A DNA stretch of 64,000 nucleotides. Source: Fodinibius salsisoli. GTDB taxonomy: Bacteria > Bacteroidota > Rhodothermia > Balneolales > Balneolaceae. The DNA is taken from assembly GCF_026229185.1 (NCBI RefSeq), contig NZ_JAGGJA010000010.1:1-64000 (forward strand). The letters are read 5' to 3'. Shown here in pieces: positions 1 to 64,000 of the stretch (positions are counted from its first letter, which is position 1; each line of letters begins with the position of its first letter). Position numbers and translations under genes: made by a program. Below the pieces are notes generated by a model, which worked only from the letters and a program-made list of their open reading frames with translations, searched no databases and had not been told where the DNA came from.

Positions 1-161
1 GCTACTACCGGGAGGGAGCCTCCAATGGCGGCCGGGAGTTTGTGACGGGGGGCGGCTCGCTGCGCTACGGGGCGCTGCAGGTGAATGCGAGCCTGGCGAT
101 CCCGCAGGGGCCCACGGCCACCGACAATATCACCCGCCTCGGACTGCTTATTAGTTTTTAA
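1..161 (+). CDS. C-terminal fragment of a probable outer-membrane beta-barrel protein
   Basis: An open frame runs from the window edge (first full codon at 3) to TAA at 159-161 and gives about 52 residues ending LGLLISF. A final phenylalanine preceded by alternating hydrophobic residues is the usual last strand of a Gram-negative outer-membrane barrel, so I read it as the end of such a protein. The glycine-rich turn before it (TGGGSLRYG) also fits a barrel. The stretch is clearly more GC-rich than the genes that follow. Too little is present to name the family. Confidence 0.5.
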   Translation, partial: YYREGASNGGREFVTGGGSLRYGALQVNASLAIPQGPTATDNITRLGLLISF

Positions 162-223
162 ACGTTAAACCTTTTGAGAAGCACCGATTTAGCATTATAA
201 GTAATATCGGGAGGAATAACGTA

Positions 224-982
224 TCATTTTGATTGTGTCGCTGAGTCAGACTTTTTGAAAATGATATCGCCATAGTAGGCGGTAGCATTGCCCGCGGTAT
301 TGTCAGAGTCCGTCATAATGGCCACTCCTGTGATGGCGGGAGGGGCTTCACCAAAAGCAGCTTTATAGTCTTGGAGAATGTTTTGTGTCTCAACCATCCA
401 GGAGCCCGATTGTTCGTTGCCGGATTGTACGGCAACCATATAAACCCAGTCCGTAAATGGATTGGGCGCAATGGTTCCCCTTTTAGCCTTATTGGCCCAG
501 ATGTAATTGATTGATCGTAATGGAATATTATAAGAGGTGAAGGCCTTAAGAGCAGAATACTTTATACGGTCACCAAAGCCAAGGTTTGATTTATCATAAT
601 CGAACGTGACGTAAATACGGGCCGGATAATCGTCACTATCTTTTTTCTGGAGGTTGCCCTTTTTAAGTACTCCATCCACTTTCCAGCGCCATTCAATAAT
701 CGGATATTCATGAGGATCAATTCGTATTTTATAGATCAATCCACCAGCGGCATTAGCACTGCTGGCTTTGATAACATTTTTACCATTTTGATCCTCAACT
801 AGAGAATAATCAGTAAGGTTATCTGATTTTACTTCCATCTTTGCCCATGTCGTATCATTTTTAGAGTCTGTTGGGTTATAGTCTTGAACGGCTAACCGAA
901 TGGTATCTGTATTTTGTCCGGAGGATGGAGAGGACATAATCAGAGCAAGGACAGGAATAAGTATTAAGGAATAAAATTTCAT
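224..982 (-). CDS. Exported DUF3047-family protein
   Basis: This 252-residue protein starts with a signal peptide (MKFYSLILIPVLALIM, cleavage probably after SSG-Q near residue 23), so it is exported. The body matches the DUF3047 pattern: an N-terminal beta-rich half with IIEWRWKVDG near residue 95, ARIYVTFDYD near 122, SINYIWANK near 158, and a late AIMTDSDNT block followed by YYGDIIF. The molecular role of DUF3047 is not established. The gene is alone on the minus strand and diverges from the B12 transport operon; the 150 bp between them must hold both promoters. The start at 982 gives the signal peptide directly. Family assignment is by pattern memory only. Confidence 0.75.
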   Translation of the reverse strand: MKFYSLILIPVLALIMSSPSSGQNTDTIRLAVQDYNPTDSKNDTTWAKMEVKSDNLTDYSLVEDQNGKNVIKASSANAAGGLIYKIRIDPHEYPIIEWRWKVDGVLKKGNLQKKDSDDYPARIYVTFDYDKSNLGFGDRIKYSALKAFTSYNIPLRSINYIWANKAKRGTIAPNPFTDWVYMVAVQSGNEQSGSWMVETQNILQDYKAAFGEAPPAITGVAIMTDSDNTAGNATAYYGDIIFKKSDSATQSK

Positions 983-1129
983 AACTACTATTTTAGTATG
1001 TGTTCAACCATATGTACGACAGATTTTTTGGATTAGATTTATCAACGATATCTTTATTAGCTTCTGACAGGCAATACCGTTATTTTATTCGTTCATTTTA
1101 ACTTACTGATTCATTAGCGGTTGCTTACT

Positions 1130-1297
1130 GCTACAGGTAAAGCATTAAAAAGGGAATCCGGTGATCTTTATTCGAAAGACAGTCCGGAGCAGTCCCCGCT
1201 GCTGTAAGCTCCACCAAGCTTTTGGTCTGTATGACCACTATCCCCAATACAAGGGATGGGAAGGTTGCCAGAAGTGGAGTAAGCCAGAAGACCTGCC
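1130..1297 (+). promoter_or_regulatory. Cobalamin (adenosylcobalamin-type) riboswitch upstream of btuFCD
   Basis: The hallmarks of the cobalamin aptamer appear in order: the AAAAAGGGAA block at about 1147-1156, the GTCCGGAGCAGTCCCCGCTGCTGTAA core at about 1182-1207, the B12-box region near 1233 with GGGAAGG at 1258-1264, and the closing AAGCCAGAAGACCTGCC at 1281-1297. It lies 42 nt ahead of the btuF start, which fits repression of translation or early termination when B12 is abundant. Any coding frame beginning inside this region (for example at 1222) is spurious. Confidence 0.93.
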
Positions 1298-1338
1298 ATA
1301 ATGATGATAGAAAAGCTTTCGGGAGAAAAGCTGAACCT

Positions 1339-2520
1339 ATGACTTTGAAAAGATTTATTTACTGTTCTGTTAGTATAATTTTGGGGAGTATCGTCCTCAT
1401 ATTTTCGGCTTGTAACTCGCCGGAGAAGCAAAAGAATACCGCACATCTTGTATCTGACAATACCGTCACATTTCCGCACAAGGTACAGGCCGAGTATGCA
1501 AGTGGTTTCCATATCAGCTATCATGAAAACCATAAGTTGCTGGAGATCTTAAAACCTTTCCAGGATAAGGTGGATACGTTAAGGTATGCGCTGGTCCCCC
1601 GTGAGTTGGTTGAAGAGGTTGACGTTTCCGGTGCCCGAGAGATTCCTATTCCTGTTCGTCGTATGATTGCCACTTCTACCACGCACATTGGCTTGCTTGG
1701 GATGCTGGATGCCAACAGCGTGCTAACAGGTATGGTGGGTGCAGAGTTTGTGTATAGTTCAGAAGTAAAAAGCCAGATTGAATCTGGGACAACGACAAGC
1801 CTTCCACAGGGGGAACTAAATAAAGAGAAGATATTGGCTATGGACCCGGATCTGCTCATGATTTCAGGAGGACAGTCATCCCAATTTGATAATTATCGGG
1901 TATTGATTGATTCGGGCATCAATGTATTTGTGAATGCCGAATGGCTGGAAACAACTCCACTGGGCAAGGCAGAGTGGGTAAAAGTGATGGCCGCTTTACT
2001 GAACAAAGAGCAGTTGGCTAACAAAAAATTTGAAGCAGTGGCCGACCGGTACCAGAAATTGAGAGCCGCTACTGATACGGTCACTCATAAACCGCTGATT
2101 ATCAATAGCGTGCCGTATAAAGGGGCTTGGTTTGTTTCAGGCGGCAATAGCTTTGCCGCTCAGTTCTTGGAGGATGCCGGGGCTAACTACCCTTGGTTAG
2201 AGACGGAGGACACGGGTGGACTAAGGAAAAGCTTTGAAGTGGTCTATGAACAGGGATTGAAAGCAGATATTTGGATTAATCCCGGTACGGCAGAAAGCAG
2301 GGAAGACCTTTTGGCAAAAGACAGCCGGTTTAAAGCTTTTAAAGCATTTGAAACGGGACAAATTTATAATAACAATCGTCGCAAGCGGCCGTCCGGGGGC
2401 AACGACTATTGGGAGTCCGGTGTGGTGCATCCGGATATTTTATTAGCTGATTTGATTAAGATATTCCATCCCGAAATTGTGCCAGAACATGAGCTGTATT
2501 ATTATCAGAAGGTGCAGTGA
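1339..2520 (+). CDS. btuF: Periplasmic cobalamin-binding lipoprotein of the B12 ABC importer (BtuF-like)
   Basis: This is a 393-residue ABC substrate-binding lipoprotein of the vitamin B12/iron-siderophore class. The signal peptide MTLKRFIYCS is followed by a hydrophobic stretch and lipobox FSAC, with the lipidated Cys at residue 25. The mature part has the two-lobed TroA/BtuF pattern: IATSTTHIGLLGML, then the DPDLLMISGGQ block, and a C-terminal lobe with ADIWINPGTAES and HPDILLADLIKIFHPE. I start at 1339 and not at the upstream in-frame GTG at 1222, because the latter lies inside the riboswitch and only 1339 puts the signal peptide at the N-terminus. The riboswitch upstream and the permease and ATPase downstream point to B12 and not iron as substrate. 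The substrate itself is inferred from context. Confidence 0.88.
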   Translation: MTLKRFIYCSVSIILGSIVLIFSACNSPEKQKNTAHLVSDNTVTFPHKVQAEYASGFHISYHENHKLLEILKPFQDKVDTLRYALVPRELVEEVDVSGAREIPIPVRRMIATSTTHIGLLGMLDANSVLTGMVGAEFVYSSEVKSQIESGTTTSLPQGELNKEKILAMDPDLLMISGGQSSQFDNYRVLIDSGINVFVNAEWLETTPLGKAEWVKVMAALLNKEQLANKKFEAVADRYQKLRAATDTVTHKPLIINSVPYKGAWFVSGGNSFAAQFLEDAGANYPWLETEDTGGLRKSFEVVYEQGLKADIWINPGTAESREDLLAKDSRFKAFKAFETGQIYNNNRRKRPSGGNDYWESGVVHPDILLADLIKIFHPEIVPEHELYYYQKVQ

Positions 2521-3596
2521 TGCCAACCCCTTCTCAACATAATGACGTGCAGTACCAAACCGGTATTCGCCCGCTTTACTTTTTCCTTTTAGTGGGAGGA
2601 GTACTTCTTTTTTTTCTGCTAAATATCGGGCTTGGCTCAGTAAATATACCCCTTGCGGATATTGTTCATATCTTAGCAGGAGGAGAAACCGAACATTCTG
2701 CCTGGCGTAAAATCCTGATAAATATACGTATTCCCAGGGCTGTGACAGCGATCTTGGCGGGCAGTGCCCTTTCAGTGGGCGGGCTCCTGATGCAGACGCT
2801 TTTTCGTAACCCCCTGGCGGGCCCCTCGGTACTGGGTATCACCGCCGGTGCAAGCCTGGGTGTTGCTGTCGTGATGCTGGCAGGCGGGACCATCACCAGT
2901 ATCTTTGCCATTCAACAGCTTTCGGCGGCAGGCAGCTGGCTTATCATTTTGGCAGCCAGCCTGGGTTCGGCCGCCGTGTTGTTGCTTATCCTGCTCATAT
3001 CCATACGTATTCGGGATAATGTTACTCTGCTTATTATCGGGCTGATGGTCGGCAATATTACAATAGCGATGGTCAGCATATGGCAATATTTTAGCAGTCC
3101 CGAACAGATACAGGACTACCTGATCTGGACGTTTGGAAGTCTGGGCGGCGTGCCGCTGGATCAGCTCTGGATTGTGGCTATCGTAGCCGTAATGGGTGGA
3201 GGCATGGCCCTGCTAATGTCCAAGCCCCTAAATGGGTTGCTTCTGGGAGATAACTATGCTCGTAGTATGGGCCTGTCCGTTGCCAGTGCACGTATCTGGA
3301 TTATTGTAAGTACAAGTCTGTTGGCGGGGGGTATTACCGCTTTTTGTGGACCCATCGGTTTCGTCGGGATTGCCGTTCCCCATCTGACACGTTCATTGCT
3401 GGGCACCAATGATCATCGCGTGCTCATTCCGGGCACTTTATTGATGGGAGCGCTTCTTCTTTTGGCCTGTGATATCGTAGCCCAAATGCCTGGCTCCACT
3501 GCAACTTTACCTATCAGTGCCGTAACATCATTGGTGGGCTCGCCGGTCGTTATTTGGGTCATTATCCAGCGAAAAAACCTACAGGCTTCTTTTTGA
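2520..3596 (+). CDS. btuC: B12 ABC transporter permease (BtuC/FecCD family)
   Basis: The 358-residue protein is a FecCD-type inner-membrane permease with about ten hydrophobic segments. Family motifs are clear: IRIPRAVTAILAGSALSVGG near residues 68-87, QTLFRNPLAGPSVLGITAGAS near 91-110, and the C-terminal GPIGFVGIAVPHLTR that contacts the ATPase. Length is normal. The ATG at 2520 overlaps the btuF stop (TGATG), a translationally coupled start; an in-frame GTG sits one codon earlier. The btuD start overlaps its own stop in the same way. With BtuF and BtuD it moves corrinoid from periplasm to cytoplasm. Confidence 0.92.
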   Translation: MPTPSQHNDVQYQTGIRPLYFFLLVGGVLLFFLLNIGLGSVNIPLADIVHILAGGETEHSAWRKILINIRIPRAVTAILAGSALSVGGLLMQTLFRNPLAGPSVLGITAGASLGVAVVMLAGGTITSIFAIQQLSAAGSWLIILAASLGSAAVLLLILLISIRIRDNVTLLIIGLMVGNITIAMVSIWQYFSSPEQIQDYLIWTFGSLGGVPLDQLWIVAIVAVMGGGMALLMSKPLNGLLLGDNYARSMGLSVASARIWIIVSTSLLAGGITAFCGPIGFVGIAVPHLTRSLLGTNDHRVLIPGTLLMGALLLLACDIVAQMPGSTATLPISAVTSLVGSPVVIWVIIQRKNLQASF

Positions 3597-4618
3597 TGAG
3601 TCAGTTCCAAAGTATCATATCGACAGAAGATCTGGAAATAGGGTTTCCTGCACGCGGTCGCCGCCGGAAATCTAAAACGGTGGCCAGCGATATTAATGTA
3701 TCGCTACACCGTGGCCAGGTGGTTTGCCTGCTGGGGCCGAATGGGTCAGGGAAGTCAACACTGATTCGTACCCTTTCAGGGCTCCATGCACCGCTGAGTG
3801 GAGGGATAAAACTTTCGGGTAGTTCCATGAACCACCTAAGTAACAAGCAGGCTTCCCGTGAAGTGAGCACGGTGCTTACCGACCGACTGACCATTGGAAA
3901 TCTGAGCGTGCATGAACTGGTAAGCTTTGGCCGATCGCCTTATACCGGTTGGTTTGGCTCGCTGGATCAGAAAGATAAGCAGAAAGTAGCCTGGGCTATA
4001 GAATCTACTGGAAGTGGTCCGCTCATTGATCGGGATGTACTTCACCTTAGTGATGGGGAGCGCCAAAAGGTGATGATTGCGCGGGCCCTGGCACAGGATA
4101 CGCCCGCTATACTGCTGGATGAACCTACCGCTCATCTCGATCTGCCGAATAGGGTTGCGATTATCCGCTTGTTGCGGAGGCTTGCTCACAACACCCAAAA
4201 GGCTGTCTTATTTTCTACCCATGAATTAGATTTGGCGCTCAAGGCAGCGGATGCGTTATGGTTGATTAACAGGGAGGGGAAAATTATCACAGGTACGCCC
4301 GAAGACCTCGTACTGGATGGCACCTTTGAATCCGTTTTTGAGCGGAATAGTTTCGAATTTGATCGGACTACCGGCTCTTTTAGGCTCCACGAACCATCCA
4401 AAGAACCGATCTATTTGCAGGGCAATCCCGTAGGCGTATTCTGGACACGACGTGCGCTGGAGCGCTCCGGTTACGAGGTCAGGGAGTCGAATGGAACGGA
4501 ACTGCAGGTTGAGGTTCGTGCATTGGAACAGCACTTTGAGTGGAGCATTACCTATCAGGATAAGGAGCATAATAGTGATACCGTTCAGGGGCTGCTGTCG
4601 ATATTACAGAAGTTATAG
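3596..4618 (+). CDS. btuD: B12 ABC transporter ATPase (BtuD-like) with C-terminal extension
   Basis: This is the nucleotide-binding subunit of the importer, 340 residues from an ATG that overlaps the btuC stop. Walker A is GPNGSGKST near residue 48, the signature is LSDGE followed by RQKVMIARAL, Walker B is AILLDEPTAHLDL, and the H-loop is FSTHELD. The position that normally carries the Q-loop glutamine reads STVLTDRLTIGN, so the usual Gln appears to be replaced. About 75 extra residues follow the ATPase core (from EPIYLQGNPVG), which is longer than E. coli BtuD (about 250). From memory, both traits also occur in FecE/BtuD relatives of Bacteroidetes. An upstream in-frame start at 3554 lies inside btuC and is unlikely. 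Confidence 0.88.
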   Translation: MSQFQSIISTEDLEIGFPARGRRRKSKTVASDINVSLHRGQVVCLLGPNGSGKSTLIRTLSGLHAPLSGGIKLSGSSMNHLSNKQASREVSTVLTDRLTIGNLSVHELVSFGRSPYTGWFGSLDQKDKQKVAWAIESTGSGPLIDRDVLHLSDGERQKVMIARALAQDTPAILLDEPTAHLDLPNRVAIIRLLRRLAHNTQKAVLFSTHELDLALKAADALWLINREGKIITGTPEDLVLDGTFESVFERNSFEFDRTTGSFRLHEPSKEPIYLQGNPVGVFWTRRALERSGYEVRESNGTELQVEVRALEQHFEWSITYQDKEHNSDTVQGLLSILQKL

Positions 4619-4794
4619 CGGTATTGTTGTTTTAAGTCCTTGGCACTTGCGAAGTGTCCGAGACTTTTTGGTGAACATTTTCTTTTAAAGGCGACAACAC
4701 CCACTTGGGAAATTTCTGTTTGACGAAGGGCGGCCCGAAGCCGTGGTCAGCGCTTTTGGCTGTTGTCCGCCCTGAGGAGTTTAAATTTCTCTTG

Positions 4795-4818
4795 GCCTTT
4801 TGTGCCAAGACAAAAGGC
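4795..4818. repeat. Dispersed hairpin repeat, copy 1
   Basis: The sequence GCCTTTTG, a short spacer, then CAAAAGGC forms a stem of about eight base pairs and is followed by GGAAAAA. A second copy with the same arms and a different loop lies at 5186-5209. The two are in the same gene-free spacer and about 390 bp apart. Function is unknown. Confidence 0.5.
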
Positions 4819-5185
4819 GGAAAAAATGACCGGCTGAGAAAGCTTCGACTCTCCCGTAGCCAAAATCATTTAACGGGAGTTGAAAAATACCAATTCTCAG
4901 ACAGGAATGATTTTTTTACGCTTCGGCTACGGTCACTTTCCCAGCAGAATTTATGTTAGGCCGGGATGTGGAGTGGGGATTACATAAGATAAGTCGAACA
5001 AGTTCAAGGTCCTATCGGCCTTAAATTTGTTGGCGGGAATAAGCGAGTGAGGCGAGGTGCGACCGCAGAAATTCACACCGGTCGGGTCTTGCCTTAAGGT
5101 CTAAAGAGCAGAAGGACCATTGAATTTATGCAGTACCGAGACGAATGAGCGCGGCCAAGAAATTTTCAGCCTAGATCTTTTACGA

Positions 5186-5209
5186 GCCTTTTGGATCATG
5201 CCAAAAGGC
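5186..5209. repeat. Dispersed hairpin repeat, copy 2
   Basis: GCCTTTTGG, a six-base loop, and CCAAAAGGC form a nine-pair stem followed by GGAAC. It matches the arms of the copy at 4795-4818, while the loop has diverged, which suggests selection on the stem or a common mobile origin. Confidence 0.5.
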
Positions 5210-5625
5210 GGAACAAATTATCTGTTCTATTTTTTGGATGACCAAAAAACGAAACGCAAAAAAGTCACCGTCTGAGAAAAGAGGGCGGGGAATGTTAGTT
5301 CGGATCAGAGGTCATAAAATATCCCTTCGAAGGGAGTACCGCTGAAGGCGGGGAGGGATGTTTATCCTATCTTTCGCTGATGTAACTCCTTTAAGCTTTG
5401 AGGGAGTTTAACTCCCATTTGCCGCGTCCTTTCTTCGGGAGTGCAACTTCATAGCACAGTGGACAGGAGCGGGGTCGGGGTATTACGCATTTCTCTTCTC
5501 AAGGAAGGGGGCAGTATATTCAAGTGTCGGGGACTTAGTTCGAGGTTTGTTTCTTCAAACTAAGCTAAAAAAGTTTCATTTTATCAATAAAGCTCATACC
5601 TTACCAACGCTCTTTGAAATAGTGT

Positions 5626-5824
5626 ATTGGTTTCGCTGATTGATAGCAATCAACCAGCGATGAAAAGGGAATTCCGTGCCCCGGCACTGACTTTATTGCC
5701 GTGTAATCGGAAGCTGTACCCGCAACTGTGAATCCATTTCAGGTGTTGTCCCCAACCTTTTGCCACTGTCCCGATACTTCGGGATGGGAAGGCCGGACAG
5801 CCGGATAAGCCAGAAGACCTGCCA
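5626..5824 (+). promoter_or_regulatory. Cobalamin riboswitch upstream of btuB
   Basis: All core boxes of the cobalamin riboswitch are visible: TGAAAAGGGAATTCCGTGCC at about 5661-5680, the AAGCTGTACCCGCAACTGTGA core at 5711-5731, GCCACTGTCCC at 5762-5772, a short P-stem (CCCGATACTTCGGGA), GGGAAGGCC at 5785-5793, and AAGCCAGAAGACCTGCC at 5808-5824. The aptamer ends 54 nt before the btuB start. It is a better match to the consensus than the copy at 1130-1297 and should repress btuB and btuG when intracellular B12 is high. Confidence 0.95.
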
Positions 5825-5878
5825 AACAATTCTATTTCTTGAGGAACTTTCGGGAGTTAAAGTTTCTACGAGGATTTT

Positions 5879-7801
5879 ATGTCAAAATTATGGATACGTT
5901 ATAGCACAGCTTTATGTAGTTGTGTTCTCTTTTTTATACATCATTTAGCTTATAGTCAGGTAATTAGTGATACGCTTCAGTTAGAAGAAATTGAAGTGGT
6001 AGCCACTCGTATACAGCAGCCATTAAAGTATCAGCCTACCCATGTGGAAGTTATTGACTCGGTATCGCTATCGATGCAGTCGGTCCAAAATATTGGTGAA
6101 GTATTAAACTCGTCCTCTATGCTATTCATTAAAGACAATGGTCCTGGAGGGATTGCAACTGCTTCTCAACGAGGGCTCTCTGCCAGTCAGGTTCAAGTGC
6201 TTTGGGAGGGGATACCTATTAATAGCGTTATGGCCGGACAAACCGATTATTCATTATTACCGGCATCACTCTTTTCGACTGTACAGATAAGCTCTGGAAA
6301 TCCCAGCTCAGCTTTTGGAGGCGGCAGCCTTTCGGGAGCCATCTACCTGTCATCTGATAGAGCGGAATATCAAGGCGTTTCTATTGGACAAAGTGTGGGA
6401 TCCTTTGGTCAGTGGCAATCGTCATTAAACGGACAGATTCAGTCAGGTAACTGGAGGGTCCATTTGAAAAGTGCGGTGAGCAGGGATGAAAATGACTTTG
6501 AATATTATAACCGTGCTTTTGATCAGGAAGAGTACCGGACCCACAACCGACAGGAACAGGAAAACATCATTGCTGGCATTGGATATAGCCAGGGAAATAA
6601 GCAGTTCGAATCTAAATTTTGGTTTGCCGATAGCAAAAATGAAATCCCCGGGACCATTCTAACATCAAATAGCCAGTCCCGACAGGATGACCAGTCCATG
6701 CGCTGGTTGAGTCGTTATCAGACCTATTGGGGTGAAGCCGAATTTACGTTCAAAAACTATGTTGACCGTTCCGAGCTTAACTATTTTGACTCTAAAGCCG
6801 ACACGAGAAGCATAAGTACAACCCGCAGATGGTTGATCAGCAGTGCCTTTGACTATAAAATCAATAATAATGTTTTGCTGAAGGGGGAGCTCAGCGGTAG
6901 CCTTTCGGGCGTAGAGACCAACAATTATACGGGTTTGAAAACACGCCAGCAGTTCAGTGCCTTACTAAATCCTGAATTTGAAACCTTACAAAGTCGGGTC
7001 CATATTTATCCGGCATTACGGCTTGATTCATACAATGATTTTGGAACCGTATTGAGTCCTACACTTGGGGTAAATTATGCTCTGCGAAAGGATAAACTAT
7101 TTTTGCGCGGACAGCTAAGCCGTGATTTCAATCCACCGACCTTTAATGCTCTGTACTGGTTGCCCGGCGGAGATCCCAATTTGAAACCGGAGCGAAGTAA
7201 TAATGCAGAGGCCGGATTGGTTTATTATCCACGATGGTTGAGCTTTTCGACGGTGACTTTAACCAGTTTCTATAATCGGGTCAATGAAGGGCTCCGGTGG
7301 ACTCCTAATGAAACCGGAAATTATGTACCTGAGAATGTAGATCAGGTTACTTCAAAAGGATTAGAGACAAGCCTGACCAACCGATTCACAGTAGGCAGGC
7401 AATGGAACCTGGTGTTAGAACAATCTGCAAATTATGTGCACGCTCAGATTACAGAGCCTCGGTTTGATGGAGATGAAGCCCTTGGAAATCAGCTTCGATA
7501 TATTCCCAAATGGAATTATCAGGCGTCGCTTCGTGCCCAAAGAACCTTTCTGAGTGCTTTTATTCAATATAAATGGACCAACCGCCGCTATACTACTGAT
7601 ACACAGGAATTTGCCAGCTCGCTTAAGCCATATCACCTCTTGCATGCCACCCTACAACTTCAGCAACAATATTTTGGGGTTAATTTCCAAGCACAAACTG
7701 GAGTTCGAAATTTACTTAATACCGATTACGAGATCATTCAGTGGTATGCCATGCCACAACGAAATTATCACCTTTCTTTAACTGCAACTTATGAATTCTA
7801 A
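5879..7801 (+). CDS. btuB: TonB-dependent vitamin B12 outer-membrane receptor (BtuB)
   Basis: This 640-residue outer-membrane receptor takes up corrinoids with energy from TonB. A signal peptide ends near YSQVISD (residues 20-30), followed by a TonB-box-like LQLEEIEVVATR. The plug domain follows with IGEVLNSSSMLFIKDNGPGG, QVQVLWEGIPIN and the GNPSSAFGGGSLSGAIYL block. A long beta-barrel ends in SLTATYEF with the C-terminal Phe. Size and order match BtuB/CirA-type receptors. The cobalamin riboswitch immediately upstream and the BtuG-like lipoprotein overlapping downstream make B12 the likely ligand. The start follows a weak GAGG sequence 54 nt after the riboswitch. Confidence 0.93.
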   Translation: MSKLWIRYSTALCSCVLFFIHHLAYSQVISDTLQLEEIEVVATRIQQPLKYQPTHVEVIDSVSLSMQSVQNIGEVLNSSSMLFIKDNGPGGIATASQRGLSASQVQVLWEGIPINSVMAGQTDYSLLPASLFSTVQISSGNPSSAFGGGSLSGAIYLSSDRAEYQGVSIGQSVGSFGQWQSSLNGQIQSGNWRVHLKSAVSRDENDFEYYNRAFDQEEYRTHNRQEQENIIAGIGYSQGNKQFESKFWFADSKNEIPGTILTSNSQSRQDDQSMRWLSRYQTYWGEAEFTFKNYVDRSELNYFDSKADTRSISTTRRWLISSAFDYKINNNVLLKGELSGSLSGVETNNYTGLKTRQQFSALLNPEFETLQSRVHIYPALRLDSYNDFGTVLSPTLGVNYALRKDKLFLRGQLSRDFNPPTFNALYWLPGGDPNLKPERSNNAEAGLVYYPRWLSFSTVTLTSFYNRVNEGLRWTPNETGNYVPENVDQVTSKGLETSLTNRFTVGRQWNLVLEQSANYVHAQITEPRFDGDEALGNQLRYIPKWNYQASLRAQRTFLSAFIQYKWTNRRYTTDTQEFASSLKPYHLLHATLQLQQQYFGVNFQAQTGVRNLLNTDYEIIQWYAMPQRNYHLSLTATYEF

Positions 7802-7811
7802 GAACTTAACA

Positions 7812-8861
7812 ATGAAGAACCGATCGATACTATTTGTACTTGCTGCTTTTCTTTTAGTAAGCAGCTGTGATAATAATACCAACAGTGATCCGGGCCAACT
7901 TGAACAAGCCTCAGTCTATGTTATCAACGAAGGGAACTTTAGCCAGTCAAATGGCGCTATTTCATCCTATAATTTTGAGACGGGGGAATCATCTGTGGAT
8001 GTCATCGCTGATAAGACCGGGAGTCCATTTGTGGGATACATTCAGGGATCCACCATCATTGAGGATCAGCTATTCGTGGTAACGAATGCCCCCAGTCAAA
8101 TCAAAGTGTATGATTTAAAGACCTTAGATTTGCAGGACACAGCCGAGCTCTCCTTTGATCCCCGAGCTATTTCTCCGGCGGGGCAGGGTAAGGCTCTTGT
8201 ATCCAGCCTGTATGACAGCTCTGTCGTTGCATTAGATTTGGAAACAATGGAGATTACGGATCCAAAAATAATGGTCGGTCCTTATCCCAACTATACGCTC
8301 AATGCAGACGGTAAGGTTTATGTATCAAACGGAAACAGTACGGTATCCATGATTGATGTTGGCTCAGTGGAGCTGGGAAAAAATATTCCTGTCGGTCCCG
8401 GACCTAATCAGATTATAGAGGGACCTTCCGGCCTGATCTGGGTCGTGTGTGAAGGGTATGCAGCTTATGATGATAACGGCAATCGTGATCCGGAAAATGA
8501 TGTCCCCGGTGGTATTTATATTATCGATCCGGCACAGCAAGCCGTGGTCACTAATATCCAAACCGGTGGCCGGCCAACGGGAATCGCCATCAATAACAAC
8601 TCAGATCTGGCCTATGTGAGCTACACCTCCAGCGATGTTGTAACCATCGATATGAATACCCAGCAGATTGTTGATGAGTCATTTATCAGCCGTTCGTTTA
8701 ACGCTATTGGATTTACTGCTTCTGAGCAAATGATCCTGGGCGGTGTAAGTAATGGGTTGGCTCAAAATGGTAAAACGATCATGTATACGCTGGATGGAAC
8801 AGCCGTTGATTCGTTTGAGGTCGGAAAGTCGCCCATTGAATTTGAGTTTGTAACCAACTAA
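7812..8861 (+). CDS. btuG: Surface B12-capture lipoprotein, BtuG-like beta-propeller (DUF5074/YncE-like)
   Basis: The 349-residue lipoprotein has signal MKNRSILFVLAAFLLV and lipobox VSSC (Cys 19), followed by DNN, an acidic start that may favour surface export. The rest is a run of propeller repeats of the YncE/DUF5074 type: VYVINEGNFSQSNGAISSYN, LFVVTNAPSQIKVYD, VYVSNGNSTVSMID, IYIIDPAQQAVVTNI and LAYVSYTSSDVVTID. In Bacteroides, BtuG proteins of this fold bind B12 very tightly and sit on BtuB. Position directly behind btuB under the same riboswitch supports that role here; it is inferred from homology memory and context. An in-frame ATG at 7791 overlaps the btuB stop and is an alternative start seven codons upstream. 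Confidence 0.82.
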   Translation: MKNRSILFVLAAFLLVSSCDNNTNSDPGQLEQASVYVINEGNFSQSNGAISSYNFETGESSVDVIADKTGSPFVGYIQGSTIIEDQLFVVTNAPSQIKVYDLKTLDLQDTAELSFDPRAISPAGQGKALVSSLYDSSVVALDLETMEITDPKIMVGPYPNYTLNADGKVYVSNGNSTVSMIDVGSVELGKNIPVGPGPNQIIEGPSGLIWVVCEGYAAYDDNGNRDPENDVPGGIYIIDPAQQAVVTNIQTGGRPTGIAINNNSDLAYVSYTSSDVVTIDMNTQQIVDESFISRSFNAIGFTASEQMILGGVSNGLAQNGKTIMYTLDGTAVDSFEVGKSPIEFEFVTN

Positions 8862-8905
8862 GAATATAAGAGAGAACGCTGCCAGGGCGTATATTTCCCT
8901 GAATG

Positions 8906-8948
8906 AATAATCCTGAGCAGTGAGAATCTGCTTGGGGTTATTTTTTTA
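8906..8948 (+). terminator. Strong intrinsic terminator after btuG
   Basis: A 15-base-pair stem (AATAATCCTGAGCAG paired with CTGCTTGGGGTTATT, three of the pairs G-U) closes a 7-nt loop and runs into a T tract. It ends the riboswitch-controlled btuB-btuG unit 18 nt before cobU, so cobU must rely on read-through or its own promoter inside or beyond the hairpin. Confidence 0.85.
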
Positions 8949-8965
8949 ATAAAAGATGTATTCTT

Positions 8966-9472
8966 ATGATCTATCTCATTACTGGCGGACAGCGATCCGG
9001 CAAAAGCAGTTACGGCCAACAGTTAGCCCTGTCATTGACCGATGCACCTGTGTATATAGCGACAGCCCGCGTATGGGATGACGATTTCGAAGCTCGGGTA
9101 GAGCGGCATCAGGAAGATCGTGACGAGCGATGGACTACGCTTGAAATTGAGAAAGCAATAGGGAACATTGATCTTGAAGGAGAAGTACTCGTAGTTGACT
9201 GTATCACCTTATGGCTTACCAACTTTTTCGTGGATACCGACCATGATATCGGCCGTTCTATGGAATTGGCCAAGAAAGAATTACAAAAGCTGTTTGCCAC
9301 AGATAATACCCTGATTCTAATAACAAACGAAATCGGGATGGGCACGCATGCTCCAACAGAAAGCGGTAGAAAGTTTGCCGATATGCAGGGCTGGATGAAT
9401 CAGTTTATAGCAGAACAAGCCGATGAGGTGACGCTTATGGTATCAGGACTGCCTGTTAAAGTGAAGGAGTGA
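8966..9472 (+). CDS. cobU: Bifunctional adenosylcobinamide kinase / adenosylcobinamide-phosphate guanylyltransferase
   Basis: CobU phosphorylates adenosylcobinamide and then transfers GMP to make AdoCbi-GDP, the activated corrin for lower-ligand attachment. The 168-residue protein has the CobU P-loop GGQRSGKS at residues 7-14, YIATARVWDDDFEARVERH with the expected guanylylated His at residue 48, VLVVDCITLWLTN as the Walker B-like segment, and ITNEIGMGTHAPTESGRKFADMQG near the end. Length is typical. It starts the lower-ligand assembly genes but is separated from cobT by a repeat-containing gap of over 200 bp. Confidence 0.95.
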   Translation: MIYLITGGQRSGKSSYGQQLALSLTDAPVYIATARVWDDDFEARVERHQEDRDERWTTLEIEKAIGNIDLEGEVLVVDCITLWLTNFFVDTDHDIGRSMELAKKELQKLFATDNTLILITNEIGMGTHAPTESGRKFADMQGWMNQFIAEQADEVTLMVSGLPVKVKE

Positions 9473-9533
9473 TCCATAAGGGGTTTTAAAATGGGAACCC
9501 AATAGATTTAGGTATTAGAATAAAACTAACAAT

Positions 9534-9652
9534 CAATCTCCCTTAATCCCTCTTCTCCAAGAGGGACTTTGTGGTTGTAGCACTAAATATTGTGAGCTGT
9601 TCCCAATATTGAAAAATGAGTTCCTCCTTGGAGAAAGAGGACAGGAGGATTG
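9534..9652. repeat. Nested inverted repeat between cobU and cobT
   Basis: Outer arms at 9534-9565 (CAATCTCCCTTAATCCCTCT onward) and 9621-9652 (ending AGGACAGGAGGATTG) are imperfect inverted copies of about 32 nt. Inside them a second exact inverted pair, AATATTG at 9586-9592 and CAATATT at 9604-9610, surrounds a short loop. No frame inside is coding. The shape suggests a miniature inverted-repeat element or dispersed palindromic repeat dropped into the cob operon. Confidence 0.65.
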
Positions 9653-9708
9653 AAAGATAAAAGTCATTCTATAACGATTTAATAGAGCTTTTGCAGAAGC
9701 TCCCAATA

Positions 9709-10767
9709 ATGATGTTTTCTATGAAAGAATTCAACATAACCGTGGTTAACGAGGGTCTCAAAGAAGCCTTACAACAGAAAATAGATTCCAAAACAAAGCC
9801 CGTCGGTGCGTTGGGCCGACTGGAAGACATTGCATTGCGTGTGGGACTGATCCAGCAGCGGTTGGATCCAGAATTGAAAAATCCGTTGTTAGCCGTATTT
9901 GCCGGCGACCACGGTATTGCTGCCCAAGGTATTGTGAATGCGTATCCACAAGAAGTAACCGCCCAGATGGTATTAAATATGGTTTCCGGGGGTGCGGCCA
10001 TAAACGTCTTTTGTAATTCACATAACCTCTCGGCAAAAATCATTGACGCTGGGGTGGCTGCTGAACTTCCAGCCAGAGAGCAGTTACTGAACAATAAAAT
10101 TGCTTTTGGAACCGAAAACTATTTAGAGCAGCCAGCCATGAGCGCAGCGCAGTGCTGGGAAGCCATAGAAACAGGGGCGATGTTAGTTGATCAATGGGCC
10201 GAAGAGGGTACGAATATTATCGGCTTTGGAGAGATGGGGATCGGTAATACGTCATCCGCCGCTATTATCACCAGCTTAATCACCGGTGCATCTATAGAAG
10301 CATGTACAGGCAAAGGAACCGGGCTGGATGAGACCGGCATTTCTGAAAAAGTTCGGATATTGACGAAAGCCATCCGCGCCCATGGGGATCAGGAAGATCC
10401 TGTAACTATCCTTCAAACCTTCGGTGGTTTTGAAATTGCCATGATGGTGGGAGGCATGCTGCAGGCCGCTGAGCATCGCATGGTCATTTTGGTGGATGGT
10501 TTTATTGCCACCGCCGCTTTTATGCTGGCTTGCGAATGGTATCCGGATATCCGGGAGTACGGAATTTTTGCCCATCAATCGGAGGTGCGCGGCCATCAGA
10601 TTCAACTGGAATACCTGAAGGCCAAACCACTACTGCAGTTGGATATGCGACTGGGCGAGGGGACGGGCGCCGCCATGGCCTATCCTGTCGTTCAGTCAGC
10701 GGTAAATTTTTTAAATGATATGGCCTCTTTCGAGGATGCAGGAGTATCAGAGGGAGGTCCATCATGA
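9709..10767 (+). CDS. cobT: Nicotinate-nucleotide--dimethylbenzimidazole phosphoribosyltransferase
   Basis: CobT activates the lower-ligand base (for example dimethylbenzimidazole) with nicotinate mononucleotide to give alpha-ribazole phosphate. About 352 residues. Landmarks are KTKPVGALGRLEDIA near residue 25, FAGDHGIAAQGI with the substrate-binding DHG, YPQEVTAQMVLNMVSGGAAINVF, GFGEMGIGNTSSAAI, and LDMRLGEGTGAAMA containing the expected catalytic Glu. Candidate starts are 9691 (TTG), 9709, 9712 and 9721 (ATG); 9709 or 9721 best matches the family N-terminus. Its stop overlaps the cobS start by four bases. Confidence 0.94.
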   Translation: MMFSMKEFNITVVNEGLKEALQQKIDSKTKPVGALGRLEDIALRVGLIQQRLDPELKNPLLAVFAGDHGIAAQGIVNAYPQEVTAQMVLNMVSGGAAINVFCNSHNLSAKIIDAGVAAELPAREQLLNNKIAFGTENYLEQPAMSAAQCWEAIETGAMLVDQWAEEGTNIIGFGEMGIGNTSSAAIITSLITGASIEACTGKGTGLDETGISEKVRILTKAIRAHGDQEDPVTILQTFGGFEIAMMVGGMLQAAEHRMVILVDGFIATAAFMLACEWYPDIREYGIFAHQSEVRGHQIQLEYLKAKPLLQLDMRLGEGTGAAMAYPVVQSAVNFLNDMASFEDAGVSEGGPS

Positions 10768-11522
10768 GAAGAGAGCTGCAGGTCTTTTTAACAGCCGTCA
10801 TGTTTTTTACCAAGATTCCGTGCCCTAAGTGGGTGGACCATTCGCCGGAGTATCTAAACGAAAGCGCCCGCTATTTTTCGCTGGTAGGCATCATAGTGGG
10901 AATCATTGGAGCGATAATCTTTTGGGGAAGTATGTATATTTTTCCGCAATCCATTGCGGTGTTGTTAAGCATGCTGGCAACGATCTGGCTGACCGGGGCT
11001 TTTCATGAAGATGGACTGGCCGATATGTTTGACGGCTTTGGCGGAGGCTGGACGAAAGAGCAGATCCTGGGGATCATGAAGGACTCCCGCATTGGCACCT
11101 TTGGGGTAACGGGACTCACTGGCATCCTGGCGTTGAAGTTTGTCAGCCTGAATGAGCTGCCAGCCGGAGTTGTTCCATGGCTGCTTATCGCTGGACATGC
11201 CACCAGTCGGTTTTTAGCAACTACGCTGATCATCACCCACGATTATGTGCGGGGCGAACCGTCCAAAGCCAAGCCGGTGGCCAAGCAGATGACGCCAACT
11301 TCCGTCATTGTCAGTGGTATTTTTGGGTTGCTTCCATTATTGTTAGTTCCTCACAGCGGTATATGGCTGGCCCTTATTCCTATGATCGCCGTACTGTTAT
11401 ATCTGGGTCAGTTTTTTAACAAGTGGATTGGCGGACACACCGGCGATTGCAGCGGAGCAACCCAGCAGTTGACTGAAGTTACCTTTTACCTTGGGGCTGT
11501 GGTGATATGGACCTTTTTCTAA
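10764..11522 (+). CDS. cobS: Adenosylcobinamide-GDP ribazoletransferase (cobalamin synthase)
   Basis: CobS joins AdoCbi-GDP to alpha-ribazole (or its phosphate) at the inner membrane. The 252-residue protein has about six hydrophobic segments and the CobS signatures FFTKIPCPKW near residue 13, FHEDGLADMFDGFGGGWTKEQILGIMKDSRIGTFGV (acidic metal-binding DGLAD) and the C-terminal GGHTGDCSGATQQLTEV. An AGGGAGG ribosome site sits ahead of the start, which overlaps the cobT stop as ATGA. The 3' end overlaps cobC by 16 nt. Confidence 0.95.
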   Translation: MRRELQVFLTAVMFFTKIPCPKWVDHSPEYLNESARYFSLVGIIVGIIGAIIFWGSMYIFPQSIAVLLSMLATIWLTGAFHEDGLADMFDGFGGGWTKEQILGIMKDSRIGTFGVTGLTGILALKFVSLNELPAGVVPWLLIAGHATSRFLATTLIITHDYVRGEPSKAKPVAKQMTPTSVIVSGIFGLLPLLLVPHSGIWLALIPMIAVLLYLGQFFNKWIGGHTGDCSGATQQLTEVTFYLGAVVIWTFF

Positions 11523-12073
11523 TCCGACATACTACACCCGATATTGAAGAGGGCATTTGCTATGGACAAAAGGATATAGACTTAGCCGATTCATTTCCGG
11601 ATGAACTTAAGAAGCTTGGGGCAAAACTGCCGGAGAACTATCCTGACTTCCCAATCCATAGTAGTCCATTAAAACGATGTCGTGAGTTGGCCCAACAGTT
11701 AGCTAAACAACAGGTTACTACTGATTCCCGTCTGAAGGAACTGGATTTTGGGGCTTGGGAAGGCCGTGCCTGGGATGATATCGACCCAGAGCAGTTACAA
11801 CCATGGATGCAGAATTTTGTAGAGGTAGCTTGCCCGGGCGGCGAATCTTACCGGCAGTTATATGATCGCGCCGTGGACTGGTGGCAGGAGGTAATCCAAT
11901 TGGAGCATAAGCAGGTATTGGTCATAAGCCACAGTGGCGTTATTCGCTGTATAATTAGCCATATTTTAGAAGTCCCATTGAAAAATAGTTTTCGACTGTC
12001 TATTGACTACGGTAGTGTGACTAAGGTTTCTGGTCAGCAGAATCGCAACATCATCCATTATATCAATCGATGA
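11507..12073 (+). CDS. cobC: Alpha-ribazole phosphatase-type histidine phosphatase (CobC-like)
   Basis: The 188-residue protein belongs to the histidine phosphatase branch of the phosphoglycerate mutase superfamily. It has the LIRHT motif with catalytic His 8 at the N-terminus, IHSSPLKRC near residue 49, LDFGAWEGR near 78, and VISHSGVIR carrying the second catalytic His. In the cob operon it most likely removes the 5'-phosphate of alpha-ribazole phosphate or of cobalamin phosphate. Its start lies inside cobS and its stop overlaps the next gene (ATGA), so the genes are tightly coupled. Confidence 0.88.
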   Translation: MDLFLIRHTTPDIEEGICYGQKDIDLADSFPDELKKLGAKLPENYPDFPIHSSPLKRCRELAQQLAKQQVTTDSRLKELDFGAWEGRAWDDIDPEQLQPWMQNFVEVACPGGESYRQLYDRAVDWWQEVIQLEHKQVLVISHSGVIRCIISHILEVPLKNSFRLSIDYGSVTKVSGQQNRNIIHYINR

Positions 12074-12795
12074 AAAAAGTGTTATTCAATTGGAGTGGCG
12101 GTAAAGATTCTTCCCTGGCGTTATACCATGCATTGCAGGGAGAGCGCTATATCGTGACCGGCTTGTTAACGAGCTTTAATGGTGCTAACAGTCGCGTATC
12201 CATGCATGGCACCCGGAAGAATCTTGTCGAAGAACAAGCCCGGAATATAGGACTCGAATTACATCCGCTGATGCTGCCGGAGCAGGTTGGGATGGAAGAG
12301 TATGATGCGTTTATGCAACAGGCGTTGGAGAAGCATAAAAAGAAGGGAGTACGCAGCTATATTTTTGGAGATATATTCTTGGAAGATTTGAGAGCCTATC
12401 GCGAGCAGCAGCTCCAAAAAGTTGATATGGAAGCTATATTTCCGCTGTGGCAGCAATCCACAGAGCAGTTAGCCCGGCAGTTTATTGATGTGGGATTTAA
12501 AGCTGTGGTCGTATCAATAAACGGAAGTAAGCTGGATCGATCATTCGTGGGGCGTGAATATGATTCTCAATTTTTGGCCGATTTGCCGGCCGAGGTTGAT
12601 CCCTGTGGGGAGTATGGTGAGTTCCACACTTTTGTGTATGACGGACCTATTTTTGACACACCGGTATCATTCCAAAGGGGAGAAGTGGTTGCGAAGACTT
12701 ACGAGCAGCAAGATGATGATACGCATTCCTTTCAACAATCAGGGAATAACAATCCTCATCCCACGTATTTCTATTTGGATTTGAAAAGTAAATGA
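12070..12795 (+). CDS. Dph6-like PP-loop ATP pyrophosphatase in the cob operon
   Basis: This 241-residue protein begins FNWSGGKDSSLALYHAL, the PP-loop (SGGKDS) of the adenine-nucleotide alpha-hydrolase fold that binds ATP and releases pyrophosphate. LLTSFNGANSRVSMHG, EQARNIGL, FGDIFLEDLR and the C-terminal VDPCGEYGEFHTFVYDGP are hallmarks of the diphthine-ammonia ligase (Dph6/MJ0570) family. Bacteria lack diphthamide, so the eukaryotic reaction does not apply. The ATGA overlap with cobC suggests a corrinoid-linked job, perhaps an amidation, but that is only inferred. It is the last gene of the operon. Confidence 0.8.
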   Translation: MKKVLFNWSGGKDSSLALYHALQGERYIVTGLLTSFNGANSRVSMHGTRKNLVEEQARNIGLELHPLMLPEQVGMEEYDAFMQQALEKHKKKGVRSYIFGDIFLEDLRAYREQQLQKVDMEAIFPLWQQSTEQLARQFIDVGFKAVVVSINGSKLDRSFVGREYDSQFLADLPAEVDPCGEYGEFHTFVYDGPIFDTPVSFQRGEVVAKTYEQQDDDTHSFQQSGNNNPHPTYFYLDLKSK

Positions 12796-12928
12796 TCAAA
12801 AAAGGCCGGACCATGAGGCTGGACTGGTCCAAACGAGATGATCGAATCAGTAGAGCTTATATTTTTGTAGGTAGCTCGCAATGTGTCTTAATTCATTTAC
12901 GCGAGATAAATTGTACGTTACATAATTT

Positions 12929-13003
12929 AAAAGTCCCGATAGGGGCGGAAAATAGGTAGAAAGGAAAAAGATTAGCAATAAAATATCGAAGTGCCATAGG
13001 CAC
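12929..13003. repeat. REP-like repeat on the 3' side of the transposase gene
   Basis: The left arm AAAAGTCCCGATAGGGGCGG onward (12929-12959) is an inverted copy, with three mismatches in 31 nt, of 13537-13567 on the other side of the transposase gene. It is followed by a second small palindrome, GTGCCATAGGCAC at 12991-13003. The same two-palindrome order recurs at 13835-13906, so this is a repeat unit and not a chance match. Confidence 0.75.
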
Positions 13004-13015
13004 GAGATATGCTAA

Positions 13016-13478
13016 TTAGCATACCGAGTCAAAAATGTATCGGTCATCATAATCAATACCCGAATAATCCAGAAGTTCAGTATATTCCTCCATAAACGTT
13101 TTTTCTCTATTGGTGTTCTTCTTGATTCTTTATGTAGTTGATGACACGAGGTAGCTGTGATTTTGAATATGAAAAAGCTCCATAGCCAGCCTGCCAAGAA
13201 AATCGGTTTTTGCTAAGCTTATTTTTATTAATCCATCGTGAGGAATCCTGCTTTATCTGTTTCATCAAATTTGACAATGATTGGCTGGGCCGCATCCCAA
13301 AAAGCAGATGGATATGATCCGGCATTCCATTAATCTGCAATAATTTGTGGCCGTGGTTTTGTACAATCCCAGAAATATATTTGTACAGATCTTGGTTCCA
13401 GGTATTGAGAATTAGCGATTGCCTGTTTTTAACGGCAAAAACAGCCTGAATGTGTATTTGGGTATAGGTATTGGCCAT
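13016..13478 (-). pseudogene. Frameshifted REP-associated tyrosine transposase (Y1/IS200-like)
   Basis: The intact frame from 13478 to 13107 encodes 123 residues of a Y1 (HUH) transposase: a start ANTYTQIHIQAVFAVKNR, HUH motif DHIHLLFG, KQIKQDSSRWIN, and INYIKNQEEH with the probable catalytic Tyr. The frame then hits a stop. Removing one T from CACCAATAGAG restores reading through REKTFMEEYTELLDYSG and IDYDDRYIF to a natural TAA at 13016-13018, which is the normal C-terminus for the family. So the gene carries a one-base insertion near 13108, or there is a sequencing error. Flanking REP-like palindromes support a RAYT-type domesticated transposase over a true IS200. Confidence 0.8.
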
Positions 13479-13536
13479 AGTTAAACTCTTGATATTCCGT
13501 ACCTGACGGCACGGGTTGGTTACCGGTCATTTTTTG

Positions 13537-13567
13537 CTACCTATTTTCTGTCCCTAACGGGACTTTT
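13537..13567. repeat. REP-like repeat on the 5' side of the transposase gene
   Basis: CTACCTATTTTCTGTCCCTA continues to CGGGACTTTT. It is the inverted partner of 12929-12959 (28 of 31 positions match), so the transposase gene lies between facing REP-like sequences. Confidence 0.75.
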
Positions 13568-13834
13568 ATTTTAAAGAGCATCCCCCCCAGTGCTTATCGC
13601 GATAAACTATCGGAATGGTGTTTTTTTAAGCCTTTAAATAGAAATTTATTCGTTCTCAATTCTCGGAACGATGACAGATTCATATTTACAGGAAGACAAA
13701 AAGTTTCTTCAAGGCAATTCCAATTTTAATAATTTTCCAACTAAATACAAGGGGACTGGGTGGCTTAACACATGTTCCAAGAGAAGATATAGAGACTATG
13801 ATGATTTCTAATATTATCTATTGGATATATGCTT

Positions 13835-13906
13835 GTAGTCCCGGTAGGGACGAAAGCTGGGTAGCTGGAAAAAGGATAGAATAAAAAATGATGTGCCGTT
13901 AGGTAC
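13835..13906. repeat. REP-like repeat, third copy
   Basis: TAGTCCCGGTAGGGACGAAA, then a GGGTAG, an A-rich link and GTGCCGTTAGGTAC repeat the layout of 12929-13003 in the same orientation. The bases differ but the two palindromes are kept, a typical REP/BIME pattern. Confidence 0.65.
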
Positions 13907-13970
13907 ATAATAAGTCCTTAAGATTTGACGGAAAAAGTAAATATGGTGATAGCAAAAAAGCCAATCAGCA

Positions 13971-14069
13971 AAGTTATCCACACTGCTCTTTGGGCAAATC
14001 TGTTATTTTATTGTTAAATGATTTTTATGAGCGAATCAATTGTGGATAACTTGGCCGTTTTGTGGAAAA
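13971..14069. promoter_or_regulatory. Cluster of DnaA-box sequences upstream of nrdJ
   Basis: Two perfect consensus DnaA boxes face each other: TTATCCACA at 13974-13982 and its complement TGTGGATAA at 14041-14049. They form a 12-base exact inverted repeat (AAGTTATCCACA / TGTGGATAACTT). A third box with one change, TGTGGAAAA, follows at 14061-14069. In E. coli, DnaA controls the ribonucleotide reductase promoter, so a similar link to replication is a reasonable inference; no binding data exist. No dnaA or gidA is nearby to suggest an origin. Confidence 0.6.
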
Positions 14070-14088
14070 GTATTTGAGTTTTTACTTG

Positions 14089-14113
14089 TCCCTGAACGGC
14101 AGTCCTTTATATT
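14089..14113. repeat. Partial REP-like repeat near nrdJ
   Basis: GTCCCTGAACGGCAGTCCTTTAT resembles the copy at 13551-13570 (GTCCCTAACGGGACTTTTAT) and lies in the nrdJ upstream region. It is degenerate. Confidence 0.45.
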
Positions 14114-14199
14114 TTATAGAAGCGGAAATGCATAAATATTATTAGAGTTTCCGCTCGCCCTATCAAGTCAAAATATTAGTCAAGGACCGGAGATATTAT

Positions 14200-17100
14200 A
14201 TGAAATTTACACGCTTTTATACCCAGGAAAAGTGGGACACTCCTTTTGGAGATATGAAATTCGAGAGCCGCAAATCGGAGATTAAAAATCCGGATGGTTC
14301 TTTGGTTTTTTCGAAGGATAATGTTGTTGTACCCGAATCATGGTCGCAGGTATCAACAGACGTTATTGCACAGAAATACTTCCGCAAAGCCGGGGTGCCA
14401 AAGAAGACCAAAAAGGTTAAAGAGAAGGGAGTTCCGGAGTGGTTGCAGCGTTCCGAAGCCGATGAAGAGGCTATGAAAGATCTCGATGAAGAGGAACGCT
14501 ATGGTGGGGAGAGCGACAGTCACCAAGTGTTTCACCGACTGGCCGGCTGCTGGACCTACTGGGGATGGAAGCACGACTATTTTGATTCTGAAAAGGACGC
14601 CAAGGTATTTTATGAAGAACTGAGCTATATGCTGGCCAACCAGATGGCCGCTCCCAACAGTCCACAGTGGTTTAATACCGGCCTGCACTGGGCTTATGGC
14701 ATTAATGGGCCGTCACAAGGACACTATTATGTAGATGGCAAGACCGGAGAGTTGACCAAGTCTGACGATGCATACAGCCACCCGCAACCCCATGCCTGCT
14801 TTATCCAGAGCATTGATGATAACCTGGTGAATGAAGGCGGTATCATGGATCTGTGGGTCCGTGAAGCGCGGCTCTTTAAATATGGATCGGGTACGGGCAG
14901 TAACTTTTCCAAAGTTCGCGGTGAAGGCGAGCCGCTGAGTGGTGGAGGAAAATCGTCGGGCCTCATGAGCTTCCTGAAAATTGGGGACAAAGCAGCCGGT
15001 GCCATCAAATCCGGGGGGACGACCCGACGGGCTGCCAAGATGGTAACACTGGATCTGGATCATCCGGATATTGAAGAGTATGTTAACTGGAAGGTCCGCG
15101 AAGAGCGAAAAGTGGCCTCCATGGTGACAGGATCAAAGATCTTAGAAAAGCATCTCAAAAAAATTATCAAGCTGTGTAACAAGCCGGTTGAGATTGACGG
15201 GCGTACCTTTAACGGGGCCGTGAGTCGCGATCCGCTGAAGAATGAGGAGCTTGGTGTAGCGATTAAACAGGCCAAGCAAGACCAGGTGCCGCTGAATTAT
15301 ATTGAACGCGTTGTTCAGCTGGCGTCTCAGGGTTATACGGATCTAGAGTTTGAAACTTATGACACCGACTGGGATTCGGAAGCATACCGAACGGTAAGTG
15401 GTCAGAATTCGAACAACTCCGTACGTATTCCCAATAAGTTTATGAAGGCCGTCAAAAATGATGGCGAATGGAACCTGTACTGGAGAACCGAGAAGCGGAA
15501 GGCCGCTGAAGAAGGCCGGGAGCCCGAGCCTTGTGAAACGATGAGAGCCCGCGACTTGTGGGAGCAAATTTCCGATGCCGCCTGGTCGTGTGCCGATCCG
15601 GGGGCGCAGTATCACGATACGATTAACGAATGGCATACCTGCCCGGAAGACGGACCGATTAACGGCAGTAATCCGTGCTCCGAGTACATGTTTCTGGACA
15701 ACACGGCGTGTAACCTGGCGTCCCTCAACCTGATGAAGTATTTTAAGACGGAGGAGTGCAAGGAATTTGATGTTGAATCTTTACGTAATGCGTCTCGCAT
15801 CTGGACGACGGTGCTGGAAATTTCTGTATTGATGGCACAATTCCCCTCCAAAGAAATTGCTGACCTTTCTTATAAGTATCGTACCCTGGGACTTGGCTTT
15901 GCTAATATCGGCGCTGCGCTGATGGTTCAGGGCGTGCCGTACGACAGCCCTGAAGGATGTGCTATCGCCGGTTCTTTGATGAGTATTATCCACATGAACG
16001 CCTATGCCACCAGTGCTGAAATGGCTGATGAGCTGGGTGCATTTGAACGGTATGAAGCCAACAAAGAGCATATGTTACGCGTGGTTCGTAACCACAAGCG
16101 AGCAGCTTATAACGTGGATCCGGAAGAGTATGAAGGCCTTACGGTTAAGCCAATGGGCATTGATGCTAACGAATGTCCCGATAACCTGCTAAAGGCAGCT
16201 CGTGAAGACTCTGATCGAGCGGTTGAAATGGGTAAAGAGCACGGTTACCGCAATGCGCAGGTGACGGTCATCGCTCCAACCGGAACGATTGGCCTGGTGA
16301 TGGACTGCGACACCACGGGAATTGAGCCCGACTTTGCGCTGGTGAAATTCAAGAAGCTGGCCGGTGGCGGATATTTCAAAATTATCAACCAGGCGGTACC
16401 CCGGGCACTCGAAAATCTTGGTTACAGCCCTGAAGAGCGACAAGCGATTATTGACTATGCCAAAGGGCACGGCACGCTGGAAGGTTGTCCTCATATTAAT
16501 AAAGAAAGCCTGCGCGAGCATGGCTTTGGTGAGGAACAGTTCGAAGCTATTGAAGAAGCACTGCCCAGCAGTTTTGAAGTGAAGTTTGCTTTCAATCAGT
16601 GGACCCTTGGCGAAGAGTTCTGCCAGGAAGAGCTGGGGCTGACCGAAGAGCAACTTTCTAATCCACAGTTTAACATCCTCAGGCATCTCGGCTTTAGCCA
16701 GCAGGAGATCCAGGAGGCTAATGATTATGTGTGTGGTACGATGACTGTGGAAGGAGCGCCTCATCTGAAAGACGAGCACCTGCCGGTCTTTGACTGCGCC
16801 AATCGTTGTGGACGTATCGGAACGCGCTACATTAAGCCCGGCGGACACATCCGCATGATGGCGGCGGCACAGCCGTTTGTTTCGGGAGCAATCTCCAAGA
16901 CGATTAACCTGCCGAATGAAGCCACGGTTGAAGACTTCAAGGATGCCTACATGGATTCCTGGGAGCTGATGCTGAAAGCGAATGCCTTGTACCGCGATGG
17001 TTCTAAATTGAGTCAGCCATTGAACAGCCTCAGCGATGTCTTCGAAGATCTGGACGAAGAAGATCTGGATGAAGAGACTTCTGCAGCGCAGGATAAGGTT

Positions 17101-17817
17101 GTTAAGTCGGCTGAAAAGATTATCCACAAATACGTGGCTAACCGTCAGCGGCTTCCCAATCGACGCAATGGTTACACACAGAAGGTGAAAATTGGTGGCC
17201 AGAGCGTGTACCTGCGAACCGGTGAATATGAAAACGGACAGCTGGGCGAAATTTTTCTTGATATGCATCGTGAAGGGGCGGCTTTCCGCAGCCTGACGAA
17301 CTGCTTTGCGATCGCTATTTCGCTTGGTCTGCAACACGGCGTACCGCTCGAAGAGTTTGTGGATGCCTTTACATTCACTAAGTTCGAGCCAAGTGGACCC
17401 GTGAGTGGAAGTCCCCATGTTAAGATGACGACTTCCGTTATCGACTACATCTTCCGTGAGCTGGCGGTGACGTATCTGGGTCGTGAAGACCTTGCACACG
17501 TTCCCTCTGATGATATCATGTCGCGCAAGATGCGTCCATCTGAAGAAGCAAAGCAGGCCCGGGAAAAGGCGAATAAGCTGGATCCAAGTGGCCAACACCA
17601 ACCGGAGCCAGAAACGGTTACGGAGCCTGGAGATTCGGAAGGTGGAGCGCAAACGCAGGTCCGGGAAAGTGGTGACAGTTACGAGAGTGACTACGAAAAA
17701 GCCAAGGAACTGGGCTATACCGGCGACTCTTGTCCGGAATGCGGCAGCATGACGATGGTCCGTAACGGTACGTGCCAGAAGTGCATTACCTGTGGATCAA
17801 CCACCGGCTGCTCGTAG
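14200..17817 (+). CDS. nrdJ: Vitamin B12-dependent (class II) ribonucleoside-diphosphate reductase
   Basis: This 1205-residue enzyme makes deoxyribonucleotides using adenosylcobalamin to generate the thiyl radical, and works with or without oxygen. The order of landmarks fits Nrd[20 protein letters not shown] near residues 148-166, [18 protein letters not shown] and [14 protein letters not shown] in the barrel, [24 protein letters not shown] near residues 488-511, the PTGTIG loop near 693, and a Cys-rich tail [18 protein letters not shown] that re-reduces the active site or binds metal. An acidic insert ([12 protein letters not shown]) lies near residue 950. It needs B12, which links it to the uptake and assembly genes upstream. 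A 380-base leader with DnaA boxes and REP remnants precedes it, and an intrinsic terminator follows. No second reductase subunit is needed. Confidence 0.96.
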
Positions 17818-17847
17818 TTATTCCGTAAATTAACATTAGCTTTTATA

Positions 17848-17887
17848 AACCTGACAGGTGTTCAAAACCTGTCAGGTTTTTTATTTT
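17848..17887 (+). terminator. Intrinsic terminator of nrdJ
   Basis: A perfect 12-base stem, AACCTGACAGGT and ACCTGTCAGGTT with a seven-base loop, is followed by TTTTATTTTT. It ends nrdJ 30 bp downstream and may also stop the convergent gene at 17895-18485. Confidence 0.92.
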
Positions 17888-17894
17888 TGGGTGG

Positions 17895-18485
17895 CTATGT
17901 AGAGTAGCTGATATCTAACTTGGCGATATAATTCAGGATAAAATTACAGCGTTTGACGGTGGTTGTCTTAGGCACCAGAACCGGCTGGTATCCACATGCC
18001 CTATATACTTGTTTCATCATTTTATGGGTTGCGATAACTTCCCCAAATGACTGTTTGCGTTCGGAATCTTTTCGATAAATTTTTTGCCAGGGAGGGAAAA
18101 TAAAAACCGTGGAATTAGAGCGATAATGTTGACTGTAAAAGCGCAGATCGTCAGAAATCGCTAAGCCTTCAAGGCGGGCATAGGCTAGGGTATCGGGGAT
18201 ACCGCGATCAAAAAAGGAGATGCGCTGTTTTTGGTCAGATGCTTCTTCATAATCTTTAACAGACTTATAGAGCATCCGTTTTTTATATTGCTCTTTGTCT
18301 TTCCATGGCAAGGCGTCACCGCTCTGAGACTGCTGGTACCGGATAATTTCGCGGGCTGCTTCCCGGATACAGGTCCGCCCATCCTTTTGTAAAGCAGTAA
18401 GCACGGTCGTTTTGCCGACACCGGGACCGCCGGAGAGAATAAAAAAATGATTGTTGTGTATTGGATGTTTATGCTTCGTCATCAT
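17895..18485 (-). CDS. Small AAA-type ATPase (AAA_28, NadR/thymidylate-kinase-like fold)
   Basis: The 196-residue protein has a P-loop FILSGGPGVGKTTVLTAL near residue 15, then REAAREIIRYQQ, an IS-FFDRGIPDTLAY segment that acts as Walker B and lid region, and YRSNSTVFIFPPWQKIYRKDSERKQ. This order is characteristic of AAA_28 domains, which are thought to be nucleotide or nicotinamide-type kinases or general P-loop switches; the substrate is not known. A second Met follows the first directly. The gene converges on nrdJ and diverges from the AraC-STAND regulator over 166 bp. Confidence 0.75.
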   Translation of the reverse strand: MMTKHKHPIHNNHFFILSGGPGVGKTTVLTALQKDGRTCIREAAREIIRYQQSQSGDALPWKDKEQYKKRMLYKSVKDYEEASDQKQRISFFDRGIPDTLAYARLEGLAISDDLRFYSQHYRSNSTVFIFPPWQKIYRKDSERKQSFGEVIATHKMMKQVYRACGYQPVLVPKTTTVKRCNFILNYIAKLDISYST

Positions 18486-18651
18486 TGGAATAAATGAGTT
18501 TCAGTTATCATGAGGTACATCGGTTGGGGAGATGAAAAGGAGGGAAGCACCATTTATAAATAGCATATAAGGTATAATGCGGTCGTATAGTGTAGAATTG
18601 TAATTTTATTGCTATACTTATAATACTCTTTCCTTTAGGGAGGAATTTAAA

Positions 18652-21468
18652 ATGGTATCAAAGTCAAACAGGGATGGAATCACATCAGAAAGGGATCGTT
18701 TTCTAGAGCAATTATTCCATATTTTAGAAAAGGAATTGGGCTCTGGCAACTTATCTACGAAAAAGATAAGCGGGGAATTGAGTGTCAGTAGCTCAACATT
18801 TTACCGGAAAGTTAAAAAGTACACCGACTGCTCACCTACAGAATACATCAAAAAGTTCCAGCTTCAGAAGGCAGCAAAATTGTTATTAGCCAACTTTGGA
18901 AATGTTTCGGAAGTGGCTTATGAAGTAGGCTTCAATAATCTCTCCTATTTTGCCAAATGTTTTAAAGAAGTATATGGCGTTACACCGGGTGAATATCTCA
19001 AAAAGAAAAAGCCAAAAAACAGATTTGATGTAAGAACGACCAGTTTTGTCGGCCGCCAAGAAGAACTATCTGAGATAAAAGATATCCTCAACCGGCATCG
19101 TCTGGTAACCCTGAGGGGTCCCGGGGGAGCGGGTAAAACACGTATCGCCATGGAGGTGGCCGACGAGGTAAAGGATAATTTCAGGGATGGTGCCAAAGTG
19201 GTACGTCTTGCTTCTATCGCTGATCCCAAGCTGGTACCTTCCACTATTTTGAGAACATTCAACCTATCAGAGCGTCCGAACCAAACGCCGATTGAAGTCC
19301 TGGCAGATCATTTACAGGATAGGGAACTGCTGCTGGTTATGGATAATTTTGAACACGTAACGAGTGCGGCAACCAAAATTAACATCCTGCTGCAACAGTG
19401 CCCAAAGCTGACGATCCTGATTACCAGTCGCGAAATTCTGCATCTCTCAGGAGAGTACCAATACCCCATCTCTCCGCTGCCCGTGCCCAAAATTCCGGAT
19501 GAAGTAACTCACAACACGCTTGGTCATCTCAAAGAATATACATCGGTTCAACTATTTCTTGAACGGGCAGCAATGGTCTCTTCGGGATTTCAGATAAACA
19601 ACGAGAATGCTGTAGATATTGTAACCATTTGCGGGTACCTGGACGGATTACCTTTGGCAATAGAACTTGCGGCATCCCAAATAAAAATATTTTCACCGTC
19701 AGAGCTTTCAAAAGAATTGGACAAAAACCTTTCAATGCTAAAGTCTCTTGATCACGATCGTCCGGAGCGACACCAAACACTTTGGGGTGCAATTTCCTGG
19801 AGTTATACATTGTTGAGCGACAATGAACAAAATCTATTTCAAAGTCTTTCCCTTTTCAATGGGAGCTTCAATTTGAAAGCAGCCGAAGCAATTGGGGAAG
19901 AGTCTGCAACTCTTGGCACTCTGGACGGTCTGCGTTCTCTTCTGGACAAGAATTTTCTGCAAACCACAGAATTGATGGGAGAGACCAGATTTAAAATGCT
20001 TGAGACATTGAAAAGTTACGGTCGGGAAGCCCTACGGGAGAGCCGAAAAGAACGTGTGATTATACGAAAAATGGCAGATCACTTTCTGCAGATCGCCCAA
20101 AAAGCTGCCACAAGAATAAAGGGCGGCAGGCAGAAATATTGGATCGGGCGTCTCGGGATGGAGTTGGATAACATAAGGGGTGTTTTATCACTGCTGGAAC
20201 AGCATCGCGAAGTGGAACTGGGACTACAGTTGGGTACCGCTTTATGGCGCTACTGGGTTTCGCAGAATTTAATGGATGAAGGATATGAGCAACTAAAAAA
20301 ACTGGTGAGGCTTGCAGATCATCTAAAGCTTAATGAAGGATCGCGGAAGACCGAACTTTTAAAAGGCCGGGCCCTGAGTGCCATGGGAATTATGGGGATG
20401 ATGGTTTCCAAAGACTACAAAAAGAATGAGGATAATTTCAGGCAGTGTATCCGGACTTTCAGAAAAATCGATCACAAAAAAGAACTGGCTGAAAGCTTAA
20501 ACCATTACGGATGGATAAAACTTACAGCGGGAGAGTACCGGGAAGGAACCATGTACACCCGTGAGGCGCTGGAGCTACATAAAAGGTTGAATGATATTCG
20601 GGGCATTGCGGTATCGCACAACAACTTCGGCTGGATGGAGTATATTCACGGAAACTTATCAAAAGCGGAATCCCGTTTTACTGAGAGTATTTCTTTAAGG
20701 GAAGATATCGGAGATTACAGGGGCAGTGCTTTTGTTTCCTCTTATCTTGCCCTCGTTGATCGGTGCCTGGGAAAATATGATGTTGGATTAGACAGGCTCA
20801 GGCAGGCCCGGGAGGTCCTTGAAGAGTTGGAAGATCTGCAATTGATAAGTATGGTGAACACCTCACAGGGTTATATTTTTTACGATACGGAAGAATTCCA
20901 AAAAGCGGAACGTACCCTTAAATCAGCCATTGATGGCTGGAAAGAGGTAGGCAATCCATTTGGCTTGATTTGGGCGCATGATCTGCTCGGGTTATCGTAC
21001 TTACCCTTGGACAAGCCCGGATTGTCAAAAAAATGTTTCGATTGGGCGCATGACTACTATGAACAGAAATATAAAGATCAACATTTAAATCAATGGCTCT
21101 CCGCTTTTCCTCTCTATTGCCTGGCAGAATATAATGCCCATATTGGTAACATAAGTGCAGCACTTGACCAACACCTGGACATACTATCGCGACGAATAAA
21201 ACAGGAGGAAAAAGTGTACATCTGCGAATCGCTGGAAGCGTGTGCAAGACTTTTTGCCAGGCAAGAAAATTGTCAAAAAGCTGTAATCTATCTGGCTTCG
21301 GCCACGCAGTTGCGAAATAAAATTCATGCCCCCCGACCGCCCCGATCAGTAGACTCCTGTAACAAAACGCTCGACCTGTGTAAGAAAATAATACCTGATC
21401 AGGCATACAGGGAGCAATGGAAACAAGGAGAGACCTATTCCCTGGATAAATTACGTTCTATTTTCTAG
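18652..21468 (+). CDS. AraC-type DNA-binding domain fused to a STAND ATPase and TPR-like repeats
   Basis: A 938-residue regulator. Residues about 12-118 are an AraC-type HTH pair (ISGELSVSSSTFYRKV and VSEVAYEVGFNNLSYFAKCF followed by VTPGEYLK). Residues about 130-470 are a COG3903/NB-ARC-like signalling ATPase with FVGRQEEL, Walker A RGPGGAGKTR (155-164), Walker B LLLVMDNFEH, sensor ILITSRE and GLPLAIELAA. The rest is helical TPR-like repeats (for example RGIAVSHNNFGWMEYIHGNLSKAESRF cut here to its core: NNFGWMEYIHGN). Related regulators usually carry LuxR or SARP domains, so an N-terminal AraC domain is unusual. AGGGAGGAA eight bases upstream supports the start. It probably senses a ligand and controls the exported-protein cluster that follows; the ligand is unknown. 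Confidence 0.85.
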   Translation: MVSKSNRDGITSERDRFLEQLFHILEKELGSGNLSTKKISGELSVSSSTFYRKVKKYTDCSPTEYIKKFQLQKAAKLLLANFGNVSEVAYEVGFNNLSYFAKCFKEVYGVTPGEYLKKKKPKNRFDVRTTSFVGRQEELSEIKDILNRHRLVTLRGPGGAGKTRIAMEVADEVKDNFRDGAKVVRLASIADPKLVPSTILRTFNLSERPNQTPIEVLADHLQDRELLLVMDNFEHVTSAATKINILLQQCPKLTILITSREILHLSGEYQYPISPLPVPKIPDEVTHNTLGHLKEYTSVQLFLERAAMVSSGFQINNENAVDIVTICGYLDGLPLAIELAASQIKIFSPSELSKELDKNLSMLKSLDHDRPERHQTLWGAISWSYTLLSDNEQNLFQSLSLFNGSFNLKAAEAIGEESATLGTLDGLRSLLDKNFLQTTELMGETRFKMLETLKSYGREALRESRKERVIIRKMADHFLQIAQKAATRIKGGRQKYWIGRLGMELDNIRGVLSLLEQHREVELGLQLGTALWRYWVSQNLMDEGYEQLKKLVRLADHLKLNEGSRKTELLKGRALSAMGIMGMMVSKDYKKNEDNFRQCIRTFRKIDHKKELAESLNHYGWIKLTAGEYREGTMYTREALELHKRLNDIRGIAVSHNNFGWMEYIHGNLSKAESRFTESISLREDIGDYRGSAFVSSYLALVDRCLGKYDVGLDRLRQAREVLEELEDLQLISMVNTSQGYIFYDTEEFQKAERTLKSAIDGWKEVGNPFGLIWAHDLLGLSYLPLDKPGLSKKCFDWAHDYYEQKYKDQHLNQWLSAFPLYCLAEYNAHIGNISAALDQHLDILSRRIKQEEKVYICESLEACARLFARQENCQKAVIYLASATQLRNKIHAPRPPRSVDSCNKTLDLCKKIIPDQAYREQWKQGETYSLDKLRSIF

Positions 21469-21669
21469 TATTCGAGTTCTTCCTTTCAGATCAGCTTTTC
21501 TATTCCTCTTTCCTCCCCTTTGAATGAATATTGTCAAGAATTGAACGATATCTGTTATCCATTCGTCTTTCGATTCGGTAGCATATATCCGAGGGACATG
21601 AAGTAATTCAAATATAATTCAGTACCAGAGAGTATATTCTGTCCAGAAAAATAAAAAGTGAGGTATGAC

Positions 21670-23112
21670 ATGGTGGAACAATCAGTATATGACGAATTCA
21701 GCAATAACCTTAGAGGCAGACTCGTCCGACCCGGGGATAAGGAATATGATGAATCACGCAGTGTCTATAACGGGATGATAGACCGTAAGCCCAAATGCAT
21801 CGCATACTGCCACAATGTTGCCGATGTGATTACCGCTGTCCGTTTTGCGCGAAAGGAGAATTTCCGGCCTGCTATCCGTGGAGGCGGCCACAACGCGGCT
21901 GGATTGGGTGTTTGTGATGACGGACTGGTAATCGATTTGTCGACTATCAACTTTACGCATGTGGAACCTCAGGAAAAAACAGTGCGAGTTGGCGGAGGTG
22001 CCACCTGGGGGGATGTGGATCATGCCACTCACGCCTTTGGGCTGGCCACACCCAGCGGAATTGTTTCCACGACCGGCGTCGGCGGGCTTACACTGGGTGG
22101 AGGACTTGGCCACCTGACGCGAACCTACGGTTTGACCATTGACAACCTACTGGAGGCCGACCTGGTGCTGGCTGACGGCAGTTTTGTAACCGCTAACAAG
22201 GATCAAAACCCGGACCTTTTTTGGGCCATCCGGGGTGGAGGCGGCAATTTTGGGGTAGTCACTTCATTTAAATTTCGGCTTCACGAAGTAAGCACTGTCT
22301 ATGCAGGCCCCACGTTTTGGGAGATGGATGAAGCCGAAGAGATTATGCACTGGTATCGTGAATTTATCCTGGATGCTCCGAATGAAATCAACGGTTTTTT
22401 TGCGATCCAGATTATTCCGCCCGTCCCACCTTTCCCGGAACATCTTCACAACAAAACAATGTGTGGGGTACTGTGGTGCTATCCCGGATCGCTGGATAAA
22501 GCGGAGGAAGTGTTCGAACCGATTCGAAAGGTGGGCAATATTGCACTCGACATGGTTGGACCACTGCCATATCCGGCCTTGCAAAGTATGTTTGATGAGC
22601 TATATCCCGCGGGACTATACTCGTATTGGAAGGCCGATTACCTGACCCAATGGAGCGATGAAGCAATCAAGAAGAATATTGAGTATGGATCCAGGATACC
22701 GACGCCGTTATCAGGCATGCATCTCTATCCTGTGAATGGTGCGGCTCATGAAGTAGGAAATGATGAAACCGCGTGGAGCTACCGCGATGCCAACTGGGTA
22801 GAGAATATCGTGGGATTTGATCCCGATCCGGCCAATAATAAGAAGATTACAACCTGGGCCAGGGAGTACTGGGAAGAGGCTGTGCATCCCTTCACTACTG
22901 GTGGAGCCTATGTAAATTTCATGATGGATGAAGGAGAGGATCGGGTGAGAGCGACCTACAGGGACAATTACGAACGGTTGGCTAAAATAAAAGCCAAGTA
23001 TGATCCGGATAATTTTTTCAGTGTCAATCAAAATATTAAGCCGTTTACTAACGGGTCAAGAGAAAAGATCAATCAGAAAGAGAGTAAACTAAGAACAACT
23101 AATAACAGGTGA
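21670..23112 (+). CDS. FAD-linked oxidoreductase of the berberine-bridge type (FAD_binding_4 + BBE)
   Basis: A 480-residue flavoprotein. The FAD domain shows PKCIAYCHNVADVITAVRFA, then RGGGHNAAGLGVCDDGLVIDLS where the His of GGGHN is the usual covalent FAD site, and the GGLTLGGGLGHLTRTYGLTIDN block. The C-terminal BBE domain ends YDPDNFFSVNQNIKP. Family members oxidise sugars, alcohols or aromatic substrates with O2; the substrate here is not evident. No signal peptide is seen. The start is ATG at 21670; an in-frame GTG at 21658 is less likely. Only seven bases separate it from the next gene, so the two are probably co-transcribed. Confidence 0.9.
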   Translation: MVEQSVYDEFSNNLRGRLVRPGDKEYDESRSVYNGMIDRKPKCIAYCHNVADVITAVRFARKENFRPAIRGGGHNAAGLGVCDDGLVIDLSTINFTHVEPQEKTVRVGGGATWGDVDHATHAFGLATPSGIVSTTGVGGLTLGGGLGHLTRTYGLTIDNLLEADLVLADGSFVTANKDQNPDLFWAIRGGGGNFGVVTSFKFRLHEVSTVYAGPTFWEMDEAEEIMHWYREFILDAPNEINGFFAIQIIPPVPPFPEHLHNKTMCGVLWCYPGSLDKAEEVFEPIRKVGNIALDMVGPLPYPALQSMFDELYPAGLYSYWKADYLTQWSDEAIKKNIEYGSRIPTPLSGMHLYPVNGAAHEVGNDETAWSYRDANWVENIVGFDPDPANNKKITTWAREYWEEAVHPFTTGGAYVNFMMDEGEDRVRATYRDNYERLAKIKAKYDPDNFFSVNQNIKPFTNGSREKINQKESKLRTTNNR

Positions 23113-23119
23113 CCAAACA

Positions 23120-23806
23120 ATGAAAACAAAAAGAGTAATACCTTTGCTACTTATGTTCGTAATGGTGTTGGGATGTGAATCTGAAACACCAATAGCACCC
23201 GGCTCAAATTCTGAGCAAAGTTTGTCTGAAATCGCTACCAAGGCCCATAATCCGGCCGATCGCTCATCTTCCAATGTATACACATTTGCGGACATGACTG
23301 AAGTTGGCACCTCCAATCTTGTTCGTAAGGCAAACGGAGTTTCCTACAACCTCCAAACCAGCGAGCTGGAGCCCGGGACGGTGGTTACGCTTTGGATGGT
23401 AATTTTTAACAATCCCGAAAACTGTTCAGAAGATTGTGGTAATGATGATTTGGCCAACCTTGAAGCTAACATAGATGTAGTATATGCCTCAGGCAGGATA
23501 ATTGGAGAGTCAGGCAAGGCAACCTATGCTGGTCATCGCAATGAAGGTGACAACAGCGGTTCAATATTTCCGGCCTGGCTGGGACTCCCCAATCCGGGTC
23601 TGGTGAATGCTGAAAAAGCTGAGATTCATTTTGTAGTGCATACCCACGGACCCAAGATACCTGAGCTGGTGAATGAAATGCTGCATTCGTTTAATGCCGG
23701 CTGTGGCCCAAACTTTGTGGAAGGGCTGCCACCAGTGCCTGAGGAGCTGGGAACCTACGGGCCCAATACCTGCGAAGATATACAGTTTGCGGTCCATAAA
23801 CCATAA
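23120..23806 (+). CDS. Lipoprotein of unknown function
   Basis: A 228-residue lipoprotein: signal MKTKRVIPLLLMFVMVLGC with the lipidated Cys at residue 19. The mature part has a repeating beta-rich core with TVVTLWMVIFNNPENC, SEDCGNDD (a probable Cys pair), VVYASGRIIGESGKATYAG and EIHFVVHTHGPKIPE, and late Cys residues at AGCGPN and NTCED. Four Cys outside the lipobox suggest disulfides in the periplasm or at the surface. I do not recognise the family. The gene follows the FAD oxidoreductase by seven bases. Confidence 0.75.
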   Translation: MKTKRVIPLLLMFVMVLGCESETPIAPGSNSEQSLSEIATKAHNPADRSSSNVYTFADMTEVGTSNLVRKANGVSYNLQTSELEPGTVVTLWMVIFNNPENCSEDCGNDDLANLEANIDVVYASGRIIGESGKATYAGHRNEGDNSGSIFPAWLGLPNPGLVNAEKAEIHFVVHTHGPKIPELVNEMLHSFNAGCGPNFVEGLPPVPEELGTYGPNTCEDIQFAVHKP

Positions 23807-23973
23807 GTCCATTAGTCACCCATATTGTATTGGGTCATGCAGAGAGAGACAACAGGGGATGGGTCTTCTTAGAGCTGTCTCCTGTTAATACTCATCAAAG
23901 TGAAATAACTGTCAGATCTTCCAATAAATATGGCATCACATAAAACCTAACAAAAGAGGATAAGGAGAACGAT

Positions 23974-24546
23974 ATGAAATCACTTAGCACCACAATAGTA
24001 ATATGTTTTTTTGCAATCGGTAGCCTTAGCGCCCAAACTGGATCTAAGCAGGCAAAAATCAAAAGTGCCATGAGCTCCGCACCGGCTTCCATTACTGAAT
24101 CGGCCACGATCATGGACTGGCCGGCCGAAGAGGGTGGAGAGATGGTTGTGCTGCGTAAAGGTACAAACGGATTCACCTGCCTGCCGGGCATGCCCGCGAC
24201 CTCCGGCAACGATCCGATGTGTCTGGATGAACCGTGGATGAAATGGATGGAAGCCTGGATGAATGAAGAGGAATTTAAAACCGATAAAATGGGGTTCGGG
24301 TATATGCTTCAGGGCGGCTCCCCGGGTAGTAATATTGATCCCTATGCCACAGAACCTACAGATGACAACGAGTGGCTTTCAGGGAATATACCGCACCTTA
24401 TGATCCTCGTTCCCGATGAGAGTGCCTTGCAAGGACTTCCTGTAACACCTGGTCAGGGCGGCCCATGGGTGATGTTCAGAAACACGCCCTATGTACACAT
24501 TATGGCACCGATGCCAAAGCATAATCCTTCCCTCGTGGAAAATTAA
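23974..24546 (+). CDS. Exported protein of unknown function
   Basis: A 190-residue protein with signal peptide MKSLSTTIVICFFAIGSLSAQ (cleavage near residue 20). The mature chain is short on basic residues and has the blocks SATIMDWPAEEGGEMVVLRKG, CLPGMPATSGNDPMCLDEPW (two Cys), MKWMEAWMNEEEF, and ends HIMAPMPKHNPSLVEN with many Met and His. Met/His-rich ends can bind metals, but this is speculative. It lies between two other exported genes, 167 bp after the first and 32 bp before the next. No family recognised with certainty. Confidence 0.75.
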   Translation: MKSLSTTIVICFFAIGSLSAQTGSKQAKIKSAMSSAPASITESATIMDWPAEEGGEMVVLRKGTNGFTCLPGMPATSGNDPMCLDEPWMKWMEAWMNEEEFKTDKMGFGYMLQGGSPGSNIDPYATEPTDDNEWLSGNIPHLMILVPDESALQGLPVTPGQGGPWVMFRNTPYVHIMAPMPKHNPSLVEN

Positions 24547-24578
24547 GTTTTAAAAAACTAAACACCAGGATCCATTTA

Positions 24579-25100
24579 ATGATGAGTCGGTATATGAACA
24601 AGGTGATATCATATTTGTTGGCAGTTGTGTTTATTCTTTTAATAACGAGCCCTTCGCAAACCCATGCACAGACGCTCAAAGGCCGGGCTGTAATACATAT
24701 CGTATCGGGCAACACCCGGATGGTTAAGGTTCCGGGGGTATCTGGCCAAAACTTAATTCTTGCACACTTCAAGGGGCTCGTCTTCCTGGATAATGGAGAG
24801 ATTGCCGAAGTGATGGGTGCCGAAACCATCCATCGCCCCAAAGGGAGTGGCCGATACCTTGGGTACGAAGTGCTGACCTTCAGTGATGGCTCTACGATTA
24901 TGAGCCATATGGAGGGAAGCAACAAGCCAAGTAAGGATGGCACGTACGTTCAGTTTGAAGGCACGTTTACCTATATACAAGGAACCGGTCGTTTTGAAGG
25001 TATCGAGGGTAGCGGAGAACTGGAGGGACGCAGTTATATAGCAACAGGGTCGGGAGGCTACTATGATTTTGAAGGCACTTACTCTGTGCCCTCCGACTGA
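24579..25100 (+). CDS. Exported beta-barrel-like protein of unknown function
   Basis: A 173-residue protein with a signal peptide (hydrophobic stretch VISYLLAVVFILLI, then HAQTLKG). The mature part consists of short beta strands with Gly turns: GRAVIHIVSGNTRMVKVPG, GLVFLDNGEIAEVMG, GTYVQFEGTFTYIQGTGRFEG and GGYYDFEGTYSV. This is reminiscent of small lipocalin-like or allene-oxide-cyclase-type barrels, a weak guess. Starts at 24579, 24582 and 24594 are all possible; the last gives the tightest signal peptide. Confidence 0.7.
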   Translation: MMSRYMNKVISYLLAVVFILLITSPSQTHAQTLKGRAVIHIVSGNTRMVKVPGVSGQNLILAHFKGLVFLDNGEIAEVMGAETIHRPKGSGRYLGYEVLTFSDGSTIMSHMEGSNKPSKDGTYVQFEGTFTYIQGTGRFEGIEGSGELEGRSYIATGSGGYYDFEGTYSVPSD

Positions 25101-25137
25101 TCCCAGGAAAACTTCACTACCTAAAAGGAGAATCGTA

Positions 25138-25485
25138 ATGAAATCACAAAATGTATCGTTACTTGCACTACTGATTACCTTCTTGTACATGGTTATCCCT
25201 GGGGAAACCCTGGGCCAGACAGGCGTTTCCGGAACAGTGACGGATGAAAAAGGTTCTCCACTGCCTTCTGCCATCGTGCTCGTGCTCAGTTCGGCTGATT
25301 CATCTTTGGTTCGAGGGGGAATCACCGATAAAAGTGGGTGGTATCACCTGTAAAATATTAAGCGGGGAACGTATATACTGTCAGTCTCCATGGTGGGATT
25401 CAGGCGACATCATACTGAGGAGTTCGCATTAAAAGAAGAAACCCTTCAGCAGGAACGCATTCAGCTTCTTGAATCGGTAGAATAG
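25138..25485 (+). pseudogene. Broken N-terminus of a TonB-receptor-type protein (carboxypeptidase-regulatory-like domain)
   Basis: The frame starts with a signal peptide (MKSQNVSLLALLITFLYMV, cleavage near LGQ) and a CarboxypepD_reg-like domain, GVSGTVTDEKGSPLPSAIV. At 25351-25353 a TAA interrupts it after SGWYHL. Translation in the same frame continues with NIKRGTYILSVSMVGFRRHH, the normal end of this domain, to a second stop at 25483-25485. CAA to TAA is the simplest cause. The domain normally leads into a plug and barrel of 700 or more residues, which are missing, so this is a remnant: both nonsense-mutated and truncated. Confidence 0.75.
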
Positions 25486-25571
25486 ATGTTGGAGAAATAT
25501 CGAAAGGGGAAGAGGGTGACAATAAGTTGTCAGGCCGGGATTGCATCTTGAGCGGCCTGTACCATGAATAG

Positions 25572-26504
25572 ATGATTAAGAAACAAGGTAAAGAAATAGG
25601 TAATCAATCGGTAATGAGTGACAGCGAACAGCATCAGCTATTTGAACCGGCTGAAAATCCCCTGGAAGAACGGCTGGGCAAGGCCTTCTTTGAGGACCTT
25701 CCGACGACGCCCGGGGTCTATAAAATGTATGGACAATCGGGACGGTTGCTGTACGTGGGTAAAGCGAAGAATCTGCGCAACCGCTTGTTTACCTATCGCC
25801 GGGTGAAGAGTAGTCATTCATCCAGAAAGGTTAAGCGGCTGGTACAGATGATAAGGCACATTGAGCTACAGCACTGTGAAAGTGAAGAGGAGGCCCTGTT
25901 AACTGAGAACAGGCTCATCAGAAATAAGAAACCAGAGTTCAACCGTGCTAAGAAATCCCCGGATACCTACTATTTCTTAATCCTGAGGCCTGAAGAGAAT
26001 CAGTTGACTTTCCGGCTGAGTATGCAGCATCCAGAGGATAAGTCGATCTTATCCTATACATATGGAGCTTTTAAAGGGCATCGTACCATCCGTAAAGGGA
26101 CCGGGGCTTTGTTACGGCAGCTTTATCTGGCAGAGCATGATATCCAAACGCCTTTTCAATTCCCGACAGTACTGACTAATAATTTAACACCACTGTCTTA
26201 TGAGTTGCCTCTGGGAAATGAGCTGGTCATAACAACGGCTTTCCAGGAAGAGGTGGAAAATTTTTTGTCCGGTAAGTCAACAGTCTTCATAGAAAAGATT
26301 GTAGAGGTTGCTACCAACCGCAACCTGTTAACGGAATACATCGGGCGACTGATTCTCAAGGATTGTGAATCGTTAAAATACTTTTACAAACAGTGCCTGC
26401 ACAGGAACTGGCAGCTTCAGCAAACACTGGAGCTGGAAGAACGACTTATTCCCCAGGGTAAGCTGGATGATTATTTGATTAAAGCGGCTTTTAAGGAAGG
26501 ATGA
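25572..26504 (+). CDS. Stand-alone GIY-YIG nuclease related to the UvrC N-terminus
   Basis: The 310-residue protein has a UvrC-like GIY-YIG domain at about residues 44-120: TTPGVYKMYGQSGRLLYVGKAKNLRNRL and then CESEEEALLTENRLIRNKKPEFN with the catalytic Glu. It lacks the UVR, RNase H and HhH parts of UvrC (about 600 residues). This resembles Cho-type nucleases or the exonuclease-linked GIY-YIG proteins, and the 180-residue C-terminus is not recognised. Starts at 25572 and 25614 are both plausible. Likely role: DNA incision in repair. Confidence 0.8.
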   Translation: MIKKQGKEIGNQSVMSDSEQHQLFEPAENPLEERLGKAFFEDLPTTPGVYKMYGQSGRLLYVGKAKNLRNRLFTYRRVKSSHSSRKVKRLVQMIRHIELQHCESEEEALLTENRLIRNKKPEFNRAKKSPDTYYFLILRPEENQLTFRLSMQHPEDKSILSYTYGAFKGHRTIRKGTGALLRQLYLAEHDIQTPFQFPTVLTNNLTPLSYELPLGNELVITTAFQEEVENFLSGKSTVFIEKIVEVATNRNLLTEYIGRLILKDCESLKYFYKQCLHRNWQLQQTLELEERLIPQGKLDDYLIKAAFKEG

Positions 26505-26668
26505 GAACGATTTACAGATGCTAAAACAAACTTCTAAAAAGATAAAATTATATTGTAAGGATTCCCTTCCAAAAGGTACTTACTTATAGGAGACAAGTAG
26601 GATTCAATTAGTATTGAGCTTCACGTTCTGATCGATGTGAGGTTCTTTACGAACGATATGAGAGAGGA

Positions 26669-26704
26669 AGCTCTGTGCTGTGAAAGGCGCAGGGCTTTTT
26701 TATT
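26669..26704 (+). terminator. Probable intrinsic terminator downstream of the GIY-YIG gene
   Basis: AGCTCTGTGC and GCGCAGGGCT form a ten-pair stem (two G-U) around an eight-base loop, followed by TTTTTTATTTTT. It lies 165 bp past the GIY-YIG stop. The bases between 26505 and 26668 and between 26705 and 27000 hold no gene that I can support. Confidence 0.8.
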
Positions 26705-27000
26705 TTTCAAGCTATTCTAAAATCATCATTTTCTCACAAAAATAGGGCAGCAAATATGAATACTTGTGCGATGATGGAGAGGCTTATCCCAATAATAGAT
26801 TCTGCTTTCAGTTAAATATATTTTCAGATATTTAGAGTTAATTCGTATATATTGTGAACCGCAAAGTTATTAGTCCTTAAAAGAAAGAAAAACAATTTAA
26901 GTTCAACGTAGGTGTAAGGGAAAGAAAAATGAATGTTGGATGTTAACTTACTGTATTTATTCTTTCTGTCCTTTATAATCAGGCAAAATAATTGTGATAT

Positions 27001-28632
27001 ATGTTCAACTCTTCTAATAAGATCATTTTGTTACCGTTGGCTTCTCTTATCGTGCTTTCGTTTCTATCGGCCTGCAATCAACAGAAGGTGGAAAGTGAAC
27101 GTCCCAACATCATCTTCATTATGACGGACGATCACTCTTATCAAACGCTCAGTGCCTATGACGACCGTTTCATTGAGACCCCCAATATCGATCACATCGC
27201 AGATGAAGGGGTGAAATTTGTTAACAGCTTTGTGGGAAATTCTATTTGTGCTCCCAGCCGGGCTACGCTTCTGACGGGTAAACACTCGCATAAGAATGGG
27301 CAGATTAATAATCGAGTGGCTTTTGACGGCAATCAGCCAACTTTCCCCAAGTATCTCCAAAAGGACGGTTACCAAACGGCTCTTATCGGCAAGTGGCACC
27401 TGCGCAGCACGCCAACGGGCTATGATTATTACGACCGTTTAATTGGGCAAGGGGATTACTATAATTCAAGGTTTATTGCCAATGGAGATACGTCGCGCTC
27501 CGAGGGCTATGTAACCAATGTTATCACCGATAAAAGCATCCAGTGGATGGAAAACCGGGACAAGGACCGCCCGTTTTCGCTCCAGATTCATCACAAGGCG
27601 ACCCACCGCATCTGGATGCCGGATACGGCCATGCTGAGTTCAACCGAAGAGGAGTTTACGATTCCCAACACCTATCCAGAAGAATATGAAGAAGAAGTAA
27701 CAGCAGATGTAAACAAACTGAGAGGCGTTCCCAAAAACTACTTTGATGACTATGAAGGACGCCAGGCTGCTGCTGCTCAGAAATTGAGTATCATTGAGGA
27801 TATGGATCTCGTTTATGACTTGAAAATGCTGGATGAGGAAGGAGATATTCAGACCAAATATAGAAATATGTATGCCAACGGACGCTATGCGAACTTCAAT
27901 GATCAGCAGAAAGCTGCCTGGGATGCTTATTATGATCCCATTATCGAAAAATTTAAGGAGCATCGGGATGAGATGACCGATACCCAGCTGGCCCGCTGGA
28001 AGTACGAGCGCTATATGCAGGATTACCTGAAGACTGTAAAGTCCGTTGACAAGAATATTGGACGGCTGATCAACTATCTGAAAGAAAACGATTTATATGA
28101 AAATACGCTCATCGTTTACACCTCCGACCAAGGCTTTTATATGGGTGAGCACGGTTGGTTTGACAAACGCTTTATGTACGAACAATCGATGCGAACGCCC
28201 CTGCTGATGAAATTTCCTGAAAACATAGAAACCCGAAATAAAGTAGATGAGCTGGTACAGAATATTGACTGGGCACCAACACTGTTAGACCTGGCCGGGC
28301 TGCCGGTGCCGGAGGATATGCAGGGCCGTTCACTGCTCCCCCTGGTGCAGAATGATGATGTGGAATGGCGCGAGGCCCTTTATTATCATTATTACGAGTA
28401 TCCCAATGAACATATGGTGAAACGCCACTATGGCATCCGCACAGATCGCTATAAGCTGATCCACTTTTATAACGACATTGACGATTGGGAGCTCTATGAC
28501 TTAGAACAGGACTCTATGGAGATGAATAACCTGTATGGAAAGGAGGGGTATGAAGAACTGACCCGAACATTAAAAAAGAAGTTGGACGAGCTGCAGCAGC
28601 AATATGAAGACACCGACCGTAGTACCTATTAA
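27001..28632 (+). CDS. Lipoprotein arylsulfatase-type sulfatase 1
   Basis: A 543-residue sulfatase that hydrolyses sulfate esters, probably from a sulfated polysaccharide. It has lipobox FLSAC (Cys 25), the metal site MTDDHS, and the formylglycine motif CAPSRATLLTG with the Cys at residue 83 that a sulfatase-modifying enzyme must convert. Further conserved blocks are TALIGKWHLRS, YTSDQGFYMGEHGWFDKR and KRHYGIRTDRYKLIHFY. It is close in sequence to the fifth sulfatase (33430-35064), suggesting duplication. No formylglycine-generating enzyme lies in the window. Confidence 0.95.
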   Translation: MFNSSNKIILLPLASLIVLSFLSACNQQKVESERPNIIFIMTDDHSYQTLSAYDDRFIETPNIDHIADEGVKFVNSFVGNSICAPSRATLLTGKHSHKNGQINNRVAFDGNQPTFPKYLQKDGYQTALIGKWHLRSTPTGYDYYDRLIGQGDYYNSRFIANGDTSRSEGYVTNVITDKSIQWMENRDKDRPFSLQIHHKATHRIWMPDTAMLSSTEEEFTIPNTYPEEYEEEVTADVNKLRGVPKNYFDDYEGRQAAAAQKLSIIEDMDLVYDLKMLDEEGDIQTKYRNMYANGRYANFNDQQKAAWDAYYDPIIEKFKEHRDEMTDTQLARWKYERYMQDYLKTVKSVDKNIGRLINYLKENDLYENTLIVYTSDQGFYMGEHGWFDKRFMYEQSMRTPLLMKFPENIETRNKVDELVQNIDWAPTLLDLAGLPVPEDMQGRSLLPLVQNDDVEWREALYYHYYEYPNEHMVKRHYGIRTDRYKLIHFYNDIDDWELYDLEQDSMEMNNLYGKEGYEELTRTLKKKLDELQQQYEDTDRSTY

Positions 28633-28718
28633 ATAATCATATTTAGAGAAGTCACTAAAATTATCGCGTCTCAACACGTTTTAAAACGGGCAGGGAAATT
28701 ATAAACCATAATGTTCAA

Positions 28719-30278
28719 ATGAACTCCACTATATCTATAATTAAAGGAGAGCGGAATAAGTTTTTGATTTTTGGATTAACCCTAACTGTTAGCATTTGCT
28801 TCCTCTTAGCTGGTTGTACCAATCAACCGGAGCCTGCGCAGCCAAACATATTATTTATCATGAGTGATGATCATACATCACAGACGTGGGGTATTTATGG
28901 GTCGATATTGGATGAAACAGTGCGAGCACCAAACATTAGCAGGCTGAGTGAAGAGGGGGCGCAACTAATGAATTCATTTGCCACAAACTCTATCTGTACG
29001 CCGAGCCGAGCCACTATTTTAACGGGGCAGTATAGTCACAAAAACAGGGTATATACCTTATCCGATCGTATTGATCCAGAAAAACAAACCTTCCCGACGC
29101 TCTTTCAGCAGAATGGTTACCAAACAGGGCTCATTGGTAAATGGCATTTAAAAACGCGTCCTTCCGGTTTTGATTATTACAATGTACTGCCGGGGCAGGG
29201 GCGCTATTTTGATCCCATTCTACGCGACAGCGAAACCTGGCCCGAGGGTAAGGCATACGAAGGATTTACGGCCGATGTAATTACAGATCATTCAATTGAA
29301 TGGTTGGAACAGCGTGAAAATAAGAAACCCTTTTTACTATTGACTCACTTTAAGGCCACTCACGAGCCGTTTAATTATCCGGAGCGGTTCGATACTTTGT
29401 ATGCTAACACGGAAATCCCCGAACCGGAAAGCCTGTACAATTTTTATCCCGAGGACACGGGACGAACCTTTGAAGGACAAGTCTTGGAAATTTTAGGTCG
29501 ACGATTTGAGGCAAACCCGGAGCGATATTCAGCTGATGAATTTTCTCTTGAAGGATTGAACAAAAAAGAGGCGCGCCATAAGACATATCAAAAGTTTGTG
29601 AAAGATTTCCTTCGGTCCGGTGCCGCCATTGATGAAAATATCGGCCGCTTGCTGGACTACCTGGATGAAAAAGGCCTGGCTGAGAATACCATAGTCATCT
29701 ACACCGCTGATCAGGGATATTTTATGGGTGAACACGGATTATTTGATAAGCGAATGATGTACGAAGAGTCGATCCGAATGCCTTTTGTTATTCGGTACCC
29801 GCAGGAAATTAAACCGGACACCAAAAATGAGGATATCATTCTGAATACGGATTTTGCTCCGCTCTTGCTGGATTATGCCGGTATTCCTATTCCCGAAAAT
29901 ATGCAGGGTCGAAGTTTTCGGGCCAACCTTGCCGGTCAAACACCTGAAGCCTGGCGGCAGCAAATGTACTACCGTTATTGGATGCACGAAGAGCATCGCC
30001 CCGCACATCTGGGTATCCGAACAAAGCACTACAAGTTGATCTATTTTTACGGGCAAAACCTGGAGGGTGGTTATGCAGACGGGCCAACAGCCCCCACATG
30101 GGAGTTTTATGATTTAAAGAACGATCCCAAAGAGCTTAAAAATGTATATAATAGCAGTGAATATCAGGATGAGATAAAGAAGCTCAAAAAACAGATGATG
30201 CAATTAAAAGAGCAGGTGGGTGACTCTGATGAGCAATATCCTGTGATGGATAGTCTTTTGCGTAATATCGGTGAGTAA
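28719..30278 (+). CDS. Lipoprotein sulfatase 2
   Basis: A 519-residue sulfatase with a long N-region, lipobox LLAGC (Cys 33) and metal site MSDDHT. The formylglycine motif is CTPSRATILTG with Cys 93, and IGKWHLKTRPSGFDYY and YTADQGYFMGEHGLFDKRMM follow. The C-terminal motif HLGIRTKHYKLIYFYG differs from sulfatases 1 and 5, so its substrate is probably different. Direct orientation and an 86-bp gap to the previous gene suggest a shared transcript. Confidence 0.95.
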   Translation: MNSTISIIKGERNKFLIFGLTLTVSICFLLAGCTNQPEPAQPNILFIMSDDHTSQTWGIYGSILDETVRAPNISRLSEEGAQLMNSFATNSICTPSRATILTGQYSHKNRVYTLSDRIDPEKQTFPTLFQQNGYQTGLIGKWHLKTRPSGFDYYNVLPGQGRYFDPILRDSETWPEGKAYEGFTADVITDHSIEWLEQRENKKPFLLLTHFKATHEPFNYPERFDTLYANTEIPEPESLYNFYPEDTGRTFEGQVLEILGRRFEANPERYSADEFSLEGLNKKEARHKTYQKFVKDFLRSGAAIDENIGRLLDYLDEKGLAENTIVIYTADQGYFMGEHGLFDKRMMYEESIRMPFVIRYPQEIKPDTKNEDIILNTDFAPLLLDYAGIPIPENMQGRSFRANLAGQTPEAWRQQMYYRYWMHEEHRPAHLGIRTKHYKLIYFYGQNLEGGYADGPTAPTWEFYDLKNDPKELKNVYNSSEYQDEIKKLKKQMMQLKEQVGDSDEQYPVMDSLLRNIGE

Positions 30279-30317
30279 GGGGCCAAAAAATTAAACGTAT
30301 AGCAATAAATTAAGAAG

Positions 30318-31733
30318 ATGATGAGTAAGATTGACAGCAAGAGTACAGCAAACACGGATTACTGCAGGCACCTGAGCCTTATTTTTAGCCTAATAGTAGT
30401 TTTGGGTTTAATGAATGGCTGCACAGAGCCTCAGGAAGATACGGAAGCCACGGTATCATCGCCGAACATTGTTGTTCTCTTCCTTGATGATGTGGGATAT
30501 GGAGATTTGAGCAGTTATGGACATCCGGTTATTAAAACTCCCAATATTGATGAGTTGGGCAGCCAGGGAGTACGGTTTACTTCTTTTGTGACCGCGATGT
30601 GGTGTGTGCCCTCGCGAACTCAGCTTTTAACCGGTCGATATATGCCTCGTGTGAATTTCAACGGTGGAACAGGGGCAGGCGGCAAAGGAGGATTACCGGA
30701 CAGCGAGCTTACTCTGGCCGAAGGATTGAAAGAAGCAGGCTATAACACCGGAATGGCCGGGAAATGGCACCTTGGATATAAGCAAAAGAAATTTTTACCA
30801 ACCGGTCAGGGATTTGATAGCTGGTTCGGAATGCCCTATTCCAATGATTATCGAAAACCGTGGGTAAATACCGATGAGCCTTTAGGGTTGTATCGGGGCG
30901 ATGAAATGGTAGAGCATCCTGTCAATCAGGATTCGTTGACTGTTCGATATACAGCAGAAGCGCTGAATTTTATTGATCAAAACGGTCAGGGAGAGCAACC
31001 CTTTTTCTTCTATCTGGCTTATAATATGGCACACCTGCCAATCCATACGACCGATGAGTTTCGTGGCAAGTCTCGTGGTGGATTGTATGGTGATGTTATC
31101 GAGACATTGGATTGGAGCGTTGGCCAGGTGCTGGACAAGCTGGATGAGATGGGCATCTCCGATAATACGATTGTGTTTTTCGCATCCGACAACGGGCCGT
31201 GGCTCAACCTGCCAGACCGCATGCGCCAGGAAGGAAACCTGCCGTGGCACCAGGGAAGCTCTGGATTGCTTCGCGGTTATAAGCATACCAGTTATGAGGG
31301 AGGGAACCGTGTGCCCGCCATGATACGCTGGCCGGGCCAAATTCCGCCAGGCCAAGTTACCGATCAGTTAGTAGCTGCACCGGATATCTATCGAACGCTC
31401 TTGGAAACGGGCGGAGGAACGCTTCCCGAACACACCTTAGACGGCCAGAACGTGATGAATTTTTTGAAGGGCGAGGAAGAAACCTCTCCCCGGAAGGAAT
31501 ACGCCTATTTCCGGAATGGAAATCTTGAAGCGATGCGCATGGGCGACTGGAAGCTCAGAGTGATTGAAGGTTACCCGCAACTGTTCAACCTCCAGGTAGA
31601 TCCTTCGGAAGAATATAACCGGGCTGATGAAAAACCCGGGATTGTCAATAACATCAAAAATAGAATGCAAGAACTGGCTGATGAGGTTGATGCAAACCTC
31701 GGGCCGGATCCAGAAACGGAAAAGGAGCAGTAA
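30318..31733 (+). CDS. Lipoprotein sulfatase 3
   Basis: A 471-residue sulfatase. Signal and lipobox MNGC (Cys 35) precede FLDDVGYGDLSSYGHP and the formylglycine motif CVPSRTQLLTGRYMPR with Cys 96. GMAGKWHLGY, FFYLAYNMAHLPIH and FFASDNGPW follow. The YGDLSSYG pattern places it in a different sulfatase subfamily (arylsulfatase A-like) from its neighbours. The start is uncertain among the Met codons at 30318 and 30321. Confidence 0.95.
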   Translation: MMSKIDSKSTANTDYCRHLSLIFSLIVVLGLMNGCTEPQEDTEATVSSPNIVVLFLDDVGYGDLSSYGHPVIKTPNIDELGSQGVRFTSFVTAMWCVPSRTQLLTGRYMPRVNFNGGTGAGGKGGLPDSELTLAEGLKEAGYNTGMAGKWHLGYKQKKFLPTGQGFDSWFGMPYSNDYRKPWVNTDEPLGLYRGDEMVEHPVNQDSLTVRYTAEALNFIDQNGQGEQPFFFYLAYNMAHLPIHTTDEFRGKSRGGLYGDVIETLDWSVGQVLDKLDEMGISDNTIVFFASDNGPWLNLPDRMRQEGNLPWHQGSSGLLRGYKHTSYEGGNRVPAMIRWPGQIPPGQVTDQLVAAPDIYRTLLETGGGTLPEHTLDGQNVMNFLKGEEETSPRKEYAYFRNGNLEAMRMGDWKLRVIEGYPQLFNLQVDPSEEYNRADEKPGIVNNIKNRMQELADEVDANLGPDPETEKEQ

Positions 31734-31878
31734 TATTCAGTAAGTATCACTGAGAAACCGATCAGCAGCGACCTTCTCTATCATAACCAAAGTGATTAAT
31801 CGAAACTCACGTTATAGAAAAAGAATGAACAGGTATATGAAAACAGCTTTTAGGGTTTATCAGCCTGAATCTCAAAGG

Positions 31879-33342
31879 ATGAGCAACATAATCAAAAGTC
31901 TCGTTTTAATGATATTGGCAATCATTCTGTCTGTTTGTCCGTCATCAGCACAGGACAATGAAAAACCGAATGTGCTGTTCATTATTTCTGATGACTTAGC
32001 AGCAACGGCGATCTCTTCTTACGGAAATGAGGTCGTCCAAACACCCAACATCGATCGATTGGCGTCGGAGGGTACGCGCTTCACACGAGCCTATTCGCAA
32101 TACCCGGTTTGTGGTCCCTCCAGGGCTTCGCTGATGTTTGGCTACTATCCGTCCGCTACAGAAACCTATAGATATGTGAGCGGCCGTGAGAATGTAGGCA
32201 ATGAGCGTGAATCGTGGACGCAGCTCTTTAAAAATAATGGTTATTATACCGCCCGGGTCAGCAAAATTTATCACATGGGAGTGCCGATTGATATTGAGGA
32301 GGGGTCGAACGGAACGGACGACCCGGCATCCTGGACAGAACGCTACAACAGCCAGGGGCCCGAGTGGAAAGCCGAAGGCGAAGCGGAGTTGGTCCAGAAC
32401 AATCCCTATGGAACCAAACCAAGAGAGGGCGGGAATGTGATGACCGTAGTGAAAGGAGAGGGGGGAGATCTCGCTCACTCCGATGGAAAAACGGCTCAAA
32501 AGGCAAGTGAACTGATTCGCAAACATAAAGAGGAACCGTTTTTTCTGGCGGTGGGATTTGTTCGTCCACATGTACCGTTCGTTGCCCCCGAAAACTATTT
32601 TGAACCGTATCCATACCAGCAGTTGGTTCTTCCACCCAAGGTTGAGAATGACTGGGATGATATTCCTCCGCTGGGTATTAACTACGTGAACAGCAAGAAT
32701 GCTCAGATGTCGGAAGAGCAGGAAAAGAAGGCCGTAGCAGGATATTACGCTTCCGTTTCATACATGGATGCACAAGTAGGAAAGGTGTTGCAAACCCTGA
32801 AGGAAGAGGGGCTGGAAAAAAATACCATTGTGATATTTACCTCCGATCATGGATTCCACCTGGGTGAGCATCGGTTTTGGATGAAATTGGGACTGCATGA
32901 AGAATCTGTTCGGGTTCCCATGATTATCAAAGTACCGGGCAAAGAGCCCGCGGTTAGTCACTCATTTGCAGAATTACTGGATCTGTATCCTACAGTAGCA
33001 GAGTTGGCTAACCTGGAGTATTCGGAAGATCTGCAGGGAAAAAGCCTGGTCCGGGTCCTCGACGATCCCACACACTCGGTCCGCGATGCCGCTTTTTCTG
33101 TAACACGATGGCGTGGGGAGATAGGGTATCTGTTGCGAACCGATAAATGGGCCTACATCCAATATGGCGAAGAGGCCGAAGCGGGGATGGAGCTGTACGA
33201 TATGCAACTTGATCCACAACAGTTTAATAACCTGGCGGGGAATCCGCTTTATGAGGAGATCGTGGATCAGTTTCAGCAGAAGCTGGATGAGAAACTGGCC
33301 GAAGTGAGGGATAATGATCTTGGCATCAGCTACTATAATTAA
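31879..33342 (+). CDS. Exported sulfatase 4 (iduronate-2-sulfatase-like)
   Basis: A 487-residue exported sulfatase. I use ATG 31879 because it puts the signal peptide (MSNIIKSLVLMILAIILSVCPSSAQ, cut as SSAQ-D) at the N-terminus; in-frame starts extend upstream to a GTG at 31792. Metal site ISDDLA and formylglycine motif CGPSRASLMFGYYPS (Cys 78) are present, with VSKIYHMG, FVRPHVPFVAPENYF and FTSDHGFHLGEHRFWMK. This set resembles iduronate-2-sulfatases and fits sulfated glycosaminoglycan- or ulvan-like substrates. Confidence 0.92.
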   Translation: MSNIIKSLVLMILAIILSVCPSSAQDNEKPNVLFIISDDLAATAISSYGNEVVQTPNIDRLASEGTRFTRAYSQYPVCGPSRASLMFGYYPSATETYRYVSGRENVGNERESWTQLFKNNGYYTARVSKIYHMGVPIDIEEGSNGTDDPASWTERYNSQGPEWKAEGEAELVQNNPYGTKPREGGNVMTVVKGEGGDLAHSDGKTAQKASELIRKHKEEPFFLAVGFVRPHVPFVAPENYFEPYPYQQLVLPPKVENDWDDIPPLGINYVNSKNAQMSEEQEKKAVAGYYASVSYMDAQVGKVLQTLKEEGLEKNTIVIFTSDHGFHLGEHRFWMKLGLHEESVRVPMIIKVPGKEPAVSHSFAELLDLYPTVAELANLEYSEDLQGKSLVRVLDDPTHSVRDAAFSVTRWRGEIGYLLRTDKWAYIQYGEEAEAGMELYDMQLDPQQFNNLAGNPLYEEIVDQFQQKLDEKLAEVRDNDLGISYYN

Positions 33343-33429
33343 TAAAACGCCAACAATTCATCTACTTTAGGAAAGAAAAGTAATCTATAAAAGGGTTCCG
33401 TTAACAAAGGAACACAAAACATATTTTTT

Positions 33430-35064
33430 ATGATGGATATATTTTTTTGTAAAACAAGTCAGCATAGAAAATTCCGTTGGATGAGATGTGCAATGAGTAT
33501 GTTTCTGGTAGCGGTTGTACTTGTTGGGTGTATGGGCAAGTCTGGCAACAGTTCCGAAGACCCAAAAGAAAAGCCCAACATCATCTTCATCATGTCGGAT
33601 GACCATGCCTACCAAGCTATTGGAAGCTATGGCAGTAGGATCAATAAAACCCCCAACATCGACCGTATTGCGGAAGAGGGGATGCGTTTTGAAAATAGCT
33701 TTGTCACCAATTCGATTTGTGCTCCCAGCCGGGCAGTATTGCTAACCGGAAAGTACAGCCATATGAATGGGCATATTGATAACAGCACTGAGTTCGATGG
33801 CAGCCAGGTGACCTTTCCCAAAATCCTTCAAAAAAATGGATATGAGACCGCTATGATCGGGAAGTGGCATCTGAAAAGTCAACCCACAGGTTTCGACTAT
33901 TGGAATGTATTGCCGGGACAAGGCTACTATTATAATCCCGACTTTATAGAGATGGGCGATACGGTTCGGCAGGAAGGATATGTGACGGATCTTATTACGG
34001 ATGTTAGCCTCAATTGGCTGAAAAAGAGGAAAGACGACCAACCGTTTTTGCTTGTGCTGGGCCATAAGGCTCCGCACCGGAACTGGATGCCGGGTCCTGA
34101 TCATCTGAACGACTATAATGGCGAAGAGATTCCACTTCCGGAAACGTTCTATGATGATTACCAAACGCGCTCTGCCGCTGCTAAGGAGCAGTATATGGAG
34201 ATAGGTGAAGTGATGGGACCGGGATATGACCTGAAGTTATCGGAAGAGGAAGGTAGTACAAAAATTGTGCGTCAAGGTCGCTGGTGGGCTCAACCGTACA
34301 AACGTATGAACGCGAAACAACGCGAAGTTTGGGATGCCGCTTATCAGCCAAGGAACGATGCTTTTCACCGTCAGGATCTATCAGGAAAGAAGTTAGAGGA
34401 ATGGAAATATCAGCGTTATATAAAGGATTACCTGCTTACGATAGCCTCGGTGGATGATAATGTGGGGCGCGTTCTGGATTATTTGGAAGAAGAAGGACTT
34501 ACCGAAAATACGATTATTGTTTATACGTCTGACCAAGGGTTTTACCTGGGAGAGCATGGCTGGTTCGACAAACGCTGGATGTATGAACAATCGTTACGAA
34601 TGCCGCTGCTGATGCGATACGACGGGCATATCCCCGCGGGTAGTGTAACAGATCAGTTTGCTCTTAATCTTGATTTTGCCCCTACCTTTTTAGACTATGC
34701 TGGGATTGACATAACAGAATCTATGCAAGGGCGATCGCTGAGACCGGTACTCGAAAACAAAGCTCCAGACGATTGGCGCCAGTCCATGTATTATCATTAT
34801 TATGAATATCCCGGCCCTCACCAAGTGAAGCGCCACTATGGTATACGTACCGATCGCTATAAGTTAATTCATTTCTATTACGATATAGATGCGTGGGAGT
34901 TATATGACCTCAAAGAAGACCCTAATGAGCTGAATAATGTATATGATGATTCTGCCTATGCCGATGTCGTCGTAGAGTTGAAGCAGCAATTGGATGATCT
35001 GCGGGAACAGTATGGAGATACCGAGGAAGCTACAGAACGGTATTTGCCAAAAGAGGATAAGTAA
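33430..35064 (+). CDS. Lipoprotein sulfatase 5, paralogue of sulfatase 1
   Basis: A 544-residue sulfatase with lipobox LVGC (Cys 34), metal site MSDDHA and formylglycine motif CAPSRAVLLTG (Cys 97). The HKAPHRNWMPGPDHL and YTSDQGFYLGEHGWFDKRW blocks and the C-terminal HYYEYPGPHQVKRHYGIRT almost repeat those of sulfatase 1, so the pair arose by duplication or transfer within the locus. The N-terminal hydrophobic segment begins near residue 19, so a shorter start is possible. Confidence 0.95.
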   Translation: MMDIFFCKTSQHRKFRWMRCAMSMFLVAVVLVGCMGKSGNSSEDPKEKPNIIFIMSDDHAYQAIGSYGSRINKTPNIDRIAEEGMRFENSFVTNSICAPSRAVLLTGKYSHMNGHIDNSTEFDGSQVTFPKILQKNGYETAMIGKWHLKSQPTGFDYWNVLPGQGYYYNPDFIEMGDTVRQEGYVTDLITDVSLNWLKKRKDDQPFLLVLGHKAPHRNWMPGPDHLNDYNGEEIPLPETFYDDYQTRSAAAKEQYMEIGEVMGPGYDLKLSEEEGSTKIVRQGRWWAQPYKRMNAKQREVWDAAYQPRNDAFHRQDLSGKKLEEWKYQRYIKDYLLTIASVDDNVGRVLDYLEEEGLTENTIIVYTSDQGFYLGEHGWFDKRWMYEQSLRMPLLMRYDGHIPAGSVTDQFALNLDFAPTFLDYAGIDITESMQGRSLRPVLENKAPDDWRQSMYYHYYEYPGPHQVKRHYGIRTDRYKLIHFYYDIDAWELYDLKEDPNELNNVYDDSAYADVVVELKQQLDDLREQYGDTEEATERYLPKEDK

Positions 35065-35612
35065 TCAGCTTAATCTGAATTTCTGGCTGCTAAAGTGATG
35101 GGCAGGTGAGGTGTTATTTGTGAGTAGGCCCGCGAGGATGGTACTACTGGCGGGAAATATTCAAGCCTGACAGCAACCTTACAGCTTTGAAGAGAGCAAA
35201 CATTACCTTTCCCCATCATGGTGAATAGATTATTCCTCAATCCTGATTAATAGCAAAGATCAAGTGGGGAATGGGTCGGTCACTTGTCTTTATTAACATC
35301 GGTGAACAGAACATATACCCATCAAATGTTAGGGGCATTCTCGAATTTTCCAGCTAAGCTATTGGCATTTTTCATATATTAAGCGGGATGATTTTTTCTA
35401 CTGCAGACTAACAAGAGTACTTTCCAATATTGACATCTGTTAATTAATGACTTGGAAAAAATGATCTGCCTTCCCAAGATTTGTAACTGGATTAGAAAGG
35501 TTAGGGAAATCTATAATAATTGTAGAATAATTTATGCAAGTTTAAAGATTTTTTTTAAGATTGTTTTTTATAAGGGGATAAAAAACTATAGCTGCATGTA
35601 GCACAAAAAATT
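35065..35612. other. Gene-free AT-rich spacer before the cytochrome gene
   Basis: About 550 bp with many short stops in all frames. No gene, tRNA or strong terminator is seen. The AT-rich run at 35500-35580 before the next gene is a likely promoter area, which may split the sulfatase genes from the cytochrome module. Confidence 0.4.
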
Positions 35613-38366
35613 ATGATGGGAATTCCCTCAGGTCAAAAATATACTGTCTACCTTTTTGTCGGACTTACGGTCTTATCTTTTGGGCTCTATATATTTTTCG
35701 GTCATGAAGAACAAGTTGATTACAATAGAGATATCAAACCGATTCTTAACAAGAATTGTATTGCCTGTCACGGAGGGGTAAAAAAATCGGCACAATTCAG
35801 CCTGCTATTTCAGAAAGAGGCCTATAGTAAAAATGAGTCAGGGGAACGGGCGATAGTGCCGGGTAATCCGGAGGAGAGTGAGATGATACGTCGTATTACG
35901 CATCATGATCCAGAGGTGCGTATGCCTCCGGAGGGTGATCCACTTCCAGAAGACGAGATTGAACTTCTAACCGAGTGGATCGAACAGGGAGCGCAGTGGG
36001 GGGAACATTGGGCTTACCAGGAGCTGGAGGATCTAGAGCCACCGGAGGTTGACGCTGAGTGGTCCAATAATGGGATCGATCAATTTATACTTCAAAAACT
36101 GAACGAGGAAGAACTCAACCCATCGCCACGCGCGGACAAACGAACCCTGCTGCGACGCGTAACACTTGATCTGACCGGGATCCCGCCCACACAGCAAGAG
36201 TTGGAAACCTTTTTAGATGACAACAGTGCGGATGCTTACGAGAAGGTAGTGGATCGACTACTTGCTTCGCCGCGTTACGGGGAGCGCTGGGCAGCTATGT
36301 GGATGGATTTGGCCCGTTATGCTGATTCCAAGGGGTACGAGAAGGATGGGCATCGCAGCATTTGGCAATATAGAGATTGGTTGATCAAAGCCTTTAACGA
36401 GGATAAGCCGTTTGATGAATTCACGATCGAGCAGCTGGCGGGAGATTTACTTCCCAATCCCACTAAAAAACAGCTTATTGCCACGGCCTTTCACCGCAAT
36501 ACCATGAATAATGATGAAGGGGGAACCAATGACGAAGAGTTTCGGGTGGCTGCGGTTATCGACCGGGTAAACACTACCTGGAACGTATGGCAGGGGACCA
36601 CGATGGAATGCGTGCAGTGCCATGCGCATCCGTATGACCCGATTCGCCATGAGGACTTCTATAAATCCTACGCCTATTTCAATAATTCGGCTGATGAAGA
36701 TGTTCCCAGTGAAGCTCCGAATCTTAGAACATTTACCCGGGAAGAGGATCAGCAGCGGCTTAATGAGATAAGGCAATGGGTTAACAAACAGATCGAAAAT
36801 CCCAAGCAATCAAAAAAAGAAGTTCAAGACTTTACAAACCTGGTTCGCCTGACGGAACCAAAGATCCACGGTCACTCTTTCGATCAGATCAAAAAGGGAA
36901 CCATAACCTCTACCAACAGCTACCTGGCGGTAAAGCACGGCGGACATGCCCGGCTTACTGATGTGGATTTGACCGGCAAGGATCGCATGTTTATCAGCTA
37001 CCGGGCTGGCAGAACCACCGGAGAAGTTGAGATACGAAAAGATAGTTTAAAAGGAGAAAGCATTGGATTGTGGGATATTGGGAAGGATGACGGACCGAGA
37101 AGCTTTGATATCACTTCTATCCCTATAGCCCCACAAGAAGGGAAGCATGACCTTTACTTTGTATTCAGGGATCCTGGAAACAAGGGGTATGTAAATAATA
37201 TTGAATGGGTACTCTTTCATCAGTCGCTACCGGGTAAGGGCAAACCGGGTTATGAAAAGGCTCGTGAGAAGTTTGCTTCACTGCTTAATACCAATGAAGT
37301 TATTGAAACACCTGTGATGGTTGAACTTGAGGGTAACCGGGCGCGAACGACCCGCATCTTTGAACGAGGAAACTGGATGGTTCATGGTGATACGGTTAAG
37401 CCAGGGGTTCCGGAAGTTTTAAATCCCATGCCGGACGAATATCCCGAAAGTCGACTGGGGCTGGCGCGCTGGCTGGTAAGCAAGGAAAATCCGCTTACGG
37501 CCCGAGTGACAGTGAACCGGCTTTGGGATAAGCTCTTTGGGACGGGTATTGTAGAGACCGTTTCCGACTTTGGTTCTCAGGGCTATTTGCCATCGCATCC
37601 AGATCTACTCGACTGGCTGGCCCTGCAGTTAATGAATAAGCATGATTGGAGCGTCAAGGAATTGTTGAAGCAAATAGTGATGTCGGCAACCTATCAACAG
37701 GCCTCCGATACATCACCCGAACTGCGGGAATTGGATCCTGATAACCGGTTATTAGCTCGAGGTCCGAGAATACGGCTTACCGCCGAACAGCTTCGCGACC
37801 AAGCCTTGGCTGTAGGTGGACTATTGAGTGATAAAATGTACGGGCCCAGTGTGATGCCGCCGCAGCCCGATGGCTTATGGCAGGTAGTCTACAGCGGACT
37901 TGAGTGGAAGACCAGTGAGGGAGAAGACAAGCATAGACGGGCGCTATACACCTATTGGCGCCGGACTAATCCGTATCCTTCAATGGTCACTTTTGATGCT
38001 CCCAGCCGGGAGGTGTGTGTAGCTCAAAGAGTGAATACCAATACGCCACTGCAAGCCTTGGTCACCTTAAATGATCCGGTGTTTGTGGAGGCCGCTCAGG
38101 GATTGGCAGAACGGATGATAAAAAAAGCTCCAAAGAGTACTGAGGAGCAGCTGAAAACGGGCTACCGACTTGCCATGAAGCAGGATATCGATCCTGCAAA
38201 GTTAAAGGATCTAAAGAATCTTTATAGTGATACCAAAGCGCACTTTCAGCAGCACCCCAAAGAAGCGGAAGAACTAATGGGTAAGAAGCATAATGTGCAA
38301 CTGGCTACGCTGACCGTTGTATCAAGTGCAATTATGAACCTGGATGAATTTATGACCAAATCTTAA
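35613..38366 (+). CDS. PSCyt1-DUF1549-DUF1553 multidomain cytochrome c protein
   Basis: A 917-residue protein with one N-terminal membrane segment (TVYLFVGLTVLSFGLYIFF). A PSCyt1 domain carries haem motif CIACH (Cys 49, Cys 52, His 53) and the MPPEG axial-ligand region. DUF1549 (PSCyt2) follows near residues 145-355 (NGIDQFILQKL, TLDLTGIPPTQQEL, YGERWAAMWMDLARYADSKGYEKDG) with a second CVQCH. DUF1553 is in the last third (RLGLARWLVSKENPLTARVTVNRLWDKLFGTGIVETVSDFG, GPRIRLTAEQLRDQAL). The three-domain order is characteristic of Planctomycetes and Verrucomicrobia. Function is unproven; it is thought to couple sugar or sulfated-sugar oxidation to electron transfer. The downstream DUF1501 gene is 12 bp away. 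Confidence 0.92.
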   Translation: MMGIPSGQKYTVYLFVGLTVLSFGLYIFFGHEEQVDYNRDIKPILNKNCIACHGGVKKSAQFSLLFQKEAYSKNESGERAIVPGNPEESEMIRRITHHDPEVRMPPEGDPLPEDEIELLTEWIEQGAQWGEHWAYQELEDLEPPEVDAEWSNNGIDQFILQKLNEEELNPSPRADKRTLLRRVTLDLTGIPPTQQELETFLDDNSADAYEKVVDRLLASPRYGERWAAMWMDLARYADSKGYEKDGHRSIWQYRDWLIKAFNEDKPFDEFTIEQLAGDLLPNPTKKQLIATAFHRNTMNNDEGGTNDEEFRVAAVIDRVNTTWNVWQGTTMECVQCHAHPYDPIRHEDFYKSYAYFNNSADEDVPSEAPNLRTFTREEDQQRLNEIRQWVNKQIENPKQSKKEVQDFTNLVRLTEPKIHGHSFDQIKKGTITSTNSYLAVKHGGHARLTDVDLTGKDRMFISYRAGRTTGEVEIRKDSLKGESIGLWDIGKDDGPRSFDITSIPIAPQEGKHDLYFVFRDPGNKGYVNNIEWVLFHQSLPGKGKPGYEKAREKFASLLNTNEVIETPVMVELEGNRARTTRIFERGNWMVHGDTVKPGVPEVLNPMPDEYPESRLGLARWLVSKENPLTARVTVNRLWDKLFGTGIVETVSDFGSQGYLPSHPDLLDWLALQLMNKHDWSVKELLKQIVMSATYQQASDTSPELRELDPDNRLLARGPRIRLTAEQLRDQALAVGGLLSDKMYGPSVMPPQPDGLWQVVYSGLEWKTSEGEDKHRRALYTYWRRTNPYPSMVTFDAPSREVCVAQRVNTNTPLQALVTLNDPVFVEAAQGLAERMIKKAPKSTEEQLKTGYRLAMKQDIDPAKLKDLKNLYSDTKAHFQQHPKEAEELMGKKHNVQLATLTVVSSAIMNLDEFMTKS

Positions 38367-38378
38367 ACGGGAAATAAT

Positions 38379-39863
38379 ATGAGTATTTTTGATGAATTGC
38401 GGCAAAGAAAACTGGAAGCACAGACACGGCGCCATTTTTTGAAAAACTGTTCCCTGGGTTTGGGAGGGCTCGCATTTGCTGCAATGACAGGCTGCAATCC
38501 TTTTCCTTCTTCCAAAGGCCAACAAAAGTCACCGGCTGAAGGACATCCGCTGGCGCCTAAGCCGCCTCATTTTGCTCCTAAGGCCAAGCGGGTTATCTAT
38601 TTACATATGGCCGGAGCTCCTTCCCAGTTAGAACTATTTGACTATAAGCCTGAACTGCAGAAGTTGCATGGCAAAGATTGCCCACCTTCCTTATTAGAAG
38701 GTAAAGAGTTTGCCTTTATTGAAGGAGTTCCCAAGATGATGGGGCCACAGGCTAACTTTAAAAAACGGGGTGAGTCGGGCGTGATGGTATCAGATTTATT
38801 GCCTCACTTTTCGACCATCGTAGATGATGTTTCGATTATAAAATCGATGCATACTGATGAGTTTAACCATGCTCCGGCCCAGCTTATGATGTTAACGGGC
38901 GGTCCTCGCTTAGGGCGTCCCAGTATGGGCTCATGGGTAACCTATGGTTTGGGCAGTGAAAATGACAATCTGCCCGGCTTTATGGTGCTGGTTTCGGGGG
39001 GTAAAACTCCGAGTGCAGGGAAAAGTGCGTGGGGCAGTGGATTTCTGCCTTCGGTTTATCAGGGCGTGCAGTGCCGCTCGAAAGGAGACCCCATACTTTA
39101 TGCATCTAATCCGAATGGGATAGATAGAGATCTGCGAAAAAAAGCAATCGAAGCTATTAACAATATCAATAAGAAAGAGTATGAAGAAGTGGGTGATGCC
39201 GAAATATTGACCCGCATATCGCAATATGAGATGGCTTTTCGGATGCAGACGTCGGTGCCGGATGTAATGAACATTGAAGATGAGCCTAATTACATTCATG
39301 AGATGTACGGTACTGAACCGGGCAAGACTTCTTTTGCCAATAACTGCCTACTGGCCCGGAGATTAGTAGAAAAGGACGTCCGCTTTGTGCAACTATTTGA
39401 TTGGGGATGGGATTCCCATGGCACCGACAAAAGCACCGCAATAGAAGCCGGATTCCGTGATAAATGCAGGCAGGTAGATCAACCGATGACAGCGCTTGTT
39501 AAAGACCTGAAACAGCGCGGGCTCTTGGAAGAAACCCTGGTGGTATGGGGCGGAGAGTTCGGTCGTACACCGATGCAAGAAAATCGAGACGGACAGGAAA
39601 TGCCTTTTATGGGCCGAGATCACCACACCGAAGCGTTTAGTGTCTGGATGGCTGGTGGAGGCGTGAAGGGAGGAATGACTTATGGTGAGACCGATGAAAT
39701 AGGATACACCGGTATCAAAGATCGAGTACATATTCATGACCTGCAGGCGACCATACTTAACCAAATGGGCCTCAACCACGAAGAATTAACTTATTTCCAT
39801 CAGGGTCGGGACTTCCGCCTTACGGATGTGCACGGCCATGTTGTAGAGGATATTTTAGCATAA
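38379..39863 (+). CDS. DUF1501 (alkaline-phosphatase-fold) Tat-exported protein
   Basis: A 494-residue protein with a twin-arginine-type start, RRHFLKNCSLGLGGLAFA at about residues 18-35. DUF1501 patterns are present: AKRVIYLHMAGAPSQLELFDYKP, FNHAPAQLMMLTGGPRLGRPSMGSWVTYGLGSE (cut to its core here), VWGGEFGRTP and HIHDLQATILNQMGL. DUF1501 proteins usually sit next to PSCyt1-DUF1549-DUF1553 genes, as here with 12 bp between. It has the alkaline-phosphatase/sulfatase fold; the catalytic reaction is unknown. Confidence 0.92.
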   Translation: MSIFDELRQRKLEAQTRRHFLKNCSLGLGGLAFAAMTGCNPFPSSKGQQKSPAEGHPLAPKPPHFAPKAKRVIYLHMAGAPSQLELFDYKPELQKLHGKDCPPSLLEGKEFAFIEGVPKMMGPQANFKKRGESGVMVSDLLPHFSTIVDDVSIIKSMHTDEFNHAPAQLMMLTGGPRLGRPSMGSWVTYGLGSENDNLPGFMVLVSGGKTPSAGKSAWGSGFLPSVYQGVQCRSKGDPILYASNPNGIDRDLRKKAIEAINNINKKEYEEVGDAEILTRISQYEMAFRMQTSVPDVMNIEDEPNYIHEMYGTEPGKTSFANNCLLARRLVEKDVRFVQLFDWGWDSHGTDKSTAIEAGFRDKCRQVDQPMTALVKDLKQRGLLEETLVVWGGEFGRTPMQENRDGQEMPFMGRDHHTEAFSVWMAGGGVKGGMTYGETDEIGYTGIKDRVHIHDLQATILNQMGLNHEELTYFHQGRDFRLTDVHGHVVEDILA

Positions 39864-39993
39864 AAAAGTAAGCGCCAGACGACAGAGGGGAACTAAAGAT
39901 GTTTACTTCTGTGCACTTGCCTTTTTACTTTTCGTAAATCACCTAAATAAAGGCTTTTCCATTATTCTAACTCGAACCATTTAAGAACTGAAA

Positions 39994-40914
39994 ATGACCA
40001 TTGACCGGAAAACATTTATCTCTAATATAGCGTTGGGTGGTGCTGGGGTATTGATGGGACAATCCGATGGGGATACTCAGAATCAGCCAGCCTTTGCCAT
40101 TCCTGATAATTTCTCGATTACTTATCTGGCCACCCGATGGGGTTATCCGGGAACACTTGATGAGTTCTGTGCTGCTTCCAGGGAAGCTGGCTATGATGGT
40201 ATCGAAGTCTGGCTGCCCAATAATCAAGGAGGTCAGGAAGAATTATTTGATGTCACTGGTCAGTATGATCTTAAAGTAGGCCTTTTGGTTGGTTCAGGAA
40301 GTAGTACTTTTGATGAACATTTTGCTGATTTCAAGAAGGATTTAGACCGAGCTGTTCAGTTGGACCCGTTGTTTATAAACTGCCATTCAGGTCGAGACTT
40401 TTTCCCTTTTGAACAAAACAGTCAGATTATTGACTACACTATCCAAGTGAGTGATTCGGCTGGCATTGAGGTTTATCACGAAACCCACCGTTCAAGGATT
40501 CTTTTTGCCGCTCATATTGCAAAGCAGTTTATGGAGGACATTCCCGGATTGCGGCTTACGTTAGATATATCGCACTGGTGTAATGTGCATGAGTCATTGT
40601 TGGATAACCAGCCAGAGGCGGTGCAGTTGGCTCTGCAGCGAACGGATCACATACATTCCCGGATTGGCCATCCGGAAGGGCCACAGGTAACGGATCCCCG
40701 GGCCCCGGAATGGAAGCAGACCGTAGAGGCTCATTTTGCTTGGTGGGACAGGGTTGTAAAACAGAAGATCGATGAGGGAAAGAGCCTCACGATGACGCCA
40801 GAGTTTGGTCCGCCAACCTACATGCCTTCAGTACCGTATACGGGGCAACCCTTAGGCAATCAGTGGGAGATTAACAAGCATATGATGGATTTGTGGAAGC
40901 AACGATATAGCTGA
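39994..40914 (+). CDS. Sugar phosphate isomerase/epimerase-like TIM-barrel protein (AP_endonuc_2)
   Basis: A 306-residue protein with a short hydrophobic N-terminus preceded by DRKTF, possibly a Tat-like signal. The TIM-barrel signatures are clear: AGYDGIEVWLP, GLLVGSG, FINCHSGRDFF, VYHETHRSRILF, LTLDISHWCNVHES and HSRIGHPEGPQ, with conserved His, Glu and Asp metal ligands. These proteins act as sugar isomerases or epimerases; here the substrate is probably a sugar released by the sulfatases. It is placed in the same transcription direction as the PSCyt module. Confidence 0.85.
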   Translation: MTIDRKTFISNIALGGAGVLMGQSDGDTQNQPAFAIPDNFSITYLATRWGYPGTLDEFCAASREAGYDGIEVWLPNNQGGQEELFDVTGQYDLKVGLLVGSGSSTFDEHFADFKKDLDRAVQLDPLFINCHSGRDFFPFEQNSQIIDYTIQVSDSAGIEVYHETHRSRILFAAHIAKQFMEDIPGLRLTLDISHWCNVHESLLDNQPEAVQLALQRTDHIHSRIGHPEGPQVTDPRAPEWKQTVEAHFAWWDRVVKQKIDEGKSLTMTPEFGPPTYMPSVPYTGQPLGNQWEINKHMMDLWKQRYS

Positions 40915-40954
40915 TAGTAGGTTGATAATGATAAAAAAGATATGAGCGTAATAC

Positions 40955-42388
40955 ATGGAGCAAGAAGTTTCTGATTTCGTATTATTTTTGGGACGTTTTC
41001 ATCCATTGATCCTGCATCTGCCGATTGGTTTTTTGGTAATGGCGACTATTCTGGAAGGAGTATCGCGTCTTAAACGATTTGATGAGTATAATAAAGCAGT
41101 GGAACTGGTATTGCTGTTGGGGAGTCTATCGGCTGTAGCAGCGGCTCTGCTTGGATATATGCTGGCGCAGGCCGGTGGATATGGCGAGCAGCTACTAATT
41201 ATCCACCAGTGGTCGGGAGTGGGGGTGGCTGTGGCATCAGCGGGAGCCTACCTGTTGAAGCGGTATAACAGGAATAGATCTTCTGCTCTGATGGACCGGG
41301 CCTATTTGTCACTGTTGACTATCATGGTGATAGCACTGGGAATAGCGGGTCACTACGGAGGATCGTTAACGCATGGCAGTGATTACCTAACGCAGTATAT
41401 GCCCAATGGCTTGCGAACGGTCGCGGGTTTGCCACCGAAAGAGGAAAAGGGATTCAAAAAAATTACCAATCTGGAGGAAGCAGCAGTCTATAACGACATC
41501 ATTGATCCCATTTTTGAAACACGCTGTACCTCCTGCCACAACCAGAACAAAAAGAAGGGAGAACTACAGATGCATACACGTCAGCTGCTGATGAAAGGAG
41601 GGGAGGGCGGGCCTATCATTGTAGAAGGTGAAGCTGATAAAAGTGAAATGATAAAGCGAATCAACCTTCCTGAGGCCCATGATGATCATATGCCCCCTGA
41701 AGGGAAGCGTCCTTTGACCAGTGAGTATAAAAAATTGTTAGAATGGTGGGTCAACAGTGGTGCACCTTTTGAAAAAAGGGTGTCGGAGCTAAAAAGATCT
41801 AAAGAAATCCAATCAGCCTTAAACACTTTGGTTGACCCGCAGGCCAATATGAGCCCGGCTGAGAAGTTATTAGCCTCGGATATCGATCCTGTAGAAAGCA
41901 AGGTGCAGACAGAGTTACAGAAACATGGGGTAGATCTTCGTCCAGTATCAGATCGTGGCCATTGGCTACAGGCTGATATCAAAAAAGAGCATTCAGTTGA
42001 TTCGTTACTAGTCATGTTGAAAAAGGTATCGCCCCAGCTCACCTGGCTTGATCTTGGGGAAACAACGACGACAGATAAGGCCCTTCAACCTATCAGAGAG
42101 TTTCCTAATTTGACCCGTCTCCATTTACAAAATACGCGGATTACCGATAAAGGACTTTCTGAACTTGCGGGCTTGGCCAATCTTGAATACCTGAACCTCT
42201 ACGGAACAGCAGTCACTGATGCGGGCATCCAGCAGTTAGAAAAACTGGACAATCTTACCAAACTTTTTGTTTGGAGAACACAGGTAACCCAAGAAGGAGC
42301 CCAGGATTTACAAGAAACTCTCCCTAACTTGAAAGTATATTTGGGAGCAGAAAAGAAATCAGTCGCTTTAGAAAATGATAGTAAATAG
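40955..42388 (+). CDS. DUF2231-PSCyt1-LRR membrane cytochrome c protein
   Basis: A 477-residue protein. About four membrane segments in the first 135 residues match DUF2231 (GRFHPLILHLPIGFLVMATI). A PSCyt1 domain has the haem motif CTSCH (Cys 191, Cys 194, His 195) and DHMPPEGKRPLT as axial-ligand loop. The C-terminus has leucine-rich repeats (LTRLHLQNTRITDKGL, LEYLNLYGTAVTDAGI). This three-part arrangement recurs near PSCyt/DUF1501 genes in Planctomycetes. It may pass electrons from the PSCyt proteins to the respiratory chain, which is inference. Confidence 0.88.
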   Translation: MEQEVSDFVLFLGRFHPLILHLPIGFLVMATILEGVSRLKRFDEYNKAVELVLLLGSLSAVAAALLGYMLAQAGGYGEQLLIIHQWSGVGVAVASAGAYLLKRYNRNRSSALMDRAYLSLLTIMVIALGIAGHYGGSLTHGSDYLTQYMPNGLRTVAGLPPKEEKGFKKITNLEEAAVYNDIIDPIFETRCTSCHNQNKKKGELQMHTRQLLMKGGEGGPIIVEGEADKSEMIKRINLPEAHDDHMPPEGKRPLTSEYKKLLEWWVNSGAPFEKRVSELKRSKEIQSALNTLVDPQANMSPAEKLLASDIDPVESKVQTELQKHGVDLRPVSDRGHWLQADIKKEHSVDSLLVMLKKVSPQLTWLDLGETTTTDKALQPIREFPNLTRLHLQNTRITDKGLSELAGLANLEYLNLYGTAVTDAGIQQLEKLDNLTKLFVWRTQVTQEGAQDLQETLPNLKVYLGAEKKSVALENDSK

Positions 42389-42560
42389 GGACAATCTTTT
42401 AACTCTATCGGATTTTCAAAAATCCCTAAGATACATGTATAGAATCCAGCCTATCTAAAAAGGAAAAGTTAGAGGGGGGACAGTTCTATTTCTGCTACTA
42501 GAGTAAATATTGGTATCAGGAAAGGCGATCAAGATTGGAAGGTCGAATAACCGTAATCCG

Positions 42561-42632
42561 TTGGGAGGCAAGGAGTACCTGAGGGGGGACTCGAACCCCC
42601 ACAACCGAAATGGTTACCGGATTTTGAATCCG
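42561..42632. repeat. attL: displaced 3' part of tRNA-Leu
   Basis: This exact 72-bp copy of the tRNA 3' end begins in the anticodon stem. Bases 42576-42632 match 57 nt of the minus-strand tRNA-Leu; 15 more bases past the tRNA end are also shared. The gene fragment lacks the 5' half and cannot form a tRNA. After 42632 the sequence (TTTTTGTAAAC) departs from the intact tRNA. Confidence 0.95.
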
Positions 42633-42748
42633 TTTTTGTAAACATTTCTTAGTATTTCATATCCCTTCTAAATATTGCCCAAACTATTGAATATCATACA
42701 TTTAACCATTACTTTGAATTGAAGGATATTTCATAGCATTAAAATATT

Positions 42749-42770
42749 TGTTGTCCCTATGTTGTCCCGA
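42749..42770 (+). promoter_or_regulatory. Putative left arm-type integrase site
   Basis: This 22-bp sequence contains TTGTCCC twice, 11 bases apart. The identical 22 bp occur at 51129-51150 near the other end. It lies 116 bp inside attL and 37 bp before the integrase start. Such repeated short motifs flanking the core are typical arm-type sites of tyrosine integrases; this is inferred from position only. Confidence 0.6.
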
Positions 42771-42807
42771 GAGTAAAAAAATAGGAAATATCAGCTAACA
42801 TTTAGAT

Positions 42808-44004
42808 ATGGAAAAATTAAAGCTAACAGACCCTTTTATCAGGCATTACCCAGCTCCGAATAAGAGGACTGAAATTTATGATGAACATACTTCTGGATTG
42901 GCTGTACGAATAACAGCAAAGGGCACAAAGTCGTTTGTATATCGTTATAGGTTTAATGATAAGGTACGTCGGTTTACGATCGGAAGGTTCCCGAAAACAT
43001 CACTGGCAGAAGCCCGAGAACGTGCCGGAGAACTTGAACGGAAGGTGAGCGAGGGCATAGACCCAATGGAAGCAAAAAAGGCTCGTAAGAGCAAGCCCCA
43101 GCCTAAAAAATTTGAATACCTGGCTAACCAGTTTAAAAAGAAGCATCTGCCTACCCTGAAAGAATCGACACAGAAAACCTATACCGAACGAATAGACGGT
43201 GAGATGATTCCGGCCTTTAAGGGTATGGCGGTAAAAAATATCAGCAGGGGAGTCATCATTGAGCTGTTAGAGGATATACTCGACCGTGGCAGTCCCTACC
43301 AATCCAACAGGGTTCGGGCTATTCTTTCAAGTATGTTCTCTTTCGGTGTGCAGCGAGAGATAGCAGAGTATAATCCGGTAAAGACCATTAAGCCATTGGG
43401 CAAGGAAGAGAAACGGGACAGGGTACTGGAAGAAGATGAGATAAAGAAGCTATGGGAGGGCTTTGGTACAATAAAACAGCCAACCGGATCTTTGTTTAGA
43501 ATGTTGTTACTGTTAGGCCAGCGATTGGGGGAGACGCGACGGATGAAGTGGGAGCATATCGAGGATGGTATCTGGACTATTCCCAAAGAGCTGACAAAGG
43601 CTAAACGGACGCACTACTTGCCGTTACCGCCCTTAGCATTAGAAATTATAGAGAGTCTATCGAATGATAGCCCGTATGTATTCCAGTCTCCAATGAAGGA
43701 TAACGAGCCACTAAGTAGCGTTCACAGTAGTTTTAACCGTCTGCAAAAAGATTTATCAATTGATAATATCCGTATCCATGATTTCAGGCGCACAGCGGCT
43801 ACCTACATGGCTGAGTTAGGCACAGACCGGACGATATTGGGCAAGGTACTAAATCATAAAGGCTTAGCTGGTGATTCCCAGGTTACGGCGAGGTACGACC
43901 GGCATGGGTATGTTGATGAAAAACGAACGGCCTTAAATCGATGGAGCCACAAATTACAGCAGATTATTGAAGGAACGGAAACCAAAATTACTAAAATTGG
44001 ATAG
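42808..44004 (+). CDS. int: P4-type tyrosine integrase (DUF4102 + phage integrase)
   Basis: The 398-residue integrase has the N-terminal DUF4102 arm-DNA-binding domain (SGLAVRITAKGTKSFVYRYR, RFTIGRFPKTSLAEARERA), a SAM-like core-binding part (from FEYLANQFKKKHLPTL) and a C-terminal catalytic domain. Catalytic residues are visible: Arg 239 in GQRLGETRRMKW, His 324 and Arg 327 in IHDFRRTAATYMAELG, His 350 in VLNHKG, and the nucleophile Tyr 363 in VTARYDRH. This class inserts elements into tRNA genes, as here. It transcribes away from attL. All key residues are intact, so it may be active. Confidence 0.97.
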   Translation: MEKLKLTDPFIRHYPAPNKRTEIYDEHTSGLAVRITAKGTKSFVYRYRFNDKVRRFTIGRFPKTSLAEARERAGELERKVSEGIDPMEAKKARKSKPQPKKFEYLANQFKKKHLPTLKESTQKTYTERIDGEMIPAFKGMAVKNISRGVIIELLEDILDRGSPYQSNRVRAILSSMFSFGVQREIAEYNPVKTIKPLGKEEKRDRVLEEDEIKKLWEGFGTIKQPTGSLFRMLLLLGQRLGETRRMKWEHIEDGIWTIPKELTKAKRTHYLPLPPLALEIIESLSNDSPYVFQSPMKDNEPLSSVHSSFNRLQKDLSIDNIRIHDFRRTAATYMAELGTDRTILGKVLNHKGLAGDSQVTARYDRHGYVDEKRTALNRWSHKLQQIIEGTETKITKIG

Positions 44005-44008
44005 TATT

Positions 44009-44575
44009 ATGAGTAAAGAAGAAGGATTTTTCAAAGTAAAGATTGAAAGCAGTACGGAGAAAGATTATAAAGCCTTGCAGGCCAAAAAGGAAAAGCTAAA
44101 AGAAGAAGCCTCAGCTTTGCAGGAGCAATATAATTCTGAGATAGCGAAGGCATTGAAAATTGATGATCCTCAAAGGAGGATTGATAAACTCCAAGCGGGC
44201 CTTTCTTTATTAAAAAGACATAGAATTAATGGTAAGGTTGACCAAAACTGGGCTGATCGGAAAATTAAGCTATTGGGAAGAGAGATAGATAAAGCTGAAG
44301 ATGCAATCTATAGAAGTGGTAAGGGTTCTACGGATAAAAGCGGAGACGGTAAACGAGGTCGAAAACCCATTAGCGCTGAAGTAAAACAAAAAATAAAACA
44401 ATATTATAGGACAAATAAAGAGCAGCTGGAGAATAACAATGAGGATGCTGACGGATATCCTATACAGGCTTGGATTGCAAGACAAATATTAGAGGAAAAA
44501 GACGAAGATATTGGAATTTCTGATGCATACGCAGATCCCGAACGCACAATTATCGAATGTATGAATGATATTTAG
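44009..44575 (+). CDS. Coiled-coil protein of unknown function
   Basis: A 188-residue protein rich in Lys and Glu with heptads from about residue 15 to 55 (DYKALQAKKEKLKEEASALQ) and a further helix near residue 80-105. A basic linker KRGRKPISAEVKQKIKQYY follows, of the AT-hook or HTH-entry kind, so DNA binding is possible. The ATG at 44009 is five bases after the integrase stop, which suggests co-transcription. An in-frame TTG at 43967 inside the integrase is unlikely. No family recognised. Confidence 0.7.
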   Translation: MSKEEGFFKVKIESSTEKDYKALQAKKEKLKEEASALQEQYNSEIAKALKIDDPQRRIDKLQAGLSLLKRHRINGKVDQNWADRKIKLLGREIDKAEDAIYRSGKGSTDKSGDGKRGRKPISAEVKQKIKQYYRTNKEQLENNNEDADGYPIQAWIARQILEEKDEDIGISDAYADPERTIIECMNDI

Positions 44576-44719
44576 TAGTCGATGAAAAAAATGAAGAAAT
44601 AATAAATTATTATTCATCCTTGCCCACCAAAGACTTATAGGAATTTAAGAAGTTAATTTTTCCCTGATTTCAAAGTAAGTATTCTGAATTGTCTTGAAAA
44701 TTAAATCAATCAATTCAGT

Positions 44720-44953
44720 ATGAAAAACTTACAGATTATACGCCCGTCTGAACTGGCAGAAATTTTAAATGTTTCTACCGTCACCATTTGGAGAATGGAG
44801 AAACGGAATGAGCTGCCACCCCGAAAAAAAATTAGTAGCCGTTGCGTTGGCTGGACTGAAAAGTCTATCGAAGAATGGTTGGATAACCGACCCTATGCCG
44901 ATCCTGAAGCCGAAGCAGAGAGAGAATCCAATCTTGAACCCACTGTGCAATAA
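44720..44953 (+). CDS. AlpA/MerR-like helix-turn-helix regulator, possible excisionase
   Basis: A 77-residue protein beginning IIRPSELAEILNVSTVTIWRMEK, a MerR/AlpA-type helix-turn-helix, then LPPRKKISSRCVGWTEKSIEEWL with the conserved wing that AlpA and Xis-like proteins use. These small regulators control integrase or excision genes in P4-like elements. It lies two genes after the integrase. An acidic tail of about 20 residues follows. Confidence 0.9.
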   Translation: MKNLQIIRPSELAEILNVSTVTIWRMEKRNELPPRKKISSRCVGWTEKSIEEWLDNRPYADPEAEAERESNLEPTVQ

Positions 44954-44957
44954 AAAA

Positions 44958-44982
44958 GCCCTCCGGCAGTAACCGGAAGGGC
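44958..44982. terminator. Hairpin after the AlpA gene, T-tail only on the minus strand
   Basis: GCCCTCCGG and CCGGAAGGGC form a stable stem. On the plus strand it is preceded by A6 and followed by AGGAG, so it lacks a T tail. Read from the minus strand it becomes a terminator-like hairpin followed by TTTTTT, yet no minus-strand gene sits just to the right. It may block antisense transcription. Confidence 0.5.
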
Positions 44983-45047
44983 AGGAGACGACACGCCCCA
45001 ATATACGTGTTGCGCTCCTTAATTGCACAAAACTATGAGGCGACACT

Positions 45048-45323
45048 ATGGACGATCAAACAAAACGAAATCAAATTAGAAAGACCTTTCAGGCCCTACA
45101 TGGAGATGAACCCTTGACGAGACTACAAGTTGCCCAAAAGACCGGTATACGGCGCGCGAATGTGTGTTGGTACATCCGACACTTTCGTAAACGAAATCAA
45201 GTTGCCGTTGTAAGGAAAGGCATCGATCCGATTACCCGCCACCCTGCAGAGTTCCTTACCACCAATCCGGATCTGTTCCCTGACGATCCACAAACGGATA
45301 TGTTCGGGGGCAGCGATGAGTAA
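45048..45323 (+). CDS. Winged-helix-like DNA-binding protein
   Basis: A 91-residue protein with a helix-turn-helix from LTRLQVAQKTGIRRANVCWYIRHFRKRNQVAVVRKG, the pattern of a winged-helix domain with a beta wing. The acidic tail ends FPDDPQTDMFGGSDE. The last eight bases overlap the next gene, so they are translated together. It may regulate the element or aid replication; no closer family is recognised. Confidence 0.75.
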   Translation: MDDQTKRNQIRKTFQALHGDEPLTRLQVAQKTGIRRANVCWYIRHFRKRNQVAVVRKGIDPITRHPAEFLTTNPDLFPDDPQTDMFGGSDE

Positions 45324-46113
45324 GGAATCAACCCGCCTCAAAATACCATGCGAAATGGCTGTATTTGCCTGTAGTGAGCATAAATATAAGCAGGTAGGCT
45401 GTTATACGGCATCACACTTTATCTACAGTGGCAACGCCCATAGTAGCGATAAGCCGGTTCATGCTGTGGCTGAAGCTACAGGCTATCCAGTCAAATCAGT
45501 GTATCGTTATTTCAGATGGCTGATATGTCGCAACTGGTTTGGTAAGAATAGCTATGGCCGGTACTACTTCCGAGGCATTGACCAAGTACATCAAATTGAA
45601 GGTTGGAAGTTCGCCCGAGCTGCTATGATGCGGAGTAAGGATTTACAGAATATTCAAGCGTTTATGGCAGGTGTGGTTTGCGCTTCACTTGTCCAAACGG
45701 GAAAGGGCCAACGTGGAGAGCAAGTTAAGGGGTGCTCCAAACATGACGTTGGCCCAATTTCCCTATCAGTGTTAGCGGATGTGTTAGATGTTTCAACCCG
45801 CCACGCTCAAAAGTTACGTAAAATGGCTGATGAAGCCAATTATATCCGTAATAAGCCAACATTAACCGAGATAACCAACTGGACACCTGAGGACTTGAAA
45901 GAGCTTAAAAAGCAGGATTTACATTATTTACCGGTAGAGCTTTTAGGATATGCAGATAAGAAGGTTACGGCAATTGATCGTATCCGTTATAAGGATGATA
46001 AGCTTTTCTTGCAAGAGGCTAACACAATTAAATATTTGCTACAGCTAAAGAGTAGAAAGGGCTTGTCTCAGTACCAGCCCCCAAACCCCAGTACTAATGT
46101 TAGAACGAAATGA
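45316..46113 (+). CDS. HTH-containing protein of unknown function, possibly a replication or regulator protein
   Basis: A 265-residue protein. AVAEATGYPVKSVYRYFRWL and LSVLADVLDVSTRHAQKLRKMADEANYI are two helix-turn-helix-like segments, in the style of phage replication or regulator proteins. The C-terminus is Lys-rich with KKVTAIDRIRYKDD. It starts inside the previous gene and overlaps the next small frame. I do not recognise a family, though two HTH units suggest DNA binding at repeated sites. Confidence 0.7.
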   Translation: MSKESTRLKIPCEMAVFACSEHKYKQVGCYTASHFIYSGNAHSSDKPVHAVAEATGYPVKSVYRYFRWLICRNWFGKNSYGRYYFRGIDQVHQIEGWKFARAAMMRSKDLQNIQAFMAGVVCASLVQTGKGQRGEQVKGCSKHDVGPISLSVLADVLDVSTRHAQKLRKMADEANYIRNKPTLTEITNWTPEDLKELKKQDLHYLPVELLGYADKKVTAIDRIRYKDDKLFLQEANTIKYLLQLKSRKGLSQYQPPNPSTNVRTK

Positions 46114-46231
46114 GAATGAACATTTGACCAATAACAACCCCATGGTAGATAAGCTCAAAGAAATTTTCGCTGATGATGTTGACTTGCTCTTTTTGTGGCT
46201 CTTAATCCTGATAATCTTGCAAACGCTATGA
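46097..46231 (+). CDS. Small single-pass membrane protein, 44 residues
   Basis: ATG 46097 opens a 44-codon frame ending in TGA at 46229-46231. The protein has a polar N-terminus (MLERNENEHLTNNN) and a hydrophobic stretch LLFLWLLILIILQTL at the end. A shorter start is at 46142. It overlaps the preceding gene by 17 bases and the next by four (ATGA), a chain of coupled starts that argues it is real. It could be a holin-like or toxin-like peptide, but there is no evidence beyond its shape. Confidence 0.5.
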   Translation: MLERNENEHLTNNNPMVDKLKEIFADDVDLLFLWLLILIILQTL

Positions 46232-46347
46232 GCTTAACGAAAGCAGACAAACAGAAATTGGAAGAATTACGGAAACAGAAACGCAACGGGAATCTTGACG
46301 AGAATATGCGCCCGTATCTGAAATGGCTTTTAAAACATGAAAATTAA
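46228..46347 (+). CDS. Very small polar protein, 39 residues
   Basis: ATG 46228 overlaps the stop of the upstream microgene (ATGA). The 39-residue product, starting MSLTKADKQKLEELRKQK and ending LKWLLKHEN, is a likely amphipathic helix. The overlap and the small gaps on both sides support translation. Confidence 0.5.
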   Translation: MSLTKADKQKLEELRKQKRNGNLDENMRPYLKWLLKHEN

Positions 46348-46371
46348 TCACAACAAACAATAAATAACGAT

Positions 46372-46941
46372 ATGAGTTACACAAGTTTATCAAAAAAAAG
46401 GAAGTCAATAAGATCAACAATTAATGAGAATAAGGCCGAACTATCCGAGTTGGAAGTGAAGCGTGATAATCTCTTTGAACAACTCGAAGAGGTTGAAGAG
46501 CAGCGCGTAAACGAACGTGCAAAGGTTAAGGTAGGCAGGGGATCGGATAAAAAATCGAAGGCCGCAGATAAGCAATATACGAACGTGAAATCCGAACTGG
46601 AGAAGGTGCGTGATGATATAGCAGTATCCGAGAAAGCGATCGAGATGCTGGAAGATGAAAAGGCAGAAATAGAATCAGATTTTCAGCAGGCTGCACGTAA
46701 GAAATGGCATGATAAGGCCGGTAAGCACTTGTCTAATATCCATGATCTGATGCAGCAGGTAAAATCCGAGATTGACACCCTTAATGGTTACCGTAAGGAG
46801 TTACAAGCGGATAGTTTTCATAACCCCAGCCGATCATTTTTTGAAGGTATAGGCCACGATTCAATGCCGGTTATTAGTAAAGGCAAGTTGGGAGCAGATG
46901 CACGGAATTTCATTACAATGAATAATCTCAAATCAGAATAA
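46372..46941 (+). CDS. Long coiled-coil protein of unknown function
   Basis: A 189-residue protein predicted to be mostly coiled coil: ELSELEVKRDNLFEQLEEVEEQ near 20-41, then VKSELEKVRDDIAVSEKAIEMLEDE near 74-98, and a short Gly/Pro-bearing tail (NPSRSFFEGIGHDSMPVISKG cut to its core FFEGIGHDS). Such proteins serve as scaffolds or tape-like parts in phages, but no direct link is visible. Confidence 0.7.
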   Translation: MSYTSLSKKRKSIRSTINENKAELSELEVKRDNLFEQLEEVEEQRVNERAKVKVGRGSDKKSKAADKQYTNVKSELEKVRDDIAVSEKAIEMLEDEKAEIESDFQQAARKKWHDKAGKHLSNIHDLMQQVKSEIDTLNGYRKELQADSFHNPSRSFFEGIGHDSMPVISKGKLGADARNFITMNNLKSE

Positions 46942-46942
46942 T

Positions 46943-47053
46943 ATGTCAAAATTCAAATTCACGGAATCACCAAAAAAACAGAAATCGGTAACTAAGAATC
47001 CGAAGAAAGCATTTTCAGTAACACCTAAGAAATCTAAAACCACAAAGGTATAA
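46943..47053 (+). CDS. Tiny basic protein, 36 residues
   Basis: ATG 46943 starts one base after the preceding stop and encodes 36 residues, MSKFKFTESPKKQKSVTKNP onward with Lys/Ser/Thr repeats, ending at TAA 47051-47053. The next gene starts four bases later. Its tight placement supports a gene; its charge suggests nucleic-acid binding. Confidence 0.5.
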   Translation: MSKFKFTESPKKQKSVTKNPKKAFSVTPKKSKTTKV

Positions 47054-47057
47054 CGAT

Positions 47058-47303
47058 ATGACAGTAACAAAAGAGCAATTAGACAACCTACGAACTGAGG
47101 ACGGTTACTTTTCAGAGCCTGAAGCCAAACTCTTGGAAAAGATGGAAGGCAAACCACTTAACGAGATTGTTCAGGACGTTGAGCAGCAATCCAATATCCC
47201 TAAGGGAAATCCAGCAACCGATTGGTCTCGAAAACAGAAGCTGGCTTATCTGGAAGATCATTCGCACCAGGATTATAAAACGTTAATTGATGAACGGAAA
47301 TAG
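47058..47303 (+). CDS. Small helical protein of unknown function
   Basis: An 81-residue protein (MTVTKEQLDNLRTEDGYFSE, then KMEGKPLNEIVQDVEQQSNI) predicted to be helical and acidic-basic mixed. No domain recognised. A 180-bp gap with inverted repeats (GGCCGAAAATCGG) follows before the next gene. Confidence 0.6.
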   Translation: MTVTKEQLDNLRTEDGYFSEPEAKLLEKMEGKPLNEIVQDVEQQSNIPKGNPATDWSRKQKLAYLEDHSHQDYKTLIDERK

Positions 47304-47483
47304 GGGTATGGCCGAAAATCGGTCTGGCCGGTGTAGTGTGTGCGCTGGCCGCCCCTTTAATATCGGCAGGAAAGCACACATAACAAACGAAATATCTTAT
47401 AGGCTATAGGGGGTAGTAAAAACCCATTTGAAGCCTGTAGAACTAATTTTAATGCCTTATACAGCAAATTAAACTCCGTTATA

Positions 47484-47741
47484 ATGAGCAGTTACAAACG
47501 AAATAGGAGCCGTAAAAGCTGGGATATTCAGAAATTGAAACTTCGTATCCAGGACGCTTTAAAAGCGATTGAACCCGTTTTTTTAGGTGAAGAGGGCAAA
47601 GACTACGATAGGGATGATATGCAGCTCAAATGTAAGGCTGCTCATGCCTATTCCCAGCTGGCAAGTAAGCACCGCAAACTCTTAGAATTGGAAGAAATCG
47701 AGGAGCGGTTGAGTAAATTGGAAGAACAACACAATACATGA
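47484..47741 (+). CDS. Small coiled-coil protein with C-terminal ERLSKLE motif
   Basis: An 85-residue protein: basic start SSYKRNRSRKSWDIQKLKLR, central AHAYSQLASKHRKLLELEEI, and a C-terminal EERLSKLEE. The RL-KLE motif recurs near the N-terminus of the next two small proteins and is common in small proteins of tailed-phage DNA-packaging regions. Function unknown. Confidence 0.6.
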   Translation: MSSYKRNRSRKSWDIQKLKLRIQDALKAIEPVFLGEEGKDYDRDDMQLKCKAAHAYSQLASKHRKLLELEEIEERLSKLEEQHNT

Positions 47742-47745
47742 TAAA

Positions 47746-47991
47746 ATGAGTTATAAACGCAGATTGGACAAAATCGAAGAGAACAGCTGTCATGGTTTAT
47801 CGCTTGATGCGTTGACCATTGCAGACGAACCGATTATCCGCGAAGATATAGCGACCGATAAGCAGAAATACATACAGGTGCCCACACCCTTTGGTATGGG
47901 ATTGAAGCCCGTTGATGATAGTCACCCGCAGGGTATGACTAAGCAGCAGCATCTTGAAAACGGTAATGATATAGCATACGAGGTACAATAA
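47746..47991 (+). CDS. Small protein with N-terminal RRLDKIE motif
   Basis: An 81-residue protein that starts MSYKRRLDKIEENS, similar to the start of the next gene. The rest (YIQVPTPFGMGLKPVDD, then GMTKQQHLENGNDI) is not recognised. It starts four bases after the preceding stop. Confidence 0.6.
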   Translation: MSYKRRLDKIEENSCHGLSLDALTIADEPIIREDIATDKQKYIQVPTPFGMGLKPVDDSHPQGMTKQQHLENGNDIAYEVQ

Positions 47992-47993
47992 TT

Positions 47994-48179
47994 ATGAAAA
48001 GTCACGAACGTAGGATAGAAAAGCTGGAAGATAAGACTATGAACACCAGACCTGATGCTCCGGATAATCTGGGGGATCTATACGCTACGGAAGATGACCC
48101 CAAGTCTGAAATGAGCAAGGCTTTAGATGCTTTGTATAATCCAAACAGGGGAACTAAGAATCCCAATGATGCAATTTGA
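47994..48179 (+). CDS. Small protein with N-terminal RRIEKLE motif
   Basis: A 61-residue protein starting MKSHERRIEKLEDK, matching the RRLDKIE start of its neighbour. The tail is Asn/Pro/Asp-rich (LYNPNRGTKNPNDAI). The gap to the previous gene is only two bases. Confidence 0.6.
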   Translation: MKSHERRIEKLEDKTMNTRPDAPDNLGDLYATEDDPKSEMSKALDALYNPNRGTKNPNDAI

Positions 48180-48214
48180 ATGATATTCTTTAAAAGCAAA
48201 AAAACGGCAACATC

Positions 48215-48472
48215 ATGAATAATTATAAAGCTTTGTTCTTACTGGCGACTGCATTTGTTGTGGTGAATAGTAATTTCTCATGTTCTCAAAGCGAGCTTTC
48301 ACCGGCGTTGCAGGAGTATTTGAATAAGTCAAAGAAACAGCAACCAACAGATACAACATTTACGAGGATTCCCTTAACATTCCCTGAAAGAAGGAGGCAT
48401 CCTGATGATTTTTTCCGGGAAGAGTTAGGGAGAGGTGTTCCAATAGACTTTGCCGAAAATGATAGTATTTAG
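48215..48472 (+). CDS. Small exported or lipoprotein-like protein
   Basis: An 85-residue protein with a hydrophobic N-terminus (YKALFLLATAFVVVNSNFSC) where Cys 23 could be a lipobox, then a Lys/Arg/Glu-rich polar body (IPLTFPERRRHPDDFFREEL). It may be a lysis-type or surface lipoprotein, which is a guess. No family recognised. Confidence 0.55.
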   Translation: MNNYKALFLLATAFVVVNSNFSCSQSELSPALQEYLNKSKKQQPTDTTFTRIPLTFPERRRHPDDFFREELGRGVPIDFAENDSI

Positions 48473-48580
48473 CTAATGGTATAGTATGCCGGAAGGTATT
48501 TAAACGCCTTAGAACGAATCCTCAGAAGCCGTTTAGAGGCCACAGACAACGATTTTTACAATTAACCAAATAACAGCATT

Positions 48581-49228
48581 ATGTTAGACATAGCAGGTAA
48601 ATTAACGATGGGAACCGGCGGTGAGATCGGCAACGCCGGAGCAGACTATTCCATCACAGACGAGGGATTCAACGTAACGGAAAACGCCTCTTTTTTAGAG
48701 CGCAACGCCTATACCGTTGGTAATGCCCGAGGTGCTTTCTGGGGAGACGGGAGCGATATCATATTAGAAGCCCGGGACTTGTCCGGCGGAGACCTTGCCC
48801 TTCGATCTCTGGGTGGAAATATAAACCTTCGCAGTGTTGGTTCTGTAGGTGAAAATAATCTATACGGCTACAACCACTTCGAACGCTTCCAGCAGCAGGG
48901 CGATGAGACGCGCACGCTGACTAATAGCGGGGAGGACTCGTTAACTATTGATGCGCCTATCGTGCGGCTTACCTCTGTTAATTCAGGAGCAGTACTGGCC
49001 CGAATTGATATAGGCACGTCTCCGAATACTGATCGGTCGTTCTCTTTTGCTCTTGTCAACGATTCAGGAACAGACTTGACGGTACGCGACCAGAGCAACG
49101 CAAGTCTTTCTGGGGCCAATGTTATAACACCCGCCCATGTTGACCGGGAGTTCCAGGACGGCGGCCGCTTTGAAGTAACCTACATTTTAGCAACGGGTAA
49201 TTATCACATTAACCAGGACAGGAATTAA
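48581..49228 (+). CDS. Repeat-rich protein resembling a phage tail-fibre or structural protein
   Basis: A 215-residue protein without a signal peptide. It is dominated by Gly, Asn, Ser and Asp with short beta-like repeats (MGTGGEIGNAGADYSITDEGF, IILEARDLSGGDLALRSLGGN cut to its core DLSGGDLALR, INLRSVGSVGENNLYGYN, VRLTSVNSGAV, and a C-terminal GRFEVTYILATGNYHINQD). This kind of beta-solenoid or trimeric-fibre sequence is usual for phage tail fibres or baseplate proteins, but no single family is certain. It sits one base ahead of the Ntn-hydrolase-like gene, so the two are probably one transcript. The base composition is higher in GC than in the small genes upstream. Confidence 0.55.
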   Translation: MLDIAGKLTMGTGGEIGNAGADYSITDEGFNVTENASFLERNAYTVGNARGAFWGDGSDIILEARDLSGGDLALRSLGGNINLRSVGSVGENNLYGYNHFERFQQQGDETRTLTNSGEDSLTIDAPIVRLTSVNSGAVLARIDIGTSPNTDRSFSFALVNDSGTDLTVRDQSNASLSGANVITPAHVDREFQDGGRFEVTYILATGNYHINQDRN

Positions 49229-49229
49229 A

Positions 49230-49883
49230 ATGAGTTGTATAGCAATCACTTCGACACGAAAGAAAATTATACTTTTATCAGACGGCCGGTCAGCTTCCGA
49301 GGCTACCAGAGAGGTAACACGGATGGACAAGCCCAAAGTTCATAAGGTATCCGGGGACACCGGTCTGGCATGGCTGGGGTGGTATCCGACCGAGAGCGCG
49401 GACAAAGAGCTTGTAGAACATTTGAACCCTACCGAGTGGCCGACCATGAACGCCGAAATATTGGCCCATAAAGCGTCTGATTACATCAAAGACGGAATGT
49501 CCCCGGAGGCACTGGCAAAGCTGGACGGAGAGAACCCGCTAAGGATCTGCATTCTGATTATTGGCTACGACGGCAGTCAGCCCGTTATCTGGCAGATTGA
49601 CTCTCACCGGGGAGAACGGTTTGAACCTGTCTCACATAACCTGCCAATAGGAAAATCCGCTTGGATGGGATACGATAAGGGCACTTCCGATCCTACTCCT
49701 TACGTGGCAAGCTATAACACATTGCGAGAGCACGGGAGAACGCCCATACAGGCCGCCCGGCAAGCGTTTAAAGCAGCGGTAGAGAGTTATAAGGCGAAGG
49801 GAAAGCCGGTAGGCGGGGAGACGTTCAGCGTTGTTCTCCGGCCAGCCAAACAGAGCAAGTTTAGACATGCGCTAATGAATTAA
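49230..49883 (+). CDS. Proteasome-fold (Ntn-hydrolase-like) protein
   Basis: A 217-residue protein with a proteasome beta/HslV-like layout. MSCIAITSTRKKIILLSDGRSASEAT matches the standard strand-turn pattern in which a small nucleophile residue precedes strands ending in D-R-A (core shown: IILLSDGRSAS). KVHKVSGDTGLAWLGW corresponds to the K-I-x-x-I-gate region and GETFSVVLRPAKQSK to the last strands. Candidate nucleophiles after Met removal are Ser 2 or Cys 3; the expected Thr 1 is absent. It has no signal peptide. In a mobile element next to a fibre-like gene it could be a protein-processing enzyme, but activity is not shown. Confidence 0.55.
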   Translation: MSCIAITSTRKKIILLSDGRSASEATREVTRMDKPKVHKVSGDTGLAWLGWYPTESADKELVEHLNPTEWPTMNAEILAHKASDYIKDGMSPEALAKLDGENPLRICILIIGYDGSQPVIWQIDSHRGERFEPVSHNLPIGKSAWMGYDKGTSDPTPYVASYNTLREHGRTPIQAARQAFKAAVESYKAKGKPVGGETFSVVLRPAKQSKFRHALMN

Positions 49884-49960
49884 TTATATTCCAGTACTCT
49901 CTTGATGAATAGTAGGCCTTGTAGGTTGATAGCTTGCAGGGCTATTTTTATTTCTAACTC

Positions 49961-50338
49961 TTATTCTGAAACCATTACTTTTATTTCCCAATCTCCATTA
50001 GCAGAGTTAGATTTTAAGTAAAATCTTCCTGATTGATAAATAAAGGATTCGCCACTTATATTCTCTTTATTTACTTCGTTGGCTACAATCTCGCCTTCAA
50101 ATGTTTCTTGCCCAGGCTTTAGTAAGTAAACTTGAAGGATATGGCCGTTACCTTTGAGTACGGGATTTGATGCTGTTGAACTATATTCAATTTTCCATTC
50201 TTCAGAATTAACTGTAAAAGGAGCTGTATTTGATATACCAGAACCCTCAAATGTTTCAATAGTTTTCCATTCTTGATCTTGAGCATTAGCCGTTATAGCT
50301 ATACATACAATCAACGATATTAGCCATAATTTTTTCAT
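49961..50338 (-). CDS. Small exported protein of unknown function (reverse-strand cargo gene 1)
   Basis: A 125-residue protein with signal peptide MKKLWLISLIVCIAITANAQ (residues 1-20). The mature part is beta-rich (ILQVYLLKPGQETFEGEIVA, SGRFYLKSNSANGDWEIKV). It is on the strand opposite to the rest of the element and shares its leader with the next gene. No family recognised. Such reversed exported genes at the end of an element resemble morons. Confidence 0.7.
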   Translation of the reverse strand: MKKLWLISLIVCIAITANAQDQEWKTIETFEGSGISNTAPFTVNSEEWKIEYSSTASNPVLKGNGHILQVYLLKPGQETFEGEIVANEVNKENISGESFIYQSGRFYLKSNSANGDWEIKVMVSE

Positions 50339-50339
50339 A

Positions 50340-50418
50340 AGTACCCCGTCTTTGATGATAAATTGAAAAGTAAGTTAGAAGGATATATCAGAATCCCAAA
50401 ACACCGCACAGAATCTGG
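50340..50418 (-). promoter_or_regulatory. Duplicated leader/promoter region, copy 1
   Basis: Immediately upstream of cargo gene 1 on the minus strand. It shares with copy 2 (50885-50966) the block ACGGGGTAC next to the start codon, then ATCATCAAA, and further up TTTTG-ATTCTG and TGTGCGG in the same order. The order and spacing, but not every base, are kept, which suggests a common promoter and ribosome site. Confidence 0.6.
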
Positions 50419-50437
50419 TCTATTTAAGAGGGCTTTT

Positions 50438-50884
50438 TTATTTGCGATCAATAGCAAACCCCGAAATTTCAACACCCTGAACGTTTAAAGTTCCATTCAT
50501 TCGAGAAGTAGGAGTAACATCAAACCGAGTTATTGCATCTGCTCCCATATCTTTGGCAACTTTATAAATTTCATCAATAGCTTTTTCAACGTTAATACTT
50601 TCAGGATAAAATTCCTCTACAGTTCTATATCCGCTTTGACTATCTGAATCTGGAATGCGCCTTTCCATTTTTCGAACGGCTGGCCATTGGGTAACTGTAA
50701 TTAATCCAATAGATTGGTACTCTTCTAAATACTGTTCAGGTGTAATTAGAAAACCTTGAGCAGTATATTCTGAAAAGTCATAACCCGTAACGTTGACCAC
50801 TTCACTACGTGCTACTGTTTTAGGTCCACTGCATGAAATTGAGATAAAAGCCAATATTAAAATTGATATAGTAAGCCTATACAT
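50438..50884 (-). CDS. Small lipoprotein of unknown function (reverse-strand cargo gene 2)
   Basis: A 148-residue protein with lipobox SISC (Cys 18) after MYRLTISILILAFISI. The body includes ITPEQYLEEYQSIGLITVTQ, EKAIDEIYKVAKDMGADAITRFDV and EISGFAIDRK, a pattern that recalls small YbjQ/DUF4156-like surface lipoproteins, weakly. It shares a duplicated leader with cargo gene 1. No function assigned. Confidence 0.7.
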   Translation of the reverse strand: MYRLTISILILAFISISCSGPKTVARSEVVNVTGYDFSEYTAQGFLITPEQYLEEYQSIGLITVTQWPAVRKMERRIPDSDSQSGYRTVEEFYPESINVEKAIDEIYKVAKDMGADAITRFDVTPTSRMNGTLNVQGVEISGFAIDRK

Positions 50885-50966
50885 AGTACCCCGTCTTTTG
50901 ATGATGATTAATTTAACATCAATTTAGTAGGATTTAACAGAATAGCAAAACCGCACACAGAAACCA
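50885..50966 (-). promoter_or_regulatory. Duplicated leader/promoter region, copy 2
   Basis: It lies directly upstream of cargo gene 2 and matches copy 1 in AGTACCCCGTCTTT-GATGAT (plus-strand reading), an A/T-rich middle, and CAGAAT and CCGCACA at the far end. A third short match, GCGCACAGAATCCGG, occurs at about 51063-51077. Confidence 0.6.
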
Positions 50967-51128
50967 GCACGGTGAAAGGTACGGGACGTTTTATTCCAAC
51001 CAACCGCCATTCCTTAGATTAAGGGTAGCCATAGTCTAACTGACTTGAATAGCCACCCTATAACTACCCTATGCGCACAGAATCCGGATTATTGGAGAGA
51101 GAAATTAGAGGGGAGGTAAAACATTCTG

Positions 51129-51150
51129 TGTTGTCCCTATGTTGTCCCGA
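51129..51150 (+). promoter_or_regulatory. Putative right arm-type integrase site
   Basis: Exact 22-bp copy of 42749-42770, in the same orientation, 58 bp inside attR. Both have two TTGTCCC units 11 bases apart, which fits paired arm sites for the element's integrase. Not experimentally known. Confidence 0.6.
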
Positions 51151-51208
51151 ACTAAAAATAAGGATTAAATGAACGACTTATCTGTTAGGTTGTAATCATC
51201 GTAAGTCA

Positions 51209-51280
51209 TTGGGAGGCAAGGAGTACCTGAGGGGGGACTCGAACCCCCACAACCGAAATGGTTACCGGATTTTGAATCCG
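51209..51280. repeat. attR: 3' part of the intact tRNA-Leu
   Basis: Exact 72-bp partner of attL. It starts 15 bases beyond the tRNA 3' end and stops in the anticodon stem. Chromosomal sequence (GCGCGTCTACC) continues into the tRNA 5' half, so the tRNA gene is whole after integration. Confidence 0.95.
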
Positions 51281-51308
51281 GCGCGTCTACCAATTCCGCC
51301 ACTCAGGC
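51224..51308 (-). tRNA. tRNA-Leu(CAA)
   Basis: Reading the minus strand, an 85-nt class II tRNA folds: acceptor GCCTGAG with CTCAGGT (first pair G-U), D arm AATTGGTAGAC, anticodon stem CCGGA/TCCGG with loop TTCAAAA giving anticodon CAA, a long variable arm (AACC-ATTTC-GGTT), and T arm GGGGGTTCGAGTCCCCC. No CCA is encoded. It lies 124 bp downstream of miaB on the same strand and is the attachment gene of the element. Confidence 0.95.
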
Positions 51309-51432
51309 ATCAAGGAAATTTTGTGAATCAGAATATAAGGGATTGGGTACTACTTATACAACCTCAATTTGTCTTTTTTAGTCTGCATAATCCATAAAAA
51401 AGCGGGATCCGGAATGCTTAATCAAGTTGGGT

Positions 51433-52794
51433 TTAGGCCGTTACCGTTTCCCTGGAAAATTCTTGTATGCTACTCTTCTGGACGGGTTCGCCCATCAGGG
51501 TAGCAGAGGTGCAATCGGTGATAGTAACTTCCACATAATCGCCCTTCTGGAAATCTTTGCGGTCAAAGACGACCATCTTATTGGTATCCGTACGACCACA
51601 GAGCTGTTCATCGGATCGTTTACTGGTACCTTCAACCAGCACCAGGTGTCTTCGACCAATTTCCTGCTTATTGAGTTCTTCCTGGATCTCCATCTGCTGT
51701 TTTATGATCTCAGAGAGGCGTCGTTTCTTAATATCTTCAGGCACATCATCCTCATATTTACGCTGGGCCAGTGTTCGCCCTCGCTCGGAATAGGCAAACA
51801 TGTAGGCCAGATCGTACTTGACTTTAGCCATTAACGTAAGGGTATCTTCGTGTTCTTCCTCCGTTTCCCCACAAAAACCAGTGATGATATCCGTAGAGAG
51901 TGTGAGCCCCGGAATAATATCCCGCATCTTCTCAACGAGATCAAAATACTGCTCGCGAGTGTACGGTCGGCGCATGCGTTCGAGCACAGCATTGTTCCCT
52001 GACTGTGCAGGAATATGGATGTAATTGCATAAGTTGGGCTGCTCGCTAATAATTTCCAGCAGTTCTTCCGGGAAGTCTTTGGGATGGGGAGAAGAGAAGC
52101 GGATCCGCATTTCAGGATCAACTTGGCTGGCTTTGTACATGAGATCCGCAAAAGAGTGATCGCCATCGTCATAAGAGTTCACATTTTGTCCCAACAGGGT
52201 AACTTCTCTATACCCCTGATCACTAAGCTGCTGAAGTTCGTCAAGAATGCTTTCTGCCGGTCGACTGCGCTCTCGGCCCCGGGTAAAAGGCACCACACAA
52301 AAGGCACACATGTTATCGCACCCCCGCATAATAGTCACAAAAGCGCTGACCCCGTTATCGTTGGTGCGAATGGGTTTAATGTCGGCATAAGTTTCTTCCA
52401 GCGACAGGATCGTATTCACAGCTTTGCGGCCGTCATCTACATCCGAAAGCAATTTAGGAAGGTCACGATAAGCATCTGGACCAACAACAAGATCCACAAG
52501 TTGTTCTTTTTCAATAATTTTGTCACGGATACGTTCGGCCATGCATCCCAGCACACCCACCGTCAGGTTGCCATCCTTATCTCTTTTCAGTGCCCGGAAC
52601 TCTTTAAGGCGGTTCCAAACTCGCTCTTCAGCATTTTCGCGAATAGAGCAGGTGTTGACAAAAATGATTTCAGCATCTTCAGGCTCATTAACCGGTTCCA
52701 TGCCTTCTTCCATTAAGATGGAATTGACAATCTCGGTGTCAGAGACGTTCATCTGACAGCCATATGTTTCGATATAAAAGTTACGTTGATCCAA
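51433..52794 (-). CDS. miaB: tRNA-2-methylthio-N6-dimethylallyladenosine synthase
   Basis: MiaB is a radical-SAM enzyme that adds a methylthio group to i6A37 of tRNAs reading UNN codons. The 453-residue protein has the N-terminal UPF0004 cluster cysteines Cys 13, Cys 49 and Cys 84 (YGCQMN, NTCSIR, LGCMAE), the radical-SAM CxxxCxxC at Cys 159, 163 and 166 (GCDNMCAFC), RIRFSSPHPKDF, IHIPAQSGNNAVLERMRRPY, and a C-terminal TRAM domain (VLVEGTSKRSDEQLCGRT). Length is typical. The tRNA-Leu(CAA) gene downstream, with A36-A37-A38, is a natural MiaB substrate. Confidence 0.96.
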   Translation of the reverse strand: MDQRNFYIETYGCQMNVSDTEIVNSILMEEGMEPVNEPEDAEIIFVNTCSIRENAEERVWNRLKEFRALKRDKDGNLTVGVLGCMAERIRDKIIEKEQLVDLVVGPDAYRDLPKLLSDVDDGRKAVNTILSLEETYADIKPIRTNDNGVSAFVTIMRGCDNMCAFCVVPFTRGRERSRPAESILDELQQLSDQGYREVTLLGQNVNSYDDGDHSFADLMYKASQVDPEMRIRFSSPHPKDFPEELLEIISEQPNLCNYIHIPAQSGNNAVLERMRRPYTREQYFDLVEKMRDIIPGLTLSTDIITGFCGETEEEHEDTLTLMAKVKYDLAYMFAYSERGRTLAQRKYEDDVPEDIKKRRLSEIIKQQMEIQEELNKQEIGRRHLVLVEGTSKRSDEQLCGRTDTNKMVVFDRKDFQKGDYVEVTITDCTSATLMGEPVQKSSIQEFSRETVTA

Positions 52795-52910
52795 GGGAAT
52801 AGGACTTTTACTTGCTTAATGTGAACGGCTAAATATAAGAATAGATTCCGTTTTTATGAAAGAGGATAATGCCGGTGATGAGGGGGCATGTTTGCGATGC
52901 TCCCGATCGG

Positions 52911-53264
52911 TCAATTAACTATTTCCTCGACAAAAGCTTTTAGCACAACAGCATTATTATGTTGGCGATCTTTGGCAGCAAAAACAAAGGTTGTTCTTTC
53001 TTGCTCCTTAATATGGGTTAATAGATGTTGTACCAACTCCTCATTGTGCTCTAATTCCTGCCGGTATCGTTGGCTAAAAGCCTCGAATTTTTCGGGATCA
53101 TGCTGAAACCATCTCCTTAGCTCATCAGAAGGGGCGATTTCTTTGAGCCACAGATCCAGCTTGAGCTGCTCTTTACTGACACCTCGCGGCCAGAGTCGGT
53201 CAACCAATATCCGGTATCCATCCGTCGGATCCGGAGTATCGTACGCACGTTTCAGTTGAATCAT
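52911..53264 (-). CDS. DUF488 family protein
   Basis: A 117-residue protein with the DUF488 pattern: KRAYDTPDPTDGYRILVDRLWPRG, then KLDLWLKEIAPSDELRRWFQHDPEKFEAF (core LWLKEIAPS) and FVFAAKDRQHNNAVVLKAF. DUF488 proteins are small and have no established reaction, though nucleic-acid links have been proposed. It has its own short gaps to both sides. Confidence 0.9.
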   Translation of the reverse strand: MIQLKRAYDTPDPTDGYRILVDRLWPRGVSKEQLKLDLWLKEIAPSDELRRWFQHDPEKFEAFSQRYRQELEHNEELVQHLLTHIKEQERTTFVFAAKDRQHNNAVVLKAFVEEIVN

Positions 53265-53336
53265 CAGTTGGGGCCTGGAGGTTAGAAATTGATTGTCAGC
53301 TTCCGTCTACCCCCGAAATCATGACTGAAAATCTTC

Positions 53337-53978
53337 TTAGTTGGGCCAGGTTTCAGGACTTTCTCGCCATTCAGCAAGGGCCTGCAGGTCTTTCTCATCC
53401 ACATATCCATTTTCGCTTGCCACCTCGATCAGCGTAGTATAATCAGTGAGGGTATAAAGCGGAATGCCTTCCTCTTCAAACCGCTGAACAGCCTTGTCAA
53501 AGCCATAAGTAAAGATACTGATAACAGCCTTCACATCAGCACTGATAAAGTTAAGGGCTTCAAGAACAGAAATGGCAGATCCGCCCGTTGAGATAAGATC
53601 TTCAATGATAACGGTTGATTCTCCCTTTTGGATACCGCCTTCGATCTGGTTGCCCAGCCCGTAAGACTTTGCCTTCGAACGGACATAGGACATGGGTTTG
53701 TCGAGACTTTCGGAAATCCAGGCAGCATGGGGGATGCCGGCAGTAGCTGTACCGGTAATGACATCGATATCAGAATATTCTTCACTAATAAAATCTACAA
53801 TCCGTTTCGCAATCTTTTTTCGGATAGTCGGATATCGGAGGGTCAACCTATTATCACAGTAGATGGGAGAATTCCATCCAGAAGACCAGGTAAACGGATT
53901 GTTGGGCCGTAAAATGACGGCATTGATGTTGAGTAGATCGAGTGCAATTTCTTTTGAAAAGGATGAATCAATGATCAT
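53337..53978 (-). CDS. pyrE: Orotate phosphoribosyltransferase
   Basis: PyrE joins orotate to PRPP to make OMP in pyrimidine synthesis. The 213-residue protein has ILRPNNPFTWSSGWNSPIYCDNR near residues 18-40, GTATAGIPHAAWISESLDKPMSYVRSKAKSYG (core GTATAGIPHAAW), and the PRPP-binding VIIEDLISTGGSA. Length is typical for the type 1 enzyme. It starts with Met at 53978. Confidence 0.95.
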   Translation of the reverse strand: MIIDSSFSKEIALDLLNINAVILRPNNPFTWSSGWNSPIYCDNRLTLRYPTIRKKIAKRIVDFISEEYSDIDVITGTATAGIPHAAWISESLDKPMSYVRSKAKSYGLGNQIEGGIQKGESTVIIEDLISTGGSAISVLEALNFISADVKAVISIFTYGFDKAVQRFEEEGIPLYTLTDYTTLIEVASENGYVDEKDLQALAEWRESPETWPN

Positions 53979-54053
53979 ATAAAAGAAGAATTATTCTGCA
54001 GTCAAGTATTTTAACCGGTACTACAAATTAAAAGATTGTTTTAAGTTTCCGTT

Positions 54054-54530
54054 CTAAATAAAATATAATAGGATTTTTAGACATAAAAAGGCGTAGAAGC
54101 CAGCCAATAGGTCATCTACTAATATACCAAATCCGCCCGGTAATTGCTGTAATTCGTTAACTCCTAATGGTTTCTTAATATCGAAAAAGCGGAAAAAGAC
54201 AAATCCCAGGAATAACAGGAGAAAAATATTTATTCCCGGATTTACTAAGTTAATCCCAATAAAGGCCATACCTTGCCCGGCAAATTCGTCCATAACCAGG
54301 GGCGAAGGGTCTCCACCCCATACGCGTTCACACTCTTCGGATACCCAGACGGTTAGCCATGAGCAAAATAAAGTGAACAGGGCAATGCCATACCATGGAC
54401 TGTAGAGCCCGATAAAATAGATAAAAAAGAGAGCAAAAAAGCTGCCCCATGTTCCCGGAGCATTGGGTAAAAAGCCAGCGTAGAAAAAACTTCCTAATAT
54501 TGGTTTAAGTTTTTGCATCATGTTGAGCAA
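54054..54530 (-). CDS. pgpA: Phosphatidylglycerophosphatase A
   Basis: PgpA removes the phosphate from phosphatidylglycerol phosphate. The 158-residue membrane protein has the family start GFLPNAPGTWGSFFAL, DPSPLVMDEFAGQGMAF with the metal-binding acidic residues, FFRFFDIKKPLGVNELQQLPGGFGILVDDLLAG (core GILVDDLLAG) and three to four hydrophobic segments. Possible starts are 54530, 54521 and 54518. It overlaps the end of pgsA, the preceding enzyme in the pathway, so the pair is coupled. Confidence 0.93.
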   Translation of the reverse strand: MLNMMQKLKPILGSFFYAGFLPNAPGTWGSFFALFFIYFIGLYSPWYGIALFTLFCSWLTVWVSEECERVWGGDPSPLVMDEFAGQGMAFIGINLVNPGINIFLLLFLGFVFFRFFDIKKPLGVNELQQLPGGFGILVDDLLAGFYAFLCLKILLYFI

Positions 54531-55101
54531 TAAAAATATTTATGTTGATGTAAATGTATTCGATTCCGGAATATAACGTGAGTGCTACAATTGCTATCAT
54601 CATCCATCCCAGGATACTTGATTGCAAAAGTTCACTGCAATAGCTGCTAAGCCAAACATCTGTTTTGATAAAGACCCCTACAAAAAGCACGAGATAAAGA
54701 AAGAACATCTGACTCATGGTTTTGACTTTGGCGGTCAGGCGGGTTTTCATGGAAATGTCCCGCCAATCTGCCAATACCCGCATAGTCGTGATAAGAATAT
54801 CTCGGAGCATAATAACTGCTATAGCCCACCAGGGAAACTGGGTGGCATCAATAAAGGGTAAACAGATAAAACCTGCAAAGGTTAAAAATTTATCAGCGAG
54901 TGGATCTAAAAAGACTCCATAAGGCGTTTGAGCTTCATACAAGCGGGCAATATAGCCATCAAAAAAATCGGTGACAACGGCTACCGCAAAAATCCCCATA
55001 CTAAGTGCGCGCCAAACGACTTCATCCTGTACGTACAATAGCAAAAAGATAGGAGCCAAGATAATTCGGATAGTACTTAGTATATTAGGTATTCGGCGCA
55101 A
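54505..55101 (-). CDS. pgsA: CDP-diacylglycerol--glycerol-3-phosphate 3-phosphatidyltransferase
   Basis: PgsA makes phosphatidylglycerol phosphate. The 198-residue membrane protein shows the CDP-alcohol phosphotransferase motif D-G-x2-A-R-x8-G-x3-D-x3-D in DFFDGYIARLYEAQTPYGVF and FLDPLADKF, near residues 43-71. MRRIPNILSTIRIILAPIF is the standard N-terminus. It is immediately upstream of pgpA and divergent from cinA, with 132 bp between. Confidence 0.95.
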   Translation of the reverse strand: MRRIPNILSTIRIILAPIFLLLYVQDEVVWRALSMGIFAVAVVTDFFDGYIARLYEAQTPYGVFLDPLADKFLTFAGFICLPFIDATQFPWWAIAVIMLRDILITTMRVLADWRDISMKTRLTAKVKTMSQMFFLYLVLFVGVFIKTDVWLSSYCSELLQSSILGWMMIAIVALTLYSGIEYIYININIFIAQHDAKT

Positions 55102-55233
55102 GTTTTTAGGATTCCTGTCGTTAGTAAAAAGTCATCTGTTCTTGAAGCCAAACGATATAATGCTTCGAAAAGCTGACAAAGATTGATATTTTAGGCTTCA
55201 AATTTCTTTAAAAATACGAATTAGAATAACAGT

Positions 55234-56523
55234 ATGCAGTGTCAGATTTTAAGTATTGGTGATGAGTTGCTGATTGGTGATACGGTAAACACCAATGCCA
55301 GCTGGATGGCCCGGGAGCTTACTGAAATTGGGGTTGAAGTAAACCGAATTTATACGATTAAAGATGATCTGGCGGGAATTAAGGAAATAGTTAATGAGGC
55401 ATTATCTTCTGCTGATGTTGTCTTTACCACCGGGGGATTAGGACCTACCCACGATGATATGACCAAACAGGCCATTGCTGAATTGCTGGATTCTGAACTT
55501 GTTGTGCATGAACCCACGCTCGATTTTATCAAAAAGATATTCAAAGAACGCAACATACCATTTAGTAAATCGAACTATCACCAGGCGGAGGTTATAGAAG
55601 GATGCGAAGTGTTATTTAATGAACAGGGAACGGCACCAGCAATGTGGTTTGACCACGAGGGAGCACTGTTAGTTGTTTTACCGGGCGTACCTTATGAAAT
55701 GAAGCATCTGATGAATCATCACATCCTGCCAAGGTTAAAGAAGAAAATAGGAAACAAGACCTATCGGGCTTCCCATTATATGTTAACAGCAGGTATTGGT
55801 GAAAGTACACTAAGTGATGAAATTATTGGGGATTTAAATCCCTTTTTGAATGGTAATGATATAAGTCTTGCCTATCTGCCCAGTCCGGAAGGTACACGTA
55901 TTCGTATCCGTGGTCAGGCGTCAACAGAACAAAAATTAAAGGACCAGATGGAAACTCTTATCGGTCACATAAAGAAACAAGCAGATGGGTTTATCGTTGG
56001 AGAGGGCAAACAAATACGGTTAGCAGAAAAAGTTGGTGAATCTTTGCAGGAGGTTGGCCTGAAAATTGCGGTAGCTGAGAGTTGCACCGGTGGATCAGTA
56101 GCCAACTCACTGACGGATATTCCGGGGAGTAGTAATTATTTTAAGGGTGGAATTATAGCTTATGAAAATGAGGTAAAAGTGAACCAGCTAAAGGTGAATG
56201 CAAACGATCTGCAGCAGCAGGGAGCGGTAAGTAAAGCGGTTGCATTACAGATGGCTAAAGGGGTAGCACAACAGTTAAATGCACATATTGGTATTTCTAC
56301 TACCGGCATCGCAGGCCCGGAAGGCGGCACTGATAAAAAACCGGTGGGCACGGTTTGGATTGGCTTTTGGAGCGAGGACCAGCATTTCGCAATTCGTGCC
56401 CAATTTACCAACGATCGGTTGATAAATAAGCAACGAACGACAGCCACTGCTTTGGAGATGGTTCGCCGTATTCTATTGGATATCTCCGAAATGCCCTATG
56501 GGCTCAAAAAACAGCTGGCTTGA
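55234..56523 (+). CDS. cinA: CinA family protein: MoCF domain plus nicotinamide-mononucleotide amidase
   Basis: The 429-residue protein has an N-terminal MoCF/COG1058 domain (LSIGDELLIGDTVNTNASW, VVFTTGGLGPTHDDMTKQAIAEL) and a C-terminal NMN deamidase domain (VAESCTGGSVANSLTDIPGSSNYFKGGIIAYEN, core AESCTGGSVANSLTDIPG; STTGIAGPEGGTDKKPVGTVWI). It recycles pyridine nucleotides and is linked to competence in some bacteria. Length is typical. The stop overlaps the next start. Confidence 0.95.
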   Translation: MQCQILSIGDELLIGDTVNTNASWMARELTEIGVEVNRIYTIKDDLAGIKEIVNEALSSADVVFTTGGLGPTHDDMTKQAIAELLDSELVVHEPTLDFIKKIFKERNIPFSKSNYHQAEVIEGCEVLFNEQGTAPAMWFDHEGALLVVLPGVPYEMKHLMNHHILPRLKKKIGNKTYRASHYMLTAGIGESTLSDEIIGDLNPFLNGNDISLAYLPSPEGTRIRIRGQASTEQKLKDQMETLIGHIKKQADGFIVGEGKQIRLAEKVGESLQEVGLKIAVAESCTGGSVANSLTDIPGSSNYFKGGIIAYENEVKVNQLKVNANDLQQQGAVSKAVALQMAKGVAQQLNAHIGISTTGIAGPEGGTDKKPVGTVWIGFWSEDQHFAIRAQFTNDRLINKQRTTATALEMVRRILLDISEMPYGLKKQLA

Positions 56524-58571
56524 GATATCTACTGTTTACATATGGCGTCATAATATGTTTGGGACTACCCATGCTGGCTGTAGGGCAAATTGACAATACG
56601 ACTATAGATTCCGTCCGGATTGATACGACAGTGCTGGCTGACACCAGTGCCGTCCAGACGATTGATTATGATGCTCCTGATCAAAAATCAGAGAAACCGT
56701 CGTTTACTGTTGTTCCCTGGATGTTTCATGCACCACTGGGAGCTCATGTTACCGCTTCCGACAGTACCCTGCGATGGCAAAACTGGCCTGATTGGACCTA
56801 CAAGCTGAACAGGGAGCCGGGCATCATAAGTTATCGAATGGGGACAAGTCTCCGGTCGAATGCAGTGCAGCGATTTGCTCATGAGCCACGCCACCAGCAA
56901 CTCTATTGGGAAGGCATAAATATTAATGATCCCGTATCGGGAAACCTTAACTGGTCGCTTATTCCCCAACACAAAATCGACAGAGTTTTTGGGCAGGACT
57001 TGGGAACTCAGTACCGTACAACCTACTATTTACGGCAGTATTATTTAAATAAACCACTTTCAAGGCTTTTATATAGTGAGAGTAAATTCACGAATCGTGA
57101 TCTCGAATTTGAGGTGAGCCATAATCTATCGCAACAGACCAATGTGGAACTCAGCTACTGGGATCGCCGTTCCGGAGGGGAGTATCCTAATTCAGAAGTC
57201 ATAGGGCGGCAAATATTTGCCAAGGTTAGCCACCATTTGGATCCCCAGCACCTGTTAAAAGTTAACTATGTAAATAATAAGCTGGATATAGGACGCCCTT
57301 TTGGATACCTGATGGGCGACCTGAGAACATTTAATTTTGATCGGTTCCAGGCACAAGCTAATCAGTCCAGCGGGCAATCTGCAGAAGTAAACAATTTGTT
57401 TGCGATTAACCTTTACCGGCGTAATGAAAATGCCACCGACAGTACGGATAATTTTCACGTCGGACTTTACCAGCGAAGTACTGAGCGGACGCTTCAGTAT
57501 TCAGCCGATTCTACGGCCTATAAAGTTCGTTCAGTGGGGTTGACCTCCCGCAAGTGGTGGTCGCTCGGCAATTTGAATACCGAAGGGGGACTTAGTTATG
57601 AATATTTTTTCAACAAAAAGCTCCAAAATTCCTCCTTAGATACTGACAACTGGGGGTTACTAAACGCAGAAGCAAAGCTCTCGCTCGATATAGGGTCATT
57701 GTTAACCATCCACGGCAACGGCGGATTCCAATACCGAGATGACGCCTTCCAGGGAAACAGGCTTAGTGCGGGTGCAGACGTTACCTTTGGCAAGCTTACC
57801 TTATCACCGGCGCTCTCCGTGGGATCTAACATGCCTACTCCCCAACAGTTGTATTGGCAGTCAGAAAGTTATGCCGGAAATCCCACGCTTTCGAATGAAA
57901 ATATTCGCGAGGGACGTGCAGAATTGAAGTATGCTTTTACAAAAGACACCCATTTAGGCATTCGCGTGCAGCATAAGGATATTGAAAACGGGATTATGTT
58001 TCGGCCCGACACGACTTTACCTAACCTGGATTCCTATGCCATAGATAATGGAATCAGGATTAAACCCGATAGTACCTTTAAGAATGTGGACCCCTATGCC
58101 TCTCAATCTGCTACCGCTTTTTTCAGTTGGGATGCCACTCATTTTGAGTTCGAGGGTTCGGCTACTCTCCATCAGTTTACCAACAGCTTGTCTGAACCTG
58201 GATCAACCATTCCAATGTGGGACAGGCAACGCATTTGGTTTAAGGGGGGAGCTTATTGGAAAGGATATCTTTTTGGTCGTGCTACCTATGTAAAAGCAGG
58301 GCTTTCCGGTATAATGTCACCATCTCGGTACCAGGCCGACCACTACAGCCCCGAACTGGATTACTGGCAGTCGGTCAGTGGTGACCAAGAGTTACCTATA
58401 TTCAATCGACTGGATGTTGATATTTCAGCCCGGCTACGCTCAATTGTTTTTGTATTGCGCTGGCAAAATGTGCTTGACGATGTAAGCCAGTTGGGCTACT
58501 TTGAAACTGCTCAATACCCAATGTCTCAGCGTAAATTTATTTTTAGCGTTCGCGCCTTATTTAGAAACTAA
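56520..58571 (+). CDS. Large outer-membrane beta-barrel protein with plug-like N-terminus (putative porin)
   Basis: A 683-residue outer-membrane protein with signal peptide RYLLFTYGVIICLGLPMLAVGQ. LYWEGININDPVSGNLNWSLIPQHKIDRV near residue 125 is plug-like, as in TonB-dependent receptors, but the canonical plug is shortened. The long barrel has DVDISARLRSIVFVLRWQNVLDD and ends KFIFSVRALFRN. The start is TTG at 56520, overlapping the cinA stop; the next in-frame ATG would remove most of the signal peptide. Substrate unknown. Confidence 0.75.
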   Translation: MRYLLFTYGVIICLGLPMLAVGQIDNTTIDSVRIDTTVLADTSAVQTIDYDAPDQKSEKPSFTVVPWMFHAPLGAHVTASDSTLRWQNWPDWTYKLNREPGIISYRMGTSLRSNAVQRFAHEPRHQQLYWEGININDPVSGNLNWSLIPQHKIDRVFGQDLGTQYRTTYYLRQYYLNKPLSRLLYSESKFTNRDLEFEVSHNLSQQTNVELSYWDRRSGGEYPNSEVIGRQIFAKVSHHLDPQHLLKVNYVNNKLDIGRPFGYLMGDLRTFNFDRFQAQANQSSGQSAEVNNLFAINLYRRNENATDSTDNFHVGLYQRSTERTLQYSADSTAYKVRSVGLTSRKWWSLGNLNTEGGLSYEYFFNKKLQNSSLDTDNWGLLNAEAKLSLDIGSLLTIHGNGGFQYRDDAFQGNRLSAGADVTFGKLTLSPALSVGSNMPTPQQLYWQSESYAGNPTLSNENIREGRAELKYAFTKDTHLGIRVQHKDIENGIMFRPDTTLPNLDSYAIDNGIRIKPDSTFKNVDPYASQSATAFFSWDATHFEFEGSATLHQFTNSLSEPGSTIPMWDRQRIWFKGGAYWKGYLFGRATYVKAGLSGIMSPSRYQADHYSPELDYWQSVSGDQELPIFNRLDVDISARLRSIVFVLRWQNVLDDVSQLGYFETAQYPMSQRKFIFSVRALFRN

Positions 58572-58583
58572 CAATTACTGTTT

Positions 58584-59471
58584 ATGAGTTTAAAATATGT
58601 GATCAAAGAGGGTATGGCCGGCTTTAAACGTGCTCGTTTGGCTTCCTTTACCGCAATATTTTCCCTTTTTGTTGCAGTGTTACTGCTGGGCGTGCTGGCC
58701 CGCGTTTCTTATAATGCCTATGAGGTTGCTCAGCAGCTTAAACAATCTATTGATGTGGAAGTTTTTCTTACCAATCCGGATGAGGACCGAACCTTGGAAT
58801 TACAGAAAGATTTTGAGAATCAAGAACTCGTTCAGGAGGTTGCCTATATTTCACAAGACAGCGCTGCTACCATTTTTAAAGAAGAGTTTGGCAGTGGAGC
58901 TGGGTCAATGGCGGAGCTCAACTTTTTGCCGGCTTCCTTTCGACTTAAAGTGGATCCTAATACGAATATTAATAGGATTGACAGCCTCATTACGGAGATC
59001 GAAGGGTATAGCGAGGTCGATGAGGTCCGATTCAACCAGCAGTTACTGCAAATGATGGAGCAGCGATTCCGCACCGTAGCGATGGCCGGTGGTGGTTTAG
59101 GGATATTGATTTTGCTGGCAGCACTGGTGCTGGTCTTTAATACTATTCGTCTCACTATTTACGCGAAGCGAGACCTCATTAAAGCTATGAAACTGGTGGG
59201 GGCCACCAATGGATTCATCCGACGGCCCTTCGTTTTTGAAGGTATTATTCAGGGACTTATTGCCGGATTCTTAGCGGTGGGAATTATGTATATTGCTTTC
59301 CATTTTGTTTTGCCGGAATATGTTCCCCAGTTTGGAATTCTGGCCTGGCCTTTTGGTCGTTGGTATTATTTGAGCGGAGCTATGATTTTACTGTCCATTT
59401 TTATGGGCTTCTGGGGCAGTCAATGGGCCGCCCGTCGATTCATCAAGCAAACCTCCATCTCCTCTGATTGA
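58584..59471 (+). CDS. ftsX: Cell division protein FtsX (FtsEX-type permease)
   Basis: The 295-residue membrane protein has one N-terminal membrane segment (ARLASFTAIFSLFVAVLLLG), a periplasmic domain with SIDVEVFLTNPDEDRT and YISQDSAATIFKEEFG, and a C-terminal FtsX core with three further segments, NTIRLTIYAKRDLIKAMKLVGATNGFIRRPFVFEGIIQG (core KLVGATNGFIRRPF). FtsX and FtsE control cell-wall hydrolases at the septum. No ftsE is next to it, which is less usual. It follows the barrel gene by 12 bp. Confidence 0.92.
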   Translation: MSLKYVIKEGMAGFKRARLASFTAIFSLFVAVLLLGVLARVSYNAYEVAQQLKQSIDVEVFLTNPDEDRTLELQKDFENQELVQEVAYISQDSAATIFKEEFGSGAGSMAELNFLPASFRLKVDPNTNINRIDSLITEIEGYSEVDEVRFNQQLLQMMEQRFRTVAMAGGGLGILILLAALVLVFNTIRLTIYAKRDLIKAMKLVGATNGFIRRPFVFEGIIQGLIAGFLAVGIMYIAFHFVLPEYVPQFGILAWPFGRWYYLSGAMILLSIFMGFWGSQWAARRFIKQTSISSD

Positions 59472-59560
59472 TACGGGAGGTACATAGATTATCTTTCTAT
59501 AATAAGCTAAGGTAGTAGCTTTGTATCCAGATGAGTGGGCGGGATAAAGCCTGTGACTTA

Positions 59561-60304
59561 TTACTTACGTTTATCCTTTATATAAATTGCAGCGGCGTGT
59601 CCCTGCCCGGTAGACCGTTCTTCAATATCAAAAAGTTTGATGGCCTGGACCAGTTCTCCCAGCTTGCGGTAGCCATAATTCCGGGGATCAAATTCGGGGG
59701 CCTGCTTTGCAATATAGCTTCCTACTTGTCCCAGGTGCGCCCAGCCATTTTCGTCAGAAGAGGCTTCAGTTGCATTTCTTAGCAGTCTCACCAGCTTGGT
59801 ATCTTGCTTAAGTTCATTGGTGGACATACGTTTAAAAGAGGGCTCTTCATCCGGTTCCTCTTCACCTCTTAATACTTCGGTGTAAATGAATTTGTCGCAG
59901 GCAGCAACAAAAGGGGCCGGGGTTTTCTGTTCTCCAAACCCGTAGACCGTAAGCCCTGATTCTCGGATGCGGGCAGCCAATTTGGTAAAGTCACTATCAC
60001 TGGAGACGATACAGAAGCCATCAAAACGTTCGGTATAAAGCAGGTCCATGGCATCAATAATCATAGCGCTGTCGGTCGCATTTTTGCCGGTCGTGTATCC
60101 AAACTGTTGGATTGGTTGGATAGAGAATTGAAGCAGATGCTCTTTCCAGCCTCGCAATTTGTTGGAGGTCCAGTCTCCATAGATACGCTTTACGTTGGCC
60201 GTGCCATATTTGGCAATTTCTGCCAGCAGTCCCTCCACGATGGCGGGTTGAGCATTGTCAGCATCGATAAGTACAGCAAGTTTGGTATTTGAACCTGTAT
60301 CCAT
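59561..60304 (-). CDS. NYN/DUF88 ribonuclease-like protein with C-terminal LOTUS/OST-HTH domain
   Basis: A 247-residue protein. The NYN (LabA-like PIN-fold) domain has KLAVLIDADNAQPAIVEG near residue 8, KRIYGDWTS, TDSAMIIDAMDLLY and GFCIVSSDSDFTKLAARIRESG (core VSSDSDFTKLA) with the acidic residues of a PIN-type metal site. The C-terminal part (LLRNATEASSDENGWAHLGQVGSYI) fits the OST-HTH/LOTUS RNA-binding domain. It is likely an RNA-cleaving or RNA-binding regulator. I use ATG 60304, since the upstream TTG at 60346 is weak. Confidence 0.88.
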   Translation of the reverse strand: MDTGSNTKLAVLIDADNAQPAIVEGLLAEIAKYGTANVKRIYGDWTSNKLRGWKEHLLQFSIQPIQQFGYTTGKNATDSAMIIDAMDLLYTERFDGFCIVSSDSDFTKLAARIRESGLTVYGFGEQKTPAPFVAACDKFIYTEVLRGEEEPDEEPSFKRMSTNELKQDTKLVRLLRNATEASSDENGWAHLGQVGSYIAKQAPEFDPRNYGYRKLGELVQAIKLFDIEERSTGQGHAAAIYIKDKRK

Positions 60305-60616
60305 TAAATAAGAGTTGATTATAAAGGAGTATTGCGAATGTGACAAAGTACAATAAAACCATTACATTCTCACCCTGTTAATCTAAGGGTCGGTTAGGAG
60401 GGGAGCTAGAAGGTTTTACTCCTAAAGTGATTGGCTTTTGTGGTTGGGCTGTTAAGACTCATTGTTGCGTATCGGGCTCTAAAGTGGCAGGGAACCAGAA
60501 AATTCTAATTCTTAATATTGAGTTAACAAAACTCTCCTTTTTTTAGAATACCTTTAGCACGTTAAAACAAGCACACTGCACACATTATAAAACGTAATTC
60601 TATAAATTTCGAAAAG

Positions 60617-61585
60617 ATGGTCAATAAATACTTAGCATTATTTATTATAAGTAGTTTACTATTGGTTTCCTGTGGGCCAGGTGGAAGTTCGGAAGATCAG
60701 CTTTCAGGTGAAATACAAATTGACGGTTCAAGTACCGTATTCCCCATTACAGAGGCTGTTGCCGAAGAGTTTCGGTCAGAAGCCCCGAATGTTCGGGTCA
60801 CGGTTGGCGTCTCGGGAACAGGCGGCGGTTTTCAGAAGTTTTTGCGTGGCGATACTGATATTAATAATGCTTCCCGGGCTATCAGTCCAGGTGAAAAAGA
60901 AAAGGCTGGGGGCAATGGTATTGACTATCTTCGCCTCTCAGTAGCCTATGACGGTCTGGCTGTGTTGGTAAATCCTAGTAACGATTGGGTTGATTATTTT
61001 ACAGTTGAAGAATTAAAGACCATATGGGAGCCTTCTGCTCAGGGAGAAATTAATCAATGGAGCGATGTTCGTGAAGAGTGGCCGGATGAAGAGCTTCATC
61101 TTTTTGGCCCCGGTGTGGCTTCTGGAACGTATGATTATTTTACAGAAGCTGTAGTAGGAGAGAGTGGTGCCAGTCGTGGTGACTTTACAGCCAGTGAAGA
61201 CGATAATGTACTGGTACAAGGAGTAAGTACCGATCAACATTCTCTCGGCTTTTTTGGATTGGCCTACTACAAAGAAAACCAAGACAAGCTAAAGCTTGTA
61301 GGAGTTGAAAATAGGGAGGGAGAAGTAGTAAAACCTACCATGGAAACCGTATCCAACGGAACATATAATCCACTTGCCCGGCCGCTGTTTATTTATGTAA
61401 GAAAAGAAGCGGCCCAGCAGGAGAGTGTACAGGAGTTTATAAACTTTTATCTGAATAATGCCCCTGAGCTGGCCGAACAAATTGGATATATTGCTATGCC
61501 CGATTCTGTCTATCAGGCCCAGAAGGAAAAGTTCAAAGCGTTTTATTCGAGCTCATCAGATTCATCTTCTACAACTACAAATTAA
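60617..61585 (+). CDS. pstS: Phosphate ABC transporter substrate-binding lipoprotein
   Basis: PstS captures inorganic phosphate in the periplasm for the PstCAB importer. The 322-residue lipoprotein has lipobox LVSC (Cys 19), [44 protein letters not shown] (core [11 protein letters not shown]), [16 protein letters not shown] and [11 protein letters not shown]. It is followed by a hairpin and then pstC; high expression relative to pstCA is usual. The Ser-rich tail SSSSDSSST is low in complexity. Confidence 0.95.
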
Positions 61586-61592
61586 TTTAGTT

Positions 61593-61625
61593 GGCAACGC
61601 GGGCGGATATTTTCCGCCCGTTGTC
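61593..61625 (+). terminator. Hairpin between pstS and pstC, without a full T tail
   Basis: GGCAAC-GC-GGGCGG and CCGCCCGTTGTC form a long stem with a bulge and an ATATTTT loop. It is not followed by a T run, so it probably reduces rather than ends transcription, or stabilises the pstS mRNA 3' end. Confidence 0.7.
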
Positions 61626-61648
61626 AATTGTAGCCTATATCTGCGGAT

Positions 61649-62524
61649 ATGAATGTGAAAGAAAAAATTATTGAAAAGATACTGGCCTTTTGTGCCTTGG
61701 TTACCGTCTTCACAACCATAGGTATCATCCTGATACTGGCCATTGAAGCCGTTGGTTTTTTTAGTCAGGTTTCAATTGTCGAGTTCCTGACCTCTACGAA
61801 ATGGACTCCACTTTTCACCCAGAAAAGTTATGGTATTTTACCCCTCTTGAGTGGAACCTTCCTAACGACCGTTATTGCAATTTCAGTGGCATTACCTGTA
61901 GGTCTGACGATTGCGATTTATCTCAACGAGTATGCCTCTAAGCGGTTCCGGCAAATTCTTAAGCCTTTGCTTGAAATCCTGGCAGTGGTACCGACGGTTG
62001 TATATGGTTTTTTTGCCTTGATGATTGTGACTCCTTTCCTCAAGACCTTTATCCCGGAACTTTCGGGGTTTAATGCCTTGTCGCCCGGTATTGTAATGGG
62101 AATTATGATTATTCCTTTTGTTTCTTCCCTAAGTGAAGATGCACTCAGTTCTGTCCCCAATTCCTTGCGGCAGGCTTCTTTCGGAATGGGATCGACGAAG
62201 TTTCAGACGGCCTTCCGTGTAATGGTGCCGGCCGCCTCTTCGGGGATTGTTGTCTCCGCTATTTTAGCAGTATCACGGGCCATAGGAGAAACAATGATTG
62301 TGGCTATTGCTGCAGGACAGCAGCCGCGATTTGGTTTTGATCCTACAGTGCCTATAGAAACCATCACGGCCTATATCGTACAGGTCAGTATGGGAGATGT
62401 GCCTCACGGATCGCTGGCTTATAAAACGATATTTGCGGCGGGAATCACGTTGTTCATCTTCACCTTTATTCTAAATAACATCAGCTATTGGATTAAGGAA
62501 AGATACCAGGAGGAATATGAATAG
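61649..62524 (+). CDS. pstC: Phosphate ABC transporter permease PstC
   Basis: The 291-residue permease has about six membrane segments and the family motifs [46 protein letters not shown], the EAA loop region [24 protein letters not shown] and [17 protein letters not shown]. It forms the pore with PstA. Its last eight bases overlap pstA. Confidence 0.96.
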
Positions 62525-63374
62525 AGCAAGCACGAGCAGATTATACGATAAAGTTTTTCGTTCTATGGGCCTGACGGCTACCATCCTGTGCCTGTTGATA
62601 TTGGCCATTTTTATTGGCTTTATCATTTACCAGGGAGTAGGGCGGTTAAGCTGGGACTTTTTGATAAGCCTGCCATCCCGTTTTGCTGAGCGATCCGGTA
62701 TTTATACCGCATGGATCGGAACCCTTTGGGTGCTGGTACTGACTACGCTTATATCATTTCCATTGGGCGTTGGTGCGGGTATTTATTTAGAAGAGTACGG
62801 CAAAAAGAATAAGCTAAATAAATTCCTCGAGATCAATATCGCCAATTTAGCCGGTGTGCCTTCTATTATCTATGGATTATTGGGGCTGGAGGTTTTTGTC
62901 CGATTGATGAATATGGGCAGCAGTATATTGGCAGGATCATTAACCCTGGCACTCCTCATTTTACCTATTATCATTGTGTCAACGCGTGAGGCTATTCGTG
63001 CCGTACCGAGCACCATTAAAGAAGCTTCGGTAGCACTTGGGGCCTCGAAGTGGCAAACAATCTGGAATCAGATTTTGCCGGCCTCTTTTGGAGGAATCCT
63101 TACAGGCGTTATATTAGCTATTTCTCGAGCAGTGGGCGAAACGGCTCCGCTTATTGTGGTGGGGGCGCTGGCTTATGTACCATTTGCTCCACAAGGCCCC
63201 TTGGATGAGTTTACCGTATTGCCCATCCAAATTTTTAATTGGGTATCAAGACCACAGCATGAATTTGCTATTAATGCCGCCGCCGCTATTATTATATTGT
63301 TGCTCATAACATTTATAATGAACGGTATTGCTGTTTATATGAGACATCGCTGGCAACGGAAGATCGATTGGTAA
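62517..63374 (+). CDS. pstA: Phosphate ABC transporter permease PstA
   Basis: The 285-residue permease matches Pst[52 protein letters not shown] (cores [11 protein letters not shown] and [11 protein letters not shown]), the EAA-loop [23 protein letters not shown] and [16 protein letters not shown], with about six membrane segments. Its start lies in the pstC 3' end, so the two are translated together. Confidence 0.96.
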
Positions 63375-63415
63375 TTGACAGTGCTCCTTAATTTATAGTA
63401 TAAATAAGTTTGATT

Positions 63416-64000
63416 ATGGAAGTAAAATCAGAAGCATCCGGCCCAAAGGCAACAAGAGTAAAAACTGAGCCCAGAGTTAACTCAGAGAACCAGACGTATA
63501 AACTCCGGGCTAAAAATATCGATGTTTTTTATGGCGATTTTCAGGCTATCCATGATATTAGTCTGGATATCATTGATAATTCAATAACAGCCTTTATTGG
63601 GCCCTCCGGCTGTGGTAAATCCACTTTTCTACGGCTCTTCAACCGGATGAATGATTACATTGATGGATTTTCAATGAATGGCCAGATTCTGCTGGAAGGC
63701 CAGGATATTTACGATCCGTCAGTCAATGTGGAAGAATTACGGAAAAAAATCGGGATGGTTTTTCAGAAACCGAATCCTTTTCCCAAATCAATTTTCGAGA
63801 ACGTAGCTTACGGTCTTCGAATTCAGGGAATTAAAGATAAGGATTTTATTGAGCAGCGCGTGGTAGAGTCCTTGAAACAAGCAACACTGTTTGAAGAGGT
63901 CAAAGACGATTTAGATAAACAGGCTCTGGCACTTTCCGGAGGTCAGCAGCAGCGCCTTTGTATGGCACGGACACTGGCCGTTAAGCCTTCAGTATTGCTG
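63416..64000 (+). CDS. pstB: Phosphate ABC transporter ATPase PstB (3' end beyond the window)
   Basis: Starting ATG 63416, 195 codons are visible. The PstB ATPase core is seen: Walker [21 protein letters not shown], the Q-loop [16 protein letters not shown], and the signature [20 protein letters not shown] near the window edge. It starts 41 bp after pstA. An N-terminal polar extension of about 28 residues precedes the domain. The gene is cut by the end of the window. Confidence 0.96.

Follow-up and report, generated by a model that had tools for sequence, protein, structure and literature searches.

The locus analysed here raises the question of what a protein that begins like a proteasome subunit does in a small mobile element, directly behind a gene for a fibre-like protein. 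The window, i.e., the whole analysed stretch of 64,000 nucleotides from Fodinibius salsisoli (contig NZ_JAGGJA010000010.1, positions 1 to 64,000), contains an element of ~8.6 kb (42546–51280) flanked by 87-nt direct repeats that overlap a tRNA-Leu gene (51308–51223, minus strand) and cover its 3′ part. The left attachment repeat (42546–42632), a copy of the 3′ part of tRNA-Leu, is identical to the right one (51194–51280), which overlaps the gene itself, at 82 of 87 positions (94%), with a longest exact run of 72 and a spacing of 8,648. These repeats and a tyrosine integrase agree with the 8.6-kb island of the preliminary description, which had also placed the proteasome-like ORF one base behind the fibre-like ORF; the coordinates of both (48581–49228 and 49230–49883) were confirmed. 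Elsewhere in the window, two cobalamin riboswitches are found on the plus strand (1103–1314 and 5611–5840).

The plus strand of the element encodes a tyrosine integrase (42808–44004; Pfam Phage_integrase, 1.4e-16; PHROG_1, 7e-68), an AlpA/excisionase-type HTH protein (44720–44953; Pfam Phage_AlpA, 2e-8; PHROG_66, 4e-13), a 265-aa ORF (45316–46113), a 189-aa coiled-coil-like protein with weak coiled-coil matches only (46372–46941), the 215-aa fibre-like protein and the 217-aa proteasome-like Ntn protein, the last two being the final forward genes of the element. The 265-aa ORF, which occupies the same position as the replication-initiator gene of a related element, G011 (whose counterpart matches PHROG_270), is a putative replication initiator judged by this position. 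The element also has in common with G011 a conserved noncoding segment (44954–45047, plus strand; 78% identity over 83 bp), located between the AlpA gene and the ORF that follows. The leader TCATC..AAAGACGGGGTAC occurs (50339–50400 and 50885–50950) just upstream of both genes that the element has on the minus strand at its right end, and again ahead of the G011 gene on that strand (L020, about 10369–10450); it resembles a promoter or leader common to cargo genes. The fibre-like label of the window ORF is indirect: Pfam, PHROGs and further searches gave no convincing match to this ORF itself, and the label derives from the homologous G011 ORF (1.7e-6), pieces of which match the Salinibacter phage tail protein gp26 and Synechococcus phage tail-fibre proteins.

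Whole-genome searches revealed three relatives of the Ntn protein, all from the same bacterial family, namely G023 (24% identity; E-value, 2e-5), G025 and G011, so that an Ntn gene of this kind is present in 4 of the 244 genomes of the class. The four proteins are mutually homologous (pairwise E-values of 5e-5 to 5e-11; 24–29% identity), and all three relatives sit in integrase/AlpA elements. Further weak genome matches (G437, G530, G005, G042, G112 and others) were short and partial, and those inspected were non-relatives. No relatives of the window protein were found in phage records by tblastn, or in IMG/VR and the GTDB contigs by peptide patterns.

The G023 element has attachment repeats at tRNA-Leu, an integrase, AlpA-like and HTH proteins and a P4-type primase, followed by a 317-aa protein that weakly matches a carbohydrate-binding domain, then, 8 nt on, the Ntn gene, and after it a kinase-like gene with degenerate motifs and a gene resembling that of the small terminase subunit. 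That of G025, also at tRNA-Leu, encodes an integrase, RadC-like and replication proteins, a tail terminator, the Ntn protein (its start overlapped by a preceding 132-aa ORF), a kinase-like protein and the small and large terminase subunits. The G011 element carries genes for an integrase, AlpA, a replication protein, an HK97-type capsid protein, a TerS-like ORF, TerL and the fibre-like protein, with the Ntn gene 26 nt on. The labels RadC (G025), TerS-like (G011) and AlpA (relatives) are manual readings of the sequences. The kinase-like proteins downstream of the Ntn gene in G023 and G025 (179–198 aa; L003:11148–11744 and L006:971–1510) both begin with a GKW.V.K motif, and their HRD and DFG motifs are degenerate. 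The G011 element (L020:1794–9985) is compact and resembles capsid-forming PICIs, its only recognised tail gene being the fibre-like one.

Since capsid and terminase genes occur in one sister element, and terminase and tail-terminator genes in another, the Ntn-bearing elements look like phage satellites that are probably phage-dependent. The window, G023 and G025 elements share the hallmarks of location at tRNA-Leu and integrase and AlpA/HTH genes, the replication gene of the window element being assigned only by position. For the window element, in whose ORFs no capsid or terminase gene is recognisable, the satellite nature rests on these relatives. No helper prophage was found in its own genome; a weak TerL match there was rejected as such, the ORF lying among housekeeping genes.

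The fibre neighbourhood of the Ntn gene, to which the preliminary description had drawn attention, appears to be no accident: a fibre-like gene lies directly upstream in three of the four elements, at distances of 1 (window), 26 (G011) and 8 nt (G023). In the window and G011 elements, the Ntn gene is followed immediately by a terminator-like hairpin and T-rich run (window 49894–49953, plus strand; L020:9923–9981; 90% identity over 61 bp). Both Ntn proteins end with the same residues (QSKFR.ALMN), yet their bodies are only ~24–29% identical. A nearly identical flanking terminator beside such diverged bodies would fit an exchange of the fibre–Ntn cassette inside conserved flanks, as read from the sequences of these two elements.

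The 217-aa window protein has no significant family in Pfam, PHROGs, NCBIfam or PADLOC. With a four-row profile searched against the PDB, the ten best matches were all proteasome subunits (best E-value, 0.0079), and the best of them, beta type-2, aligned in register (10–122 on 10–118); the reversed profile gave no proteasome match, only a four-helix bundle (E-value, 3.1). The G023 member alone weakly matched Pfam Proteasome (E-value, 0.017) and aligned with an archaeal beta-subunit model at positions 10–59 on 10–59 (E-value, 0.0046). Profile-profile comparison of the four-member family with 13 phage HslV-like proteins plus HslV gave a score of 47.3 and an E-value of 2.6e-6, and the addition of 43 more phage sequences a probability of 93% and an E-value of 2.8e-7, both E-values being those for a single comparison. 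The true scores (47–52) lie well above those of 60 column shuffles (at most 19.3) and of the reversed alignment (18.7). An hhalign comparison with an HslV alignment of relatives alone, which was too shallow, gave the right register at an E-value of 0.35. With its invariant residues, PDB profile and reversed control, and shuffles, the proteasome beta/HslV-like start noticed earlier is above chance, and the protein almost certainly belongs to the proteasome-like Ntn fold and family. A duplicate of the host hslV was rejected as an origin of the window gene, the chromosomal hslV being a separate gene elsewhere (G000 C22).

Structure prediction and comparison with HslV and proteasome beta subunits had been suggested as a check. 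AlphaFold2 modelling of the window sequence alone yielded an unusable model, with a pLDDT of 39.8. A second model, built on an alignment with 40 phage HslV-like sequences (14–22% identity to the window protein), reached a pLDDT of 70.7 and a pTM of 0.71, with helices H1–H4 and the strand order as in a proteasome beta subunit: two N-terminal strands, helices 55–64 and 75–89, strands 107–124, helices 156–167 and 172–189, and a last strand 198–203. Foldseek returned 679 PDB matches < 1e-3, the best 50 of which were all proteasome chains (E-values down to 5.7e-8; TM about 0.48; rmsd about 7), and the best viral models were phage HslV-like proteins (TM to 0.64). VIA-align gave a Z of 14.1 to S. aureus HslV (rmsd 3.3 over 170 residues), 14.0 to Anbu (rmsd 3.7 over 184 residues) and about 14 to proteasome beta subunits, and in many entries it placed model residue 2 on chain residue 1, i.e., Ser2 on Thr1. 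The predicted structure is thus a four-layer Ntn fold with Z of about 14. Since the phage HslV-like sequences are in its alignment, the model is not independent of them, and the independent support comes from the sequence profile and its control.

According to the 2021 survey of proteasome homologues, Thr1/Ser1, Asp17, Lys33 and Gly47 are the defining positions of the proteasome-like family (PMC8665760). Only 16 of about 217 columns are invariant in the four proteins; Ser2, Asp18, Lys36 and Gly50 are among them, at the proteasome positions Ser1, Asp17, Lys33 and Gly47. All four have Asp at mature position 17, and the Lys–Gly spacing is always 14, as from 33 to 47 in the proteasome. Lys is at mature position 33 in G023 and is shifted later by 2, 3 and 12 residues in the other three because of loop insertions. 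Asp18 and Lys36 are also invariant across 41 sequences, comprising the window protein and the phage HslV-like alignment, and manual reading of the alignment indicates that proteasome Asp166 is apparently not kept. The profile-profile alignment starts at residue 1 and hence places Ser2 on the phage Thr2. The preliminary description had noted the missing Thr nucleophile, in whose place all four proteins have Ser, and had proposed either Ser2 or Cys3 instead; the first candidate stands, being invariant and aligned with Thr1, and Cys3 is rejected because the relatives have Val, Ser and Ala there. All four proteins start with Met-Ser and none has a visible propeptide. Methionine aminopeptidase removes Met ahead of Ser, so this enzyme alone could expose the nucleophile, and the self-processing once suspected finds no support. 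Hence, the window protein is predicted, with fair confidence, to be an active Ntn enzyme with a Ser nucleophile, and the peptidase function raised at the outset is plausible.

The phage 'peptidase HslV family' (PHROG_1040), which occurs in T5-like and many other tailed phages, was reached by way of a Vibrio phage V6Aob protein. The phage HslV-like sample comprised 180 phage records and 553 relatives in IMG/VR, 80 of which were kept; HslV matches in 'phage' records were set aside as mostly host DNA by appearance. The nucleophile position holds Thr in all 80 phage relatives and Ser in all four element proteins, so Ser marks the satellite branch. The HslV-like gene adjoins large terminase, portal or minor head genes in 6 of 43 dereplicated phage loci (the IMG/VR loci L082, L086, L088, L100, L116 and L137, with the match at 2501), and a head or packaging gene is found within the fetched flank in at least 9 of the 43, a lower bound obtained with few seeds. 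Many phage HslV-like genes sit in DNA-metabolism regions instead of structural ones; in T5-like phages, the gene lies by those for thymidylate synthase and RNase H. A virion-assembly location is therefore frequent but not universal. The head-and-packaging place is not reported in the 2021 survey (PMC8665760). In V6Aob (L054:3280–4525), the Thr-type HslV-like gene is located close behind a peptide deformylase gene, and this deformylase could aid exposure of the N-terminal nucleophile.

The best explanation of the whole, tentatively held at slightly less than even probability, is that the window gene encodes a Ser-type Ntn protein of satellite-like elements that acts as a late peptidase in virion morphogenesis. 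The Ntn protein would be expressed late, along with the element's structural genes and straight after the fibre-like one. Removal of Met1 would leave Ser as the N-terminal nucleophile; Lys36 and Asp18, recognised from the computed fold and site pattern, would activate it, and Gly50 would line the oxyanion hole. Limited proteolysis by this enzyme, for maturation, trimming or quality control, may be directed at the co-encoded fibre or at a different virion protein, from the element or its helper. A substrate in virion assembly, perhaps the fibre, is the best-supported guess, although a doubtful one. The fibre adjacency, the capsid, terminase and tail-terminator genes of the elements and the phage loci with head genes count for such a role; the many phage HslV-like genes in DNA-metabolism regions and the small number of fibre adjacencies (n = 3) count against it, and the apparent loss of Asp166 weighs against the explanation as a whole. 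That the Ser-type branch, confined to satellites, is a dedicated fibre-maturing (or fibre-attaching) enzyme exchanged together with its fibre is unlikely.

The homology to phage HslV-like proteins, and the early or metabolic place of the gene beside thymidylate synthase and RNase H in T5-like phages, would suit an HslV-like compartmental protease whose targets in the infected cell are proteins of the host or helper; it would serve takeover or counter-defence, and its place beside the fibre would be accidental. This explanation is rather unlikely: in the four elements the Ntn gene sits with fibre, tail-terminator and terminase genes, no gene for an unfoldase partner was noticed in any of them, and the late-gene surroundings argue weakly against the host takeover that the preliminary description had considered. 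A location directly behind fibre-like genes, where tail-fibre chaperones are usually encoded, could also indicate a structural or chaperone subunit that has the Ntn fold but no catalytic activity, as proteasome alpha subunits show that this fold can serve without catalysis; the active-site Ser, Asp, Lys and Gly are, however, invariant while the rest drops to 24–29% identity, which makes such a subunit quite improbable.

An enzyme that joins or transfers peptides, fixing, e.g., a fibre or adhesin to the particle, is brought to mind by the fibre pairing and by the acyl transfer that is possible in principle for Ser Ntn enzymes, and the protein ligase connectase is described as a member of the proteasome-like family (PMC8665760). 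According to the same source, though, connectase is without H1–H2 and carries two additional helices inserted between S3 and S4 (PMC8665760). The window model has helices 55–64 and 75–89 and no S3–S4 insertion, so this function is very improbable. Least probable of all is a capsid-maturation (prohead) protease acting on the HK97-type capsid protein of the element or its helper, for which the HK97-type capsid gene of G011, with ~120 N-terminal residues ahead of the matched capsid domain, and the lack of any other protease seen among the G011 ORFs could be cited, but the window and G023 elements, without a recognisable capsid gene, keep the Ntn gene with the fibre, and known prohead proteases usually adjoin portal and capsid genes.

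Phage proteasome-like proteins are widespread but functionally unassigned, and no telling gene context emerged from the main survey. The Ser-type branch with its fibre genes and the HslV-like genes between terminase and portal lead to the hypothesis that these peptidases take part in building virions. If the fibre-dedicated enzyme were real, satellites would swap an adhesin and its processing enzyme as one cassette. That an entire subfamily naturally has Ser for Thr is also relevant to the long-standing question of why proteasomes use threonine.

Among known systems, the phage peptidases of PHROG_1040 share with the element proteins the Ntn/proteasome fold, the lack of a propeptide, the nucleophile at residue 2 after Met1, and Asp18 and Lys in register. 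They differ in their Thr nucleophile, the element proteins having Ser and being longer (206–217 aa), and they are only 14–22% identical to the window protein; hmmscan gave no PHROG match for the window, G023 and G011 proteins, and the link to PHROG_1040 is by profile-profile comparison only. HslV (ClpQ) is alike in fold, in the D17/K33 register and in the Z of 14.1 to the S. aureus protein, whereas it has Thr1 and the window protein has Ser and ~40 more residues; no hslU-like gene was noticed among the ORFs of the window element. Fuchs, Alva and Lupas described in 2021 proteasome-like families including PPH, AAH and CPH, with the catalytic Thr1/Ser1, Asp17, Lys33 and Gly47 on an S1–S11/H1–H4 core; both PPH and AAH have phage members, some of AAH being from Bacteroidetes, and that survey gives no functional gene context for these families (PMC8665760). 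PPH proteins, at ~140 residues and without H2 (PMC8665760), are unlike the element proteins, and in the window model, which has H2, helices 55–64 and 75–89 both precede strand 107–113, setting the protein apart from PPH. It could be an outlying branch of AAH or CPH, with which it was compared by description only. The elements as a whole resemble capsid-forming PICI and P4-like satellites in their small size, integrase, AlpA, replication gene and attachment sites in a tRNA gene, as well as in the capsid and terminases of G011 and the P4-type primase of G023, and they differ in their hosts of another phylum, the fibre–Ntn pair and the lack of a known helper. The Charybdis elements (PMC12324425) were considered and are unrelated. 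Phage members of the proteasome-like family are thus already known, having been described in 2021 (PMC8665760) and annotated in phage genomes; what is new is that satellites carry a Ser-type branch of it together with a fibre gene.
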